Shown: positions 1 through 64,000 of the stretch, piece by piece
Numbering within the stretch: the first letter of the stretch is position 1
Layout of the letters: each line of letters opens with the position of its first letter
Source of the DNA: Comamonas granuli NBRC 101663
GTDB lineage: Bacteria > Pseudomonadota > Gammaproteobacteria > Burkholderiales > Burkholderiaceae_C
Direction: 5' to 3'
DNA length: 64,000 nucleotides
Assembly (NCBI RefSeq): GCF_000739995.1
Contig: NZ_BBJX01000008.1
Coordinates: 1 to 64,000, forward strand
Notes under the pieces: generated by a model
What the model was told of the DNA's origin: nothing
Seen by the model: only the letters and a program-made list of their open reading frames with translations
The model's database searches: none
Made by a program: the position numbers and the translations under genes

Positions 1-1
1 G

Positions 2-544
2 GCGGCCAAGGAGATCAAGCAGCTCATCGGCGCCTCGGTCGAGAACGTCGAGACCGGCTCGCAGCAGGTGGCCGAGGCGGGCCAGGCCATGAACGACATC
101 GTGGCCAGCGTGCAGCGCGTGAGCGACCTGATCGGCGAGATCACGGCCTCGGCCACCGAGCAACGCGACGGCATCGCGCAGGTCAACCAGGCCGTGACCC
201 AACTGGACCAGATGACCCAGCAGAACGCGGCGCTGGTGGAGGAGTCCACGGCCGCGGCCAGCGCGCTGAACGACCAGTCGCAGCGCCTCAATGCCGTGGT
301 GGCCGTCTTCCAGGTCGGGGCCGGGGCCAATGCGCCGGCGCCGGCGCCTGCAGCGGCGCGCGTGCACCGACCTGCGCCGCCCGCGCCCCCGCGCGCCCCG
401 GCACGGGTGGCGGCAGGTGCCGCCAAGGCCAAGGCGCCCCTGGCGCCGCCGCCGCAGGCACGCAAGCCTGCGCCCGCGCCCGCCCAGCGCATAGCAGCAG
501 CGCCTCAGGCGACGGCATCGGAAGGGGAGTGGGAGAGCTTTTGA
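2..544 (+). CDS. Methyl-accepting chemotaxis protein, C-terminal part (5' truncated by window)
   Basis: This is the distal half of a chemoreceptor signalling domain. The frame is open from the first bases and reads as the C-terminal arm of the coiled-coil hairpin, with the motif MTQQNAALVEES that is common just before the end of the domain. The helix is followed by a linker of roughly 70 residues rich in Ala and Pro. The last five residues are EWESF, a good match to the xWxxF pentapeptide that tethers CheR and CheB to high-abundance receptors. The ligand-binding region lies outside the window, so the stimulus is unknown. A strong terminator follows directly. Confidence 0.93.
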   Translation, partial: AAKEIKQLIGASVENVETGSQQVAEAGQAMNDIVASVQRVSDLIGEITASATEQRDGIAQVNQAVTQLDQMTQQNAALVEESTAAASALNDQSQRLNAVVAVFQVGAGANAPAPAPAAARVHRPAPPAPPRAPARVAAGAAKAKAPLAPPPQARKPAPAPAQRIAAAPQATASEGEWESF

Positions 545-582
545 CGCATGTTGTGCGCGGCAAGGGCCGCCAACACCGCATG

Positions 583-603
583 GGGCCCTTCAGGGCCCTT
601 TTT
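583..603 (+). terminator. Rho-independent terminator after the chemoreceptor
   Basis: A GGGCCC-TTCA-GGGCCC hairpin is followed at once by five T. It lies about 40 bases after the chemoreceptor stop codon and separates that gene from the cytochrome oxidase cluster. Confidence 0.8.
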
Positions 604-876
604 CATGCGTTTGCGGGCGGCCCCGGGATGGCGCTCAGAGAGCGTGTATTCCACAAATTCCGTTTGTAGGGGTATGACGCAGCGCAAAGACATGCCGCCA
701 AACGTGAGTAATTACGTGAACGTCTGATCTATCTCAATAACGCTACAATGGATTTTCCGACGCGCGGCGCGGCCCGGGTCTGTGCCGCCGCAGCGCGTGT
801 GCCAGCCCCCGCCATGGGTCTGGGCGTACGGGTGAGGGAGACGTTTCGATCCATGAGGCGCAATAAAGTGAGAACC
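604..876 (+). promoter_or_regulatory. Leader and probable promoter region of the cox cluster
   Basis: The gap between the chemoreceptor and coxB holds no convincing gene. It is noticeably less GC-rich than its surroundings. TACAAT at 744-749 is a reasonable -10 element, but no good -35 hexamer stands 16-18 bases upstream. An FNR/CRP-type palindrome (listed separately) overlaps the expected -35 to -10 interval. In-frame codons run upstream of the chosen coxB start as far as 748, but they do not look like a signal peptide or any known coxB N-terminus. Confidence 0.4.
724..737. promoter_or_regulatory. FNR/ANR-like box upstream of coxB
   Basis: CTGAT-CTAT-CTCAA matches the TTGAT-N4-ATCAA consensus at 8 of 10 positions and keeps the TGA-N6-TCA core. 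Its centre (730.5) is about 25 bases before the start expected from the TACAAT at 744. That position suits repression better than activation, which would fit switching off an aa3 oxidase when oxygen is low. The role is inference. Confidence 0.35.
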
Positions 877-2046
877 ATGATGAGTATTCCCCGCAAGCTG
901 GCCGGCGCACTGGGCTGGGCAGGAGCATGGATGGCCACGGCGGCCCAGGCCGTGCAGGACCTGCCTGGCGGCCCGGCGGTCATGCAGCTCAATTTGCATC
1001 CCCCGGTCACGCGCATCGCCGAGGAGCAGCACTGGCTGCACTGGATGATGCTCATCCTGTGCACGGTCATTTTCGTCGCCGTCTTCTCGGTGATGTTCTA
1101 TTCCATCTGGAAGCACCGCAAGTCGCAGGGCGCGCAGGCGGCGCATTTCCACGAGTCGGTGGCGGTGGAAATCGCCTGGACGGTGGTTCCCTTCATCATC
1201 ATCATCCTGATGGCCCTGCCCGCCACCAAGGTACTGGTGGCGCAGAAGGACACGACGAACGCCGACATCACCATCAAGACCACGGGTTACCAGTGGAAGT
1301 GGGGCTACGACTACCTCAAGGGCGAGGGCGAGGGCATCTCCTTCCTCTCCACGCTCGACAGCAGCCACCGCGCCATGTCCAACAGCGGCAATGTGAGCGA
1401 TGCGCCTGTGGACTACCTGTTCAAGGTGGACAACCCGCTGGTCGTGCCCGTGGGCCAGAAGATCCGCATCATCACCACCGCCAACGACGTGATCCACTCC
1501 TTCATGGTGCCGGCCTTCGGCATCAAGCAGGACGCCATCCCGGGCTTTGTGCGCGACACCTGGTTCCGCGCCGAGAAGGTGGGTGACTACTATGGCCAGT
1601 GCGCCGAGCTGTGCGGCAAGGAGCACGCCTACATGCCCATCCATGTGAAGGTGCTGTCGGCCAGCGACTACACCGAGTGGGTGCAGGCCGAAACGAAGAA
1701 GGCCGCCGCCCTGCGCGACGACCCGGCCAAGGTCTGGGAACTCGCGGCCCTGGTGCAGCGCGGCGAGAAGGTCTATGCCGCCAACTGCGCCGCCTGCCAC
1801 CAGGCGAACGGCAAGGGTGCCGGGCCGATCAAGCCGCTCGATGGCTCGGCCATCGTGCAGGACGCCGACCATGCCAAGCAGATCCAGGTGGTGCTCCAGG
1901 GTGCGGCCAATGGTGCCATGCCGTCCTGGAAGCAGCTGGGCGATACCGACCTCGCGGCTGTGATCAGCTACACCAAGAACGCCTGGTCGAACAAGACCGG
2001 GCAAATCGTGCAGCCTTCTGAAATCGTGGCCCAGCGCGGCAAGTGA
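877..2046 (+). CDS. coxB: Cytochrome c oxidase subunit II with fused cytochrome c domain
   Basis: Subunit II of an aa3-type oxidase takes electrons from cytochrome c into the CuA centre on the periplasmic side. From the start used (389 aa) residues 1-25 form a signal peptide ending near AAQA, and two membrane helices lie at about 56-76 and 97-117. The CuA ligands are all present: His207, Cys242, Glu244, Cys246, His250 and Met253. A C-terminal cytochrome c domain carries CAACH (304-308) and a likely axial Met348, making this a caa3-like fused subunit. An ATG at 853 (sequence MRRNKV) with GGGAG 12 bases upstream is an alternative start. It is the first gene of the oxidase cluster. Confidence 0.96.
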   Translation: MMSIPRKLAGALGWAGAWMATAAQAVQDLPGGPAVMQLNLHPPVTRIAEEQHWLHWMMLILCTVIFVAVFSVMFYSIWKHRKSQGAQAAHFHESVAVEIAWTVVPFIIIILMALPATKVLVAQKDTTNADITIKTTGYQWKWGYDYLKGEGEGISFLSTLDSSHRAMSNSGNVSDAPVDYLFKVDNPLVVPVGQKIRIITTANDVIHSFMVPAFGIKQDAIPGFVRDTWFRAEKVGDYYGQCAELCGKEHAYMPIHVKVLSASDYTEWVQAETKKAAALRDDPAKVWELAALVQRGEKVYAANCAACHQANGKGAGPIKPLDGSAIVQDADHAKQIQVVLQGAANGAMPSWKQLGDTDLAAVISYTKNAWSNKTGQIVQPSEIVAQRGK

Positions 2047-2078
2047 GCCGCGCCCGAACGCCCTGAGGAATCCACACC

Positions 2079-3710
2079 ATGAGCGCAGTCATCGACCATC
2101 CCGCACACGCCGCCCATCACGCCCACGATGCGCACGGCCACCATGGGCCCACCGGTTGGCGCCGCTGGGTCTACGCCACCAACCACAAGGACATCGGCAC
2201 GCTGTACATGCTGTTCTCGTTCGCCATGCTGATGGTGGGCGGCGTGCTGGCCCTGCTGATCCGCGCCGAGCTGTTCCAGCCCGGGTTGCAGCTGCTCAAC
2301 CCGGAGATGTTCAACCAGCTCACCACCATGCATGGCCTCATCATGGTGTTCGGCGCCATCATGCCGGCCTTCGTGGGCTTTGCGAACTGGATGATCCCGC
2401 TGCAGATCGGCGCATCCGACATGGCCTTTGCGCGCATGAACAACTTCAGCTTCTGGCTGATGATTCCGGCCGCCACGCTGCTGGTCGGTTCGTTCTTCAT
2501 GCCCGGCGGCGCGCCGGCCGCCGGCTGGACGCTGTACGCCCCGCTGACGCTGCAGATGGGTCCCTCGATGGACGCGGCCATCTTTGCCATGCACATCCTG
2601 GGTGCCTCGTCCATCATGGGCTCGATCAACATCATCGTGACCATTCTGAACATGCGCGCCCCGGGCATGACGCTCATGAAGATGCCGCTGTTCTGCTGGA
2701 CCTGGCTGATCACGGCCTACCTGCTGATCGCCGTGATGCCCGTGCTGGCCGGGGCCATCACCATGACGCTGACCGACCGCCATTTCGGCACCAGCTTCTT
2801 CAACCCGGCGGGCGGCGGCGACCCGGTGATGTACCAGCACATCTTCTGGTTCTTCGGCCACCCCGAGGTCTACATCATGATCCTGCCGGCCTTCGGCATC
2901 ATCAGCCAGATCGTCCCGGCCTTCGCGCGCAAGAAGCTCTTTGGCTACGCCTCCATGGTGTACGCCACCTCGTCCATCGCCATCCTGTCGTTCATCGTCT
3001 GGGCGCACCACATGTTCACCACGGGCATGCCGGTGACGGGGCAACTGTTCTTCATGTACGCCACCATGCTGATCTCCGTGCCCACGGGCGTGAAGATTTT
3101 CAACTGGGTGGCCACCATGTGGCGCGGCTCCATGACCTTCGAGACGCCCATGCTGTTTGCCGTCGGCTTCATCTTCGTGTTCGCCATCGGCGGTTTCACG
3201 GGCCTGATCGTCGCCGTCGCCCCCATCGACATCCAGTTGCAGGACACCTACTACGTCGTGGCGCACTTCCACTACGTGCTCGTGGCCGGTTCGCTGTTTG
3301 CCCTGTTTGCCGGCGTCTACTACTGGCTGCCCAAGTGGTCGGGTGTGATGTACAACGAAACCCGCGGCCGCATCCACTTCTGGGCGTCCATGGTGTTCTT
3401 CAACATCACCTTCTTCCCCATGCACTTCCTGGGCCTGGCGGGCATGCCGCGCCGCTATGCGGACTACCCCATGCAGTTCGCCGATTTCAACGCGGTGGCG
3501 TCCATCGGTGCCTTCGGCTTCGGTCTGGCGCAGGTGTACTTCTTCCTCGCGGTGGTGCTGCCCTGCATGCGCAAGCAGGGTGAAAAAGCACCGCAAAAGC
3601 CCTGGGAAGGTGCGGAAGGCCTGGAGTGGGAGGTGCCCTCGCCCGCACCCCTGCACACCTTCGAGACCCCGCCCAAGCTCGACGCCACGGCCACGCGCAT
3701 CATCGGATGA
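2079..3710 (+). CDS. coxA: Cytochrome c oxidase subunit I
   Basis: This is the catalytic heme-copper subunit, with about twelve membrane helices (543 aa). It shows the CuB motif HPEVY at about residue 260 and the heme a3/heme a region [10 protein letters not shown] at about residues 391-400. The first 25 residues are unusually rich in histidine (several HH and HAH runs) before [11 protein letters not shown], where the conserved domain begins. AGGAA precedes the ATG. It follows coxB by 32 bases in the same transcript direction. Confidence 0.98.
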
Positions 3711-3724
3711 AAGGAGCCCGCGCC

Positions 3725-3838
3725 ATGACCACTCCCGCGCAGCGCAAGGCCAACCTGCGCACGGCCCTGGTGCTGGCGTCCGTGGTGGCCGCGTTCTTCA
3801 TCGGCTTCATGGCCAAGATGGCCTGGCTGCACTCCTGA
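3725..3838 (+). CDS. Cytochrome oxidase small assembly protein (37 aa)
   Basis: A 37-residue protein with one membrane helix (about 13-30, ALVLASVVAAFFIGFMA) preceded by a short basic N-terminus. Proteins of this size at this position between coxA and ctaG are annotated as cytochrome oxidase small assembly proteins in Burkholderiales. AAAGGAG stands before the ATG, and the stop is 3 bases from the ctaG start, so translation is probably coupled. Its exact role is not known to me. Confidence 0.8.
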   Translation: MTTPAQRKANLRTALVLASVVAAFFIGFMAKMAWLHS

Positions 3839-3841
3839 GCC

Positions 3842-4447
3842 ATGGCACGCCAGAGCGCCAACGCCAGGATGCTGGGCAAGCTGGCCGTGATTGCGGTCGG
3901 CATGTTCGCCTTCGGTTATGTGCTGGTGCCCATCTACCAGCGCATCTGCGAGGCCACGGGCATCAACATCCTGGCGCTGTCCGAGCGCCAGGTGCCAGGC
4001 AATGGCGTGGCCGGCCCCGCGGCGGCGCTGCCGCGCAACACGCAGGTGGACCAGAGCCGCACCATCACCGTCGAATTCGACGCCAACGCGCGCGGCCCCT
4101 GGAAGTTCCGGCCCGCGCAGCGTTCGCTGCAGGTGCACCCGGGCGAGCTTGCCACCGTGATGTACGAATTCGAGAACGTGCAGGACCGGCGCATGTCGGC
4201 CCAGGCCATACCGAGCTATGCACCGCGGCAGGCGGCGGCGCATTTCAACAAGATCGAGTGCTTTTGCTTCAACCAGTACACGCTGGAGCCCGGTGAGAAG
4301 AAGGAGTGGCCCGTGGTTTTCGTGGTCGATCCGCGCATCTCCCGGGACGTCACCACCATCACGCTGTCCTACACCTTCTTCGAGGTGGGCGGCAAAACGC
4401 CGGCCGCTCCCGTAGCGGCCGCTGCGGCGCAGGAGACCGGAACATGA
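3842..4447 (+). CDS. ctaG: Cytochrome c oxidase assembly protein CtaG/Cox11
   Basis: This membrane-anchored copper chaperone delivers copper to the CuB site of subunit I. It is 201 aa, with an N-terminal membrane anchor (about residues 10-30) and a periplasmic immunoglobulin-like domain. The copper-binding motif ECFCFNQ is at about residues 139-145, followed by the family signature LEPGEKKEWPVVFVVDP. Its stop overlaps the next start as ATGA. Confidence 0.96.
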   Translation: MARQSANARMLGKLAVIAVGMFAFGYVLVPIYQRICEATGINILALSERQVPGNGVAGPAAALPRNTQVDQSRTITVEFDANARGPWKFRPAQRSLQVHPGELATVMYEFENVQDRRMSAQAIPSYAPRQAAAHFNKIECFCFNQYTLEPGEKKEWPVVFVVDPRISRDVTTITLSYTFFEVGGKTPAAPVAAAAAQETGT

Positions 4448-4668
4448 CCCACCCCACCACCACCACGACCCAACTGCCCGAGGCAGGCCGCATGTCGCTG
4501 CTGCGCAGCATCCGCGCCGTCGCCTGGTCGCTGATCGGGCTGCGCAAGGGCAGCGAGTACCGCCAGGACCTGCAGCAGGTGCACCCCCTGCACGTCATTG
4601 CCGTGGGGCTGGTGGCCATCTTCGTATTCGTGGGCCTGCTGATGGCGGTCGTGCAATGGGCCGTCTGA
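4444..4668 (+). CDS. DUF2970 family small membrane protein
   Basis: A 74-residue protein with a soluble N-terminus containing a TTTTT run and one C-terminal helix (about 50-72, HVIAVGLVAIFVFVGLLMAVV). It matches DUF2970, which in betaproteobacteria regularly sits between ctaG and coxC. The ATGA overlap with ctaG points to coupled translation. A role in oxidase assembly is inferred from location only. Confidence 0.82.
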   Translation: MTHPTTTTTQLPEAGRMSLLRSIRAVAWSLIGLRKGSEYRQDLQQVHPLHVIAVGLVAIFVFVGLLMAVVQWAV

Positions 4669-4702
4669 AGGCATAGAACAAACACCAGAAACAGGAGCTG
4701 AC

Positions 4703-5584
4703 ATGAGTGCAACGACCCACGGCGCGACGCCTTACTACTACGTTCCCGCGCAATCGAGCCACCCGGTGATGGCGGCTGCGGGGCTGTTCTTCGTCATCCT
4801 CGGCGCCAGCCAGTGGATCAATGGCGCGGGCTGGGGGGCCTATTCCTTCGCCTTCGGCCTGCTGTGGTGGCTGGCGGTGCTGTTCCGCTGGTTCCGCGAG
4901 GCCGCGCGCGAGAGCGAAGGCGGGCTCTACGGCCGCAAGATCGACCTGTCCTACCGCTGGGGCATGAGCTGGTTCATCTTCTCGGAGGTGATGTTCTTCG
5001 GCGCCTTCTTCACGGCGCTGTGGTGGGCGCGCGCGCACTCCGTGCCCCAGCTCGGCAGCCTCGACAACAGCCTGCTGTGGCCCGGCTTCAAGGCCGTGTG
5101 GCCCAGCGTGATGGCAGGTGCCACGGCGTCGCCTGCGGGCACGGTCGAGCCTTTCCGCACCGTCGGGCCGTTCTGGCTGCCCACCATCAACACGGCGCTG
5201 CTGCTGACCTCGGGCGTGACGCTGACCATCGCCCACCATGCGCTGCGCGCCGGCCAGCGAGCCAAGACCATTGGCTTCATGTGGGTCACGGTGCTGCTGG
5301 GTTTCGTCTTCCTGTGCGTGCAGGGTTACGAGTACTACCACCTCTACACCGACCTGAACCTCAAGCTCAGCTCCGGCGTGTTCGGCTCCACCTTCTTCAT
5401 GCTCACGGGCTTCCACGGCTTCCACGTGTTCCTGGGCATGCTGATGCTGCTGTTCATCACCCTGCGCCTGCACAGCGGGCATTTCAGCGCCGAGCGGCAT
5501 TTCGGCTTCGAGGGCGCCGCCTGGTACTGGCACTTCGTGGACGTGGTCTGGCTTGGCCTGTACCTGCTCGTCTACTGGATGTGA
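4703..5584 (+). CDS. coxC: Cytochrome c oxidase subunit III
   Basis: Subunit III is a seven-helix integral membrane protein that stabilises the oxidase core (293 aa). Family sequences include the region from WGMSWFIFSEVMFFGAFF (about 90-107) to the C-terminal FVDVVWLGLYLLVYW. CAGGAG stands just before the ATG. It closes the structural part of the oxidase operon. The next gene on this strand begins about 250 bases further on, behind a small gene on the opposite strand. Confidence 0.97.
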   Translation: MSATTHGATPYYYVPAQSSHPVMAAAGLFFVILGASQWINGAGWGAYSFAFGLLWWLAVLFRWFREAARESEGGLYGRKIDLSYRWGMSWFIFSEVMFFGAFFTALWWARAHSVPQLGSLDNSLLWPGFKAVWPSVMAGATASPAGTVEPFRTVGPFWLPTINTALLLTSGVTLTIAHHALRAGQRAKTIGFMWVTVLLGFVFLCVQGYEYYHLYTDLNLKLSSGVFGSTFFMLTGFHGFHVFLGMLMLLFITLRLHSGHFSAERHFGFEGAAWYWHFVDVVWLGLYLLVYWM

Positions 5585-5593
5585 TCGAGGGGC

Positions 5594-5815
5594 TCACGGG
5601 CCCGTGGGCAGGCCCGTGGGCTGGATGTAGCCCAGTTTCCAGGCCAGCAGCAGGCACAGGAACAGTGCCACCGACAGCCCGATGCGCCAAGCCAGGGCGC
5701 GGGCCATGCGCTGCCCCTGTCCAGGCTGGCGGCTATCGCCGCGCAGCATGAAGAACAGAGCCGAACCCAGGCTGGCCACAATGGCCAGGAAGACGAGCAC
5801 AATGACCGTTTTCAT
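5594..5815 (-). CDS. Twin transmembrane protein, DUF2909 family
   Basis: A 73-residue protein with two helices (about 2-23 and 44-63) joined by a short polar loop. This is the layout of DUF2909, which is often found beside SURF1 in proteobacteria. It is the only minus-strand gene inside the oxidase cluster. Its 3' end lies 9 bases from the coxC stop, and its start is 15 bases from the SURF1 start on the other strand. Function unknown. Confidence 0.8.
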   Translation of the reverse strand: MKTVIVLVFLAIVASLGSALFFMLRGDSRQPGQGQRMARALAWRIGLSVALFLCLLLAWKLGYIQPTGLPTGP

Positions 5816-5830
5816 GAAGGGCATTATCCC

Positions 5831-6595
5831 GTGTCGGCACGCAGCGCGCACGCGCGATTCTGGACGGTGACGCTGGCCGCCGTGCTGGCGGTCGCGGCGA
5901 CCGCGCTGCTCGGGCGCTGGCAGATGCAGCGCGCCGCGCAGAAGCAGGCCCTGGAGGATGCGGTGCAGGCCCAGGGCGCCCTGCCGCCGCTGACGGCCGC
6001 CGCGCTCGCCGCCGCCGTGCAGGCCGGGGCGGCGCAGACCGGGCCCCTGCTGCACCGGCGTGTGCTTCTGCGCGGGCGCTGGCTGGCACAACACACCGTG
6101 TACCTGGACAACCGCCAGATGCAAGGGCGTCCGGGCTTTTTCGTGCTCACGCCGCTGCAGCTCGAGGGCCTGCCGCTGACGCTGCTGGTGCAGCGCGGCT
6201 GGCTGGCACGCCAGGTGCAGGACCGCACGCAGCTCGCGCCGGTGGATACGCCCGCTGGCGTGGTGGAGCTGTCCGGGCGCCTGGCACCGGCGCCGGCCCG
6301 TCTGCTGGACCTGGGCGGCCCCGCACCCGGGCCAGGGTCTTCGCGCATCCGGCAAAATCTGGACCTGACCGCTTACGCCGCCGAGACCGGCCTGGCCCTC
6401 GCGCCTTGGACTGTGCTGCAGACCGAGGGTCCGGGCGATGGCCTGCAGCGCCAGTGGCCTGCCTTCACGGCCGGGGTGGAAAAGCACCACGGCTACGCCT
6501 TCCAATGGTTCGCACTCAGCGGCCTGATTGCTTTGCTCTATGTCTGGTTCCAAGTCGTCCGACGCATTCGCCCCTGGCCCGGCAACGCCCGCTGA
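5831..6595 (+). CDS. SURF1 family oxidase assembly protein
   Basis: SURF1/Shy1 proteins help insert or stabilise heme a in subunit I. The protein (254 aa, GTG start) has an N-terminal helix followed by GRWQMQRAAQKQAL, a periplasmic domain with YLDNRQMQGRPGFFVLTPL and QRGWLARQ, and a C-terminal helix in GYAFQWFALSGLIALLYVWF. All are typical SURF1 features. No clear ribosome site precedes the GTG. The next gene begins inside its 3' end. Confidence 0.93.
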   Translation: MSARSAHARFWTVTLAAVLAVAATALLGRWQMQRAAQKQALEDAVQAQGALPPLTAAALAAAVQAGAAQTGPLLHRRVLLRGRWLAQHTVYLDNRQMQGRPGFFVLTPLQLEGLPLTLLVQRGWLARQVQDRTQLAPVDTPAGVVELSGRLAPAPARLLDLGGPAPGPGSSRIRQNLDLTAYAAETGLALAPWTVLQTEGPGDGLQRQWPAFTAGVEKHHGYAFQWFALSGLIALLYVWFQVVRRIRPWPGNAR

Positions 6596-7247
6596 CGCCA
6601 GCGGCGCCCGCCCGCCCGTGGCGCCGCGCGCGCGGCGCCGCGCGCGCTGGACGCTGCTGCTGCTGTTCCTGGGTTTTCTCGCGCCCGTGGCGGCCTCCTA
6701 CTTCACCTACTACGTCGTGCGCCCGGAGGGGCGGCGCAACTTCGGCACGCTGATCGAACCGCAGCGTGCCCTGCCTGCCGACCTGGCGGCGATCGCCCTG
6801 GACGGCCGCCGCGAACCCCTGGACGCGCTGCGTGGCCAGTGGCTGCTGGTGAGCGTGGGCTCCGGCGCCTGCGACGCGGTCTGCGAGAATCACCTGTATT
6901 TGCAGCGCCAGATGCGCGAGAGCCTGGGGCGCGACAAGGATCGCCTGGACTGGGTCTGGCTGATCACGGACGCGGCCCCCGTGCCGAGCGCGCTGGCAGG
7001 CGCACTCGGACAGGCGACAGTGCTGCGCGTGGACGCCCAGGCGCTCGCGCGTTGGCTGGAGCCGGCGCCGGGCCAGGCATTGAACGAACACCTCTACCTG
7101 GTGGATCCGAAGGGGAACTGGATGATGCGTTTTCCTGCATTGCTTGACGCTGCGGGCGCCGCCAAGGCGCGGCGCGACCTCGAGCGCCTACTGCGCGCAT
7201 CCGCCTCCTGGGACCAGGCGGGACGCAAGGAGCCAGACCGCCCATGA
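6540..7247 (+). CDS. SCO-like membrane-anchored thioredoxin-fold protein
   Basis: A 235-residue protein with a basic, Pro/Ala-rich N-terminus, one membrane helix (about 39-60) and a periplasmic domain. It carries CDAVC at 111-115, spaced like the CxxxC copper site of SCO1, and a His at 184 (NEHLYLVDPKGN) that may be the third ligand. Sequence around the motif is divergent from true SCO1, which occurs separately at 9360. The ATG at 6540 overlaps the SURF1 gene by 56 bases, and the stop overlaps ctaA as ATGA. A copper or thiol role in oxidase assembly is inferred. Confidence 0.75.
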   Translation: MSGSKSSDAFAPGPATPADASGARPPVAPRARRRARWTLLLLFLGFLAPVAASYFTYYVVRPEGRRNFGTLIEPQRALPADLAAIALDGRREPLDALRGQWLLVSVGSGACDAVCENHLYLQRQMRESLGRDKDRLDWVWLITDAAPVPSALAGALGQATVLRVDAQALARWLEPAPGQALNEHLYLVDPKGNWMMRFPALLDAAGAAKARRDLERLLRASASWDQAGRKEPDRP

Positions 7248-8464
7248 ACGACGCCCAGACCCTGTACGACTTTGCCCCGGTGCTTGAGCTCATGCTGCTG
7301 GGCGCAGCCATTGCCTTGGGGCCGCTGGCCTGGGTCACCTGGCGCAGCCGCGGGGCGGGGCAGGGACGGCGCCTGCAGGCGCTCATGGTGCTGACCCTGT
7401 TCCTGACCTTCGACCTGGTGATGTTCGGTGCCTTCACGCGCCTGACCGACTCCGGCCTGGGCTGCCCCGACTGGCCCGGCTGCTATGGCAGCGCCAGCCC
7501 CATCGGTGCGCGCGCCGACATCCAGGCCGCGCAGCAGGCCATGCCCACGGGGCCGGTCACGCACGGCAAGGCCTGGGTGGAGATGATCCACCGCTACCTC
7601 GCCAGCAGCGTGGGCGTGCTCATCATCGCCATCACCGTGGGCGTGTGGCGGCAAAGGCGGCTGTGGCAGCGTGCCCCCGGGGGCGCGGCGGCGCCGCTGA
7701 GCCCCTGGTGGGCCGGGGCCACGCTGGCCTGGGTGTGCCTGCAGGGCGCCTTTGGCGCCTGGACGGTGACCATGAAGCTCTTCCCGGCCATCGTCACGCT
7801 GCACCTGATCGGCGGGCTGGTGCTGCTGGCCCTGCTGTGCGTGCAGGCGGTGCGGCAGGCGCAGACCGCCCTGGGCCGGCCCGCCGTGGCCTTGCCCGGA
7901 GCCTTGCGCTGGGGCGTGCTGCTGGCGCTGGTGCTGGTATCCGTGCAGGTGGCGCTGGGCGGCTGGGTGAGCACCAACTACGCCGTGCTGGCCTGCACCA
8001 CCTTCCCGGACTGCAATGGCAGCTGGTGGCCAGTCATGGATTTTGCCCAGGGCTTCCAGCTCTGGCGCCCGCTGGGCGTGCTCAAGGACGGCAGCCACAT
8101 CGGCTTTGCAGCGCTCACCGCCATCCACTATGTGCACCGCCTGTTCGCCTACCTGGTGCTGGCGGCGCTGCTGCTGCTGGGTTGGCGCCTGCGGCAGGCC
8201 GCGCACCGCCTGCCGGGCGGGAGCGCCCCGCCCGTGGCGGCGCAGGGCCGCTGGCTGCTGGGGCTGGCGCTGCTGCAACTGCTCACCGGCTTGAGCAATG
8301 TGGTGCTCGACTGGCCGCTGGCTGCCGCCGTGCTGCACACGGGCGGGGCGGCCGCCATGGTGGTCGTGCTCACCTGGGCGCTGGCGGGCAGCCGCACCGC
8401 CGCCGTGCACCAGGCCGCGCGCAGCGCCGGCGCCGCACTGACCGCAGCAAAGGCCAAGGCATGA
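7244..8464 (+). CDS. ctaA: Heme A synthase (COX15/CtaA family)
   Basis: It oxidises the C8 methyl group of heme O to give heme A for the oxidase. The 406-residue protein has about eight membrane helices. Conserved family sequences are [22 protein letters not shown] near residue 65, EMIHRYLAS near residue 112, and the repeated pattern in the second half ([11 protein letters not shown] and LHTGGAAA). The His residues in these stretches are the expected heme ligands. It overlaps both neighbours by 4 bases, so the block is translationally coupled. Confidence 0.96.
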
Positions 8465-9354
8465 ACACCACCTCGATCTCCCTGCCCCCGCGCCTGGCGC
8501 AGTACTACGCGCTGACCAAGCCGCGCGTGGTCCAACTCATCGTGTTCTGCGCACTCATCGGCATGGTGCTGGCCGTGCCGGGCCTGCCCACCGTGGAGCA
8601 GCTCTGGCGCATGCTGGTCGCCAGCCTGGGCATCTGGCTGGTGGCGGCTGCGGCCGCGGCGTTCAACTGTCTGGTCGAGAAGACCATCGACGCGAAGATG
8701 AAGCGCACCGCCTGGCGCCCCACGGCCAAGGGCGAGCTCAGCGACGTGCAGGCCCTGGCCTTCTCCGCCGTGCTGTGCGTGGCGGGCTCCATCGTGCTGT
8801 ACGAGGGCACGAATGCGCTCACCATGTGGCTGACCTTTGCCACCTTCGTGGGCTACGCCGTGGTCTACACCCTGCTGCTCAAGCCGAACACGCCGCAGAA
8901 CATCGTGATCGGCGGCGCCTCGGGCGCCATGCCGCCGGTGCTGGGCTGGGCGGCGATGACGGGCGACGTGGGCCCCGAGGCGCTGATCCTGTTCCTCATC
9001 ATCTTCCTCTGGACGCCGCCGCACTTCTGGGCGCTGGCGCTGTACCGCGTGGAGGAGTACCGCAAGTCCGGCCTGCCCATGCTGCCCGTCACGCACGGCA
9101 ATGCCTATACGCGGCTGCAGGTGCTGCTCTACACGCTGATCCTGTTCGCCGCAGGCCTGATGCCGTTCGTCTACGGCATGAGCTCGTGGATCTACCTGGT
9201 TGCCGCGGTGCTGCTGGGGGCGGGCTTTTGCGCCTACGGCTATGCCCTGTGGCGCGCTTACTCCGACGCGCTGGCGCGCCGCACCTTCCGTTTCTCCATC
9301 GTCTACCTGAGCCTGCTGTTTGCCGCGCTGCTGGTGGACCACTACGTCCTGTGA
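8461..9354 (+). CDS. ctaB: Protoheme IX farnesyltransferase (heme O synthase)
   Basis: This UbiA-family prenyltransferase adds a farnesyl group to protoheme, producing heme O, the substrate of CtaA. The protein (297 aa) begins with the conserved [21 protein letters not shown]. The Asp-rich active-site loop is [19 protein letters not shown] (about 66-84). About nine membrane helices are visible. The ATGA overlap with ctaA fixes the start. A copper chaperone gene follows 5 bases later. Confidence 0.96.
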
Positions 9355-9359
9355 GCCCG

Positions 9360-9974
9360 ATGCGATTCCAGAATACTGTTAAAACGATAGCTGCTTGCGC
9401 TGTATTGGCAAGCGTTTCCGTGCTTTTTGCTGCATGTTCCAAGAGCCAGCCGGAGTTCCGCGGCGTGGACATCTCGCAGGTGGACTATGCGCGCGACTTC
9501 ACCCCCCTGGCCGACCAGTACGGCCAGCCGCGCAGCATCAAGGACTTCAAGGGCAAGGTGGTGGTGGTGTTCTTCGGCTACACCCAGTGCCCGGACGTCT
9601 GCCCCACCTCCATGCAGGAGGTCGCCGAGGTCAAGCGCATGCTGGGCGCGGACGGCGAGCGCCTGCAATCCATCTTCGTGACCGTGGACCCCGAGCGCGA
9701 CACGCCCGAGATGCTCAAGGCCTATATGGCCAACTTCGACCCGAGCTTCCTCGCCCTGCACGGTTCGGCCGAGCAGACCGCCGCCGTGGCCAAGGACTTC
9801 AAGATCTTCTACAAGAAGGTCGAGGGCAAGACGCCCACGAGCTACACCATGGACCACTCGGCGGGCAGCTACATCTACGACACGCAGGGCCGCCTGCGTG
9901 TGTACTACCGCTACGGCAGCGGCGTCGATGCCATGGCGCACGACGTGAAGGCGCTGCTGCAGGAAGCCGGCTGA
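9360..9974 (+). CDS. SCO1/SenC copper chaperone lipoprotein
   Basis: It delivers copper to the CuA site of subunit II. The protein is 204 aa and has the family motifs GYTQCPDVCPTSM (Cys near 77 and 81) and TMDHSAGSYIYD (His near 164), the three copper ligands. The N-terminus ends in a lipobox, LFAAC, so the mature protein is probably a lipoprotein. Bases 9381-9428, which encode most of the signal peptide, are a copy of the palindromic repeat otherwise seen between genes here. The ATG is 5 bases after the ctaB stop. A strong terminator ends the cluster. Confidence 0.95.
   Translation: MRFQNTVKTIAACAVLASVSVLFAACSKSQPEFRGVDISQVDYARDFTPLADQYGQPRSIKDFKGKVVVVFFGYTQCPDVCPTSMQEVAEVKRMLGADGERLQSIFVTVDPERDTPEMLKAYMANFDPSFLALHGSAEQTAAVAKDFKIFYKKVEGKTPTSYTMDHSAGSYIYDTQGRLRVYYRYGSGVDAMAHDVKALLQEAG
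9381..9428 (+). repeat. Palindromic repeat, copy 1, inside the SCO1 signal peptide
   Basis: The core ATAGCTGCTTGCGCT ... GGCAAGCG is a clear member of the family listed below. It is read in frame as K-T-I-A-A-C-A-V-L-A-S, the hydrophobic part of the SCO1 signal peptide. The in-frame TGA present in typical copies (CGCTTGATGG) is replaced by GCTGTATTGG. Confidence 0.8.
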
Positions 9975-10016
9975 GGGCTCCCGGCCTGTGCCCCGCGCGG
10001 CACAGGCGCCCGCAAA

Positions 10017-10041
10017 AAAGGGCTGCGCCAGGCAGCCCTTT
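10017..10041. terminator. Bidirectional terminator between SCO1 and rpoH
   Basis: A ten-pair stem, AAAGGGCTGC with GCAGCCCTTT around a five-base loop, is flanked by A on the left and T on the right. It can therefore end transcription of both converging genes. Confidence 0.82.
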
Positions 10042-10078
10042 CTGCATGTGCGGCCGGGCACGCGGGCCCGGCACGGCC

Positions 10079-11014
<936 letters not shown>

Positions 11015-11045
11015 GGGGCTTGTCCTCTCCTTGGGAGACTTCATG

Positions 11046-11072
11046 TTAGCACTCTCTTGGAGAGACTGCTAA
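11046..11072. promoter_or_regulatory. CIRCE element (HrcA operator) upstream of rpoH
   Basis: TTAGCACTC-N9-GACTGCTAA matches the CIRCE consensus TTAGCACTC-N9-GAGTGCTAA at 17 of 18 positions, with the exact spacing of nine. It lies 31 bases upstream of the preferred rpoH start, in the expected 5' leader. Confidence 0.85.
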
Positions 11073-11115
11073 ATGCCAAGTTCCCCTGCGGTCTTCCGGA
11101 ACGGGGTTTTATGAC

Positions 11116-11163
11116 AAAAATGACCTTCCAGCGCAATACTGGCAAGCGCGAGCAGCTATCAAT
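11116..11163 (-). repeat. Palindromic repeat, copy 2
   Basis: Read on the minus strand it begins ATTGATAGCTGCTCGCGCTT and continues through TTGCGCTGGAAGGTCA. It lies between the divergent rpoH and cutA genes and so forms part of both leaders. Confidence 0.8.
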
Positions 11164-11234
11164 TCAGAAGCTTCCGTCTGCCCACCCATGGGCTGGTTGT
11201 GCGCTTTGGGCCAGACGGGCGCACACTCCCGTCC

Positions 11235-11591
11235 ATGACCCGTTCCGACCCCCACGTACCCCTGGCTCCCGAGGCCGTCTGCGCAGTGACCACCACGGTC
11301 GCGTCGCCGCAGGACGCCGAGCGCCTGGCGCAGGTGCTGCTGCAGCACCGGCTGGCGGCCTGCGTGCAGATCGAGCCCATCACCTCGCACTACCACTGGC
11401 AGGGCGCGCTGCATGCGGATGCCGAGTGGCGCCTGGTCTGCAAGACCACGCCCGAGGCCGTGCCGCGGCTCTTGGCCTGCCTGCAGCAGGAGCACCCCTA
11501 CGCGCTGCCGCAGCTCCTGGTCCAGCCGGTGCAGGCCAGCCAGGCCTATGCCGACTGGGTGCACGCACAGACCGCGCAGCCCGGCTTGTGA
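11235..11591 (+). CDS. cutA: Divalent cation tolerance protein CutA
   Basis: CutA is a small trimeric ferredoxin-like protein linked to copper tolerance. The protein is 118 aa, the usual family length once the first ten residues are discounted. It has VTTTVASPQDAERLAQVLLQ, LAACVQI and HYHWQGALHADAEWRLVCKT in family order. The start was chosen at MTRSDPH because the 12 codons upstream do not resemble the family. It is divergent from rpoH and convergent with the GGDEF/EAL gene. Confidence 0.92.
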   Translation: MTRSDPHVPLAPEAVCAVTTTVASPQDAERLAQVLLQHRLAACVQIEPITSHYHWQGALHADAEWRLVCKTTPEAVPRLLACLQQEHPYALPQLLVQPVQASQAYADWVHAQTAQPGL

Positions 11592-11607
11592 GGCCGCCGC
11601 GTGCCGC

Positions 11608-14259
11608 TCAGTATTGCGCGCGCACGCGGCGCTCGAAATCGCCCAGCGGCTCGGGGCGGCCGAACAGGTAGCCCTGGAAGTCGCGGCAGCCGTGCTCGAG
11701 CAGGAAATGGTGGTGCGCCTCGGTCTCCACGCCTTCGGCAATCACCTCCAGGCCCAGCAGCCCTCCCAGCCCGATGATGCTGTGCGCGATCGCCGCGTCC
11801 CGCGCGTCGAGCATCACATTGCGCACAAAGCCCTGGTCGATCTTGATCTGGTCCAGCGGCAGGCGCTTGAGGTAGCCCAGGCTGGAGTAGCCGGTGCCGA
11901 AGTCGTCCAGCGCCAGGGCCAGGCCCAGGGCGCGCAGCTCCTGCATGATGGCGATCACGCCGTCCACGTCCTGCAGCAGCAGGCTCTCGGTCAGCTCCAG
12001 CGTGATGCGCGCCGGGTTGGCCCCGCTGGCGCGCAGCAGCTCGCGCAGCCCGGGCACGAAGTCGTCCTTGCGGAACTGGCGGGCGCTCACGTTGACCGAG
12101 AGGCTCACGCCGGCGAGCAGCGGGTCGCTCTGCCACAGCGCCTGCTGGTGCAGCGCCGACTGCAGCACCCACTGCCCGAGCGCGAGGATCTGGCCCGTCT
12201 CCTCGGCCAGCGGGATGAATACGCCCGGCGGCACCAGGCCCTTGTCCGGGTGCTGCCAGCGCAGCAGCGCCTCGGCGCCGACGATGCGGCCCTGCCCGTT
12301 CACCTGGGGCTGGAAGAACAGCACGAACTCCCCCTGGCGCAGGCCCCGGTGCAGATCGGCCTGCAGCGCCACGCGCTGGTTCACGGTGGCCTGCATCACG
12401 GGGTCGAAGAAGCGCAGCGTGTTGCGCCCCTCGTCCTTGGCGCGGTACATGGCCAGGTCGGCGTGCTTTAGCAGGTCCTCGACCGACGGCACCGCCGTGG
12501 CGTCGGCCATCACGGCGCCCATGCTGGCCGTGAGGATGTACTCCTGCTGCTCCAGTGCGACGGGCTGGCGCAGGTGCTCGAGCATCTTGTCGCCCAGCGC
12601 GCGCACCTGGGCGGCGGCTTCCACCTTGTCGGCGCTCAGGTTGTGCAGCAGCACCACGAACTCGTCGCCCCCCAGCCGCGCCACGGTGTCCTGCGCGCGC
12701 ACGCAGGCCTGCAGGCGCTTGGCCACCTCCACGAGCAGGCGGTCGCCGATCTCGTGGCCGCGGCTGTCGTTGAGCGTCTTGAAGTGGTCCAGGTCCATGA
12801 ACAGCACGGCCGCGCACAGCCCCGTGCGCGCGCTGCCCGCCAGCACCTGCTGCAGGCGGTCGGCCAGCAGGCGGCGGTTGGGCAGGCCGGTCAGCGCGTC
12901 GTAGAACGCGAGGTAGCGCGCCTGCTTCTCCGCGGCCTTGCGGCCGGAGATGTCCACGTCGATGCAGAACATCTCCGGCGGGTTGCCGGGCGTCTGCACA
13001 TGGGCGTGGCTGGAATACACCTCCACCGTCGTGCCGTCCTTGCGCATGAGGCGCAGTTCCTCTGCCGGCACCGGGGTGCCGGTGGCGAACATCTGCGCCA
13101 TGGCCGCCTGCACCTGTGGGCGCATGTCTGGCGGCACGATGAGTTCGAGCAGGCTGCGGCCCACGGCCTCCTCGGCAGAGTAGCCGTAGAGCTGCTCCGA
13201 GGCTTTGTTCCAGTACACCGTCGTGCCATCGGCCAGGTAGCCCTGGACGGACACCGAGGGAATGTCGCGCAGCAGGGTGCGAAAGCGCAGCTCCGACTCG
13301 CGCAGCGCCGCCTCCGCCTGCACGCGCTCGGTGCGGTCGCGCGCAATGAACACCACGGCGCGCCGCCCCCGCACCGGCGTGCCCAGGGGCTGGCAGCGGC
13401 CCTCGAAGTGGCGTACGCCCGCCATGGTCTGGATGTCGTATTCCAGCGTATCCACGGGCTCGCCCTGCAGGCTGCGCCGGATGTGGCGCAGGATGCGCTC
13501 GGCGGTCTCGGCGGGCAGCACATCGGTCAGGTGGCGGCCCAGCAACTGCGCCACCGGTGCGGCCAGGCGCGCGTCCTCGGGGGTCAGCACCTCCAGGTAG
13601 CGGCCATCTTCGTCCAGCAGCAGCACCAGGTCCGGGACGGACTGCATGATGGCCGCCAGGCGCTCGGCATTCTCGGACAGCGCGCGTTCGGTGGCGAAAC
13701 GCTGCTCCACGTCGTGCAGCAGCCAGCCCAGCAGCGCCGTGGCCGGGCCGAACACCAGCAGATAGGGCAGGGCCAGGTCGCGGTTGATGTGCTGCACCAC
13801 GGCCGGCTCCAGCCCCTGGAACAGCCCCAGCACCGTGAGGTGCAGCAGCAGGCCGAACGCCAGCAGCGTGGCCAGGTCGACGCCCAGCTTGCCGCGCCCG
13901 CGCGCATAGCGGTACAGCAGGCCGGCTGCCGTGCACCACAGGATCACGAGCAGGCCGACGGCCATGCCCGCGCCGCCCAGGGACCAGCGCGCGCCAGCCG
14001 CCATGGCGGCCGCGATGCCCGCAGGAAGGGGGCCGCCGAACAGCGCCGCCATGCTGAGCACCACCGAGCGCGCATCGATGATGACCCCGGGCGCCAGCTG
14101 CAGCGGCTTGGCCATGCCGAGGATGCAAATGCTGCCGAACAGCAGCCCCGAAAGGACCTGGCCCATGCGCGGGTGGCCGCGCCACAGGCGCATGTTCACG
14201 CCGTGCAGAAAGCACAGCGCGAGCAGCAGGGCCACGCCTTGGATGAGTTCGAGGAGCAT
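11608..14259 (-). CDS. Membrane 5TM-PAS-PAS-GGDEF-EAL cyclic-di-GMP protein
   Basis: This protein probably makes and/or degrades cyclic di-GMP. From ATG 14259 it has 883 residues: an N-terminal membrane region of about 190 residues resembling the 5TM receptors of the LytS family, two PAS-like segments (about 200-320 and 330-445), a GGDEF domain with intact LGGDEF (about residue 528), and an EAL domain with EALLRW (about 658) and ELTES. Both catalytic signatures look intact. A GTG at 14334 would add 25 residues and start inside a perfect 16-base palindrome. No good ribosome site marks either start. It lies just downstream of ftsY. Confidence 0.9.
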   Translation of the reverse strand: MLLELIQGVALLLALCFLHGVNMRLWRGHPRMGQVLSGLLFGSICILGMAKPLQLAPGVIIDARSVVLSMAALFGGPLPAGIAAAMAAGARWSLGGAGMAVGLLVILWCTAAGLLYRYARGRGKLGVDLATLLAFGLLLHLTVLGLFQGLEPAVVQHINRDLALPYLLVFGPATALLGWLLHDVEQRFATERALSENAERLAAIMQSVPDLVLLLDEDGRYLEVLTPEDARLAAPVAQLLGRHLTDVLPAETAERILRHIRRSLQGEPVDTLEYDIQTMAGVRHFEGRCQPLGTPVRGRRAVVFIARDRTERVQAEAALRESELRFRTLLRDIPSVSVQGYLADGTTVYWNKASEQLYGYSAEEAVGRSLLELIVPPDMRPQVQAAMAQMFATGTPVPAEELRLMRKDGTTVEVYSSHAHVQTPGNPPEMFCIDVDISGRKAAEKQARYLAFYDALTGLPNRRLLADRLQQVLAGSARTGLCAAVLFMDLDHFKTLNDSRGHEIGDRLLVEVAKRLQACVRAQDTVARLGGDEFVVLLHNLSADKVEAAAQVRALGDKMLEHLRQPVALEQQEYILTASMGAVMADATAVPSVEDLLKHADLAMYRAKDEGRNTLRFFDPVMQATVNQRVALQADLHRGLRQGEFVLFFQPQVNGQGRIVGAEALLRWQHPDKGLVPPGVFIPLAEETGQILALGQWVLQSALHQQALWQSDPLLAGVSLSVNVSARQFRKDDFVPGLRELLRASGANPARITLELTESLLLQDVDGVIAIMQELRALGLALALDDFGTGYSSLGYLKRLPLDQIKIDQGFVRNVMLDARDAAIAHSIIGLGGLLGLEVIAEGVETEAHHHFLLEHGCRDFQGYLFGRPEPLGDFERRVRAQY

Positions 14260-14321
14260 CGGGTGGAGCGAATGGTGCGCCAGCGCCGCATCATGCGCCA
14301 AACCCGTATTTCCGTAAACAT

Positions 14322-14337
14322 CCCGTGTATACACGGG
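14322..14337. promoter_or_regulatory. Perfect 16-base palindrome before the GGDEF/EAL gene
   Basis: CCCGTGTATACACGGG is self-complementary without a loop or mismatch. It occupies the 5' boundary of the cyclic-di-GMP gene, between the ftsY stop and the preferred ATG. It could be an operator for a dimeric regulator. The role is inference. Confidence 0.4.
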
Positions 14338-14347
14338 TGCGGGCCGC

Positions 14348-15688
<1,341 letters not shown>

Positions 15689-15699
15689 TGGCGGGTTCG

Positions 15700-15717
15700 T
15701 AGAATCTGTGCATTCTA
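15700..15717. promoter_or_regulatory. Inverted repeat between divergent ftsY and M16 peptidase starts
   Basis: TAGAAT-N6-ATTCTA forms a symmetric site in the 28-base gap between two divergent start codons. Each arm could serve as a -10 hexamer on its own strand, although no matching -35 elements are evident. It could also be a repressor site. Confidence 0.35.
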
Positions 15718-17156
15718 TGAAACACCTCACTTCCCTCCTGGCCCTGTGGGCCTGCCTGTCGGCGGCTGCCATCGCGCAGCCCGTGCGTGCCCCGCTGCCT
15801 GCGGCCTCCAGCGCCGCGCAGGCGACTGCCGGGCCGCAGCAGTTCCAGCTCTCCAACGGCATGCAGCTCATCGTGCAGCCGGACCGGCGCGCGCCCACGG
15901 CGGTGCACATGGTCTGGGTGCGCACGGGCGCCATGGACGAGGTCGATGGCACCTCGGGCGTGGCCCATGTGCTCGAGCACATGATGTTCAAGGGCACGGC
16001 CGCCGTGCCGCCGGGCGATTTCTCGCGCCGCGTGGCGGCGCTGGGCGGTTCGGAAAACGCCTTCACCAGCCAGGACTACACGGGCTTCTTCCAGCAAATC
16101 CCCGCTGGCCGCCTCGAAGACGTGATGCGCCTGGAGTCCGACCGCTTCGCCAACAACCAGTGGCCCGATGCCGAGTTCAAGAAGGAGATCGAGGTCGTCA
16201 AGGAAGAGCGGCGCATGCGCACCGAGGACCAGCCGCGCGCCCTGCTGTGGGAGCAACTGAACGCGGCCGCCTTCGTCGCCTCGCCCTACCGCCGCCCCAT
16301 CGTCGGCTGGATGAGCGACCTGGACGCCATGGTGCCGGACGACGTGCGCCAGTTCCACCGCCAGTGGTACGTGCCCGGCAATGCCGTGGTGGTGGTGGCA
16401 GGCGACGTGGACGTGCAGCAGGTGCGCGCCCTGGCCGAGAAGTACTACGGCGGCATTCCCGCGCGCGCCGTGCCCGCGCGCAAGCCGCGCACCGAGCCGG
16501 CGCAGCGCGGCCTGCGCCGCATCGAGGTCAAGGCGCCGGCCGAGCAGGCCTATGTGGCACTGGCCTTCCGCGCGCCGCGCCTGGCCTCGGTGGACGCGGC
16601 CAGCGACGAGGACCGCGACGCGCTGGCGCTGGTGGTGCTCTCGGCGGTGCTCAGCGGCTACGACGGCGCGCGCCTGGAGCGCGCGCTCACCCAGGGGCCG
16701 CAGCGCGTGGCCGACAGCGCCGACAGCAGCGCCTCGGTCATGGGCCGCGGGCCGGGGCAGTTCGTGCTCACGGCGGTGCCCGCCCAGGGCAAGACGCCGC
16801 GCCAGGTCGAGGACGCCCTGCGCGCCGAGCTCGCGCGCATTGCGCGCGAGGGCGTGAACGGCGCCGAGCTCGAGCGCGTCAAGACGCAGTGGATCGCCGC
16901 CAAGGTGTACGAGCGCGATTCCCTGTTCCGCCAGGCCATGCTGCTTGCCCAGCACTGGGTGCAGGGCTGGCCGCTGGACGCCGAGGAGCGGCTGCTGGCG
17001 CAGTTGCGCGCCGTCACGCCGCAGCAGGTGCAGGCCGTGGCGCAGCGCTGGTTCGGCGACGACCAGCTCACCGTGGCCACGCTGCTGCCCCAGCCCCTGC
17101 CCCCCGGCGCTCAGCGCCCTGCCGCCGCGCAGGGCGCGGCCCCCCACCGCCATTGA
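15717..17156 (+). CDS. M16 family zinc metallopeptidase, catalytic subunit, secreted
   Basis: A processing-peptidase-like (M16B) protein of 479 aa with a signal peptide (about 1-20, ending AIAQ). The zinc motif HVLEH (H84, E87, H88) is intact, followed by the downstream EVVKEER region that supplies the third ligand. The C-terminus carries a short Pro/Ala-rich tail. The next gene encodes a related protein lacking the zinc motif, so the two probably form a heterodimer in the periplasm, as in other two-gene M16B pairs. The substrate is unknown. Confidence 0.92.
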   Translation: MKHLTSLLALWACLSAAAIAQPVRAPLPAASSAAQATAGPQQFQLSNGMQLIVQPDRRAPTAVHMVWVRTGAMDEVDGTSGVAHVLEHMMFKGTAAVPPGDFSRRVAALGGSENAFTSQDYTGFFQQIPAGRLEDVMRLESDRFANNQWPDAEFKKEIEVVKEERRMRTEDQPRALLWEQLNAAAFVASPYRRPIVGWMSDLDAMVPDDVRQFHRQWYVPGNAVVVVAGDVDVQQVRALAEKYYGGIPARAVPARKPRTEPAQRGLRRIEVKAPAEQAYVALAFRAPRLASVDAASDEDRDALALVVLSAVLSGYDGARLERALTQGPQRVADSADSSASVMGRGPGQFVLTAVPAQGKTPRQVEDALRAELARIAREGVNGAELERVKTQWIAAKVYERDSLFRQAMLLAQHWVQGWPLDAEERLLAQLRAVTPQQVQAVAQRWFGDDQLTVATLLPQPLPPGAQRPAAAQGAAPHRH

Positions 17157-17185
17157 GCGCCCGGCACCCTTTGCGAGGCCTGTTT

Positions 17186-18532
17186 ATGCTTGCTATTAAA
17201 AACATAGCTGTTCGCGCTTTATTGGTAAGCGCTGCAGCCCTTTTTGTTCAAAATCCTGCGTGGGCGCTGCTGCCCATACAGCACTGGCAGGAGCCCAGCG
17301 GGGCGCAGGTCTGGCTGGTGCAGAGCCCGGCCATCCCCATGGTGGACGTGCAGATCGACTTCGACGCCGGCAGCCGCCGCGACCCGTCCGAGCAGGCGGG
17401 CCTGGCGCAGGCCGTGGCCGGCATGGCCACCAAGGGCGTGCGCGCCGGGCGCGGGTTTGCGGCCCTGGACGAGAACGGCCTGGGCGAGGCCTGGGCCGAC
17501 CTGGGCGCGCAGTTCGACGTGAGCGCCGGGCGCGACGCGCTGAGCTATTCGCTGCGCTCGCTCACCGAGCCCAAGCTGCTGGACCAGGCCGTGTACCTGG
17601 CTGCGCGCGTCATGGCCGAGCCCACCTTCCCGCCCGCCGTGTGGGAGCGCGAGCGCGCGCGCTGGAGCGCGGCGCTCAAGGAGGCCGACACGCGCCCGGG
17701 CGTGGTCGCCGCCAAGGCCTTTGCCGCGGGCGTGTTCGGCAGCCATCCCTACGGCCAGCAGGCGACGCCGGAGACGCTGGCGCGCATCCAGGTGCAGGAC
17801 CTGCAGCGCTTTCAGGCGCGCTACCTCGACGCCTGCCGCGCGCGCGTGCACATCGTCGGGGCGGTCGAGCGCGCCCAGGCGCGCCTGCTGGTGGCGGCGC
17901 TGCTCTCGCGCCTGCCGGCGTCCAGCCCCTGCGCGGCGCTGCCCGCCGTGCCCGAGGTGGCGCCGCTGCAGGCCGCGGCCGAGCGCGCCATCCCCTTCGC
18001 CTCGGCGCAGGCGCATGTGCTCATCGGCCAGCCGGGCTTTGCGCGCAAGGACCCGGACTTCTTCGCCCTGCTCGTGGGCAACCACATCCTGGGCGGCGGC
18101 GGTTTTGTCTCGCGCCTGACCGAGGAGGTGCGCGAGAAGCGCGGCCTCTCCTACAGCGTGTACAGCGCCTTTGCGCCGGGGCTGCAGGCGGGGGCCTTCA
18201 CCATCGGCCTGCAGACCCGCCCCGACCAGGCCGCGCAGGCCCTGCAGGTGGCGCGCGAGGTGCTCGAGCGCTTCGTTGCCGAGGGCCCCACCGAGGAGGA
18301 ACTGCGCGCCGCCAAGGACAACCTCGTGGGCGGCTTTGCGCTGCGCGTCGACAGCAACCGCAAGCTGCTCGCCAATGTGGTGAACATCGCCACCTACGGC
18401 CTGCCGCTGGACTACCTGGACGGCTGGACCCAGCGCGTGGAGGCCCTCACCGTGGCCGAGGTGCGCGCTGCCATGGCGCGCAAGCTCCAGCCCGCGCGCA
18501 TGCTCACCGTGGTGGTGGGCGCGCAGCCATGA
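17186..18532 (+). CDS. M16 family protein lacking the zinc site (non-catalytic partner)
   Basis: A 448-residue M16B relative. At the position of HVLEH it has GLAQAVAGMATKG, so all three key residues are replaced (Q74, A77, G78). The C-terminal half keeps the RLTEEVREKRGLSYSVYS segment typical of the non-catalytic subunit, which helps bind substrate. The signal peptide (about residues 1-27, ending PAWA) is encoded largely by a copy of the palindromic repeat (17191-17253). It follows the catalytic gene by 29 bases and overlaps rsmD as ATGA. Confidence 0.9.
   Translation: MLAIKNIAVRALLVSAAALFVQNPAWALLPIQHWQEPSGAQVWLVQSPAIPMVDVQIDFDAGSRRDPSEQAGLAQAVAGMATKGVRAGRGFAALDENGLGEAWADLGAQFDVSAGRDALSYSLRSLTEPKLLDQAVYLAARVMAEPTFPPAVWERERARWSAALKEADTRPGVVAAKAFAAGVFGSHPYGQQATPETLARIQVQDLQRFQARYLDACRARVHIVGAVERAQARLLVAALLSRLPASSPCAALPAVPEVAPLQAAAERAIPFASAQAHVLIGQPGFARKDPDFFALLVGNHILGGGGFVSRLTEEVREKRGLSYSVYSAFAPGLQAGAFTIGLQTRPDQAAQALQVAREVLERFVAEGPTEEELRAAKDNLVGGFALRVDSNRKLLANVVNIATYGLPLDYLDGWTQRVEALTVAEVRAAMARKLQPARMLTVVVGAQP
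17191..17253 (+). repeat. Palindromic repeat, copy 3, inside the M16 signal peptide
   Basis: ATAGCTGTTCGCGCTTTATTGG-like sequence followed by TAAGCGCTGCAGCCCTTTTTG aligns with the repeat family. It is read in the same frame as copy 1, giving I-A-V-R-A-L-L-V-S-A-A-A-L-F. Confidence 0.8.
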
Positions 18533-19218
18533 CCAGCCGCCTGAGCCCCGCCCAGGTGCAGCGCGCCCTGCGCGCCGCGCCCGGGGCGCCTGCCGGGCGG
18601 GCCGCCGCGTCCCCGCGCAACGCCTCGGGGGCGGCCCCGGCCACGAACCCGAGCGCAGCACGCGGCGCGGGCGAGGTGCGCATCATCGGCGGGCAATGGA
18701 AGCGCACGCGCCTGGCCGTGCCCGTGCTCCCCGGGCTGCGTCCCACGCCCGACCGGGTGCGCGAGACGCTGTTCAACTGGCTGGGCCAGGACCTCACGGG
18801 TTGGCGCTGCTTCGACACCTTTGCCGGCACCGGCGCCCTGGGCCTGGAGGCGGCCTCGCGCGGCGCGGCCAGCGTGCTGCTCGTGGAGCAGGACGCCGCC
18901 CTGGCCGCGCGCCTGCAGCAGCATGTGCAGCGCCTGCAGGCCCAGGCCGTGCAGGTGCGCCGCGGCGACGGCCTGGCCCAGCTGCGCCAATGCCCCGCCG
19001 CCAGCCTGGACCTGGTGTTCATCGATCCGCCCTTCGGCAGCACCCTGTTCCAGAGCGCGCTGCAGGCGGCCGCGCAGGCCCTGGCCCCGCAGGGCCGCAT
19101 CTACCTGGAAGCCCCCCAGGCCTGGGATGACGCGGCGCTGGCGCCGCTGGGCCTGGCCGTGCTGCGCCACCTGCGCGCGGGCATGGTGCATGCCCACCTG
19201 CTGGCGCGTGAGACCTAG
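18529..19218 (+). CDS. rsmD: 16S rRNA (guanine(966)-N2)-methyltransferase
   Basis: RsmD methylates G966 of 16S rRNA. The 229-residue protein has an Ala/Pro-rich extension of about 45 residues, then VRIIGGQWKRTRLAVP, RPTPDRVRETLFNWL, the SAM-binding DTFAGTGALGLEAASRGA and the catalytic DPPF (about 166-169). Its start overlaps the M16 gene by 4 bases. coaD downstream is a common partner in proteobacteria. Confidence 0.94.
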   Translation: MTSRLSPAQVQRALRAAPGAPAGRAAASPRNASGAAPATNPSAARGAGEVRIIGGQWKRTRLAVPVLPGLRPTPDRVRETLFNWLGQDLTGWRCFDTFAGTGALGLEAASRGAASVLLVEQDAALAARLQQHVQRLQAQAVQVRRGDGLAQLRQCPAASLDLVFIDPPFGSTLFQSALQAAAQALAPQGRIYLEAPQAWDDAALAPLGLAVLRHLRAGMVHAHLLARET

Positions 19219-19227
19219 GTGCTCCAG

Positions 19228-19277
19228 AATTAATAGCTGCTGGCGCTTGCTGCATAAGCGCTGGATGCCATTTTGAC
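19228..19277 (+). repeat. Palindromic repeat, copy 4
   Basis: AATAGCTGCTGGCGCTTGCT followed by GCATAAGCGCTGGATGCC is a typical full copy in the gap between rsmD and coaD. Confidence 0.85.
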
Positions 19278-19348
19278 TTGTATTGTGGCGGGGAGGCGTG
19301 CACTGCATAATCGCGCCTGACCCCCTACTTGCCGCACACTCCCTCGCC

Positions 19349-19849
19349 ATGTCCTTGAGCCGCCTCGCCGTCTACCCCGGAACCTTCGACCCCATCACCC
19401 TGGGCCATGAGGACCTGCTGCGCCGCACGGCGCGCCTGTTCGATCGCGTGATCGTCGCCGTGGCCATGGCGCACCACAAGAAGACGCTGTTCTCGCTGGA
19501 CGAGCGCATGGACATGGCGCGCGCCGCCCTGGCCGACTGCCCGCAGGTGCAGGTCCTGCCGTTCGACGGCCTGGTGACCACCTTTGCCGCAGGGCAGGGC
19601 GCCGTGGCCATGGTGCGCGGCCTGCGCTCGGGCACGGATTTCGACTACGAATTCCAGCTCGCGGGCATGAACCACGCGCTCATGCCGCAGGTGGAGACGG
19701 TGTTCCTCACGCCCGATGCGCGCTACCAGTCCATCAGCAGCACGCTGGTGCGCGAGATCGCCACGCTGGGCGGCGACGTGGCGCAGTTCGTCTCGCCCGT
19801 GGTGCACGGGCGCCTGATGGCCAAACTGGGCCGCAGCGCTACGGCGTAG
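19349..19849 (+). CDS. coaD: Phosphopantetheine adenylyltransferase
   Basis: It transfers AMP from ATP to 4'-phosphopantetheine, the penultimate step of coenzyme A synthesis. The protein is 166 aa, the usual length. It has the nucleotidyltransferase motif GTFDPITLGH (11-20) and ISSTLVRE near residue 128. No strong ribosome site is seen before the ATG. Its last 11 bases overlap the convergent moeB/thiF gene. Confidence 0.95.
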   Translation: MSLSRLAVYPGTFDPITLGHEDLLRRTARLFDRVIVAVAMAHHKKTLFSLDERMDMARAALADCPQVQVLPFDGLVTTFAAGQGAVAMVRGLRSGTDFDYEFQLAGMNHALMPQVETVFLTPDARYQSISSTLVREIATLGGDVAQFVSPVVHGRLMAKLGRSATA

Positions 19850-20603
19850 GCGCCGGGGCGCCGCCGCAGACCGGGCAGGCCGGGTTGCGCGCGGTGCGCA
19901 GGCTGCTCCACTCCAGGCTGCGCCCGTCCAGCATCAGCAAGCGCCCGGCCAGCGAGCGGCCCACCCCCGCGATCAGCTTGAGGGCCTCGGTGGCCTGCAG
20001 GCTGCCGACCACGCCCACCAGGGGCGCAAACACGCCCATGGTGGAGCAGGCCACCTCCTCGAACTGCGCCTGCGGGTCGAACAGGCAGGCGTAGCAGGGA
20101 CTGCCGGCCTCGCGCGGGTCGATGACGGTGACCTGCGCGTCAAAGCGGATCACGGCGCCCGCCACCAGCGGCACGCCCTGGCGCACGCAGGCCGCGTTCA
20201 CGGCCTGGCGCGTGGCGTAGTTGTCGCTGCAGTCGAGCACCACGGTGGCGCCTTGCACCAGTTGCTCCAGGCGCGCGGCGTCCACGCGCTCCTGCAGCGC
20301 CTGCACCTGCACTTCGGGGTTGATGGCCTGCACCGCCTGGGCGGCGGACAGCACCTTGGCCTGGCCGACGCGCGCCGTGGTGTGGGCGATCTGGCGCTGC
20401 AGGTTGGTCAGGTCCACGGTGTCGTGGTCCACCAGCGTGATGCGCCCCACGCCGGCCGAGCCCAGGAACAGCGCCGCCGGCGAGCCCAGCCCGCCGGCGC
20501 CGATGACCACGGCATGCGCGGCCAGGATGCGCTCCTGGCCTTCGATGCCCACCTCGTCGAGCAGGATGTGGCGGGAATAGCGCAGGAGCTGGTCGTCGGT
20601 CAT
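19839..20603 (-). CDS. moeB: ThiF/MoeB/HesA family adenylyltransferase
   Basis: Enzymes of this family adenylate the C-terminal glycine of MoaD or ThiS for sulfur transfer. The 254-residue protein starts LLRYSRHILLDEVGIEGQER and has the nucleotide-binding VIGAGGLGSPAALFL. The zinc site is CYAC plus CPVC near the C-terminus, and GAVIRFDAQVTV is conserved. MoeB and ThiF cannot be told apart confidently from sequence alone. It lies downstream of ctpA, separated from it by a terminator. Confidence 0.88.
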   Translation of the reverse strand: MTDDQLLRYSRHILLDEVGIEGQERILAAHAVVIGAGGLGSPAALFLGSAGVGRITLVDHDTVDLTNLQRQIAHTTARVGQAKVLSAAQAVQAINPEVQVQALQERVDAARLEQLVQGATVVLDCSDNYATRQAVNAACVRQGVPLVAGAVIRFDAQVTVIDPREAGSPCYACLFDPQAQFEEVACSTMGVFAPLVGVVGSLQATEALKLIAGVGRSLAGRLLMLDGRSLEWSSLRTARNPACPVCGGAPAPTP

Positions 20604-20615
20604 GGGGCGATGCAG

Positions 20616-20645
20616 AAAAAAAGGGGCCGGTGCGTGACCGGCCCC
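20616..20645 (-). terminator. Rho-independent terminator after ctpA
   Basis: On the minus strand a nine-pair stem, GGGGCCGGT with ACCGGCCCC around a five-base loop, runs into seven T. It stands 31 bases after the ctpA stop and just before the moeB/thiF start. Confidence 0.85.
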
Positions 20646-20675
20646 GGTGGGCGGTGTGGGATGGTGAGCAGCTTC

Positions 20676-22112
20676 TTACTGCTCTTTCTTCTCTTCCTTG
20701 CGCTCGGTCTGGGTCTTGCTCACCAGCACGGGCTTGCCGCGCAACTGGTTGAGCGCCTGGGCGAGCTGGAAGTCCTTGTCGGTGCCGAATTCGGGCAGCT
20801 TGCGCTCGGTCACGGGCTTCTTGGCCTCTTCCTCGAGGCGCTTGCGGGCTTCCTCGCGGGCCTTTTCGCGCTCGGGGTCGGGCTTTTCCTCGCTCTGGCC
20901 GTTACCCAGGTGCTTCTCCAGGTCGGCCTCGCGCATGCGCAGGGCGGCAAAGGGGCTGCCCTCGGCGGTTTCGTCCACCATCACGTCGGGCACGATGCCG
21001 CGCGCCTGGATGGACTTGCCGCTGGGCGTGTAGTAGCGCGCCGTGGTGAGCTTGATGCCGGTGTCCGGGCCCAGGGGGCGCACCGTCTGCACCGAGCCCT
21101 TGCCGAAGGTCTGGCTGCCCATGATGGTGGCGCGCTTGTGGTCCTGCAGGGCGCCGGCGACGATTTCGCTGGCCGAGGCCGAGCCCTCGTTGACCAGCAC
21201 CACCAGCGGCACGGTCTTGAGGGCCGCGGGCAGGCGCTTGAGCGGGTCGCCGCTGCCGCGGCGGGCGTAGAAGTCGGGCGAAGCCTTGAAGGTGGCCTTG
21301 CTCTCGGCCAACTGGCCGTTGGTGGAGACCACGGTCACGTCGGGCGGCAGGAAGGCTGCCGAGATGGCCACGGCCGCGTCGAGCAGGCCGCCGGGGTCAT
21401 TGCGCAGGTCCAGCACCAGGCCCTTGAGCTTGGGGTCCTGCTTGTAGAGCTCCTCGACCTTGCGCACGAAGTCGTCCACCGTGCGCTCCTGGAACTGCGA
21501 CAGGCGCACCCAGCCGTAGCCGGGCTCGACCATGCGGGCCTTGACCGACTGGGTCTTGATTTCCTCGCGCGTGATGGTCACGGGAAAGCTGCGGTTCTCG
21601 TCGCGCCGCAGGATGGTGAGCGTGACCTTGGTGTCGGGCTCGCCGCGCATGCGCTTGACGGCCTCGTTGAGCGACAGGCCCTTGACGGCGGTCTCGTCGA
21701 TCTTGGTGATGAGGTCGTTGGTCTTGAGCCCGGCGCGGAAGGCGGGCGAGCCCTCGATGGGCGAGACGACCTTGATCAGACCGTCTTCCTGCGTGATCTC
21801 TATGCCCACGCCGACGAACTTGCCCGAGGTGCCCTCGCGGAATTCGGCGAAGGACTTCTTGTCGAAATACTGCGAGTGCGGGTCCAGGCTGGCGACCATG
21901 CCCGAGATGGCGTCGGTGATGAGCTTCTTGTCGTCCACCGGCTCGACGTAGTCCGTCTTGACGAGCCCGAACACGGCGGCGAGCTGCTGGATCTCCTCCA
22001 GCGGCAGGGGGGCCATGGCGCCGCGTGCCATGGTCTGGAGCGAGACCGTGGTGAGCGCGCCGGCGAGCGCGCCCACGGAAATCCAGCCCGCGATTTTCAG
22101 TTTCTGGCCCAT
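20676..22112 (-). CDS. ctpA: S41 family C-terminal processing peptidase
   Basis: A periplasmic, membrane-anchored Ser/Lys protease of 478 aa. It has an N-terminal hydrophobic segment (about 6-28), a PDZ domain (about 85-170) and the S41 catalytic domain. The latter includes NEGSASASEIVAGAL (nucleophile Ser) and GKGSVQTVRPL (general-base Lys). The last 85 residues are strongly charged (EREKAREEARKRLEEEAKK). The start MGQKLKIAG was preferred because AAAGG stands seven bases upstream, ten codons after an earlier ATG. gpmA lies upstream on the same strand. Confidence 0.93.
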   Translation of the reverse strand: MGQKLKIAGWISVGALAGALTTVSLQTMARGAMAPLPLEEIQQLAAVFGLVKTDYVEPVDDKKLITDAISGMVASLDPHSQYFDKKSFAEFREGTSGKFVGVGIEITQEDGLIKVVSPIEGSPAFRAGLKTNDLITKIDETAVKGLSLNEAVKRMRGEPDTKVTLTILRRDENRSFPVTITREEIKTQSVKARMVEPGYGWVRLSQFQERTVDDFVRKVEELYKQDPKLKGLVLDLRNDPGGLLDAAVAISAAFLPPDVTVVSTNGQLAESKATFKASPDFYARRGSGDPLKRLPAALKTVPLVVLVNEGSASASEIVAGALQDHKRATIMGSQTFGKGSVQTVRPLGPDTGIKLTTARYYTPSGKSIQARGIVPDVMVDETAEGSPFAALRMREADLEKHLGNGQSEEKPDPEREKAREEARKRLEEEAKKPVTERKLPEFGTDKDFQLAQALNQLRGKPVLVSKTQTERKEEKKEQ

Positions 22113-22216
22113 ACGAATACCTTTAGCCGACTCAATATACACCTTGGAAGGGCCCAGGCCGCGTGGGTTCCCGCGGGCCTGCTCACATTCTGGCAGGGTT
22201 TGCGGCGCCGCGCGGG

Positions 22217-22960
22217 TCAGGCCTTGCCCTGGGAGGCCACGGCGGCCGCAGCCCGGGCGGCGGCTTCGGCGTCGCCCAGGTAGTAATGGCGCAGGGGCTT
22301 GAGCTGGTCATCCAGCTCGTAGACCAGCGGAATGCCGTTGGGGATGTTCAGGCCCACGATGTCGCCGTCGGAGATGCCGTCGAGGTACTTGACCAGCGCG
22401 CGGATGGAGTTGCCGTGCGCTGCCACCAGCACGCGCTGGCCCGAGCGGATGGCCGGCGCCATGGTGTCGTTCCAGAAGGGCAGCACGCGCGCCACCGTGT
22501 CCTTGAGGCACTCGGTCAGCGGCACCTGGGCCGGCTCCAGGGCGGCGTAGCGGCGGTCGCCGCGCTCGCAGCGCGGGTCCTGGGGTTCGAGGGCGGGCGG
22601 GGGGGTGTCGTAGCTGCGGCGCCAGACGAGCACCTGTTCATCGCCGAATTTCTGCGCGGTTTCGGCCTTGTTCAGGCCCTGCAGGGCGCCGTAGTGGCGT
22701 TCGTTCAGGCGCCAGCTCTTTTGCACGGGCAGCCAGGTGCGGTCCATCTCGTCCAGGCAGTACCACAGCGTGTGGATGGCGCGCTTCAAGACGCTGGTGA
22801 AGCACAGGTCGAACTCGTAGCCCTCGGCCTTGAGCAGCTTGCCCGCCGACATGGCCTGCGATACCCCCGTGGGCGTGAGGTCCACGTCGGTCCAGCCGGT
22901 GAAGCGGTTCTCCAGGTTCCAGGTGGATTCGCCGTGGCGGATCAGAACGAGTTTGTGCAT
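22217..22960 (-). CDS. gpmA: 2,3-bisphosphoglycerate-dependent phosphoglycerate mutase
   Basis: It interconverts 3- and 2-phosphoglycerate in glycolysis and gluconeogenesis. The protein is 247 aa, the usual length. It has the phosphohistidine motif [10 protein letters not shown] (7-16), the [17 protein letters not shown] segment and the second catalytic His in [15 protein letters not shown]. It is divergent from the rhodanese gene, 71 bases away. Confidence 0.97.
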
Positions 22961-23031
22961 GGTCTCCCCAGGAATGGCAGGTCAAAACCCATCATTCTAA
23001 AATCGGCCTGTTTGTCACACCAAGGAATGTC

Positions 23032-23439
23032 GTGAATTTCATCGTCGAGAACTGGTATCTGTTTCTCCTGGCCCTCGTGTCGGGGGGCGGGCTCTTGCTG
23101 CCCATGCTCAAGTCGGGAGCCAATGGCCTGTCGCCCGCGGCCGCGGTGCTGCTCGTCAACCGCGAGAAGGCCGTGCTCATCGACGTCTGCGGCCCCGACG
23201 AATACGCCGAGCGCCATGTGGGCGGCGCCAAGAACGTGCCGGTGAACGACATCGAGGCGCGCCTGCCCGCCGTGGTGAAGAACAAGTCCGTGCCCGTGGT
23301 CATGGTGTGCGCCAGCGGTGCGCGCGCCACGCGCGCGGCCATCATGGCGCGCCGCATGGGCTACCAGAACGTGCAGGTGCTCGCCGGCGGCACCAAGGCC
23401 TGGCAGGAAGCCGGCCTGCCCATCGACAAAAAGGCCTGA
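23032..23439 (+). CDS. Rhodanese-like protein with membrane anchor
   Basis: A 135-residue protein with one N-terminal helix (about 8-27) and a rhodanese domain. The active-site loop is VCASGARATRAA with the catalytic Cys. It starts with GTG, supported by AAGGA six bases upstream. The order rhodanese-grxC-secB-gpsA is well conserved in betaproteobacteria. The sulfur donor and acceptor are unknown. Confidence 0.9.
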   Translation: MNFIVENWYLFLLALVSGGGLLLPMLKSGANGLSPAAAVLLVNREKAVLIDVCGPDEYAERHVGGAKNVPVNDIEARLPAVVKNKSVPVVMVCASGARATRAAIMARRMGYQNVQVLAGGTKAWQEAGLPIDKKA

Positions 23440-23463
23440 GGCCACCCCACCAGGAGCGATTCC

Positions 23464-23724
23464 ATGCAAGCCGTCCGCATGTACACCACCGCCGTCTGCC
23501 CCTACTGCGTGCGCGCCAAGCAACTGCTCAAGGCGCGGGGCGTGGAGCAGATCGAGGAGATCCGCATCGACACCCAGCCCGCCGAGCGCGCGCGCATGAT
23601 GGAACTCACCGGCCGGCGCACCGTGCCGCAGATCTTCATCGGCAGCACCCACGTCGGCGGCTGCGACGACCTGATGGCGCTGGATGCGCGCGGCGAGCTG
23701 GCCGCGCTGCTCGGCGCTGCATAA
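23464..23724 (+). CDS. grxC: Glutaredoxin 3
   Basis: A small glutathione-dependent thiol reductase (86 aa). It has the dithiol active site CPYC near residue 14 and the TVPQIFIGSTHVGGCDDL segment that binds glutathione. CAGGAG precedes the ATG. It lies 24 bases after the rhodanese gene and ends in a strong terminator. Confidence 0.95.
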   Translation: MQAVRMYTTAVCPYCVRAKQLLKARGVEQIEEIRIDTQPAERARMMELTGRRTVPQIFIGSTHVGGCDDLMALDARGELAALLGAA

Positions 23725-23737
23725 TCCCCCTCTTCGC

Positions 23738-23776
23738 ACCCGCCGCGGGAGGGGTTCTCCCGGGGCGGGTCTTTTT
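23738..23776 (+). terminator. Rho-independent terminator after grxC
   Basis: A long two-part stem (ACCCGCC with GGCGGGT outside, CGGGAG with CTCCCG inside) is followed by C and five T. It separates grxC from secB. Confidence 0.85.
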
Positions 23777-23823
23777 GTGTGGCCTGGCACGGTGCCGGGC
23801 GCGGTTTGAGCTGAAAGATTTCC

Positions 23824-24285
23824 ATGGCCGATCAAGACAACGCCACCCCCGTGTTCCAGATCCAGCGCGTCTACCTCAAGGACATGTCGCTGGAGCAGCC
23901 CAACTCCCCCGCCATCCTGCTGGAGCAGGCGCAGCCCAGCGTGGACATCCAGCTCGGCGTGGAAGCCAACCCCGTGGCCGAGGGCATTTTCGAGATCTGC
24001 GTCACGGCCACCGTGCAGACCAAGATCGAGGACAAGACCGTGTTCCTCGTCGAGGCCAAGCAGGCCGGCATCTTTGAAATCCGCAACGTGCCCGAGGAGC
24101 AGATGGGCTCGGTGATCGGCGTGGCCTGCCCGCAGATCATTTACCCCTACCTGCGCGGCAACGTCGCCGACGTGATCAACCGCGCCGGCTTCCCGCCCGT
24201 GCACCTGGCCGAAATCAACTTCCAGGCCATGTACGCACAGCAGCAGGCGCAGGTCGACTCGGCCGCATCGCAACTGCCGCAATAA
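23824..24285 (+). CDS. secB: Protein-export chaperone SecB
   Basis: SecB holds preproteins unfolded and passes them to SecA. The protein is 153 aa, the usual length, with [21 protein letters not shown] at the N-terminus, [27 protein letters not shown] and INFQAMY near the end. The C-terminus is Gln/Ala-rich. A terminator upstream suggests its own promoter. Confidence 0.96.
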
Positions 24286-24287
24286 CA

Positions 24288-24341
24288 CGGTTTGAGGCCT
24301 TTGGCGCTTGCGTGGCAAGCGCCTGATGCTATGAAAATAGT
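24288..24341 (-). repeat. Palindromic repeat, copy 5, abutting the gpsA start
   Basis: On the minus strand the sequence reads TTTTCATAGCATCAGGCGCTTGCC ... GCAAGCGCCAAAGGCC in the sense given by its two arms, a diverged copy. It fills the secB-gpsA gap and runs into the first codons of gpsA, replacing any recognisable ribosome-binding site. Confidence 0.65.
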
Positions 24342-25335
24342 AGTCCTTGGGGCCGGCGCCTGGGGCACGGCCCTGGCGCTGAGCGCGGCCAGCCATCCGC
24401 AGGGCCATGCCGTCACCCTGTGGGCGCGCGACGCCGCCCAGGTGGCCGCCATGCAGGCCACGCGCTGCAATGCGCGCTACCTGCCCGGCGTGGTCCTGCC
24501 CGAGCGCCTGGCGCTGGCAGCGGGCAGCGTCCCGGCGGCGGCCGAAGGCGCCGATCTGCTGGTCGTGGCCACGCCCATGGCGGCGCTGCGCGGCATGCTG
24601 CAGTCCCTGCAGGCGAGCGCCGTGCCCGTGGCCTGGCTGTGCAAGGGCTTCGAGGCCGTGGCGCCGGGCAGCCAGGGCCTGGGCCTGCTGGCGCACGAGG
24701 TGTGCGCCCAGGTGGCGCCGCGCCTGCAGGCCGGCGTGCTCAGCGGCCCGAGCTTCGCCCAGGAGGTCGCGCTGGCGCGGCCCACGGCGCTGGTGGCCGC
24801 GAGCGAGCATGCCGCCGTGCGCAACGCGCTGGTGCGCGCCTTCCACGGACCCAGCCTGCGCGTGTACGCCAACGACGACATCGTGGGCGTGGAGGTGGGC
24901 GGCGCCGTGAAGAACGTGCTGGCCATTGCCACCGGCCTGTGCGACGGCCTGCAGCTGGGCATGAATGCGCGCGCCGCGCTCATCACGCGCGGGCTGGCCG
25001 AGATCACGCGCCTGGGCCTGGCGCTGGGCGCGCGCATGGACACCTTCATGGGCCTGTCGGGCCTGGGGGACCTGGTGCTCACGGCCACGGGCGATCTCTC
25101 GCGCAACCGGCGCGTGGGCCTGCTGCTGGCCCAGGGCCAGACGCTGGCGCAGGCCGTGGACTCGCTGGGCCACGTGGCCGAGGGCGTGTACAGCGCGCGC
25201 ACCGTGCTGCAGCGCGCGCGCCACCTGGGGGTGGACATGCCCATCAGCGAAGCCGTGGTGGCCCTGCTCGACGGCCGCCTGCGCCCGGCCGAGGCGGTGG
25301 CCGCGCTGATGGAACGCGAGCCCAAGGGCGAATAG
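24331..25335 (+). CDS. gpsA: NAD(P)-dependent glycerol-3-phosphate dehydrogenase
   Basis: It reduces dihydroxyacetone phosphate to sn-glycerol 3-phosphate for phospholipid synthesis. The protein is 334 aa. The start [17 protein letters not shown] contains the dinucleotide-binding glycines. The catalytic region [17 protein letters not shown] and the C-terminal [21 protein letters not shown] are conserved. The ATG follows the palindromic repeat directly, without a clear Shine-Dalgarno sequence. An earlier in-frame start at 24292 would begin inside the repeat and is less likely. Confidence 0.96.
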
Positions 25336-25372
25336 CCCGCCCGCGGCGCAGCGCGCCTGCGGGGGCTTCGGC

Positions 25373-26011
25373 TCAAAGGAGGGGGGCGTCCTGCCACTGC
25401 CCCGGCGCCAGGCCCTCGATGCTCCAGGGGCCGATGGCCGCGCGCACCAGGCGCAGCGTGGGCAGGCCCACGGCCGCCGTCATGCGCCGCACCTGGCGGT
25501 TGCGGCCTTCACGGATGGCGATTTCGAGCCAGCAGTCCGGCACGCTCTGGCGCACGCGGATGGGCGGATCGCGCGGCCACAGCGCGGGCGGCGGCTCCAG
25601 GCGCCGCACGCGGGCGGGCAGGGTGGGGCCGTCGTTGAGCAGCACGCCGCGGCGCAGCGATTCGAGCTGCGCGTCGCTGGCCAGGCCTTCGACCTGCACC
25701 CAGTAGGTCTTCTCCATCTTGTGGCGCGGGTCGCTGATGCGCGCCTGCAGCCGCCCGTCGTTGGTGAGCAGCAGCAGGCCCTCGCTGTCGGCGTCCAGCC
25801 GCCCGGCCACGTACACGCCGGGCAGGTCGATGTAGTCCTTGAGCCCGCGCCAGCGCCCCTCGGGCGTGAACTGGCTCAGCACGCCATAGGGCTTGCAAAA
25901 GCGCAGCAGCCGGGGTGGCGCGCTGCGCGCCGGGGCCGGGGCCGGGGCCGGGCGCGCCGCGGCCGGCGGGCGCTTGCCCGCCGGCAGGGCCAGGGTCTTG
26001 CGCGGCGTCAT
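25373..26011 (-). CDS. 23S rRNA pseudouridine synthase, RluE/RsuA type
   Basis: A 212-residue pseudouridine synthase without an S4 domain. After about 35 residues rich in Ala and Pro it has FCKPYGVLSQFTPEG, the catalytic GRLDADSEGLLLLTNDG, EKTYWVQVEG and REGRNRQVRRM. The opening motif resembles RluE, which modifies U2457 of 23S rRNA, so that assignment is probable but not certain. Its start overlaps the upstream M23 peptidase stop by 4 bases, so the two are coupled. Confidence 0.9.
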   Translation of the reverse strand: MTPRKTLALPAGKRPPAAARPAPAPAPARSAPPRLLRFCKPYGVLSQFTPEGRWRGLKDYIDLPGVYVAGRLDADSEGLLLLTNDGRLQARISDPRHKMEKTYWVQVEGLASDAQLESLRRGVLLNDGPTLPARVRRLEPPPALWPRDPPIRVRQSVPDCWLEIAIREGRNRQVRRMTAAVGLPTLRLVRAAIGPWSIEGLAPGQWQDAPLL

Positions 26012-26907
26012 GCGGGCAGGAACAGCGCCGGATCGACCATGGCGCGGTTGAGCATCACGCCCCAGTGCAGATGGGGGCCGGTCACGCGGCCCGTGGCGCC
26101 CACGCGGCCCAGGCGCTGGCCGCGCTCCAGGGCCTCGCCCACCTGGCAGTCCACGGCGCTCAGGTGGCAGTACAGGCTCAGCAGGCCGCCGCCGTGGTCC
26201 AGCCACACCGTGCCGCCGTTGAAGAAGTAGTCGCCCACGTCGATCACCCGGCCCGGCAGGGGCGCGGCGACGGGCGTGCCCGTGGGGGCGGCGATGTCCA
26301 TGCCGCTGTGCGGGTTGCGCGCCTGGCCGTTGAACACACGGCGCAGGCCGAAGCTGCTCGAGCGCGGCCCGGGCACGGGTGCGCGCATGCGCAGGTCCTG
26401 CGGCAGCGGCGTGGAGAAGGTGGCCATGACCTCCTGCTGGTGGGCGTGCTCGCGCTCGAAGCGCGCCAGGTCCTCGGGGCTGAGGTCCACCGTGCGCGGC
26501 GCCACGGTCAGGCGCTGCTCGCGGTACTGTTTGCGGCCCACGCGGTAGGCGAGGCGGCGCGCCGCTGCGCCGGCCGCGGCCTGCACGCTCACATGGGCCT
26601 CGCCCACGGGCGCCGAGAGCGCGATGCCGACCACGGCCGTCCAGCCGGACGCGCTGCCCAGCACCAGCACGGGGACGCCGTCGGCGTGCACCACGGGGCG
26701 CTCGGGCGCGGGGCCCAGGTCCAGCCGGGCGACGCCGCCGGGCACGGGCAGCGCTTGCGGCCAGGGGCCGTCCTCCCGGGCGTGCAGCGCGGCGCCGGGG
26801 CACAGCGCGGCGAGCGCGGCCGCTTGCAGCCAGCGGCGCCGGGGCCAGGGCAGCTCAGGGCGGCAGACAGAGGGGAGGGCGCTGGAGGGGGGCATCGCGG
26901 CATGCAT
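26008..26907 (-). CDS. M23 family peptidoglycan-type metallopeptidase, exported
   Basis: A LytM-like protein of 299 aa. The C-terminal domain has NPHSGMDIAAPTGTPV (zinc His and Asp) and GPHLHWGV (HxH), so it looks catalytically complete. The N-terminal export signal contains RRRWLQAAALAAL, which resembles a twin-arginine signal. The start was set at the first Met before that signal, and a second Met lies at 26895. It probably acts on cell-wall peptides in the periplasm. It is divergent from aspA. Confidence 0.88.
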   Translation of the reverse strand: MHAAMPPSSALPSVCRPELPWPRRRWLQAAALAALCPGAALHAREDGPWPQALPVPGGVARLDLGPAPERPVVHADGVPVLVLGSASGWTAVVGIALSAPVGEAHVSVQAAAGAAARRLAYRVGRKQYREQRLTVAPRTVDLSPEDLARFEREHAHQQEVMATFSTPLPQDLRMRAPVPGPRSSSFGLRRVFNGQARNPHSGMDIAAPTGTPVAAPLPGRVIDVGDYFFNGGTVWLDHGGGLLSLYCHLSAVDCQVGEALERGQRLGRVGATGRVTGPHLHWGVMLNRAMVDPALFLPA

Positions 26908-26966
26908 GGGCCTGGCAGTGTAGGGCCTGGCGCAGCCGGGGTTATGCACAAAACGGAATGGCCTAT

Positions 26967-26992
26967 GCGCAACATGGTTCTTGCGCCATAAT
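26967..26992. promoter_or_regulatory. Inverted repeat next to a CATAAT hexamer, aspA / M23 divergent region
   Basis: GCGCAA-N8-TTGCGC ends exactly where CATAAT (26987-26992), a possible -10 element for aspA, begins. The placement suits an operator. No known regulator motif was recognised. The rest of the 287-base gap contains a GC-rich hairpin at 27124-27144 (nine-pair stem) and no gene. Confidence 0.35.
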
Positions 26993-27194
26993 CCGCCCCC
27001 GAATGCCCTGCGTGGCGATATGGCAAGCATCCCTGCCGTGTTCGCGACCAGGGCGTTGCCACATCCGGCCCGACCCCGCCGTCCACGAGGCGGCGCATCC
27101 TGTCCGCCCGCTCCCTGCTCCAGGCCCCGCGCTGCGCGCGGGGCGCAGGGCGGGGCGCCCTCCCCCTATTCGTCTGCAAGAAAGCCCATTGGCC

Positions 27195-28598
27195 ATGCGT
27201 CAAGAACACGATTTCATCGGCATCAAAACCATCCCTCCCGACGCCTACTGGGGCGTGCATACCGCCCGCGCCGTCGAAAACTTCCCCATCACCGGCCAGA
27301 CCGTGGCCCAGATGCCCGCGTTGATCCGGGCCTTTGCCTTCGTCAAGAAGGCCGCCGCCCACGCCAATCTGCAGCTGGGCGTGATCAACGACACCCAAGC
27401 CCGCGCCATTTCCCAGGCCTGTGACGACCTGGTTGCCGGACAGTTGCACGACCAGTTCGTCGTCGACGTGATCCAGGGCGGCGCCGGCACCTCCACGAAC
27501 ATGAATGCCAATGAGGTGATCGCCAACCGTGCCCTGGAGCACCTGGGATTGCCCAAGGGCCGCTACGACGTGATCCACCCGAACGACCACGTCAACGCCT
27601 CGCAAAGCACCAACGACGCCTACCCCACGGCGGTGAAGATCGCCACGTATTTCGGCATCCAGACCCTGCTGCAGGCGCTGGCCGCGCTGCGCGGCGCCTT
27701 CGAGGCCAAGGCGCAGGAGTTCGCCCCCATCCTGAAGATCGGCCGCACCCAGTTGCAGGACGCCGTGCCCATGACCCTGGGCCAGGAGTTCGCCGCCTTC
27801 GCCGCCATGATCGCCGACGACGAGAAGCGCCTGCGCGAGTCCGCGCACCTGATGTGCGAGATCAACATGGGCGGCACGGCCATAGGCACGGGCATCAACG
27901 CGCCCGTGGGCTATGTGGACGTGGTCACGCCGCGGCTGGCCGAGCTCTCGGGCGTGCCGGTGCAGGCGGCGGGCAACCTGATCGCCGCCACGTCGGACAC
28001 CGGCGCCTTTGCCGACATCTCCGGCGTGCTCAAGCGCATCGCCGTCAAGCTCTCCAAGATCAGCAACGACCTGCGCCTGCTGTCCTCGGGTCCGCAGGCC
28101 GGGGTGGGCGACATCAAGCTGCCGGCGCGCCAGGCGGGCTCGTCCATCATGCCGGGCAAGGTCAACCCGGTGATCCCCGAGGTGATGAACCAGGTGTGCT
28201 TCGAGGTCATCGGCAACGACACCGCCATCACCATGGCGGCCGAGGGCGGGCAGTTGCAGCTCAACGCCTTCGAGCCGCTCATCGCCTGGGCCCTGCACAA
28301 GAGCCTGCACCACCTGGCGCACGCCTGCCACACGCTGCAGGTGCACTGCGTGGAGGGCATCGTCGCCAACCAGGACCTGCTGACCGCGCGCATCGCCGCC
28401 TCGGTGACGCTGGTGACCGCGCTCAACCCGCTGATCGGCTACGAGAAGGCCGCGGCCATCGCCAAGGCGGCCATTGCCTCGGGCCGGCCCATCGCCGAAG
28501 TGGCCGAGGACCTGGGCATCATGGGCCAGGCAGAAATGCAGAAACTCCTGGTGGCCGAACGCCTCACGCAGGCGGGGGCGATCACCGCGGAGCGCTGA
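27195..28598 (+). CDS. aspA: Aspartate ammonia-lyase
   Basis: It interconverts aspartate and fumarate plus ammonia. The protein is 467 aa. Aspartase rather than fumarase is indicated by the N-terminus DFIGIKTIPPDAYWGVHTARAVENF and by VIQGGAGTSTNMNANEVIANRALE. The fumarase/aspartase signature GSSIMPGKVNPVIPEV is present in the 300s. Frames open upstream to 26958 but without family similarity, so the start MRQEHDF was chosen. A hairpin derived from the repeat family ends the gene. Confidence 0.93.
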   Translation: MRQEHDFIGIKTIPPDAYWGVHTARAVENFPITGQTVAQMPALIRAFAFVKKAAAHANLQLGVINDTQARAISQACDDLVAGQLHDQFVVDVIQGGAGTSTNMNANEVIANRALEHLGLPKGRYDVIHPNDHVNASQSTNDAYPTAVKIATYFGIQTLLQALAALRGAFEAKAQEFAPILKIGRTQLQDAVPMTLGQEFAAFAAMIADDEKRLRESAHLMCEINMGGTAIGTGINAPVGYVDVVTPRLAELSGVPVQAAGNLIAATSDTGAFADISGVLKRIAVKLSKISNDLRLLSSGPQAGVGDIKLPARQAGSSIMPGKVNPVIPEVMNQVCFEVIGNDTAITMAAEGGQLQLNAFEPLIAWALHKSLHHLAHACHTLQVHCVEGIVANQDLLTARIAASVTLVTALNPLIGYEKAAAIAKAAIASGRPIAEVAEDLGIMGQAEMQKLLVAERLTQAGAITAER

Positions 28599-28604
28599 TG
28601 CGCT

Positions 28605-28660
28605 ACTGAAATGAGAGCTTCCAGCGCTTGAAGGACGGGAGCTGGAAGCCTTTTTTACTT
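28605..28660 (+). repeat. Palindromic repeat, copy 6, acting as aspA terminator
   Basis: ATGAGAGCTTCCAGCGCTTG followed by GAGCTGGAAGCCTTTTTTAC is a modified copy in which the arms have become longer and more complementary than usual. See the terminator entry for the same stretch. Confidence 0.65.
28618..28657 (+). terminator. Rho-independent terminator after aspA
   Basis: GCTTCCAGC pairs with GCTGGAAGC across a 15-base loop and is followed by C and six T. It lies 19 bases after the aspA stop. Confidence 0.75.
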
Positions 28661-29271
28661 CAAGATGCGGCCGGCAGCAGGGCCTGGTAGGCGCTGCGCG
28701 TGGCGGGGTCCACGGCGGCCAGCACGTCGGCGTAGGCCGTCTGGTGGCGGGCCAGCATGCGCGCCGACGCCACGGTGCGCGACTTGCAGTACCAGTGGCA
28801 GGTGTGCTGCATCAGGAACAGCTCGGCCATCAGCGTGTAGGCCTTGTCGCGCGCCGAGCGGCCGGCGGCGTTGCGCACGGCGCGCTCGATGCCCTCGGCG
28901 TGCACGCGCAGCATGCGCCGCAGGTCGAAGCTGGCGCTGGGCCACCACTGGTCGGCAAAGGGCAGGGCCAGGGGCAGGGTGCTCACGCGCGTGAGGGCGG
29001 CGTCCACATGCGCCATGTCGTTGGTGAACTGGCCGAACTGCTCGTTCAGTTGCAGCTCGGTGGTGCGCAGCAGCTCCCAGATCTGCTGGCGCCGCTCGGG
29101 CGTGCTCTCGCCCAGGGCGCGCATATAGCCCTCGATCAGGTTCTCCAGCAGCTTTTCGATCTGGTACTGCGCCAGGTGGCTGGCCAGCAGCGCGACGCGC
29201 TGGCGCTGCTGGCGCCCGTTGAGCGCCAGTACCCCCAGGGCCAGGAGCAGGGCGAGGAAGAAGATGTCCAT
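28660..29271 (-). CDS. Hypothetical membrane-anchored protein (203 aa)
   Basis: I do not recognise a family. The first 20 residues form one membrane helix (MDIFFLALLLALGVLAL), and the rest looks like a mainly helical soluble domain containing FADQWWPSASFDLRRMLRVH and the sequence HTCHWYC. The frame, codon use and tight packing against panC (36 bases) support a real gene. It could belong to the panB-panC transcript, and its 3' end meets the aspA terminator. Confidence 0.75.
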   Translation of the reverse strand: MDIFFLALLLALGVLALNGRQQRQRVALLASHLAQYQIEKLLENLIEGYMRALGESTPERRQQIWELLRTTELQLNEQFGQFTNDMAHVDAALTRVSTLPLALPFADQWWPSASFDLRRMLRVHAEGIERAVRNAAGRSARDKAYTLMAELFLMQHTCHWYCKSRTVASARMLARHQTAYADVLAAVDPATRSAYQALLPAAS

Positions 29272-29307
29272 GGCGTGGGGGGGTGGGCGGGGGCGGCGGG
29301 GCGCGCC

Positions 29308-31060
<1,753 letters not shown>

Positions 31061-31148
31061 GGTGGCGTCTTCGCAAAGTCCAGGGGAGCCGGGAGTCTAC
31101 AAAACCCTGGCGCCGGTATGCGACCGCCAGCGGCTATGCTTGCGGCCC

Positions 31149-32015
31149 ATGAGCTCCTTTTCCGATTTTTCTCCCGAATCCCTGCACGCCCAGGTCCTGC
31201 TCGACGTGGCCCGCGCCCTGCAGGAGGACGTGGGCGGCGGCGACCTCACCGCGGCCCTGGTGCCGCCCGCGCGCCGCGCCCGCGCCCGCGTGCTGGCGCG
31301 CGAGGCTGCCGTGATCTGCGGCGCCCCCTGGGTGGATGCGGCGCTGCGCGCCATGGACCCTGGCGTACGCATCACCTGGCACGTGGCCGAGGGCCAGCGC
31401 TGCGCCCCGGACCAGGTGGTGCTGCAGGCCGAGGGCGAGGCCCGCGCCCTGCTGAGCGCCGAGCGCACGGCGCTCAACTTCCTGCAACTGCTCTCGGCCG
31501 TGGCGACCAAGACGGCGACCTACGTGCAGGCCGTGCAGGGCACGCGCGCGCGCATCGTGGACACGCGCAAGACCATTCCCGGCCTGCGCCTGGCGCAGAA
31601 ATACGCCGTGCGCACCGGCGGCGGCACCAACCACCGCATCGGCCTGCACGACGCCGTGCTCATCAAGGAAAACCACATCGCCGCCGCGGGCGGCGTGACC
31701 GCCGTGCTGCGCGCGGCGCAGCAGGTGGCGGCGCGCGCGCAGTTCATCGAGATCGAGGTCGAGACCCTGGCGCAGCTGCAGGAGGCGCTGGACGCCGGCG
31801 CGCGCATGGTGCTGCTCGACAACATGCCCCTGCCCATGCTGCACGAGGCCGTGCGCCTCAACGCCGGCCGCGCCATCCTCGAAATCTCCGGCGGCGTGAC
31901 GCTCGAGAGCGTGCGCGCCCTGGCCGACACCGGCGTGGACCGCATCTCCATCGGCGCGCTGACCAAGGACGTGAAGGCGACCGATTTTTCGATGCGCCTG
32001 CAGGAGTTGCCATGA
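31149..32015 (+). CDS. nadC: Nicotinate-nucleotide pyrophosphorylase (carboxylating)
   Basis: It converts quinolinate and PRPP to nicotinate mononucleotide. The protein is 288 aa. Family motifs are [17 protein letters not shown], the active-site run [37 protein letters not shown] and the C-terminal EISGGV and [12 protein letters not shown]. The stop overlaps nadA as ATGA. Confidence 0.96.
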
Positions 32016-33130
32016 CCACCACGATCACCCTGAAAGAAGTCGATTACGAGCAGCCCGAGGGCGGCGCGGTCTGTTCCACCAAGTACGCCTGGGCGCGCGT
32101 GCCGGCCGAGCTCTCGCAGGCCGAGCGTGCGCAGTTCAAGGACCAGATCCGGCGCCTGCTCAAGGAGAAGAACGCCGTCATGGTCTCGCACTACTACGTG
32201 CACCCCGACCTGCAGGACCTGGCTGAGGAGACCGGCGGCATCGTGAGCGACTCGCTGGAGATGGCGCGCTTCGGCCGCGACCACCCGGCGCAGACGCTGG
32301 TCGTCTCCGGCGTGCGCTTCATGGGCGAGACGGCCAAGATCCTCTCGCCCGACAAGACCGTGCTCATGCCCGACCTGGACGCCACCTGTTCGCTGGACCT
32401 GGGCTGCCCCATCACCGAGTTCAGCGCCTTTTGCGACCAGCACCCCGACCGCACCGTGGTGGTGTACGCCAACACCAGCGCCGCCGTGAAGGCGCGCGCC
32501 GACTGGCTGGTCACCTCGAGCTGTGCGCTCGACATCGTGCGCGCGCTCAAGGAGCAGGGCCACAAGATCCTCTGGGCCCCCGACCGCCACCTGGGCGACT
32601 ACATCCGCCGCGAGACCGGCGCCGACATGGTGTTCTGGAACGGCGCCTGCATCGTGCACGACGAGTTCAAGGCGCTGGAGCTGGAGATGCTCAAGAAGGA
32701 ACACCCGCACGCCAAGGTGCTGGTGCACCCCGAGAGCCCGGCCGAGGTCATCGCCCTGGCCGACGCCGTGGGCTCGACCTCCGGCATCCTCAAGGCCGCG
32801 CAGGAGATGGATGCGCCGGAGTTCATCGTCGCCACCGACAAGGGCATGATGCACAAGCTGCGCCAGCTCAACCCCGGCAAGGTCTTCTTCGAGGCCCCGA
32901 CCGCGGGCAACAGCGCCACATGCAAGAGCTGCGCGCACTGCCCCTGGATGGCCATGAACGGCCTGGCCGGCGTGGCGCAGGTGCTGCAGACGGGCGCCAA
33001 TGCCGTCGAGGTCGATCCCGCGCTGATCCCGCGCGCGCGCCTGCCCATCGACCGCATGCTGGCGTTCACCGCGGCGCTGCGCAGCGGCCAGCCGGTGGCC
33101 GGGCTGGTGCCGCACATCGGCGCGGCCTGA
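32012..33130 (+). CDS. nadA: Quinolinate synthase A
   Basis: It condenses iminoaspartate with dihydroxyacetone phosphate to quinolinate, using a [4Fe-4S] cluster. The protein is 372 aa. Likely cluster cysteines are seen in [14 protein letters not shown] and [10 protein letters not shown]. Also conserved are [19 protein letters not shown] and GSTSGILKA. Its partner nadB is about 8 kb away on the other strand. A palindromic repeat follows its stop. Confidence 0.96.
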
Positions 33131-33138
33131 TGCTGCGC

Positions 33139-33190
33139 TTTTGATAGCTGCTTGCGCTTGCTGGATAAGCGTTAGGGGGTTGTTTGGCTC
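33139..33190 (+). repeat. Palindromic repeat, copy 7
   Basis: TTGATAGCTGCTTGCGCTTG followed by CTGGATAAGCGTTAGGGGG is a close match to the family. It fills the nadA-pabB gap and overlaps the TTG used as the pabB start. Confidence 0.85.
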
Positions 33191-34950
33191 TTGACTCCCG
33201 CATCGACTTCGCCGACCCGCACGACCCGGCCGGGGAGCGCCTGCGCTGGGCCTTCGGGCCGCCGCAGGCCGTGCTCGCTGCCCACACCCTGGACGAGGTG
33301 CGCCCCGTGCTCGACGCCGCCGAGGCGGCGGCGCGCGCCGGCGCCTGGGTGCTGGGCTGGCTCGGCTACGAGGCGGCGCCGGCGTTCGACGCGGCCTTCG
33401 CGGTGCACGCCAGCGCCCCCGGCCAGCCCCTGGCCTGGTTCGGCGTGCACGCTGCGCCGCAGCCCTGGCCCGCGGCCGCGGAGCCCGGCAGCGCCCAGGT
33501 GCACTGGCAGGGCGGGCACGACCGCGCGGCCTTCGACGCCGCGCTGGCGCGCATCCAGCAGGCCATTGGCGCGGGCGAGCTGTACCAGGTCAACTACACC
33601 GCGCCGCTGCGCGGCGAATTACAGGGCAGCGCGGGGGCGCTGTTTGCCGCGCTGCAGCGCGCCCAGCCCGGCGGCTACGCGGCGCACATCGCCGCGGGCG
33701 CGATCCAGGTGCTTTCGGTCTCGCCCGAGCTGTTCTTCGACTGGCAGGCCGGTGCCGACGGGCGCGGCCCCATCCTCACGCGCCCCATGAAGGGCACGGC
33801 CGCGCGCGGCGCCACGCCCGCCGACGATGCACAGCAGGCCGCGCGCCTGCGCGCCTCGCCCAAGGAGCGCGCCGAGAACGTCATGATCGTGGACCTGCTG
33901 CGCAACGACCTCTCGCGCATCGCCGAGCCGCACAGCGTGCGCGTGCCCGCCCTGTGCCAGACGGCGCCGCTGCCCACCGTGTGGCAGATGACCTCGGACG
34001 TGGCGGCCACCACGCGCGCGGGCACGCGCCTGCAGGACGTGTTTGCCGCGCTGTTTCCCTGCGGCTCGGTCACGGGCGCGCCCAAGGTGCAGGCCATGCG
34101 CGCCATTGCCGCGCTGGAGGGCGGCCCGCGCGGCGTGTACTGCGGGGCCCTGGGCCTGCTGCGGCCGCAGGCGGGCGGCGGCCTGCGCGCCACTTTCAAC
34201 GTGCCCATCCGCACCGTCGAGCTGCAGGGCAGCGCGGTGCGCTGCGGCATCGGCAGCGGCATCGTCTGGGGGGCCGAGCCCGATGCCGAATGGCGCGAAT
34301 GGGCCGCCAAGCGCGCCTTTGTCGAGCGCGCCAGCGAGCCTTTCGACCTGCTGGAGACGCTGCGCCTGCAGGACGGGCAGTGGCGCCACCTGCCGGAGCA
34401 CCTCGAGCGCATGCGGCAGGCGGCGGCGCATTTCGGCTACCCCTGGGAGGACGCCGCCCTGCACCAGTGCCTGCAGGCGCTGGCGGCCCGGCACGCGCAC
34501 GGCGCCTGGCGCGTGCGCCTGCGGCTCGACGCCCGCGGTACGCCGCACGCCGAGGCCTTTGCCCTGGCCCCCACGCCCGAACCCGTGCTGCTGCGCCTGG
34601 CCGAGCGCCCGCTGGCCCAGGCGCATGGCGAGTTCGTGCGCCACAAGACCACGCGCCGCGCGCACTACGCGGCCTTTGCTCCCCAGGAGCCCGGCGTGTT
34701 CGACACCGTGCTCTGGAACGAGGAGGGCGAGCTCACCGAGGGCACCTTCGGCAACATCGCCCTGCTGCTCGACGGCCGCTGGGTCACGCCGGCGCTCGCC
34801 TGCGGCCTGCTGCCCGGCGTGGGGCGCGCCGTGGCGCTGCGCGAAGGGCGGGTGCAGGAGGCCGTGGTGCGCCTGGACGACCTGCCGCGCGTGCAGGGCT
34901 GGGCCTTCATCAACAGCCTGCGCGGCTGGCTGGCCGCGCGGCTGGCGTGA
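33184..34950 (+). CDS. pabB: Aminodeoxychorismate synthase component I fused to aminodeoxychorismate lyase
   Basis: A bifunctional folate enzyme of 588 aa. Residues 1 to about 380 are the chorismate-binding PabB part, with TRPMKGTAARG, ERAENVMIVDLLRNDLSRI and PCGSVTGAPKVQAM. Residues from about 390 on are a PabC-like aminotransferase-class-IV domain with FVRHKTTRRAHY (catalytic Lys region) and NEEGELTEGTFGNIALL. Together they would turn chorismate, with ammonia from a separate PabA, into 4-aminobenzoate. The start appears to be TTG at 33184 or 33193; no ATG lies nearby in frame and the leader is the repeat copy. Confidence 0.9.
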   Translation: MALDSRIDFADPHDPAGERLRWAFGPPQAVLAAHTLDEVRPVLDAAEAAARAGAWVLGWLGYEAAPAFDAAFAVHASAPGQPLAWFGVHAAPQPWPAAAEPGSAQVHWQGGHDRAAFDAALARIQQAIGAGELYQVNYTAPLRGELQGSAGALFAALQRAQPGGYAAHIAAGAIQVLSVSPELFFDWQAGADGRGPILTRPMKGTAARGATPADDAQQAARLRASPKERAENVMIVDLLRNDLSRIAEPHSVRVPALCQTAPLPTVWQMTSDVAATTRAGTRLQDVFAALFPCGSVTGAPKVQAMRAIAALEGGPRGVYCGALGLLRPQAGGGLRATFNVPIRTVELQGSAVRCGIGSGIVWGAEPDAEWREWAAKRAFVERASEPFDLLETLRLQDGQWRHLPEHLERMRQAAAHFGYPWEDAALHQCLQALAARHAHGAWRVRLRLDARGTPHAEAFALAPTPEPVLLRLAERPLAQAHGEFVRHKTTRRAHYAAFAPQEPGVFDTVLWNEEGELTEGTFGNIALLLDGRWVTPALACGLLPGVGRAVALREGRVQEAVVRLDDLPRVQGWAFINSLRGWLAARLA

Positions 34951-35036
34951 GTTCCCCTGCACCATGTCAAGCGCCGGCAGGCGCGGCCATGGCAGGATAG
35001 CGGCCGGGAGTATTGGTTTGCACACAGGGGGAGCCC

Positions 35037-35729
35037 ATGGCACAAGATGAGATCAGCTTCACGGACTTGATTGCCTCGTCCATCCACGACATGAAGAATT
35101 CGCTGAACGTGCAGATCAGCGAGCTGGAGAAGATTTCCGAGCAATGCCGCAAGGATGGTGACCTGCAGGCCTACGAGAACCTGGGCGGCGTGATCTACCA
35201 GGCCAACCGCATGAACTCCAACCTGGTGCAGCTGCTGAGCCTGTACAAGCTGGACAAGTCCATCTACCCCGTGGACATCGCCGAATGCGACATCGCCGAG
35301 CTGATCGGCGACGTGCTGCTGCAGAACCGCTCGGTGATGGAGTTCAAGAACCTCACCGTGACCATGGATTGCAGCGCCGACTGCCTCTGGTACGTGGACC
35401 GCGACCTGCTGGCCGGCGTGCTGCTCAACGCCCTGAACAACGCCTACCAGTACACGCGGGACCGCATCCGGGTGGCGACGCGCATCCAGGCGGGCTGGCT
35501 GGAACTGCGCATCGAGGACAACGGCCAGGGTTACCCGGCCTACATGCTGCGCGATGAGGCCGCGGCCGCCGACAAGAGCGTGAACTTCCTGACCGGCAGC
35601 ACCGGCCTGGGTTTCTATTTTTCTTCGCAGGTGGCGCGCATGCACCGCAATGGCGATCGCCAGGGCATGCTGCTCATCGAGAACGGCGGCGCCTACGGCG
35701 GGGGCTGCTTCGTGGTCCGGCTGCCTTGA
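35037..35729 (+). CDS. Soluble sensor histidine kinase
   Basis: A short cytoplasmic kinase of 230 aa without membrane helices or a recognised sensor domain. The phosphoacceptor box is SSIHDMKNSL (His17). The ATPase half shows the N box LNALNNAYQYT, IEDNGQGYP and GSTGLGFYFSSQVA. GGGGGAG precedes the ATG. The next gene, 21 bases on, is a response regulator with TPRs, clearly its partner. The signal must come from other proteins or from inside the cell. Confidence 0.85.
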   Translation: MAQDEISFTDLIASSIHDMKNSLNVQISELEKISEQCRKDGDLQAYENLGGVIYQANRMNSNLVQLLSLYKLDKSIYPVDIAECDIAELIGDVLLQNRSVMEFKNLTVTMDCSADCLWYVDRDLLAGVLLNALNNAYQYTRDRIRVATRIQAGWLELRIEDNGQGYPAYMLRDEAAAADKSVNFLTGSTGLGFYFSSQVARMHRNGDRQGMLLIENGGAYGGGCFVVRLP

Positions 35730-35750
35730 TCATCGAAAGGATTTCCCCCC

Positions 35751-37361
35751 ATGTCTGCATCGCTTACCCAGGCCCGCATCCTGGTCGTCGACGATTTTCA
35801 GGGCATGCGCACCATCCTGCGCGACATCGTGCGCTCCATGGGCGTGGCGCGCGTGGACACCGCGGCCAACGGCAAGGAGGCCTTGCAGATGATGCGCGGC
35901 ACGCGCTACGACGTGGTGATCTGCGACTACAACCTGGGCCCCGGCCTGAACGGCCAGCAGGTGCTGGAGGAAGCGCGCCAGCATGACTACATCGGCGTCT
36001 CGACGATCTGGATCATCGTGACCGCGGAGAAGACGGCAGAGATGGTCATGGGCGCGGCCGAAGTGCGCCCCGATGAGTACCTGCTCAAGCCCATCAACCA
36101 GAGCATTCTGGAGAGCCGGCTGGAGCGGCTGATCGTCAAGAAGCAGGCTCTGCGCGGCATCGAGGAGGCGATCCGGGCCAAGGATTACGTCTCGGCGATA
36201 GCGCGCTGCGACCAGTTGCTGCGCACCGAGGCCACCAAGCCGCAGGAGATCCTGCGCATCAAGAGCGACCTGCAGCTCAAGGTGGGCGATTACGACGGCG
36301 CCCGGGCGCTGTTCGAGTCGGTGCTGGCGGCGCGCAGCGTGCCCTGGGCGCGGACCGGCCTGGGCAAGGTGCATTTCTACCAGGGGGAACTGGAGGCAGC
36401 GCGCGACACCTTCCAGCAGGTGCTCGACGAGAACCGCATGTTCATCGAGGCGTCCGACTGGCTGGCCAGGACGCTCGACGCCATGGGCGAGCGGGTGCAG
36501 GCCCAGCAGGTGCTCGCCAGCGCGGTCAAGCTCTCGCCCAACTCCGCCAGCCGGCAGAAGACCCTGGGCGAGACCGCCTACCGCAATGGCGCACTGGACG
36601 TGGCGCAGGCGGCGTTCGAGAAAACCATCAAGATCAGCGAACACTCCTCCAACAAGAACCCGGGCGCCTATGTGGCGCTGGCCAAGGTGCTGTCGGACAA
36701 CAACACGCCCGACGAGGCCCTCAAGCTGCTGGCGCGGACCCAGGAGGTGTTCAAGGACAGCACCGACATCGCCATCCAGACGGCCGCGGCCCAGAGCGCG
36801 ATCTACCACCAGACCGGGCGGCACGAAGAGTCCCGCGCCGCGATGGCGCAGGCCGAGGCGCTGATGGGCCAGGCGGGCAAGATCGCTCCCGAGACCGCCA
36901 TGGAGCTGGCCCAGGGCATGCTGGCTGTGGGGCGCAAGGACCAGGCATTCGACCTCATGCGCGATCTCGTGAAAAGCCACCATGAGGACCAGCGGCTTTC
37001 GGAGCAGGTCCAGGGCCTGTTCGAGAAGGCCCAGATGGGGGCCGAGGGCCGCTCGCTCATCGCCCAGTCGCGCGAGGAGGTCGTCAACATCAACAACCAG
37101 GGGGTGATGCTGGCCAAGCAGGGCAACTTTGCCGAAGGCGCACGCCTGCTGCGCACGGCCTTGCAGAACCTGCCCCGCAGCGAGGTGGTGATGCTGAACC
37201 TGTGCGGCCTGCTCATCGGCCAGATGCGCGCGGAAGGGCGCAGCGATGCCTTGACCACCGAGGTGATGGGACTGCTCGAACGCGTGCGCGAACTCAACCC
37301 GGACAACGAGAAGTACCGCCAGTACATGGCCATCCTCCACCCGCAGGGTGGCCGCCCGTAG
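35751..37361 (+). CDS. CheY-like response regulator with TPR domain
   Basis: A 536-residue protein. Residues 1 to about 125 are a receiver domain (ILVVDDFQGM, phosphoacceptor Asp59 in ICDYNLGPG, Lys in YLLKPI). The rest is predicted to be helical and contains tetratricopeptide-like repeats, for example AYVALAKVLSDNNTPDEALKLL. It has no DNA-binding domain, so output is probably through protein binding. It forms an operon with the preceding kinase. Confidence 0.87.
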   Translation: MSASLTQARILVVDDFQGMRTILRDIVRSMGVARVDTAANGKEALQMMRGTRYDVVICDYNLGPGLNGQQVLEEARQHDYIGVSTIWIIVTAEKTAEMVMGAAEVRPDEYLLKPINQSILESRLERLIVKKQALRGIEEAIRAKDYVSAIARCDQLLRTEATKPQEILRIKSDLQLKVGDYDGARALFESVLAARSVPWARTGLGKVHFYQGELEAARDTFQQVLDENRMFIEASDWLARTLDAMGERVQAQQVLASAVKLSPNSASRQKTLGETAYRNGALDVAQAAFEKTIKISEHSSNKNPGAYVALAKVLSDNNTPDEALKLLARTQEVFKDSTDIAIQTAAAQSAIYHQTGRHEESRAAMAQAEALMGQAGKIAPETAMELAQGMLAVGRKDQAFDLMRDLVKSHHEDQRLSEQVQGLFEKAQMGAEGRSLIAQSREEVVNINNQGVMLAKQGNFAEGARLLRTALQNLPRSEVVMLNLCGLLIGQMRAEGRSDALTTEVMGLLERVRELNPDNEKYRQYMAILHPQGGRP

Positions 37362-37373
37362 GCCGAGACCACC

Positions 37374-37478
37374 ATGGCAATCTTCCAGGGACGGGTCTTT
37401 CTGCTGCTCGGCACGGTGTTGACGGCCTGTGCCCTGGGCCCGCTGCGGGGCATGGGCACGCCGCTGCCGTTGCGCTGA
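37374..37478 (+). CDS. Possible small lipoprotein (34 aa)
   Basis: A short frame begins 12 bases after the response regulator stop. It reads as an N-terminal hydrophobic segment with a lipobox-like LTAC (about residues 16-19), followed by a short tail ending PLPLR. The size and form recall entericidin-type small lipoproteins. No strong ribosome site is visible, so it could be chance. Confidence 0.35.
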   Translation: MAIFQGRVFLLLGTVLTACALGPLRGMGTPLPLR

Positions 37479-37532
37479 AAGAATGCGCGCCGTCGTGACA
37501 GCCGAGGGTATTTCAGCCATGGGGATCGATCA

Positions 37533-40500
37533 ATGACAACGCTGCCCGATGGTCTTTACGACCGCCTGGTCAACAGTGCGCTGGAGCGCGCGCTGCAAGA
37601 ACTTCCGGATGGGAGGCAGGCGCAGTTGGAAAAGCTCGGCCGTGCGGAGCAGCGCCGTCGGCTGGTGTGGGAGGTCGCCCGTTTATTGCCGGAGATACTG
37701 GACGCCGCAACCGACCCAGAAGACGAGGCAAGTGGACGCGAGCTGGCGTTGATCAATGAACTGTTGGCGGGCTTGCGCCAGGAGAGTGCCGAGGATGCGC
37801 GGCTTGTTGCGCCCTTGCGCGCGCTGCGTGCGATCCACCCCAACGGCGCCCCACCCAGCTATCCGCCCACCGGCCTGAGCGCGCCCTGGCTCTTTACCGC
37901 CGGCCGGGTCGATCCATCGCTGTATGCAGAGCTGCGTGCTGAGCTTTCGAGCGCGGACCGCATCGATGTACTGGTGAGCTTCATCACCTGGAGCGGTCTG
38001 CGCAAGATCATTGATGTCCTCGAATCCATTACGGCACCGGACGGCAGCGGCCGGCCGGGTGTGCGGTTGCGTTTCATCACGACCACCTACACCGGTGCCA
38101 CGGAGTCCGCTGCGGTCGAAAAGCTCGCGCGCCTTCCCGGTGTGGAGGTGAAAATTTCCCTGGATGGCCAGCGCTCGCGGTTGCATGCCAAAGCGTGGAT
38201 GTTCCACCGCCAGACGGGCTTTGGCTCGGCCTTGGTGGGAAGTGCAAATCTCTCGGCCGCTGCCCTGCTCAACGGCATCGAGTGGACGGTAAAGTTCACC
38301 CAGGCCGGGCAGGCCGATCTGTTTGCCGCAGCCACGGCGCACTTCGAGACCTTGTGGAACGACGCCGAGTTTCAGCGCTTTGATCCAGAAAACGAGGAGC
38401 ACCGCCAACGCCTGAGGGTCGCACTGGGTGAGGCGCGGCACCCGGAGCGCGGCGCCAACGTGGTGGCGTTGCCCACCTGGTTTGACTTGCGCCCGCGCGC
38501 CTTTCAAGAAGCCATGCTGGAGCGCCTTGCCAGCGAACGCCGCCATGGCCGCGGCCGCAATTTGCTGGTCGCAGCCACTGGAACTGGAAAGACGGTGGTC
38601 GCTGCATTCGACTATCTGCGCCAGGTGCAGTCTCAGGGCACGCCGCCTCGTCTGCTGTTTGTCGCCCACCGCGTTGAAATCCTGCGCCAAGCCATGGCCA
38701 CATTCCGCCAGATTCTGCGCCGCCCGGATTTTGGCGAGCTGCTTGCCGATGGCTGCGAGCCCCTGAGTTTTCAGCACCTATTTGCCAGCATTGCCAGCGT
38801 GGATTCGCGCAAGCTGATCGAGGTCCATGGAGCAGATTTCTGGCATACGGTCATCATCGACGAGTGTCATCACCTCCCGGCGGCATCGTTTCGCCGATTT
38901 GCCGAGGGCATTCGACCCAATGTGCTGCTAGGGCTCACGGCCACGCCCGAGCGCGCTGATGGCGCTCGGGTGACAGATTTTTTTGATGCACGCCCGGACG
39001 GCAGCCCCGCCGTGGAATTGCGTCTGTGGGATGCGCTGGACCAGCAACTTCTCGCACCCTTCGAGTACTACGCCAGCGCCGATGAGACGAATCTGGAACA
39101 GGTGCGCTGGGGCCAGCCGCAGCAGGAACGCGAAGACCTGGGCAAGCTGTTGGGCGCAGACCACGCTCGGGCGCGGCGGATCATCCATGCGCTCGAACAC
39201 TATGCAGATCGACGCAGTGCGGTGCGCGCCATCGCTTTTTGCGTGGACATCGATCACGCCAATTTCATGGCCGCACGGTTTTCGGAGACGGGTTGGCCGG
39301 CGATGGCCGTGACCAGCCAGACCAGCCGCGAGGAGCGGTTGGCTGCGCCGGCTCGTCTGGCGTCCGGTGGGCTGCAGGTTTTGTGTACCTGCGACCTCTA
39401 CAACGAAGGGGTCGATATTCCTGACGCCAATACCCTGCTGTTTCTGCGTCCTACCCAAAGCCCGGTGGTATTTGCCCAGCAACTTGGGCGCGGTTTGCGC
39501 CTGGCACCAGGCAAGGAAAGCTGCCTGGTGCTGGATTTCGTGGGGCGCATCCAGGAGGGTTTCCGCTTCGATCGCCTCTACCAAGCCATGACGGGGCTCA
39601 CACGCAAGCAGTTCCAGCAGGAGATGGAGCAGGGGTTTGCCAGTCTGCCGCCAGGCTGCCATATCCAGTTTGATCGCGTTGCCCGTGAGCGCGTGCTCGA
39701 TGCCCTGCGTGCTGTTGCCAACCAGAGCTGGCGTCACCTGACCGGCGAGCTGGCGGCCTTTGCCCAGGGCCGGCCACGCAACGCGATTCGCCTGACCGAT
39801 TTCCTGACGGAGCAGTGTCTTGAAGCCACGGACCTCTACAGCAGCACCCGTTCCAGTTCGGGTTGGACGACGCTCAAACGCGCCGCTGGCCTGGAGGTGC
39901 GAGAGGCGGGGCCAGACGAGCCGTATCTGGGAAAGCGTTTGAGCGCCTTGCTGGACGTCAATGACGGCGAGCGCGTGGAGCTGTTGCGGCGGATTGCCAT
40001 GCGGGACCCTCTGCTGTGGGGATGCACTGACCTGCGCACCCTGCGTCAGCTTCAAATGCTGGCGTATCAGCTTTATGGACAACGAAGCGACATCATGGAT
40101 GGCGATGGTTTCCAGGCGCGCCTGGATGCTTCGCCGTTGATGCGTGAGGAGCTGGGCGAGCTTGCCGAATGGATCGACCTGCGTGCAGACCTGGAGCTGC
40201 AGCCGCTGCCCGGTGTGCCGCCAGACTGGCCTTTGTTGCTGCACGGGACCTACAGCCGCACAGAAATCCTGAGTGCCACAGGGTTCTGGCACTCGCAAGC
40301 GCGTCCACCGATGTTCGAGGGCTTGCTGAACTTCAAAGTGCTGAAGTTACAACTGTTGTTCGTGACCTTGGACAAGAAAGAGGGGTTTCACGAACGCATC
40401 GCGTATCACGACTACGCTATCAGCCCCGAACTCTTTCACTGGCAAAGCCAGAACAACGCGGGGCCGGACACAGCATCGGGGCGCATTTACACGCAAAGCG

Positions 40501-40682
40501 CCACCAATGGTTGGCGCTTCCAGTTGTTCGTCAGGGAGACACCAGACCATCCGTTTGTCGCGCTGGGGCCGGTCACGCTGGACGGCGCGCCGACGGGCGC
40601 CAAGCCCATGTCGATGGTCTGGAAGCTGGAGCGCCCCATCCCTGTTGCGATGTTCCGCCGCTTTTCGGTGCTGCGCGGCTGA
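37533..40682 (+). CDS. PLD-like nuclease / superfamily 2 helicase / DUF3427 protein
   Basis: A single 1049-residue protein. A phospholipase-D-like domain has LHAKAWMF (about 216-223) and GSANLS, but the usual acidic residue after HxK is His. The SF2 helicase core has ATGTGKTVVAA (about 345-355), DECHH (about 442), GLTATPE (about 468) and QLGRGLR (about 649). The C-terminal DUF3427 region ends in MSMVWKLERPIP. It probably acts on DNA, perhaps in defence or repair. Base composition is lower than its neighbours: 32 of 60 G+C at 40381-40440 against 46 of 60 at 34201-34260. This and its isolation suggest acquisition. Confidence 0.88.
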   Translation: MTTLPDGLYDRLVNSALERALQELPDGRQAQLEKLGRAEQRRRLVWEVARLLPEILDAATDPEDEASGRELALINELLAGLRQESAEDARLVAPLRALRAIHPNGAPPSYPPTGLSAPWLFTAGRVDPSLYAELRAELSSADRIDVLVSFITWSGLRKIIDVLESITAPDGSGRPGVRLRFITTTYTGATESAAVEKLARLPGVEVKISLDGQRSRLHAKAWMFHRQTGFGSALVGSANLSAAALLNGIEWTVKFTQAGQADLFAAATAHFETLWNDAEFQRFDPENEEHRQRLRVALGEARHPERGANVVALPTWFDLRPRAFQEAMLERLASERRHGRGRNLLVAATGTGKTVVAAFDYLRQVQSQGTPPRLLFVAHRVEILRQAMATFRQILRRPDFGELLADGCEPLSFQHLFASIASVDSRKLIEVHGADFWHTVIIDECHHLPAASFRRFAEGIRPNVLLGLTATPERADGARVTDFFDARPDGSPAVELRLWDALDQQLLAPFEYYASADETNLEQVRWGQPQQEREDLGKLLGADHARARRIIHALEHYADRRSAVRAIAFCVDIDHANFMAARFSETGWPAMAVTSQTSREERLAAPARLASGGLQVLCTCDLYNEGVDIPDANTLLFLRPTQSPVVFAQQLGRGLRLAPGKESCLVLDFVGRIQEGFRFDRLYQAMTGLTRKQFQQEMEQGFASLPPGCHIQFDRVARERVLDALRAVANQSWRHLTGELAAFAQGRPRNAIRLTDFLTEQCLEATDLYSSTRSSSGWTTLKRAAGLEVREAGPDEPYLGKRLSALLDVNDGERVELLRRIAMRDPLLWGCTDLRTLRQLQMLAYQLYGQRSDIMDGDGFQARLDASPLMREELGELAEWIDLRADLELQPLPGVPPDWPLLLHGTYSRTEILSATGFWHSQARPPMFEGLLNFKVLKLQLLFVTLDKKEGFHERIAYHDYAISPELFHWQSQNNAGPDTASGRIYTQSATNGWRFQLFVRETPDHPFVALGPVTLDGAPTGAKPMSMVWKLERPIPVAMFRRFSVLRG

Positions 40683-40701
40683 AACGGGGGCTGGGACCTC
40701 G

Positions 40702-41082
40702 TCAGAGAGTCTGCACAGGCACCTTGTGCCGCAGTTCTACCTGGCGGTTTTTCTCGTCCACAAACACCAGTTGCGGCTTGTGCGCGGCCACGTCGACCTC
40801 GGGCACCTGGGCAAAGGCGGCAATGATGAGCAGGTCGCCCACGCAGGCGCGCCGCGCGGCCGAGCCGTTCACCGAGATCATGCCGCTGCCGCGCTGGCCC
40901 TTGATGGCGTAGGTGACGAAGCGCTCGCCGTTGTCCACGTTCCAGATGTGCACCTGCTCGTTCTCGCAGATGTTGGCGGCGTCCAGCAGGTCTTCGTCGA
41001 TGGCGCAGGAGCCCTCGTAGTGCAGTTCACAGTGCGTGGTCTTGACGCGGTGGATCTTGGATTTGAGCAGGGTGCGGAACAT
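40702..41082 (-). CDS. panD: Aspartate 1-decarboxylase
   Basis: It decarboxylates aspartate to beta-alanine for pantothenate. The 126-residue proenzyme starts [20 protein letters not shown] and has the self-cleavage site Gly24-Ser25 in HYEGSCAID, which yields the pyruvoyl group. NGSAAR and [10 protein letters not shown] are conserved. It lies 11 bases downstream of nadB; both enzymes use aspartate. Confidence 0.96.
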
Positions 41083-41093
41083 GGTGGTGCTTT

Positions 41094-42674
41094 TCAGTGG
41101 TTGACGGGGGGCACGAGGATGGTCGGCGCCGCCGGTGCGGCCAGTTGCGGGTAGTCGCGGCTGTAGTGCAGGCCACGGCTCTCGCGGCGCATCTGCGCGC
41201 TGCGCACGATGAGGTCGGCCACCTGCACCAGGTTGCGCAGCTCCAGCAGGTCGCGCGTGATGTGGAAGTGCGAATAGAACTCGTGGATCTCGTCCGTGAG
41301 CAGGGCGATGCGGTGCGCGGCGCGCTCCAGGCGCTTGTTGGTGCGCACTATGCCCACGTAGTCCCACATGAAGCGGCGCAGCTCGTCCCAGTTGTGCGAG
41401 ATGACCACGGATTCGTCGGCGTCCTGCACGCGGCTGTCGTCCCAGCGCGGCAGCGCCGGGATCTGGGCGCGCGGCGCCTGGGCGATGTGCTGCGCGGCGG
41501 CGCGCGCGAACACCATGCATTCGAGCAGTGAATTGCTGGCCAGCCGGTTGGCGCCATGCAGGCCGGTGCAGGCCACCTCGCCCACGGCGTACAGGCCCGG
41601 CAGGTCGGTGCGCCCGGCCAGGTCGGTGAGCACGCCGCCGCAGGTGAAGTGCGCCGTGGGCACCACGGGGATGGGCTCTTTGGTGATGTCGATGCCCAGG
41701 CCCGCGCAGTGCGCCAGGATGTTGGGGAAGTGCTCGTGCAGGAACTCCGGGCTCTGGTGCGAGATGTCCAGGTGCACGCAGTCCAGGCCGTGCTTCTTCA
41801 TCTCGAAGTCGATGGCGCGCGCCACCACGTCGCGCGGCGCCAGTTCGGCGCGCGCGTCGTGCTGCGGCATGAAGCGCGTGCCGTCGGGCAGCAGCAGGCG
41901 CCCGCCCTCGCCGCGCACGGCCTCGCTGATGAGGAAGGACTTTTCGTGCGGGTGGTACAGCCCCGTGGGGTGGAACTGCACGAACTCCATATTGCCTACG
42001 CGGCAGCCGGCGCGCCAGGCGCTGGCGATGCCGTCGCCCGTGGCCGTGTCGGGGTTGGTGGTGTAGAGGTAGACCTTGCCCGCCCCGCCTGTGGCCAGGA
42101 TGGTGTGTGGCGCGCGGAAGGTGACAACCTCGTCGCTCGCCTCGTCCAGGGCGTACAGCCCCAGGCAGCGCTGGCCCGCCAGGCCCAGCTTGCGGCTGGT
42201 GATCAGGTCGACCAGCGTGTGGTGCTCGAACACGGTGATGCCGGGCGTGGCGCGCACCACCTCGATCAGCGTCTTCTGCACGGCCGCGCCCGTGGCGTCG
42301 GTGGCGTGCACGATGCGCCGCGCGCTGTGGCCACCCTCGCGCGTGAGGTGCAGCCCCTCGCCCTCCAGGGTGAAGGGCACGCCGAGCTGGCGCAGCCAGG
42401 CAATGGAGGCCGGGGCGTTCTCCACCACGAAGCGGGTGGTGGAGAGGTCGCACAGGCCGGCGCCGGCGACCAGCGTGTCCTGGATGTGCGCGGCGAAGCT
42501 GTCGTCATCGGCCAGCACGGCGGCAATGCCGCCCTGGGCCCAGCCGCTGGAGCCATCCTGCATCTGGCGCTTGGTGATCACGGCCACGCGGTGCGTGGGC
42601 GCCAGGTGCAGCGCCGCCGAGAGTCCGGCGAGGCCGCTGCCTACGATGAGTACGTCGAAATCGTGCGATGCCAT
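41094..42674 (-). CDS. nadB: L-aspartate oxidase
   Basis: A flavoprotein that oxidises aspartate to iminoaspartate, the substrate of NadA. The protein is 526 aa. It has the FAD-binding [54 protein letters not shown], the active-site region [10 protein letters not shown] and the C-terminal [20 protein letters not shown]. The start MASHDFD was chosen over an ATG six codons upstream. It probably shares a transcript with panD. Confidence 0.95.
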
Positions 42675-42805
42675 GGTGGTGGTGCGCCGCAAACGGGCGC
42701 GCTGGGGGAGGGTGCATTGTAGAGAGGGCGCGGGCGGGCGCGCCTTGCGGCCGCGCTGGCGCCAGGGTTCCTGCCCGGGGCGCGGGCCGCCACGGCGCCA
42801 GGCCC

Positions 42806-43660
42806 TCAGGCCGGCGTGTAGGCCAGGCGCACGTAGATGGGGGCAAAGGCCTCGGCCTGGGTGATCTCGACCAGGGTCTCCTTGGCCAGCTCCAGCAGCG
42901 CGATGAAGGTGACCACCAGCACCGTGCTGCCCTTGGCGGGGTCGAACAGCTCCTCGAACTCCACGAAGCGCCGCCCCTGCAGGGTCTTGAGCACCTGGCT
43001 CATGTATTCGCGCACGGAGAGCTCCTCGCGCGTGATGCGGTGGTGCTGCACCAGGCGGGCGCGCCGCAGGATGTCGCGCCAGGCCTCCTGCAGGTCGGTC
43101 AGGTGCACGTCGGGAAAGCGCGGCTGCAGGCTTTGCTCGATGGTGACCTGGGCGCGCAGGAAGTCGCGCCCGTACTGCGGCAGGTGCGCGAGCTGCTGCG
43201 CGGCGAGCTTGACCTGCTCGTATTCGAGCAGGCGGCGCACCAGCTCGGCGCGCGGATCCTCGGCTTCTTCTGCGCCCTCGTGCTTGCGCGGCGGCAGCAG
43301 CATGCGCGACTTGATCTCGATGAGCATGGCGGCCATGAGCAGGTACTCGGCCGCCAGCTCCAGGTTGCGGCTGCGCACTTCGTCCACGTAGGCCAGGTAC
43401 TGGCGCGTGACGCTGACCATGGGGATGTCGAGGATGTTGAAGTTCTGCTTGCGGATCAGGTAGAGCAGCAGATCGAGCGGCCCCTCGAAGGCCTCCAGGA
43501 ACACCTCCAGCGCGTCGGGCGGGATGTACAAGTCCTGCGGCAGCGCAAACAGCGGCTCGCCATACAGGCGCGCCAGCGCCACCTGGTCCACCACCTCGGG
43601 CATGGCGGGCGACCCGTCCCGCTCGGATGTGCCGTCTGGTGCCAGGACGCCGGGGGCCAT
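42806..43660 (-). CDS. scpA: Segregation and condensation protein A
   Basis: ScpA is the kleisin that bridges SMC heads in chromosome condensation. The protein is 284 aa. The N-terminal helical domain has FEGPLDLLLYLIRKQNFNILDIPM and YLLMAAMLIEIKSRMLLP, and the C-terminal winged helix has FIALLELAKETLVEITQAEAFAPIYV. DUF3460 lies upstream across a repeat copy, an order common in Burkholderiales. Confidence 0.93.
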   Translation of the reverse strand: MAPGVLAPDGTSERDGSPAMPEVVDQVALARLYGEPLFALPQDLYIPPDALEVFLEAFEGPLDLLLYLIRKQNFNILDIPMVSVTRQYLAYVDEVRSRNLELAAEYLLMAAMLIEIKSRMLLPPRKHEGAEEAEDPRAELVRRLLEYEQVKLAAQQLAHLPQYGRDFLRAQVTIEQSLQPRFPDVHLTDLQEAWRDILRRARLVQHHRITREELSVREYMSQVLKTLQGRRFVEFEELFDPAKGSTVLVVTFIALLELAKETLVEITQAEAFAPIYVRLAYTPA

Positions 43661-43673
43661 CAGGAGTGTGGTG

Positions 43674-43734
43674 CTATTGAATGGATAGCTGCCGGCGCTT
43701 GACCATCAAGCGCTGGAGCCGTTTTTGCTCAATA
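43674..43734 (+). repeat. Palindromic repeat, copy 8
   Basis: GGATAGCTGCCGGCGCTTGA followed by CCATCAAGCGCTGGAGCCG lies between scpA and the DUF3460 gene. The DUF3460 stop codon (43729-43731 on the minus strand) lies within the end of the repeat. Confidence 0.85.
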
Positions 43735-43938
43735 ACCCTGGTACGAGTAGTACACGTAGGGTTTTTGCGTGACGCCGCCGGCGCGGTACTCCTGCCAAAG
43801 GCCGCGGTCCACGTCCTTGTCCCACAGCAGCGCGCGGCCCGCCTGCTGGCGCTCCTGCAGGCCGGGCTTTTGCTCCTTGAGCTGGTCCAGAAACTGGGTG
43901 GCAACCGAGGTGTAGTGGGGGCGTGCAAAGAAAGACAT
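43729..43938 (-). CDS. DUF3460 family protein
   Basis: A 69-residue protein starting MSFFARPHYTSVATQFLDQL and ending VTQKPYVYYSYQGY. It matches DUF3460, a small family restricted to betaproteobacteria and usually found next to scpA or pan genes. No membrane segment or catalytic motif is visible. Function unknown. Its last codons run into a palindromic repeat. Confidence 0.85.
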   Translation of the reverse strand: MSFFARPHYTSVATQFLDQLKEQKPGLQERQQAGRALLWDKDVDRGLWQEYRAGGVTQKPYVYYSYQGY

Positions 43939-44013
43939 GGTCGTGGCAGGTAGCAAGGAGGGGAGATTTTACCGGCTCGGCCGTGTCCGCCCCGTAAAGC
44001 CCCCGCTGCGCTC

Positions 44014-45672
44014 TCAAGGCGCAATTTTCTTTTTCAGGGCGCGCGCCAGCGGCTGCGGCAGGCTGGGCAGCGAGCGCAGCAGCCAGGGCAGCACCTTGCG
44101 CTTGGCGCCGCCGAGCGATTCGGGCACCAGTGCTTCGATCAGGTGCGGCCCCGGCTGGGCCAGCGCGTATTCCAGGGCCTGGCACAGCTCCTCGGCCGTG
44201 CGGGCGCGCACGGCGTGCACGCCCATGCCCTGGGCGAGCTGGGCGAAGTTCAGCACCGGGCCGCCCAGGTCGAGCTGGGACTGGGCCTTGGGGCCGGCCT
44301 CCTGTGCGCCCACGCGCTCGAGCTCCACGTTGAGCACCGAGTACGCGGCGTTGTTGAAGATGATGGCGGTCACATTCAGGTGCTCGCGCGCCATGGTCCA
44401 CAGCGCCTGGATGGTGTACATGGCGGTGCCGTCGCCAATGAGGGCAAGCACCGGCCGGTCGGGGCAGGCAATGGCCGCGCCCACGGCATTGGGCAGGCCC
44501 TGGCCGATGGCGCCGCCCGTGAGGGTGATGAGGTCGTGGCGTGGGCCGCCGCGCGTCATCACGCCCAGCATCAGGCCCGAGGTTATGGCCTCGTCGATGA
44601 GGATGGCACCCTCGGGCAGCAGGTGGCCCACGGCCTTGCACACCTTGGGCGCCGTGAGCGGCCCGCGCGGGCGTGGTGGGCGCTGGGCGGGCTCCAGGGC
44701 GGGTGCAGCCTGCGCGGCGCCCAGGGCCCGGGCCAGCAGTTTCAGGCTGGCGGCGGCGTCCTGCGCGGGCGTGGCCAGGGTGTGCACGGTGCAGGTGGCG
44801 GGCACGAGGTCACTCTTCTTGCCGGGGTAGGCGAAGAACGAGACCGGGGCCTTGGCATCGACCAGGACCAGGTGCTCGACGTCCGCCAACTGCACGCCCG
44901 CCATTTCGGCCAGGTAGGCAATGCGCTCGACGAAGGGCAGGCCCGCGCCGCGCTCCATGCGCGTGGGGAAGACCTCGGCCAGCAGGCGCACGCCGCAGTG
45001 TGCGGCCAGGCGCGCGGCGGCCAGCAGGGCGCTCTCGCGCAGGGCCTGCCCGCCCAGCAGCAGGGCGCAGCGCTGGCCGCCCGCGCGCAGCACCTGGGCG
45101 AGGGCGGCGATGGCGGCTTCGTCCGCCGCGGGCGCGGCAGGCGGCGGCGGGGGCGGGCAGGGCACGCCGCCTTCGCCCCAGGACACATCGGCCGGCAGGA
45201 TGAGCGTGGCCACCTGGCCGGGCAGGCCGCGCGCGGCGGCGATGGCGTCGGCCGCATCCTGCGCCAGTTGCGCTGTGGATTGTGCGGTGCGCACGAAGCC
45301 GGGCGAGACGTTGCGCGCCACGGTCTCGATGTCGGACTGCAGTTGCGCGTCGTACGGCACGTGCGTGGTGGCGTGGTCGCCCACGATGTTGACCACCGGC
45401 ACCTTGCCCTTGCGTGCGTTGTGCAGGTTGGCCAGGCCGTTGCCCAGGCCGCAGCCCAGGTGCAGCAGCGTAGCGGCGGGCTTGCCCGCCATGCGCGCAT
45501 AGCCGTCGGCCGCGCCCGTGGCCACGCCCTCGAACAGGGCGAGCACGGCGCGCATGCGCGGCTCGCTGTCGAGCGCGGCGACGAAGTGCATCTCGCTGGT
45601 GCCGGGGTTGGTGAAGCAGACCTCGATGCCCGCGTCGGCCAGGGTTTGCATCAGGGCTTGTGCGCCGTTCAT
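44014..45672 (-). CDS. Thiamine-diphosphate enzyme, acetolactate synthase large-subunit-like
   Basis: A 552-residue ThDP-dependent enzyme. The N-terminal domain has CFTNPGTSEMHFVAAL and the likely catalytic Glu in LALFEGVATGAADGYARM. The C-terminal domain has the ThDP/Mg motif GDGTAMYTIQALW ... IIFNN. It lacks a neighbouring small subunit, and a central CPPPPPPAAPAAD linker is unusual. These points and the flavin dehydrogenase next to it favour a catabolic 2-oxoacid enzyme over a biosynthetic IlvB. AAGGAG precedes the ATG. Confidence 0.85.
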   Translation of the reverse strand: MNGAQALMQTLADAGIEVCFTNPGTSEMHFVAALDSEPRMRAVLALFEGVATGAADGYARMAGKPAATLLHLGCGLGNGLANLHNARKGKVPVVNIVGDHATTHVPYDAQLQSDIETVARNVSPGFVRTAQSTAQLAQDAADAIAAARGLPGQVATLILPADVSWGEGGVPCPPPPPPAAPAADEAAIAALAQVLRAGGQRCALLLGGQALRESALLAAARLAAHCGVRLLAEVFPTRMERGAGLPFVERIAYLAEMAGVQLADVEHLVLVDAKAPVSFFAYPGKKSDLVPATCTVHTLATPAQDAAASLKLLARALGAAQAAPALEPAQRPPRPRGPLTAPKVCKAVGHLLPEGAILIDEAITSGLMLGVMTRGGPRHDLITLTGGAIGQGLPNAVGAAIACPDRPVLALIGDGTAMYTIQALWTMAREHLNVTAIIFNNAAYSVLNVELERVGAQEAGPKAQSQLDLGGPVLNFAQLAQGMGVHAVRARTAEELCQALEYALAQPGPHLIEALVPESLGGAKRKVLPWLLRSLPSLPQPLARALKKKIAP

Positions 45673-45681
45673 ATGTGCTCC

Positions 45682-45741
45682 TTTATTGATAGCTGCTTGC
45701 GCTTGATGGATAGGCGCTGGAGGCCGATTTGTTGCTTATTT
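45682..45741 (+). repeat. Palindromic repeat, copy 9
   Basis: TTGATAGCTGCTTGCGCTTG followed by ATGGATAGGCGCTGGAGGCC lies between the flavin dehydrogenase and the ThDP enzyme. It includes the dehydrogenase stop codon at 45736-45738. Confidence 0.85.
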
Positions 45742-47343
45742 TCCGTGGGTGATATGGCGCGCCGCCGCGCGCGCCGTGAGGATGCAGCCGGGCAGGAAGG
45801 TGCCTTCGAGCGAGCGTTTGCCGCTGGCGCCACCGCCGCCAAAGCCCGCGGCCTCGCCCACGCAGTACAGCCCGCTGAGGGGCTGGCCCGCGGCATCGAG
45901 CACGCGACTTTGCAGGTCCGTCTGCAGCCCGCCCAGGCTTTTGCGCGTGATGAGCTGCATCTGGATGGCGATGAACGGGCCCGCGCCTTTCATTTGCAGC
46001 GGCGCGGGCGCGCAGGTGCGCAGCTTGTCCGGCCCCCACTGGCGGGCGTGCAGGATGCGGCGGATCTGGTCGTCGTTGTGCAGCTTGGCGCCGCGCACGA
46101 AGTTGGCGTCGAACGCATCGGCCGTGGCCTGCAACCGGGCGGCGCTGACGTCGTGCGAGGCGGTGAGCGCATTCATCTTCGTCGCCAGCTCGGTCAGGGT
46201 GTCGGCCACCAGGAAATGCGGACTCTGCGCCTGCATCTGCCGCACCAGGCGGTGGTTGCCCAGCAGGGTTTCCTTGAGAAACAGCGGGAACTGCCGGTCG
46301 CGGATGCGCTGGTTGTGCTCCGCGCCCGAAATCGCAAACTCCTTGGCCGCGATGCGCCAGTTGAGCAAATGCCAGGTCCAGGGCTTTTCCTGTGCGGCCA
46401 CCTGCTGGCACAGCCAGTGGGTGTCAAAGCCCGTCACCAGCGGCTGCGGGCCGATGCGCTCGCCCCGGTGGTTGAGCCACAGGGCCGACTTGCACGGAAT
46501 GGTCGACAGCCCGTGGCCCGGGAAATGCGGGAAGGGGTGCGGAAAGCCGGCGGCGTAGTTCCACATCTCGCCCGCGTGGGTGAGACGCGCGCCCAGGCCG
46601 GTGGCAGCGTGGTGCAGGCGGCCATCGGCAAAGGGGTGGGCGCCGTTGAGCATGGTGGCGGGCCGGGGGCGCTCTGGGGGCCAGTTGCGCCGCGCCTCCT
46701 CGTGGCTGCCGTTGATGCCGCCCATGGCCAGCACCACCACCGGGGCCGCCAGGCGCACCTCCTGCCCCGTGGCTTCGTGCACCGCCACGGCACCGGCGAT
46801 GCACCCGCCCGCGTGGTCGAGCTGCGTCACGCGGTGGCCATGCAGGAGCGTGAGTCGCCCGCCCTGGCCGGCGGCGCGCAGTTGCTCGATCAGGCGCAGC
46901 GTTAGAAAGCGCGAGGTGCCCCAGACGATGTGGTAGCGCGGCACGCTGTTGCCGTCGCCGTTCATGCCGCGCTCGACCCAGTTGACCGCAGGCATGAACG
47001 TGATGCCCTCGCCCAGCAGCCAGTCATAGACTTCGCTGCGCGAATGCTCGGCGTAGTAGCGCGCCCAGGCCTGCGGCCAGTGGTCATCGGCGCCGAGTTC
47101 GCCAAAGCGCAGCCAGTCGGCCAGGGCGCGCTCGGGCGTGTCGGGGATGTTCATCTTGGCCTGCAGCGGCGTGCCGACCAGGGCCATGCCGCCAAAGGCC
47201 CACAGCGCCAGGCCGCCCAGGCGCTCGGGGCGGTCGCGGTCCACCAGGGTCACGCGCTGGCCGGCGCGCAAGGCTTGCAAGGCGGTGACGATGCCCGCCA
47301 GACCGCCGCCAATGACCAGGATGTCGGATGCGTGTTGTGCCAT
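45736..47343 (-). CDS. FAD-binding dehydrogenase (fumarate reductase/KstD-like family)
   Basis: A 535-residue flavoprotein with the FAD site ILVIGGGLAGIVTALQALRAG (about 8-28) and the C-terminal family sequence LYCVGEAAGFGGGGASGKRSLEGTFLPGCILTA in pieces. It resembles predicted FAD-binding dehydrogenases of the fumarate reductase/3-ketosteroid dehydrogenase group; the substrate is not evident. GGAGGAG precedes the ATG. It faces an AraC-type gene 71 bases away that probably controls it, and the ThDP enzyme follows on the same strand. Confidence 0.85.
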   Translation of the reverse strand: MAQHASDILVIGGGLAGIVTALQALRAGQRVTLVDRDRPERLGGLALWAFGGMALVGTPLQAKMNIPDTPERALADWLRFGELGADDHWPQAWARYYAEHSRSEVYDWLLGEGITFMPAVNWVERGMNGDGNSVPRYHIVWGTSRFLTLRLIEQLRAAGQGGRLTLLHGHRVTQLDHAGGCIAGAVAVHEATGQEVRLAAPVVVLAMGGINGSHEEARRNWPPERPRPATMLNGAHPFADGRLHHAATGLGARLTHAGEMWNYAAGFPHPFPHFPGHGLSTIPCKSALWLNHRGERIGPQPLVTGFDTHWLCQQVAAQEKPWTWHLLNWRIAAKEFAISGAEHNQRIRDRQFPLFLKETLLGNHRLVRQMQAQSPHFLVADTLTELATKMNALTASHDVSAARLQATADAFDANFVRGAKLHNDDQIRRILHARQWGPDKLRTCAPAPLQMKGAGPFIAIQMQLITRKSLGGLQTDLQSRVLDAAGQPLSGLYCVGEAAGFGGGGASGKRSLEGTFLPGCILTARAAARHITHGK

Positions 47344-47414
47344 GCCCTTGTCTCCTCCGCAGGCAAAGATAGCCCCTTATCATGGCGGCGCATTGACTTT
47401 GGAGGACAAGCGGG

Positions 47415-48428
47415 TTGACGTTGCAGGCCAGTGTCTCCATGGCATGGGTCGAGACCGTGCTCACGGCCGCCGAGCGGCAGGGCGTGGCGCGCATGCAGCT
47501 TCTGGCGCAGGCGGGCATGGCCGGGGCGGAACTCGAGCGCGAGCGCTGGCCCATTGACCACATCACGCGGCTGTGGCGCGCGGCGGTGCAGTGCACGCAG
47601 GACGCGGGCTTTGGCCTCAAGGCGGGCGCGGCGGTGGAGCCTGCGCGCTTCCAGGGGGTGGGCGGCATCCTGCAGGCCGCGCCCACGCTGCGCGAAGCCC
47701 TGGCCGCCGTGCAGAAGTACCAGCGCCTCATCAGCGACGGCGGGCGCTTCCAGCTCCTGGCCGGGGACGTGGCCACCTGGGTGATCTACCACCCGCGCCA
47801 GGGCCAGCTCGCCTTCAGCCCGCACCAGATCGAGGCCGTGCTCGCCGCCGTGGTGGCGTTTGCGCGCCGTGTCGCGGGTCCGGGGCTGCGGCCCCAGCGC
47901 GTGCAGTTCAGCCAGGCGCAGATCGGGCCCCTGGCGGGCTACCGCGCCGTATTTGCCTGCCCCGTGGCGTTCGAGCAGGCCTTCAGCGGCCTGCTGCTGG
48001 CCAATGCCCAGCTCGATGCGCCGCTGCCCCAGGCCAATGTGCGCCGCGTGCGCGAGCACCACCGCCATGCGGCGCGCCAGCTCGCGGGCCTGGGCCAAGG
48101 GGCGGCGCTGGCCCAGGAGCTGCGCGCCTGGATGGCCAGCGAACTGCCGCAGCGCGTGCCCGCGCGCGCCGCCGCCGCCCAGGCCCTGGGCCTGAGCGAG
48201 CGCACCCTGGCGCGGCGCATGCAGGCGCAGCAGTTGAGCTTCTCCGGCCTGCTCGACGGTGTGCGCCGCGACGCGGCGCTGCACGCCGTGGCGCACACCC
48301 CGCAAGCCCTGGCCGACATCGGCCAGCGCCTGGGCTTTGCCGAGCCCAGCGTGTTCTGGCGCGCCTTCCGGCGCTGGACGGGCTGCACGCCAGCGCAGTG
48401 GCGCGCGCGGCACGATAAAGAGATTTAG
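47415..48428 (+). CDS. AraC family transcriptional regulator
   Basis: A 337-residue regulator. The N-terminal half resembles the arabinose-binding-like domain of OruR/ArgR-type regulators (GLKAGAAVEPARFQGVGG), and the C-terminal AraC DNA-binding domain contains LGLSERTLARRMQAQQLSF and IGQRLGFAEPSVFWRAFRRWTGCTPAQWR. The TTG start is supported by GGAGG nine bases upstream; an ATG 24 bases later is the alternative. The divergent flavin dehydrogenase is the likely target. Confidence 0.9.
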   Translation: MTLQASVSMAWVETVLTAAERQGVARMQLLAQAGMAGAELERERWPIDHITRLWRAAVQCTQDAGFGLKAGAAVEPARFQGVGGILQAAPTLREALAAVQKYQRLISDGGRFQLLAGDVATWVIYHPRQGQLAFSPHQIEAVLAAVVAFARRVAGPGLRPQRVQFSQAQIGPLAGYRAVFACPVAFEQAFSGLLLANAQLDAPLPQANVRRVREHHRHAARQLAGLGQGAALAQELRAWMASELPQRVPARAAAAQALGLSERTLARRMQAQQLSFSGLLDGVRRDAALHAVAHTPQALADIGQRLGFAEPSVFWRAFRRWTGCTPAQWRARHDKEI

Positions 48429-48474
48429 GGCTCCAGCGCTTATGCAGCAAGCGCTGACAGCTATCGTATCGATA
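48427..48474 (-). repeat. Palindromic repeat, copy 10
   Basis: On the minus strand it reads GATAGCTGTCAGCGCTTGCT then GCATAAGCGCTGGAGCCC. It stands between the convergent AraC and DctR-like genes and continues into an extra hairpin, GCTATCG-TAT-CGATAGC (48460-48476). The combination may end both transcripts. Confidence 0.85.
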
Positions 48475-48488
48475 GCGCTGCGCCGCGC

Positions 48489-49133
48489 CTACTTGCTCGC
48501 GCCCATGGGCGCCAGGCGCCCGAGCTGGTGTGCCAGCTCGATGGCCGACTCCACGCCCATCTTCTCGAAGATGTTGGCGCGGTGGAACTCCACGGTGCGC
48601 GCCGTGATGCCCAGGTGCTCGGCGATGTTCTTGTTGTAGTGGCCGCGGATGAGCTCGTCCAGCACCTCGCGCTCGCGCGGGCTCAAGGACGCCAGCGCCT
48701 GGCGCAGGCGCTGCAGCTCGCGCTCGGCATCGGTGCGCGCGCGCACGGCCTGCATGGCCTGTTCGATGCGGTCCACCAGCATGTTGTCCTGGAAGGGTTT
48801 TTCCAGGAAGTCCCAGGCGCCGTTCTTCACCGCCTCCACCGCACTGCCCACGTCGCCATGGCCGGTGAGGAACAGCACCGGCCAGGGGCAGCCCAGGGCC
48901 TTGAGCTGCTCGAAGGTGACGGGGCCCGAGAGCGGCTCCATGCGCATGTCCAGCAGCACCACGGCCTCGCCCCAGTCGCCGTGCAGGGCGCGCGCGGCCT
49001 CCAGCAGCGCGGCGCCGCTGGCCCAGGCGCGCGTGGCGTAGCCGCGCGAGTCGAACAGCCAGGCCAGGCCGTCGCGCACGTCGGCGTCGTCGTCCACGAT
49101 GTGGATGTCCACGGTACGGTGCGGCGCAGTCAT
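48489..49133 (-). CDS. FixJ/DctR-like response regulator
   Basis: A 214-residue regulator with a receiver domain (phosphoacceptor Asp in VVLLDMRMEPLSG, FLTGHGDV, FLEKPF) and a C-terminal LuxR-type helix-turn-helix (LSPREREVLDELIRGHYNKNIAEHLGITARTVEFHRANI). It overlaps the kinase gene by 4 bases. The position opposite a TRAP operon indicates control of C4-dicarboxylate-type uptake, as for DctR of Rhodobacter. Because it is not an NtrC-type regulator, sigma-54 is not expected. Confidence 0.9.
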   Translation of the reverse strand: MTAPHRTVDIHIVDDDADVRDGLAWLFDSRGYATRAWASGAALLEAARALHGDWGEAVVLLDMRMEPLSGPVTFEQLKALGCPWPVLFLTGHGDVGSAVEAVKNGAWDFLEKPFQDNMLVDRIEQAMQAVRARTDAERELQRLRQALASLSPREREVLDELIRGHYNKNIAEHLGITARTVEFHRANIFEKMGVESAIELAHQLGRLAPMGASK

Positions 49134-51178
49134 GGGGCGGCGGGCGGGGCGGCAGTGGCGGGGGGTGACAAGGGTAGCGCAACCGTGAACTGCGCACCAC
49201 CGAGCTGGGCGTCCTGCCCCACGTGGATGCGGCCGTGGTGCGCTTCGGCGATGGAGCGGCAGATGGCCAGGCCCATGCCCATGCCGCCGTCCTTGGTGCT
49301 GAAGAAGGCGTCGAAGATGCGCGCCTGGGCGTGCTCGGGCACGCCGGGGCCGCTGTCGGCCACGGTGAGGCTGGCGGTCCGGCCTTCGGCCTCGGGGCCG
49401 GCATGGAGCCGCACCTGCACCCGCGGCCCCTGCAGGCCCAGCCGGGCCCAGTCCAGGGCGTTGGCGCACAGGTTGTGCACCAGGTGCTCGAGCAGCAGCG
49501 CATCGCCCTGCACCCACACCGGTGCGGGCGGCAGGTCCAGGGCCACGGGCGTGTTGCGCGCCTCCTGCGCGGCGGCCACGGCGCGGCGCACCAGCGGCAC
49601 CAGGTCCACGCGCGTGAGCGTGAGTTCGCGCCGGCGCGCAAAGGCGTTGACGCGCTGGATCACGCCGCCCGCGCGCTCGGCCAATTGGGCCATGCGCTGC
49701 ACCACGGGCTGCATCTCCGCGGGCGTGATGCTGCTGGCGCGCAGGCGGTTGAGCAGCCCGTTGGCGAACGAGGCGAGCGCGCCCAGCGGCTGGTTGAGTT
49801 CGTGCGCCAGGGTCGAGGCCACCTCGCCCACCGCCACCAGGCGGCCCGAGGCTTCGAGCTTTTCCTGCTGCAAGGCGGTGAGCTGCTGGGCGCGCTTGCG
49901 CTCGCTGATGTCGAGCACCGAGCTCATCCAGCCCAGTTGCGTGCCGTCGGCGGCCAGCAGCGGCGCCTCGTGGATGAGCACGTCCACGCGGTGCCCGTTG
50001 CGGTGCTGGAACTGCACCTCGATGCCCTGGGGCTGCGTGCCCTGGTGGATGACGTGCTCGTGCAGCAGGGCCAGTTCGCCGCTGTGGCTCGCGGGCCAGT
50101 AGGGCAGGGGGGCGCTGGCGCCGCGCAGCTCCTGCGCGCTGTAGCCCACCATGGCGCAGAAGGCCTGGTTCACGTAGAGGATGCGGCCTTTCATGTCCCA
50201 GGCGCGCATGCCGATGGTCACCGAGCGCTCCATGGCCGAGCGCAGTGCCACCTCGGCCAGCAGGCGCTGCTGCACCTGCTGGCGCTTGACGAAGTCGCGC
50301 CGCAGCGCCGCCAGGCTGGCGAGCATGCCCAGCAGGAACATGAGCGCCACGACAAAGAAGATGCGCGGCACGGGCGAGGTCTGGGGCCCCTGCGGCACGA
50401 CTTCGAGCATCAGGTCCGTGCCCGGCAGGTTCATCACCGTGCGGTAGGGGCCGCTGGCCGGCGGGGCGGACGGCGGGTCCACGGCGTCCACCACCAGGCG
50501 CACCGTCTGGTTCTGCAGGAACCAGGGGGGCAGCAGCGCATCGACCGCCTGGCGCATGGCCAACTGCGCCGCATACACGCCCACGAGGCGCGGGCCGTCG
50601 AAAAAGGGCACGGCCAGCCAGACGCGGTCGGTCGCGCGGCCATCGGCCTGGCGCATGGGCCCCGCGTAGCTGGCGCGGCGCAGGCCGCCCACGATGTCCT
50701 GCAGCGTCTGCAGGGTCTGGTAGTTCTCGGGGTGCAGGGCCTGGTCTTCCTGCCAGCGGAATACGTCGCCGCTGCTCGCGCCCTGGCTGGCCAGCCACAC
50801 GCGCGCCAGCACCACGCCGCTGCTGCGCCACAGCAGGCCCGCGGGCAGCTCGGGCGCGCCGTCTGCGGTGCCGGAGGCAGGCAATGGCGCCGTGCCGAAG
50901 GCGGCCTGCTGCGCGCGCTCGGCCAGGTCGTCCTCCAGGCGGCGGAAGTGGAACTGCACGTTCTGCTCCAGCCACTGCGCGTCGGCGCCGCGGCGGCGCT
51001 CCTCCTCCTCGTTCTCGAAATGGTGCAGGTACCACACCAGGGCCACCACCGCGCCCACGATGAGCACGGCCAGCCCCATCATCCACAGCACGGTCCAGCG
51101 GTTGCGGTCGGGCAGGCTGCGCGTGCTCGCGTGCAGCAGCGCGAAGTCGTCGGAGGATTGGGGCGTCATCAAGGGCAT
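49130..51178 (-). CDS. DctS/DctB-like sensor histidine kinase
   Basis: A 682-residue membrane kinase. Helices at about 28-50 and 278-300 enclose a periplasmic sensor domain of about 225 residues. A PAS domain (about 330-440, RILYVNQAFCAMVGYS), the His box LAHELNQPLGALASF and a complete ATPase domain (DSGPGVPEHAQARIF, GMGMGLAICRSI) follow. The arrangement is that of DctS. A second start three codons in (51169) is possible. It is divergent from the first dctP gene by 41 bases. Confidence 0.9.
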   Translation of the reverse strand: MPLMTPQSSDDFALLHASTRSLPDRNRWTVLWMMGLAVLIVGAVVALVWYLHHFENEEEERRRGADAQWLEQNVQFHFRRLEDDLAERAQQAAFGTAPLPASGTADGAPELPAGLLWRSSGVVLARVWLASQGASSGDVFRWQEDQALHPENYQTLQTLQDIVGGLRRASYAGPMRQADGRATDRVWLAVPFFDGPRLVGVYAAQLAMRQAVDALLPPWFLQNQTVRLVVDAVDPPSAPPASGPYRTVMNLPGTDLMLEVVPQGPQTSPVPRIFFVVALMFLLGMLASLAALRRDFVKRQQVQQRLLAEVALRSAMERSVTIGMRAWDMKGRILYVNQAFCAMVGYSAQELRGASAPLPYWPASHSGELALLHEHVIHQGTQPQGIEVQFQHRNGHRVDVLIHEAPLLAADGTQLGWMSSVLDISERKRAQQLTALQQEKLEASGRLVAVGEVASTLAHELNQPLGALASFANGLLNRLRASSITPAEMQPVVQRMAQLAERAGGVIQRVNAFARRRELTLTRVDLVPLVRRAVAAAQEARNTPVALDLPPAPVWVQGDALLLEHLVHNLCANALDWARLGLQGPRVQVRLHAGPEAEGRTASLTVADSGPGVPEHAQARIFDAFFSTKDGGMGMGLAICRSIAEAHHGRIHVGQDAQLGGAQFTVALPLSPPATAAPPAAP

Positions 51179-51219
51179 GGGGACATGCGCGCAAGCCTGG
51201 GCGCTCGATAATAACGGCC

Positions 51220-52221
51220 ATGTGCGCCGCCCCTCTCGCCCGCCGCCGCTGCCTGCAGGCCCTGGCCCTGGGGCTGCTGCCCGCGCGGGGCCGGGCAGCG
51301 GGGCCGATCACCATCCGCCTCTCGCACGTGGTGGCGCAGCCCACGCCCAAGGGGCTGGCGCTCGAGCGCTTCGGCCAGCGGCTGCAGGACCTGAGCCAGG
51401 GGCGCATCCGGGTGGTGATCCATCCCAACTCCCTGCTCTACGGTGATGCCGACGAGATGCAGGCGCTGCAGCTCGGCGCGGTGGACATGCTCGCGCCCTC
51501 GCTCTCCAAGTTCGGGCCAGTGGGCTTTCCGGAGTTCGAACTGTTCGACCTGCCGTTCCTGTTCGACAGCAGCGCGCAGGTGCGGCGCATCACGCAGGGC
51601 CCCGTCGGGCAGGACCTGCTGGCCCTGCTGGCGCGCCAGCGCATGGTGGGTCTGGGCTATCTGGACAATGGCTTCAAGCACATGAGCGCCAACCGCCCCT
51701 TGCTGGCGCCGCCCGACTACATGGGCCTGCGCATGCGCGTGCAAAGCTCGCGCGTCATCGCCCACCAGATGCGTGCGCTCGGCGCGCGGCCCGTGGTGCT
51801 GCCCTTCGGCGAGACGCGCCGCGCCCTGGCCACGGGCGTGGTCGATGGCACGGAGAACCCCGTCTCCAACTTCTGGACCCAGCGCATGCACGAGGCCCAG
51901 ACGGACCTGAGCCTGACGCGCCACGGCTACCTGGGCTATGCCGTCGTGGTGCACCAGCGCTTCTGGAGCCACCTGTCCCCCGGCGACCGCCGCCTGGTGC
52001 GCCAGGCGGTGGACGAGGCGCTCGACTGGGGCAACACCATCGCCCAGCGCGAGAACGACGCCGCCCTGGCCGCCCTGCGCGCCAGCGGCAGCACGCGCAT
52101 CCATGCGCTGGACGAGGCGCAGCGCCGGCGCCTGCGCCAGGCCACGCAGGAGGTGTTCCTGGGCCTGCAGGGGCGCATCGGGGGCGCGTGGCTCGAGCGC
52201 GTACAGGCGGCGCTGGCCTGA
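51220..52221 (+). CDS. TRAP transporter substrate-binding protein, DctP family (paralogue 1)
   Basis: A periplasmic binding protein of 333 aa with the family sequences IRLSHVVAQPTPKGLALERF, GAVDMLAPSLSKFGPVGFPEFELFDLPFLF, RMRVQSSRV and GVVDGTENPVSNFWTQRMHE. The conserved Arg in the MRVQSS motif is the expected carboxylate ligand. The export signal has RRRCLQALALGLL, a twin-arginine-like pattern, unlike the Sec-type signal of the next gene. It lies nearest the sensor kinase, so it may serve in sensing as well as uptake. Confidence 0.9.
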   Translation: MCAAPLARRRCLQALALGLLPARGRAAGPITIRLSHVVAQPTPKGLALERFGQRLQDLSQGRIRVVIHPNSLLYGDADEMQALQLGAVDMLAPSLSKFGPVGFPEFELFDLPFLFDSSAQVRRITQGPVGQDLLALLARQRMVGLGYLDNGFKHMSANRPLLAPPDYMGLRMRVQSSRVIAHQMRALGARPVVLPFGETRRALATGVVDGTENPVSNFWTQRMHEAQTDLSLTRHGYLGYAVVVHQRFWSHLSPGDRRLVRQAVDEALDWGNTIAQRENDAALAALRASGSTRIHALDEAQRRRLRQATQEVFLGLQGRIGGAWLERVQAALA

Positions 52222-52241
52222 GCCCTCCGGGATAACCCTAG

Positions 52242-52257
52242 CTGTGGAACGCCACAG
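52242..52257. promoter_or_regulatory. Inverted repeat upstream of dctP paralogue 2
   Basis: CTGTGG-AACG-CCACAG lies 69 bases before the second dctP start, in the 104-base gap between the paralogues. There is no T-tract, so an operator (perhaps for the DctR-like regulator) is more likely than a terminator. Confidence 0.4.
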
Positions 52258-52325
52258 TTACGCCGCCGCAGCGCAAGGCCTACAGTCCGCGGCATTGTCA
52301 TCCACCCCCGTCCAAGGAGACTGTC

Positions 52326-53333
52326 ATGCCATTTCCCGTGAAGAAAATCCTCGCCTGCGCTCTGCTGGCCTTTGGTGCCAGCCTGGCTGCGCAAGCGCAA
52401 ACCGTGATCAAGTTCAGCCACGTGGTGGCGCAGGACACGCCCAAGGGCAAGGCGGCCGAGTTCTTTGCCAGGAAGGCCGGTGAGCTGACCAAGGGCAAGG
52501 TCAAGGTCGAGGTCTACGCCAACAGCGCGCTCTACAAGGACAAGGAAGAGATGGAGGCCCTGCAGCTCGGCTCGGTGCAGATGCTGGCCCCCTCGCTCGC
52601 CAAGTTCGGCCCCTTGGGCGTCAAGGAGTTCGAGGTGTTCGACCTGCCTTACATGTTCGACAACCGCGATGAGCTGCACAAGGTGACCACCGGCCCCGTG
52701 GGCGCCAAGCTGCTCAAGAAGCTCGAGGCGCGCGGCATTACCGGCCTGGCGTACTGGGACAATGGTTTCAAGGTCTTCTCGGCCAACAAGCCGCTGCACG
52801 CCGTGGCCGACTACAAGGGCCTGAAGTACCGCATCCAATCGTCCAAGGTGCTGGAGGAGGAGATCCGCGCGCTGGGCGGCATTCCGCAGGTGATCGCCTT
52901 TGGCGAGACCTACCAGGCGCTGCAGACGGGCGTGGTCGATGGCACGGAGAACCCGCCGTCCAACTTCTACACGCAGAAAATGCACGAGGTGCAAAAGCAC
53001 CTGAGCCTGACCAACCACGGCTACCTGGGCTACGCCGTGATCGTGAACAAGAAATTCTGGGATGGCCTGCCCGCCGACGTGCGTGAGCAGCTCAGCGATG
53101 CCATGCGCCAGGCCACGGCCTATGCCAACCAGATCGCCCAGGACGAGAACGACCAGGCGCTCGAAGCCGTGAAGAAGAGCGGCAAGACGACCATCTACAC
53201 CCCCACCGCCGAGGAGCGCCAGGCGCTGAAGAAGGCCTTGATCCCGGTGCACGAGAAGATGGCCAGCCGCGTGGGCAAGGAGACCATCCAGGAGGTCTAC
53301 AAGGCCACGGGCTTCAATCCCGCCAAGCTCTGA
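52326..53333 (+). CDS. dctP: TRAP transporter substrate-binding protein DctP (paralogue 2)
   Basis: A periplasmic binding protein of 335 aa with a Sec signal peptide (about 1-24, ending AAQAQ). It closely parallels paralogue 1 (IKFSHVVAQDTPKGKAAEFF, GSVQMLAPSLAKFGPLGVKEFEVFDLPYMF, YRIQSSKV, GVVDGTENPPSNFYTQKMHEV). CAAGGAG stands before the ATG. It precedes dctQ and dctM and is the probable main binding protein for them. A C4-dicarboxylate substrate is inferred from the family and the DctS/DctR neighbours. Confidence 0.93.
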   Translation: MPFPVKKILACALLAFGASLAAQAQTVIKFSHVVAQDTPKGKAAEFFARKAGELTKGKVKVEVYANSALYKDKEEMEALQLGSVQMLAPSLAKFGPLGVKEFEVFDLPYMFDNRDELHKVTTGPVGAKLLKKLEARGITGLAYWDNGFKVFSANKPLHAVADYKGLKYRIQSSKVLEEEIRALGGIPQVIAFGETYQALQTGVVDGTENPPSNFYTQKMHEVQKHLSLTNHGYLGYAVIVNKKFWDGLPADVREQLSDAMRQATAYANQIAQDENDQALEAVKKSGKTTIYTPTAEERQALKKALIPVHEKMASRVGKETIQEVYKATGFNPAKL

Positions 53334-53414
53334 GCATCTGACGGCACACGGCGCGGGTGCGGCGCAGCTCCCGCGCTGGCCACCGGGCCCGCTCCTGCCG
53401 GGCGGCCCGGCCCG

Positions 53415-53433
53415 GGTGCAGCGGTGCTGCACC
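53415..53433 (+). other. Intercistronic hairpin between dctP and dctQ
   Basis: GGTGCAGC-GGT-GCTGCACC forms an eight-pair stem in the 128-base gap, with further GC-rich inverted sequence just before it. There is no T-tract. Such hairpins can stabilise the upstream message and so raise binding-protein levels over the permease. Confidence 0.45.
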
Positions 53434-53461
53434 GCGCCCCGATCTCTGCGGAGAACCTCCC

Positions 53462-54145
53462 ATGAAAATCCTCGATCACCTGGAAGAGTGGCTCATCACC
53501 TTCCTGATGGGCGCAGCCACGCTCATCATTTTTGTGGCGGTGCTGCACCGCTATGCCGCCGGCTACGCCATTCCCGGCCTGCAGGACTGGCTGCTGTCCA
53601 TCAACATGACCTGGGCGCAGGAGCTCACCATCATCATGTTCGTGTGGATGGCCAAGTTTGGCGCCGCCTATGGCGTGCGCACCGGCATCCACGTGGGGGT
53701 GGATGTGTTCATCAACCGCATGAACCAGGACACCCGCGGCAAGTTCATCATTTTCGGCATGGCCGCCGGCGCGCTGTTCACGGGCATCGTGTCCGTCATG
53801 GGCGCCACCTTCGTGTGGGACAACGGCGCGCACTACGGCATCTTCCATGCGCTGGGCTTGAACGTCGAAGATCTGATCGAAGGCCCGACCACACCCGACC
53901 TCGAATGGCCCACCTGGGTGGTGTACAGCGCCATTCCGCTGGGCAGCGGGCTGATGTGCTTTCGCTTCCTGCAGGTGCTGGTGGGCTTCGTGCGCACGGG
54001 CGAACTGCCGCACCACGACCACGGCCACGTAGACGGGCTGGAAGAGGATGCGCAGGAAGCCCAGGCGCAGAACATCAACCCCCTGTCGATGCGTGACAAC
54101 CTGCATCCCAACGACAACGACCCCAGCGCAGGGGGCAAGCCATGA
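53462..54145 (+). CDS. dctQ: TRAP transporter small permease subunit
   Basis: The small four-helix membrane subunit, 227 aa. Conserved features are the N-terminal EEWLITFLMGAATLIIFVAV and TWAQELTIIMFVWMAKFGAAYGVRTGIHVGVD. The C-terminus is a long hydrophilic tail with LPHHDHGHVDGLEED, longer than usual for the family. GAGAACC precedes the ATG, and the stop overlaps dctM as ATGA. Confidence 0.94.
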   Translation: MKILDHLEEWLITFLMGAATLIIFVAVLHRYAAGYAIPGLQDWLLSINMTWAQELTIIMFVWMAKFGAAYGVRTGIHVGVDVFINRMNQDTRGKFIIFGMAAGALFTGIVSVMGATFVWDNGAHYGIFHALGLNVEDLIEGPTTPDLEWPTWVVYSAIPLGSGLMCFRFLQVLVGFVRTGELPHHDHGHVDGLEEDAQEAQAQNINPLSMRDNLHPNDNDPSAGGKP

Positions 54146-55425
54146 ACGCCGCCATCATCTTCATCATCCTGCTGGTGCTCATGCTCACCGGCATGCCGGT
54201 GTCCATTTCGCTGGGCCTGACGGTGCTCACCTTCCTGTTCGGCTTCACAGACGTGCCGCTGGAGTCCGTGGCCTTGAAGCTGTTCACCGGCATCGAGAAG
54301 TTCGAGATCATGGCCATCCCGTTCTTCATCCTGGCGGGCAACTTCCTCACCCATGGCGGCGTGGCGCGGCGCATGATCCATTTCGCCACGGCCATGGTCG
54401 GCCACTGGTACGGCGGCCTGGGCCTGGGCGGGGTGCTGGCCTGTGCGCTGTTCGCGGCCGTCTCGGGCTCCAGCCCGGCCACGGTGGTGGCCATTGGCTC
54501 CATCCTGCTGCCGGCCATGGTCAAGGCGGGCTTTCCCAACCGCTTCGGGGCGGGCGTCATCACCACCTCGGGGGCCCTGGGCATCCTGATTCCGCCGTCC
54601 ATCGTCATGGTGATGTACGCCGTGGCCACCAACACCTCGGTGGGCGCGCTGTTCATGGCAGGTGTGGTGCCGGGCCTGGTGCTGGCGGCCGTGCTGGGCG
54701 GCGTGACCTGGTGGCGCGCGCGCAAGTACAACTACCCGCGCCTGCCCAAGGCGAGCTGGGGCGAGCGCTGGACGGCGTTTCGCAAGTCCGCCTGGGGCCT
54801 GTTCCTCATCGTCGTCGTCATGGGCGGCATCTACACGGGCATGTTCACGCCCACCGAGGCGGCGGCCATGAGCGCGGTGTACGCCTTCATCGTGGCGGTG
54901 TTCGTCTACAAGGACATGCGCCTCAAAGACGTGCCCAAGGTACTGCTGAACTCGGCCAACATGAGCGCCATGCTGCTGTACATCATCACCAACGCGGTGC
55001 TGTTCAGCTTCATCATGACCAACGAGAACATCCCGCAGGCCCTGGCCGACTGGATGCTGGGCCATGGCCTGGGTGTGATCGCCTTCCTGCTGGCGGTGAA
55101 CGTGATCCTGCTGCTGGCGGGCAACTTCATGGAGCCCTCGTCCATCATGCTGATCTTCGCGCCCATCCTGTTCCCAGTGGCGATGAAGCTGGGCATAGAC
55201 CCCGTGCACTTCGGCATCATCATGGTGGTGAACATGGAGGTGGGCATGTGCCACCCGCCCGTGGGCCTGAACCTCTACGTGGCCTCGGGCATCACCAAGA
55301 TGGGCATCACCGAGCTGACCATCGCCGTCTGGCCCTGGCTGCTGGCCATGCTGGGCTTTTTGGTGATGGTGACCTACTGGCCGGGCCTGAGCCTGTGGTT
55401 CCCGCGCCTGCTGGGGATGCTGTAG
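54142..55425 (+). CDS. dctM: TRAP transporter large permease subunit
   Basis: The large membrane subunit that moves the substrate with sodium, 427 aa and about twelve helices. Family sequences are MAIPFFILAGNFLTHGG, FAAVSGSSPATVVAIGSILLPAM, GALGILIPPSIVMVMYAV, GMFTPTEAAAMSAVYA and the C-terminal CHPPVGLNLYVASGI. It completes the DctPQM transporter. Confidence 0.96.
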   Translation: MNAAIIFIILLVLMLTGMPVSISLGLTVLTFLFGFTDVPLESVALKLFTGIEKFEIMAIPFFILAGNFLTHGGVARRMIHFATAMVGHWYGGLGLGGVLACALFAAVSGSSPATVVAIGSILLPAMVKAGFPNRFGAGVITTSGALGILIPPSIVMVMYAVATNTSVGALFMAGVVPGLVLAAVLGGVTWWRARKYNYPRLPKASWGERWTAFRKSAWGLFLIVVVMGGIYTGMFTPTEAAAMSAVYAFIVAVFVYKDMRLKDVPKVLLNSANMSAMLLYIITNAVLFSFIMTNENIPQALADWMLGHGLGVIAFLLAVNVILLLAGNFMEPSSIMLIFAPILFPVAMKLGIDPVHFGIIMVVNMEVGMCHPPVGLNLYVASGITKMGITELTIAVWPWLLAMLGFLVMVTYWPGLSLWFPRLLGML

Positions 55426-55427
55426 GC

Positions 55428-56540
55428 ATGGCAGCGCTGCACGTCAAGCCCCTGGCGCTGGCGTGGGCGCTGGCCCTGGCTGCCAGCGCCGCCTGCGCGC
55501 AGTTGCGCATCGGGCAGACCGTGGGCGTCACCGGGGCGGTGGCGGCCACGGTGAAGGAGTCCATGCACGGGGCGCAGCTCTACCTGGACCATGTCAACGC
55601 CAAGGGCGGCGTGGGCGGCGAAAAAATCGAGATCATCACCCTGGACGACGGTTTTGACGTCAAGAAAGCCCAAGCCAATGCCCGCACGCTGATCGAGGAG
55701 CGCGGCGTGCTGGCGCTGTTCATGAGCCGGGGCACGCCGCACACCGAGGCCATCAACACCGTGCTGGAGCAGCACCATGTGGCGCTCATCGGCCCTTCCA
55801 CCGGGGCCATGGTGCTGCACCAGCCGGTCAAGCCCTACATCTTCAACGTGCGCGCCACCTACCAGCGCGAGGCCGAGCGTGCCATGGCGCATCTCACCTC
55901 CATCGGTGTGCGCCGCCTGGCCGTGGTGCACGTGGACGACAGCTTTGGCGCCGACGGCCTGCAGGGCGCGCGCAACGGACTCCATGCGGCAGGGCTGGAG
56001 CCCGTGGCCGTGGCCAAGTTCGACCGCACCCAGCCCGACTTTGCCCCGCTGCTGCCGACGCTGCAGGCGGCCGATCCGCAGGCCGTGCTCATCATCGGCT
56101 CGGGTACGGCGGTGGTGGAGGGCATCCGCAGCCTCAAGGCGGCCCGGGTGGGCGGGCAGTACCTCACGCTGTCGAACAACGCCTCGGGCGGTTTCGTCAA
56201 GCTGCTGGGCGACCAGGCGAAGGGGGTGATCGTCAGCCAGGTCATGCCTGCGAGCCTGGGGTTCGGTGTGGTCAAGGAGGCCACCCAACTGGCCAAGGCC
56301 CAGGGCGTGGACGAGGTGAGCCCGGCCATGCTCGAAGGCTTCGCCGCCGCCAAGGTGCTGGTCGAGGGCTTGCGCCGCGCCGGCCCCAAGCCCAGCCGCG
56401 CCAGCCTGCACCAGGCGCTGGACCACCTGGGCCGCGTGGACCTCGGTGGGTTGGCGCTGGACTACAGCCCCGGCGACCACACCGGGCTGGACTTTGCCGA
56501 CCTCTCCATCATCGGCACCGGCGGGCGCTTCCGGCGCTGA
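55428..56540 (+). CDS. Leu/Ile/Val-type periplasmic binding protein without its ABC transporter
   Basis: A 370-residue type I periplasmic binding protein (Peripla_BP_6 family) with a signal peptide ending near ACAQ. It shows LRIGQTVGVTGAVAATVKESMHGAQLYLDHVNAKGG in pieces, DDSFGADGL and YLTLSNNASGGFVKLLG. It starts 3 bases after dctM, so it is in the same operon. No permease or ATPase of an ABC importer is nearby. It may present a ligand to the chemoreceptor encoded next, or work with a transporter elsewhere. Confidence 0.88.
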   Translation: MAALHVKPLALAWALALAASAACAQLRIGQTVGVTGAVAATVKESMHGAQLYLDHVNAKGGVGGEKIEIITLDDGFDVKKAQANARTLIEERGVLALFMSRGTPHTEAINTVLEQHHVALIGPSTGAMVLHQPVKPYIFNVRATYQREAERAMAHLTSIGVRRLAVVHVDDSFGADGLQGARNGLHAAGLEPVAVAKFDRTQPDFAPLLPTLQAADPQAVLIIGSGTAVVEGIRSLKAARVGGQYLTLSNNASGGFVKLLGDQAKGVIVSQVMPASLGFGVVKEATQLAKAQGVDEVSPAMLEGFAAAKVLVEGLRRAGPKPSRASLHQALDHLGRVDLGGLALDYSPGDHTGLDFADLSIIGTGGRFRR

Positions 56541-56603
56541 CCACTTGCATCGGGGACCGGCGGTCTGCGGCCTGGCGAAGGCCCGGCAGATGCGCCCACA
56601 GCA

Positions 56604-56619
56604 GGCAGTGGACACTGCC
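56604..56619 (+). promoter_or_regulatory. Hairpin just before the chemoreceptor ribosome-binding site
   Basis: GGCAGTG-GA-CACTGCC is a seven-pair inverted repeat that ends one base before AGGAGG (56620-56625), itself eight bases before the ATG. It could be an operator or could affect ribosome access. Confidence 0.4.
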
Positions 56620-56633
56620 AGGAGGACGACGCC

Positions 56634-58238
56634 ATGCGCATCGACGATTTGCGGATATCGACCCGGCTGGAGCTGGGCTTTGCCCTGCTGGGCCTGATGA
56701 TTCTGGCCATGGTGGCGGTGGTCTGGGTGCAGGTGGCCACCATGAGCGGGCTGCTGGGGGACGTCGCCAATGCGCGCATTCCGCGCATGGTGGTGGGCAG
56801 TGCCATCAAGGAAGACGTGCAGGCCATCTCCAGCAGCGTGCGCAACATGATTCTGATGCGCGACAGCTCCGCCATCATGGCCGAGGCGCAGCGCATAGGG
56901 CGCGTGCAAAAGCGCATTGATGAGCGCTTTGCCGAGCTGGAAAAGCTCCTGGCAGGCGACAGCGCCGCACAGGCGGCGCTGCGGCAGGTGCAGGCCGCAC
57001 GCAAGGCGTACGAACCGCTGCAGAACGAAACGCAGGACCTGGCAGGATCGGGCCAGGTCTTCGAGGCCAAGGATCTGCTGTTGGACCGGATGCACCCTGC
57101 CCAGCAGGCCTATTTCAGCGCCATGGACGCCCTGCTGCAACAGCAGCAAGAGCAGTTGGGCCAGGCCACCGGCGCCACGGAGCAGGCCGCCAACCGCGTG
57201 CGCGGCATGCTGCTGGCCACCACGCTGGTGGTCATGGTGCTGGGCGGCGTGCTGGCCTGGTGGATCGTGCGCTCCATCACCGGACCCTTGCGCCAGGCCG
57301 TGCGTGTCGCGCGCGCGGTGGCTGCGGGCAAGCTGCGCGAGCCCATCGAGGCGCAGGGGCGCAATGAGGTGGCGCAACTGCTGCTGGCCCTCCAGGAAAT
57401 GCAGGGCGCGCTGGCGCGCGTGGTCACGCATGTGCGCCAGAGCGCGCACAGCGTGCTGGGGGGCAGCACCGAGATCGCGCAAGGCAATATGGATCTGTCG
57501 CACCGCACCGAGGCCCAGGCCGGTGCACTGGAAGAAACCTCGGCCGCCATGCAGGAGCTGAGCGGCGCCGTGGTGCACAACGCGGACAGCGCCCAGCAGG
57601 CCAGCACCCTGGCACGGGAGGCCAGTGCCGTTGCCGAGCGCGGCGGCGCTGTGGTGGGGCAGGTGGTGGACACCATGCGCGCTATCCACACGTCCAGCCG
57701 GAAAATCGCCGACATCATCGGTGTGATCGACGGCATCGCCTTCCAGACCAACATCCTGGCTCTCAATGCCGCCGTCGAGGCGGCGCGCGCCGGCGAGCAG
57801 GGGCGGGGCTTCGCCGTGGTCGCCAGCGAGGTGCGCGCCCTGGCAGGGCGCAGCGCCGAGGCCGCGCGTGAGATCAAGGGCCTGATCTCCAGCAGCGTGC
57901 AGCGCGTGGAGCAGGGCACGGAGCTGGTGGACAAGGCCGGCGCCACCATGCAGGAGGTGGTGCAGTCCATCCGCCGGGTGACGGCCCTGGTGGGCGAGAT
58001 CAGCGGCGCCAGCGCCGAGCAGCGCTCAGGCGTGGCACAGATCGGCGAGGCGATCGCGCACATGGACCGGGTCACCCAGCAAAACGCCGCGCTGGTGGAG
58101 CAGATTGCCGCGGCAGCCACGGGACTGAGCACCCAGGCGCAGGAACTCGTGCAGGCAGTCGCGGTGTTCCAGGTGGATGCGGGCGTTGCGGCTGGTTTGC
58201 CCCGGCCGCCCGCTGTGCCGGCGCTACGCCTGTCCTGA
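56634..58238 (+). CDS. Methyl-accepting chemotaxis protein
   Basis: A 534-residue chemoreceptor. Helix 1 is at about 15-36 and helix 2 at about 188-211, enclosing a helical periplasmic domain of about 150 residues of the four-helix-bundle type. A HAMP domain follows (about 212-265), then the signalling domain with the tip DGIAFQTNILALNAAVEAARAGEQGRGFAVVASEV in pieces. The C-terminus is short and Pro-rich with no xWxxF pentapeptide, unlike the receptor at the left edge. Its place after the dct genes suggests taxis to the same compounds. AGGAGG precedes the ATG. It overlaps the convergent SulP gene by 15 bases. Confidence 0.93.
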   Translation: MRIDDLRISTRLELGFALLGLMILAMVAVVWVQVATMSGLLGDVANARIPRMVVGSAIKEDVQAISSSVRNMILMRDSSAIMAEAQRIGRVQKRIDERFAELEKLLAGDSAAQAALRQVQAARKAYEPLQNETQDLAGSGQVFEAKDLLLDRMHPAQQAYFSAMDALLQQQQEQLGQATGATEQAANRVRGMLLATTLVVMVLGGVLAWWIVRSITGPLRQAVRVARAVAAGKLREPIEAQGRNEVAQLLLALQEMQGALARVVTHVRQSAHSVLGGSTEIAQGNMDLSHRTEAQAGALEETSAAMQELSGAVVHNADSAQQASTLAREASAVAERGGAVVGQVVDTMRAIHTSSRKIADIIGVIDGIAFQTNILALNAAVEAARAGEQGRGFAVVASEVRALAGRSAEAAREIKGLISSSVQRVEQGTELVDKAGATMQEVVQSIRRVTALVGEISGASAEQRSGVAQIGEAIAHMDRVTQQNAALVEQIAAAATGLSTQAQELVQAVAVFQVDAGVAAGLPRPPAVPALRLS

Positions 58239-59903
58239 AGCGTCCCCGCGCGGCCCAGGCGGTGTCTGCTCTGCCAGCCTGGCGCTGAAGCCCGAGCGCT
58301 CCATCAAGGAGCGCACCTGTTCCTGCGGGTGGTGCAGTGCCAGGTAGCCGCCGCGCTGCACCACGGCCTTGAGGATTTGCTCCAGGCCGTCGAGTCCGGT
58401 GGTGTCCAGGGCAAACAGGTCGCGCATGTCCAGTTCCACCTGCACACCCTGTGGCGCAGCCTCTATGGCTTCCACCAAGGGGTCGATCCTGGACGCCGCG
58501 CCGAAGAACAGCGCGCCGTGCAGGCTCCAGCCCAGGCGGGCGGTGGGGGCCGCGGCCTCCCGGGGCAGCGGCTCGGCGCGAAACAGCGCGCTCATGCGCC
58601 GCACGAACAGCACGCAGGCCAGCACCAGCCCGACCTCCACGGCCACCGTGAGGTCGAACACCACGGTCAGGAAAAAGGTGCCCAGCATCAGCAGGCGGTA
58701 GTGGTTGCTGAAATGCCTCAGGCGCACGAACTCGTGCCATTCGCCCATGTTCCAGGCCACGTAGAGCAGGATGCCCGCGAGCACCGCCAGCGGGATGTGC
58801 AGGGCCAGCGGCGCGGCCAGCAGCACGATGGCGCCCAGGGTGAGCGCGTGCACCATGCCCGCCACCGGCGAGGTCGCCCCGGCACGCAGGTTGGTGACCG
58901 TGCGTGCAATGGTGCCCGTGGCCGGCATGCCGCCAAAGAACGGCACCAGAACATTCGCCAGCCCCTGAGCCATGAGCTCCTGGTTGGGGTCGTGCTTGCG
59001 GTGCCAGGGGCCGCTGGCGAGCTGGTCGGCCACGCGCGCGCACAGCAGCGACTCGATGGCGCCCAGCACGGCAATGGTGAGCGTGGGCATCACGAGCTGG
59101 CGCGCGGTGTCCCAGGTGAGGGCGGGCAGCGCCAATGCCGGCAGGCCTTGCGGAATGCCGCCAAAGCGCGTGCCAATGGTCTCCACCGGGTAGCCCAGGG
59201 CGTGTGCCCACAGCGTGAGCGACACCAGGGCCACTACCGGCGCCGGGATGCGCGCGAAGCTGCGCACCGTCTGCCCCTCGGCCAGGCGCAGCACGGGCGA
59301 GCCATGCGCGAACAGGCGCGGCCACAGGAACAGCCCGCCCAGGCAGGCTGCCGCCAGGCCCAGCGCGTAGGGGTTGGTGCTGGCGAGGTGCTGTGCGATC
59401 ACCTGGACTTGCGCGACAAAGTCGCCCGGCATCTTGTCGATGGCCAGGCCCAGTGCGTCCTTGATTTGCGACAGTGCAATGAGCACGGCGATGCCGTTGG
59501 TGAAGCCAATGACAATGGCCACCGGCACGAAGCGCACCAGCGTGCCCAGGCGCAGCATGCCGAGCACGAACAGCAGCACGCCCGCGGCCGCAGTGGACAG
59601 CAGCAGCCCGCTCACGCCGTAGCGTTCGACGATGCCGTACACGATGACGATGAACGCCCCGGCCGGTCCGCCGATCTGCACGTTGGTGCCGCCGAGCAGC
59701 GCAATCAGAAAGCCGCCGATGATGGCCGTCCACAGCCCCGCCTCGGGCTTGAGCCCGCTGGCGATGGCAAATGCCATGGCCAGCGGCAGGGCCACGATAC
59801 CCACCGTCGCCCCGGCACCCAGGTCGGCCCAGAAACGCGCGCGGCTGTAGTGGCGCAGGGCTTCCAGGGTGCGGGGGCGGAAAGAGAAGGCCATGCGTTG
59901 CAT
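58224..59903 (-). CDS. SulP family anion transporter with STAS domain
   Basis: A membrane transporter of 559 aa from the start used. The N-terminal part has GATVGIVALPLAMAFAIASGLKPEAGLWTAIIGGFLIALLGG in pieces, GPAGAFIVIV, and about ten to twelve helices. The C-terminal STAS domain contains LDMRDLFALDTTGLDGLEQILK. SulP proteins carry sulfate, bicarbonate or C4-dicarboxylates (DauA). The position beside the dct block makes a dicarboxylate possible but does not prove it. ATG 59894 is an alternative start; neither has a clear ribosome site. Confidence 0.9.
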   Translation of the reverse strand: MQRMAFSFRPRTLEALRHYSRARFWADLGAGATVGIVALPLAMAFAIASGLKPEAGLWTAIIGGFLIALLGGTNVQIGGPAGAFIVIVYGIVERYGVSGLLLSTAAAGVLLFVLGMLRLGTLVRFVPVAIVIGFTNGIAVLIALSQIKDALGLAIDKMPGDFVAQVQVIAQHLASTNPYALGLAAACLGGLFLWPRLFAHGSPVLRLAEGQTVRSFARIPAPVVALVSLTLWAHALGYPVETIGTRFGGIPQGLPALALPALTWDTARQLVMPTLTIAVLGAIESLLCARVADQLASGPWHRKHDPNQELMAQGLANVLVPFFGGMPATGTIARTVTNLRAGATSPVAGMVHALTLGAIVLLAAPLALHIPLAVLAGILLYVAWNMGEWHEFVRLRHFSNHYRLLMLGTFFLTVVFDLTVAVEVGLVLACVLFVRRMSALFRAEPLPREAAAPTARLGWSLHGALFFGAASRIDPLVEAIEAAPQGVQVELDMRDLFALDTTGLDGLEQILKAVVQRGGYLALHHPQEQVRSLMERSGFSARLAEQTPPGPRGDASGQA

Positions 59904-60089
59904 TATGAAACGCGCACGTAGGCCGGGACATGCGGGCAATAGCTTGCACAAACCGGTTGTTTTCCCGCATTCGAGCAGGCGTGCCCGCGGCTATGCTGGG
60001 CCGTGGCGATATTGCCGCGCTGCCGCTGCATTCGGGCGCGTGTCGCCTGCTCCGGTGAACCCTTACCCATCCCACTCTCCGGCCTATCC

Positions 60090-61907
60090 ATGAAAAAAGC
60101 AGTCTCTGCCTTCGATTTCGGCGCACTGGTCCAGCATGCCTGGGACCGGCAGCTCAACCTCCTGCAACTGCTGGAAGCGGCAGACCTTCTCTCTGCGCAG
60201 GGCCGCGAACCCCTGGCCGCCGTGCTCTACCATACCTGGCTGCGGCGCAACCGCACCACGCACGATCATCTGGCCTGGTTCAACCTGGGCGTCATTCTTT
60301 TCAATCAGCGGGATTTCGAGGGTGCGCGCGAGGCCTACAGCCGTGCCCTGCAACTGAGCCCCCGCTTTCTGCAGCCGCGCTTCAACCTGGGCCTGGTCTA
60401 CGAGCAGCTGGGCCAGAGCGACGCGGCCATCGCGCAGTGGCTGCACATCGAAAACAATGCCGCCCCTGACGACGAGACGGAGAGGCCCCTGCTGCTGCTG
60501 GCGCTCAACAACCTCGGGCGCCACTACGAAGACAGTGGCCGCTACGCCGAGGCCTTGGCGGCACTCACGCGCAGCCTGCGCCTGGAGCCCGACCAGCCCA
60601 AGGTGATCCACCACTGGGTGTTCCTGCGCGCCAAGCAGTGCATCTGGCCGGTCTATGAGCCCCTGGGTGCGCTCACGCCGGACCTGCAGCGCCAGCACAC
60701 CTCGGCCATGGCGATGATTGCCCTCTCCGAAGACCCGGCCATGCAACTGGCGGCGGCGCGTCACTATGTGGCGACCTCGCTGAAGCTGGACGTGCCGCGC
60801 TTGGCGCCCACCAAGCCCTACCGCCATCGCAAACTGCGCATTGGCTATTGCTCGTCTGATTTTTGCCTGCATCCGGTGGCCATGTTGACTGTCGAGCTGT
60901 TCGAGCTCCACGACCGAGAGCAGTTCGAGATCTATGGCTTCGACTGGAGCCGCGAGGACCGCTCGCCGCTGCGCCAGCGTGTCGAGGCGGCCATGGACCA
61001 CTTCGAGCGCATCCATACGCTGAGCGATGAGGCTGCGGCCCGGCGCATCCGCGAATGCGAAATCGACATCCTGGTGGACCTGCAAGGGCAAACCCTGGGT
61101 GCCCGGGCCAATATGCTGGCCTACCGGCCCGCGCCCATTCAGATCACCTACCTGGGCCTGCCGGCCACCACCGGGCTGCCATTCATTGATTACGTCATTG
61201 CCGACCGCTACCTCGTTCCCGAGTCCGCACAGCCGTTTTACTCGGAAAAGCCGCTCTACCTGCCCGACATCTACCAGGTGAGCGACCGCCAGCGCCCCGT
61301 GGGCCCCGTGCCCTCGCGCGCCGATTGCGGCTTGCCGCCTGATGCATTCGTGTTCTGTTCGTTCAACAACAACTACAAGTTCACGCCGGAGGTCTTCGCG
61401 ACCTGGATGCGCATCCTGCAGCGCGTGCCGGGCAGCGTGCTGTGGCTGCTGGCAGACAACGTCTGGGCGCAGGAAAACCTGCGGCGCACCGCACTGGAAC
61501 ATGGCGTGTCTGGGGAGCGCCTGTTGTTTGCCCCGCGGCTCCTGCCCGAGCACTACCTGGCCCGCCTGGCCGTGCCCGACCTGTTCCTCGATACCTACCC
61601 GTTCAACGCCGGCACCACGGCCAACGATGCGCTCTGGATGGGGCTGCCAGTGCTCACCATGAGCGGCCAGACTTTCGCTTCGCGCATGGCGGGCGCCTTG
61701 CTGACGGCCGCTGGCCTGCCCGAGCTGATCACGGCGGACCTGCAGGCCTATGAAGACAAGGCAGTGGCCCTGGCCCAGTCGCCCGCGGACTGCAGGCGCT
61801 TGTGTGCGCACCTGCAGCAGACGCGCGAGCACGGCGTGCTGTTCGATACGCCGCGCTTCGTGCGCCACCTAGAGGTCGAATTCCAGCGGCTAGCGGTGCA
61901 TACCTAA
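60090..61907 (+). CDS. TPR protein with SPINDLY-type O-GlcNAc transferase domain (GT41)
   Basis: A 605-residue cytoplasmic protein. TPR-like repeats cover about residues 60-205 (FNLGVILFNQRDFEGAREAYSRALQLSP, then RFNLGLVYEQLGQSDAAI, in pieces). The catalytic SPINDLY/OGT region follows: LRIGYCSSDFCLHPV, DLQGQTLGARANMLAYRPAPIQITYLG in pieces, FCSFNNNYKFTPEVFATWMRIL, and LDTYPFNAGTTANDALWMGLPVLTMSG in pieces. Such enzymes add GlcNAc or fucose to Ser/Thr. The next gene encodes a long Ser/Thr-periodic repeat protein, the obvious candidate acceptor. No strong ribosome site precedes the ATG, the first Met compatible with the fold. Confidence 0.88.
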   Translation: MKKAVSAFDFGALVQHAWDRQLNLLQLLEAADLLSAQGREPLAAVLYHTWLRRNRTTHDHLAWFNLGVILFNQRDFEGAREAYSRALQLSPRFLQPRFNLGLVYEQLGQSDAAIAQWLHIENNAAPDDETERPLLLLALNNLGRHYEDSGRYAEALAALTRSLRLEPDQPKVIHHWVFLRAKQCIWPVYEPLGALTPDLQRQHTSAMAMIALSEDPAMQLAAARHYVATSLKLDVPRLAPTKPYRHRKLRIGYCSSDFCLHPVAMLTVELFELHDREQFEIYGFDWSREDRSPLRQRVEAAMDHFERIHTLSDEAAARRIRECEIDILVDLQGQTLGARANMLAYRPAPIQITYLGLPATTGLPFIDYVIADRYLVPESAQPFYSEKPLYLPDIYQVSDRQRPVGPVPSRADCGLPPDAFVFCSFNNNYKFTPEVFATWMRILQRVPGSVLWLLADNVWAQENLRRTALEHGVSGERLLFAPRLLPEHYLARLAVPDLFLDTYPFNAGTTANDALWMGLPVLTMSGQTFASRMAGALLTAAGLPELITADLQAYEDKAVALAQSPADCRRLCAHLQQTREHGVLFDTPRFVRHLEVEFQRLAVHT

Positions 61908-62073
61908 AAACCAGTAGGTGCTCTACCGTCTATTGATATATTTTGTAACATTATTGAACATTTTGACGCAAACCCTTAAGAAGTTTGCAGCGCCGCCGAT
62001 AAGAATTTGTCGAATCCTGGACGCAGAGCTTGCCCGCTGGCGTTCTGCTTGGTTGTATTGAAGGAGCAAAGCT
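61908..62073 (+). promoter_or_regulatory. AT-rich leader and promoter region of the octapeptide-repeat gene
   Basis: The row 61921-61980 has only 19 of 60 G+C, by far the lowest seen in the window. TTGAAC (61954-61959) and TTAAGA (61976-61981), 16 bases apart, form a possible promoter, and TTGACG at 61963 is another -35 candidate. A strong ribosome site, AAGGAG (62061-62066), stands seven bases before the ATG. The composition resembles regions bound by H-NS-like silencers. Confidence 0.5.
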
Positions 62074-64000
62074 ATGGCGATTACCTCGTTTTCCGGTCTG
62101 TCGTTGGATCAGATTTCCGCACTGTCCAAGGCGGACATCGCCAGCATCTCCAGCAATAGTGATGAGGTCAAAAAACTTACAGCGACACAGATCCAGGCTT
62201 TTTCGGCCGAGCAGGTCAGTGGCCTGGACAGCAGCACCATCGTCAACCTGAGCGCCACGGCCCTCAAGGCACTGTCGGCCGATCAGGTTCGCTATGGCCT
62301 CACCTCCGATCAGGTGGGTGGGCTATCGTCCACCCAGCTCAAGGCGCTGACCGCCGGGCAGATGGCGGCGTTGCAGTATGACCAGATCGACCAATTCCGG
62401 GGTGATGCCAGCAAGCTTGCGGCCTTCGCCACGGCGCAGATTGCCGCGCTGACTGCCGACCAGCTTCGGCAAATCGAAAAAGACGACGCCAGCGGTCAGC
62501 TCAACAACTTGCAGGTCCAGGCGCTCAAAGGTGAACAGCTCGACATCATCGACACATTCACCACCGACCAGATCCGCGCCTTGACGGCCACGCAAATGGG
62601 CTCGTTGACGGAAGAGCAAATCCGCGCCATGAGTCCCGCCCAGGTGGGCGCACTTACCTCCGGCCAGGTCCAGGCGCTCAAGGCCACGCAGCTGAACGCC
62701 ATTGACGCCCTGGGTAGTGCGGTGTCCATGCTGTCAGCCAAGCAATTGGCCGGGCTGAGCAACGACCAGATAGGCTTGCTGGGCAACGACCAGCTGCAGG
62801 CCTTGAGTGGAACGCAGATCAAGGCTCTGGGCATCAAGGTGGCCAGTTTGTCTGATACACAAATCCGCAACCTGGGAGCCACCCAGGTGCGCGCGATGAC
62901 CAATCAGCAACTCACCGCGCTCACGAATACCCAGGTAGCCGCTCTGTCCACCGACAACCTCAAGGCCCTGAGCGGCGCGCAGATCGGCGCCCTGGGTACC
63001 GATGTCAGCAGCTTCTCCGACGAGCAATTGAGCGCCCTGCTGCCCACGCAGGCCGCAGCGCTGAGCTCCACCCAGATCGCAGCGCTGGGCAGCAACCAGA
63101 TCGCATCGCTCAGCAGCGCGGCCATCAAGGCGCTGACCACTACCCAGATCAGCTACCTGTCGGGCGCGCAGCTCGGTGCCTTGACGGATGTGCAGCTTGG
63201 CGCCATGACGTCGGGGCAGGTGCGCATGCTGGTTGCCAACAAAGCCAACACTGACGGCATCAAGGCCCTGGCTTCGGACCAGGTTGCGGCCCTGTCCACG
63301 GCAGCCATTGCGGCGCTGTCCAATGCCCAGATTGGTCAATTCAGCTCCGATCACATCAAGGCGCTCTCCACAGACCAAGTGAATGCACTGACGGCCGCGC
63401 AAGTCAAGACGTTGGGGGCGACAACCGATGGTATCGGTGCGCTCAGCAACGAGCAGATCGCCGCGCTCTCCACACGCGCGGTGGCCGCCTTGACTACGGA
63501 CCAAATTCAGACCCTGAGCTCCACGCAGATCCAGGCCCTCACGGTGGGCCAGGTCGAAAAGCTCAACAAGGCCGCTGTGGGCAAGCTCAGTGCTGACCAG
63601 CTCAAGCTCATGGCCTATGACGAGGTGGCCAAGCTCGTCCCTACCCTGGCAGCCAGCCAGGTCGCCGCGCTGACAACCGACCAGGTCCAATCCCTCACGA
63701 GCACGCAGTTCAAGGCGCTCACCACGGCCCAGGTGGCCGCGCTCTCGACCGACCAGATTGCCGCGCTCACCACGCAGCAGTTGGATGCCATGACCACAGC
63801 GCAGGTCCGGGCCTTGAAGACTGACCAGTTGCAAAAGCTCAGCAACGAACAAATCGGCGCCCTGCAGGACGTGGCCATTGCCGCGCTCAAGACCGAGCAG
63901 GTCGAGAAGCTCAGCGCGGAACAGATCACGGCCTTGAAGGATTCCCAGGCAGCCAAACTGACCGCAGCGCAAGTCAAGGTGTTGGATGCCAGCCAGCTCA
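62074..64000 (+). CDS. Giant octapeptide-repeat protein, N-terminal 642 residues (3' end outside window)
   Basis: The frame is open from ATG 62074 to the window end. After MAITSFSG almost the whole sequence is a tandem array of eight-residue units with the pattern L-[ST]-x-x-Q-[IVL]-x-A. I count about 69 units, interrupted by about ten irregular spacers (for example LGIKVAS, LGTDVSS, LVANKANTDGIKA). About 50 of 68 complete units have Ser or Thr at the second position. There is no Cys or Trp, and no N-terminal signal peptide, so secretion (perhaps type I with a C-terminal signal) would depend on sequence beyond the window. The S/T-x-x-Q pattern suits a helix-capping box, suggesting a solenoid of short helices. 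Function unknown; an adhesin, S-layer or fibre is my inference. Confidence 0.9.
   Translation, partial: MAITSFSGLSLDQISALSKADIASISSNSDEVKKLTATQIQAFSAEQVSGLDSSTIVNLSATALKALSADQVRYGLTSDQVGGLSSTQLKALTAGQMAALQYDQIDQFRGDASKLAAFATAQIAALTADQLRQIEKDDASGQLNNLQVQALKGEQLDIIDTFTTDQIRALTATQMGSLTEEQIRAMSPAQVGALTSGQVQALKATQLNAIDALGSAVSMLSAKQLAGLSNDQIGLLGNDQLQALSGTQIKALGIKVASLSDTQIRNLGATQVRAMTNQQLTALTNTQVAALSTDNLKALSGAQIGALGTDVSSFSDEQLSALLPTQAAALSSTQIAALGSNQIASLSSAAIKALTTTQISYLSGAQLGALTDVQLGAMTSGQVRMLVANKANTDGIKALASDQVAALSTAAIAALSNAQIGQFSSDHIKALSTDQVNALTAAQVKTLGATTDGIGALSNEQIAALSTRAVAALTTDQIQTLSSTQIQALTVGQVEKLNKAAVGKLSADQLKLMAYDEVAKLVPTLAASQVAALTTDQVQSLTSTQFKALTTAQVAALSTDQIAALTTQQLDAMTTAQVRALKTDQLQKLSNEQIGALQDVAIAALKTEQVEKLSAEQITALKDSQAAKLTAAQVKVLDASQL
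62098..64000 (+). repeat. 24-base / 8-residue tandem repeat array
   Basis: The octads are encoded by 24-base units that are well diverged in DNA sequence while the protein pattern is kept. This suggests old duplication under selection rather than recent expansion. The most regular stretch is at the right end, from about 63650, for example LTTAQVAA-LSTDQIAA. Confidence 0.85.

Follow-up and report, generated by a model that had tools for sequence, protein, structure and literature searches.

A TPR-GT41 glycosyltransferase gene recurs beside genes for ALTTAQ octad-repeat proteins, a candidate enzyme-substrate pair

Does a predicted protein glycosyltransferase of Comamonas granuli NBRC 101663 modify the giant repeat protein encoded next to it? 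The window, which is the whole 64,000-nucleotide stretch of DNA that was analyzed, ends inside the second of the two genes. A preliminary description had placed the GT41 gene 166 bases upstream of the repeat gene on the same strand and had read the two as a dedicated protein-glycosylation and surface-fiber system. The placement is confirmed: the GT41 gene occupies positions 60090 to 61907 (ATG at 60090, stop ending at 61907), the ATG of the repeat gene lies at 62074, and both genes are on the forward strand. From the evidence below, the two genes probably encode a dedicated cytoplasmic O-glycosylation enzyme and its substrate, comparable to FlmG and flagellin and with a new class of acceptor.

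The two genes and their known relatives

The upstream gene encodes a predicted TPR + GT41 (OGT/SPINDLY-type) protein glycosyltransferase of 605 amino acids. In the whole-protein Pfam search, it matched PF13844 (E 1.4e-81; 274.8 bits against a curated cut-off of 25) and TPR_1 (E 9.5e-21), and no export signal was visible by eye. The nearest solved relative is XcOGT (2jlb; E 3e-95), followed by OGT entries. Residues 57 to 591 (535 residues) align with XcOGT, and H261 and K430 fall opposite one His and one Lys of that enzyme that we take to be catalytic. The window protein is related by sequence to these solved GT41 enzymes; what sets this bacterial enzyme apart from XcOGT and OGT is that it is encoded beside one conspicuous candidate acceptor.

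FlmG of Caulobacter crescentus is the closest studied enzyme found. According to excerpts of the study describing it (PMC7591256), this 596-residue protein chooses its substrate through N-terminal TPRs, carries a C-terminal glycosyltransferase domain, and O-glycosylates flagellins, which are exported filament proteins, in the cytoplasm; the same excerpts call acceptor choice by cytoplasmic O-glycosyltransferases poorly understood. The window enzyme has the FlmG-type architecture of a TPR domain with a glycosyltransferase domain, and cytoplasmic O-glycosylation of an exported protein is proposed here as well. The TPR-directed substrate choice of FlmG, as excerpted, is counted in favor of a dedicated pair (PMC7591256). 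The two systems differ in that the proposed acceptor is a giant octad solenoid and that the window genome holds a separate, divergent GT41 gene on contig C22, about 6 kb from its flagellin genes.

The genes of HMW1C and HMW1 are paired too, and that system resembles the present one in joining a GT41-type enzyme with a large acceptor, which is exported in the case of HMW1 and is proposed to be exported here. HMW1C-type enzymes are N-glycosyltransferases with the HMW1 adhesin as acceptor, according to excerpts of two studies (PMC3012730 and PMC3983070). Unlike HMW1C, which acts on Asn, the window enzyme has TPRs and scores 35.5 bits with the HMW1C-like model NF049992 (NGTferase; equivalog cut-off, 1000), and the repeat protein contains only 6 Asn sequons. 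HMW1C-type N-glycosylation was rejected because of this low score and the few sequons.

The repeat gene (62074 to 64000 in the window, forward strand) runs on to 65814 on contig C27 and encodes a protein of 1246 amino acids. The whole protein is a member of PF20080, the Pfam entry that names the ALTTAQ repeat (E 8.7e-157; 509 bits against a curated cut-off of 26.4; 21 stretches). No paper on the ALTTAQ repeat or on its link with GT41 was found in the literature searched, which excludes preprints and most subscription papers; the matches for PF20080 held the id string pf20080 only, and the repeat motifs occurred in none of them. Ser or Thr had been reported at the same position in about 50 of 68 octads, and this regularity was recovered. 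Our first parse placed Ser/Thr at octad position 3 in 51 of the 70 in-window octads and in 92 of 134 across the whole protein. A second parse, in which positions 3, 4, 5, and 8 were left unscored, gave 47/62 for the window part and 81/119 for the full-length sequence (binomial p 2e-31, with its overall Ser/Thr content of 18.9% as the expectation). Among 200 shuffled proteins, octads in runs of at least 3 averaged 0.66, with a maximum of 6. The position-3 Ser codons include both types (21 AGY and 17 TCN), and tandem-repeat finding at the DNA level returned only three short arrays of 2.3 to 2.7 copies; the octad pattern is therefore held at the protein level and does not reflect fresh DNA copying.

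Recurrence of the gene pair in relatives

The adjacency seen in the window is kept in relatives. The GT41 query that fetched 79 relative loci derived from GT41s with an ALTTAQ gene nearby, and the set therefore favors this subfamily. An ALTTAQ gene lies within 600 bases of the GT41 gene in 49 of the 79 loci (on the same strand in 48 of the 49) and anywhere in the fetched flank in 56; the first test found none in 23 loci, in 5 of which a looser parse detected one farther off. Adjacency persists across divergent GT41s and several phyla. Co-occurrence of the two families is likewise real and widespread, including in unbiased draws. In the family draw, GT41 is present in 35/39 genomes with ALTTAQ versus 56/111 others (Fisher p 8e-6), the association also appears among flagellin-positive genomes only (p 0.001), and a GT41 gene lies within about 30 kb of ALTTAQ in at least 13 of the 38 ALTTAQ genomes other than that of the window. 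The phylum draw has GT41 in 18 of 20 ALTTAQ genomes; family f51 has it in 15 of 21, within about 2 kb in at least 11 of the 21. No GT41 match was present in 4 ALTTAQ genomes of the family draw, 2 of the phylum draw, and 6 of f51.

The GT41 tree is one-sided. A split with a support of 99 places all 51 ALTTAQ-adjacent GT41s on a 94-row side and none among the 36 rows of the other, in a tree that lacks 13 of the 79 loci with no matching ORF found (6 of which have ALTTAQ within 600 bases) and six further GT41 sequences left out for coverage, including the second GT41 of the window genome. The 94-row branch also holds 29 rows without ALTTAQ and 14 with a distant ALTTAQ only. The recurrence of the gene pair in such distant bacteria suggests that the enzyme acts on the giant protein beside it.

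Predicted fold and the octad position that tracks GT41

A segment of 14.5 octads (residues 524 to 639; 63643 to 63990, forward strand) was modeled with AlphaFold2, using a fold alignment of the window segment plus 62 of the 109 non-redundant repeat segments from relatives (pLDDT, 95.3; pTM, 0.84). In the model, each octad forms one helix of 4 to 8 residues that begins at octad position 4, with position-3 Ser/Thr as its N-cap. As part of the dedicated-pair explanation, the ALTTAQ protein is thus modeled as a long solenoid with one short helix per octad, which we consider the likely fold. Foldseek returned no neighbor of the octad fold at E < 0.001; mesothelin chains (8cx3) filled the top nine rows, with a best TM of 0.56 at E 0.04. 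HeliScrew4 (9zem), presumably a designed protein given its name and regular sequence, matches the repeat by sequence (E 5e-14); the literature searched yielded no paper on this protein.

The Ser/Thr ladder had been read as a series of possible acceptor sites, and this reading did not hold. Because position 3 is the modeled N-cap and its Ser/Thr is equally common in ALTTAQ proteins from genomes that lack GT41, the position-3 ladder is no evidence of acceptor sites and looks structural. The comparison shows how regular Ser/Thr spacing can arise for structural reasons and mislead.

It is position 4 that tracks GT41. The median Ser/Thr fraction at this position is 0.86 in the 79-locus set (65 ORFs). 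Within f51, it is 0.62 to 0.87 in 12 linked ORF entries representing 10 loci (overlapping ORFs were kept; L264 supplies 3 of the 12 entries, one of which overlaps both others) versus 0.27 to 0.66 in 7 controls that are few and related (p 0.0008); linked proteins and controls are alike at positions 3 and 5 (p 0.34 and 0.38). Four controls (G567, G660, G532, and G634) resemble one another in length and composition and may amount to a single control, and the genome of G634 has a GT41 elsewhere; the remaining values are 0.52 (G596), 0.66 (G636), and 0.64 (G024, 253 aa at a contig edge). L274 (G571) and L226/L275 (G341) contributed no ORF passing the filter, and L260 and L271 belong to the wider position count and not to the linked set of the f51 test. 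In family f1 relatives with GT41, the position-4 median reaches 0.98, with a lowest value of 0.68 (19 ORFs). The window protein has only 0.40 (48/119), inside the control range; similarly low values despite a GT41 neighbor occur in its nearest relative, L098 (0.39), whose GT41 is 73% identical to the window enzyme, and in G493 (0.37).

These patterns also bear on two other explanations. The ladder could be purely structural, reflecting N-cap and N1 preferences, with adjacency arising from the joint inheritance or transfer of functionally separate genes; the Ser/Thr-rich N-cap position and the window's position-4 value agree with this, but the persistence of adjacency across divergent GT41s and phyla and the position-4 difference with GT41 inside f51 make it distinctly unlikely. 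The ALTTAQ protein might otherwise be a partner or scaffold of GT41, bound by the TPRs while the enzyme acts elsewhere. Two solenoids could bind side by side, the case for an acceptor draws on gene position and composition only, and the window pair is kept despite few position-4 Ser/Thr; the f1 position-4 values, however, are hard to explain by a scaffold, and we regard this role as very improbable.

Under the favored enzyme-substrate explanation, the TPR domain would bind the ALTTAQ protein in the cytoplasm, where, ahead of export, GT41 would add sugar to Ser/Thr at the short-helix starts, chiefly at octad position 4 (helix residue N1). The position-3 Ser/Thr would act as the fold-holding N-cap, with Gln at position 6 as its capping-box partner.

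Expression, export, and flagellar context

A pattern scan found a weak terminator-like hairpin directly 3' of the GT41 stop (61912 to 61935, forward strand; 9 pairs, 3 of them G-C), given which the window repeat gene may be transcribed separately. A sequence scan identified a sigma-28 (FliA) promoter-like site, TTAAGAAG-N11-GCCGATAA, at 61976 to 62002 on the forward strand, with 71 bases between it and the repeat gene ATG. Compared with the sigma-28 consensus, which we take to be TAAAGTTT-N11-GCCGATAA, its -10 element is exact and its -35 element partial. A single operon is doubtful in the window because both the hairpin and the sigma-28-like site lie in the gap. Such sites precede the repeat gene in the window and some relatives; with the assumed consensus, they were found at 13/63 ALTTAQ genes (window included), 75/4680 random windows, and 7/24 flagellins. 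In the window lineage, the promoter could tie expression to flagellar assembly.

In f1 relatives such as G013, GT41 is followed by genes for a T1SS-type ABC transporter, HlyD, and TolC, and relatives with such genes in the same cluster may export the protein by type I secretion; the f1-type TolC was matched in 0/79 loci. The window genome has an unlinked ABC/HlyD/TolC-like cluster on contig C34, and its long matches to the f1 relatives' ABC transporter are 27 to 31% identical. With no signal peptide seen by eye on the window ALTTAQ protein and no ABC, HlyD, or TolC genes among the ORFs neighboring the pair, the surface fiber of the preliminary description stays conjectural, and it is the dedicated-glycosylation part that gains from adjacency and co-occurrence. 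Amino-sugar genes occur in some of the fetched loci (FdtA-like in 24/79 and DegT-like in 26/79). FdtA is absent from the window genome, which has no PF05523 match, and a dTDP-amino-sugar donor made by the FdtA route is unsupported there. The hairpin, the lack of neighboring secretion genes, the absence of FdtA, and the low position-4 value of the window were counted against a dedicated pair, and the secretion and amino-sugar genes of relatives in its favor.

More tentatively, the pair may represent a widespread and so far undescribed bacterial glycoprotein system in which a TPR-GT41 enzyme places one sugar in the first turn of almost all helices of a giant helical-screw protein, in a regularly spaced ladder of up to hundreds of units, with type I export in some lineages and production alongside the flagellum in others. 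If the enzyme-substrate explanation is right, one enzyme and one acceptor, whose simple fold presents the repeated site at a constant location, would form a clean test bed, and a named repeat family (PF20080) would gain a testable role.

The enzyme could instead modify flagellin or another protein, with ALTTAQ as a neighbor in a motility or surface-structure island. Flagellin-like matches occur in the fetched loci of 13/79 relatives, flagellin is enriched in ALTTAQ genomes (37/39 versus 74/111 others, p 3e-4; p 0.07 among GT41-positive genomes), the sigma-28-like sites upstream of ALTTAQ genes fit such an island, and FlmG acts on flagellins in the excerpted account (PMC7591256). We nevertheless consider it unlikely, given the direct adjacency of ALTTAQ in 49/79 loci, the other GT41 of the window genome close to flagellins, and the tracking of GT41 by repeat position 4. 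No flagellin gene was seen among the neighboring ORFs read around the window GT41, and 2 of the 39 ALTTAQ genomes, both drafts that are 86 to 90% complete, have ALTTAQ without a flagellin match.

Pairing of GT41 and ALTTAQ genes across relatives

The TPR-GT41 gene (605 aa; 60090-61907), defined by its open reading frame and domain matches, is followed after 166 bases on the same strand by the octad-repeat gene (1,246 aa), which is truncated by the window end and was read to 65814 on contig C27. A SulP-like transporter gene upstream and a metG-like gene downstream (both named by eye) lie on the opposite strand, which sets the GT41 and repeat genes apart as a pair on one strand. A methyl-accepting chemotaxis protein-like gene, also named by eye, lies nearby (56634-58238). 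The whole repeat protein matches Pfam PF20080, "ALTTAQ repeat" (E 8.7e-157), for which our literature search found no paper. Both the enzyme and the repeat families are already named; the literature search, aimed at the repeat and its pairing with GT41, did not find that pairing, the acceptor position predicted below, or the sigma-28 link.

The preliminary description had proposed testing relatives for adjacency of the two families, and adjacency was found. The GT41 query combined the window's enzyme with eight GT41s picked for an ALTTAQ gene within ~30 kb, and the search thus favors that subfamily, with the repeat itself absent from the query. From 501 relatives, the 79 best distinct loci were retrieved, and 56 of these carried an octad-rich gene in the GT41 flank. 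In 49 it was no more than 600 bases from the GT41 match, and in 48 of those it shared the GT41 strand; many flanks end at contig ends, so this is a minimum. Adjacent loci included Cupriavidus, Methylomonas, Thauera, Pseudomonas, Duganella, Paraburkholderia, Holophagaceae, Riflebacteria, and Pelobacter; the distance was 1.2 kb on a Syntrophobacteraceae contig. The nearest repeat gene was upstream of GT41 in 48 of the 49 adjacent loci. The window's order, GT41 first, is common to its nearest relative, L098, whose GT41 is 73% identical, and repeats flank GT41 on both sides in L111. Some loci had two GT41 matches (L151, L161, L164, L165, L166, and L172), and in L154 and L176 three are clustered downstream of the ALTTAQ gene.

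Co-occurrence, the other proposed test, was supported by an even draw of 150 genomes from the window's family (Comamonadaceae, as the preliminary description takes it), free of the GT41-query bias. ALTTAQ was found in 39 genomes and GT41 in 91, the latter in 35/39 ALTTAQ genomes versus 56/111 others (Fisher p 8e-6), and GT41 lay within ~30 kb of repeats in at least 13 other genomes. A phylum-wide draw (398 genomes) yielded 20 other genomes with ALTTAQ at E 1e-6, 18 of them with GT41. In a further family, f51 (151 genomes), 21 genomes encoded ALTTAQ; 15 of these had GT41, which was within ~2 kb of ALTTAQ in 11.

A midpoint-rooted FastTree phylogeny of 130 GT41 proteins, which lacks 13 of the 79 loci, divides at a split with support 99: all 51 enzymes with adjacent ALTTAQ fall on the same side, and the opposite side, of 36 proteins, has none. 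Most of these 36 had a flank of only ~1.4 kb. The linked side also holds 14 rows with distant ALTTAQ only and 29 with none in the stretch examined. In another family, f47, single open frames of ~2,460-3,780 aa encode two to four consecutive GT41 domains (G252:C92:27095-35212, G213:C29, G264:C379, and G276:C153); in G252 the contig also carries ALTTAQ. The best reading is that GT41 and ALTTAQ form a dedicated cytoplasmic O-glycosylation pair, in which the ALTTAQ solenoid would be the conserved partner, and candidate acceptor, of the enzyme.

Predicted repeat fold and the Ser/Thr position associated with GT41

An AlphaFold2 model of residues 524-639, with 63 aligned segments, was very confident (pLDDT 95.3, pTM 0.84) and displays one short helix per octad. 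The helix begins at octad position 4 and has the conserved Gln at position 6 as its third residue; position 3, immediately ahead of the helix, is therefore the N-cap. We take the N-cap residue and this Gln to be a capping-box pattern, as predicted from helix positions only. By sequence, the repeat protein matches HeliScrew4 (9zem; E 5e-14), probably a designed protein judging from its name and sequence; the top match in a fold search with the model, mesothelin, was weak.

A parse blind to position 3 gave Ser/Thr there in 81 of 119 octads of the whole protein and found almost no octads in shuffled proteins, confirming the count behind the regular ladder first described. The ladder is not specific to GT41, however. 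Position 3 was equally rich in seven control ORFs lacking a linked GT41 (six from genomes without a GT41 match and one, G634, with GT41 elsewhere in the genome), at 0.64-0.81 versus 0.71-0.89 in 12 linked f51 ORF entries (p 0.34), and was slightly lower than the controls in the 79-locus set (median 0.67, p 0.05). Position 5 was likewise similar between controls and linked f51 entries (p 0.38). Position 4 differed, the linked f51 entries giving 0.62-0.87 and the controls 0.27-0.66 (p 0.0008, a value that overstates the case given few, partly related controls and some overlapping linked entries). Among 65 ORFs from the 79 loci its median was 0.86, and for 19 ORFs from relatives in the window's family that have GT41 it was 0.98. 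In controls this position is often Ala or Pro, so the fold seems not to require Ser/Thr there. The comparison points to position 4 as a likelier acceptor than position 3.

Position 4 Ser/Thr reaches only 0.40 in the window's protein and 0.39 in L098, and in this lineage either fewer sites would be used or the position-4 constraint has relaxed. The two repeat proteins are 51% identical, and window Ser/Thr are kept as Ser/Thr in L098 at 79% (position 3), 58% (position 4), and 30% (position 5).

Secretion, sugar, and flagellar genes

Gene order in some relatives of the window's family, such as G013, G036, and G062, would fit export of the repeat protein. Next after GT41 in these come genes for a type-I-secretion-like ABC transporter, HlyD, and TolC; sugar genes (FdtA-type isomerase, DegT aminotransferase, and hexapeptide acetyltransferase) and giant repeat genes follow. 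Across the 79 loci, FdtA-like matches occurred in 24, DegT-like in 26, HlyD-like in 19, and ABC-like in 18 (at only 25-31% identity), and TolC of the type found in these relatives in none. No FdtA/DegT/acetyltransferase/ABC/HlyD/TolC-type gene was found among the ORFs around the window's pair, and FdtA had no match anywhere in its genome. Elsewhere in that genome, a cluster of two ABC genes with HlyD-like and TolC-like genes lies at G000:C34:188754-195077 (L177; identified by matches, with gene names given by eye). Glycosyltransferase-like genes lie on either side of it, with a possible substrate gene upstream (also named by eye).

Coupling to motility may be indicated by a sigma-28 promoter-like site, TTAAGAAG-N11-GCCGATAA (61976-62002), upstream of the repeat gene. 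The GCCGATAA half matches the sigma-28 -10 element exactly, and the TTAAGAAG (-35) half is a partial match. Such sites preceded 16/57 ALTTAQ ORF starts (window excluded) versus 31/832 other genes and 10/1140 shuffles. Measured from the first octads, they occurred at 13/63 ALTTAQ genes (window included) versus 75/4680 random windows; the same scan found them at 2/76 GT41 genes and 7/24 flagellin genes. Site-bearing loci include L098, L100, L101, L107, L109, L133, L135 (in the ORF-start scan only), L137, and the window; all of these in the tree, which lacks L107, fall in the window's GT41 branch. The L137 and L098 sites lie >350 bases upstream of the first octads. L104, L106, L111, and all five of the Duganella-type genes scanned lacked a site, as did all but one of 17 f51 genes.

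Flagellin was present in 37/39 ALTTAQ genomes versus 74/111 others in the draw from the window's family (p 3e-4), a difference not significant among GT41-positive genomes (p 0.07). The window's genome encodes a second, divergent GT41 in a 988-aa frame (G000:C22:117552-118682; L179). It lies ~6 kb from flagellin genes, with a DegT-like gene close by, and is perhaps the flagellin enzyme.
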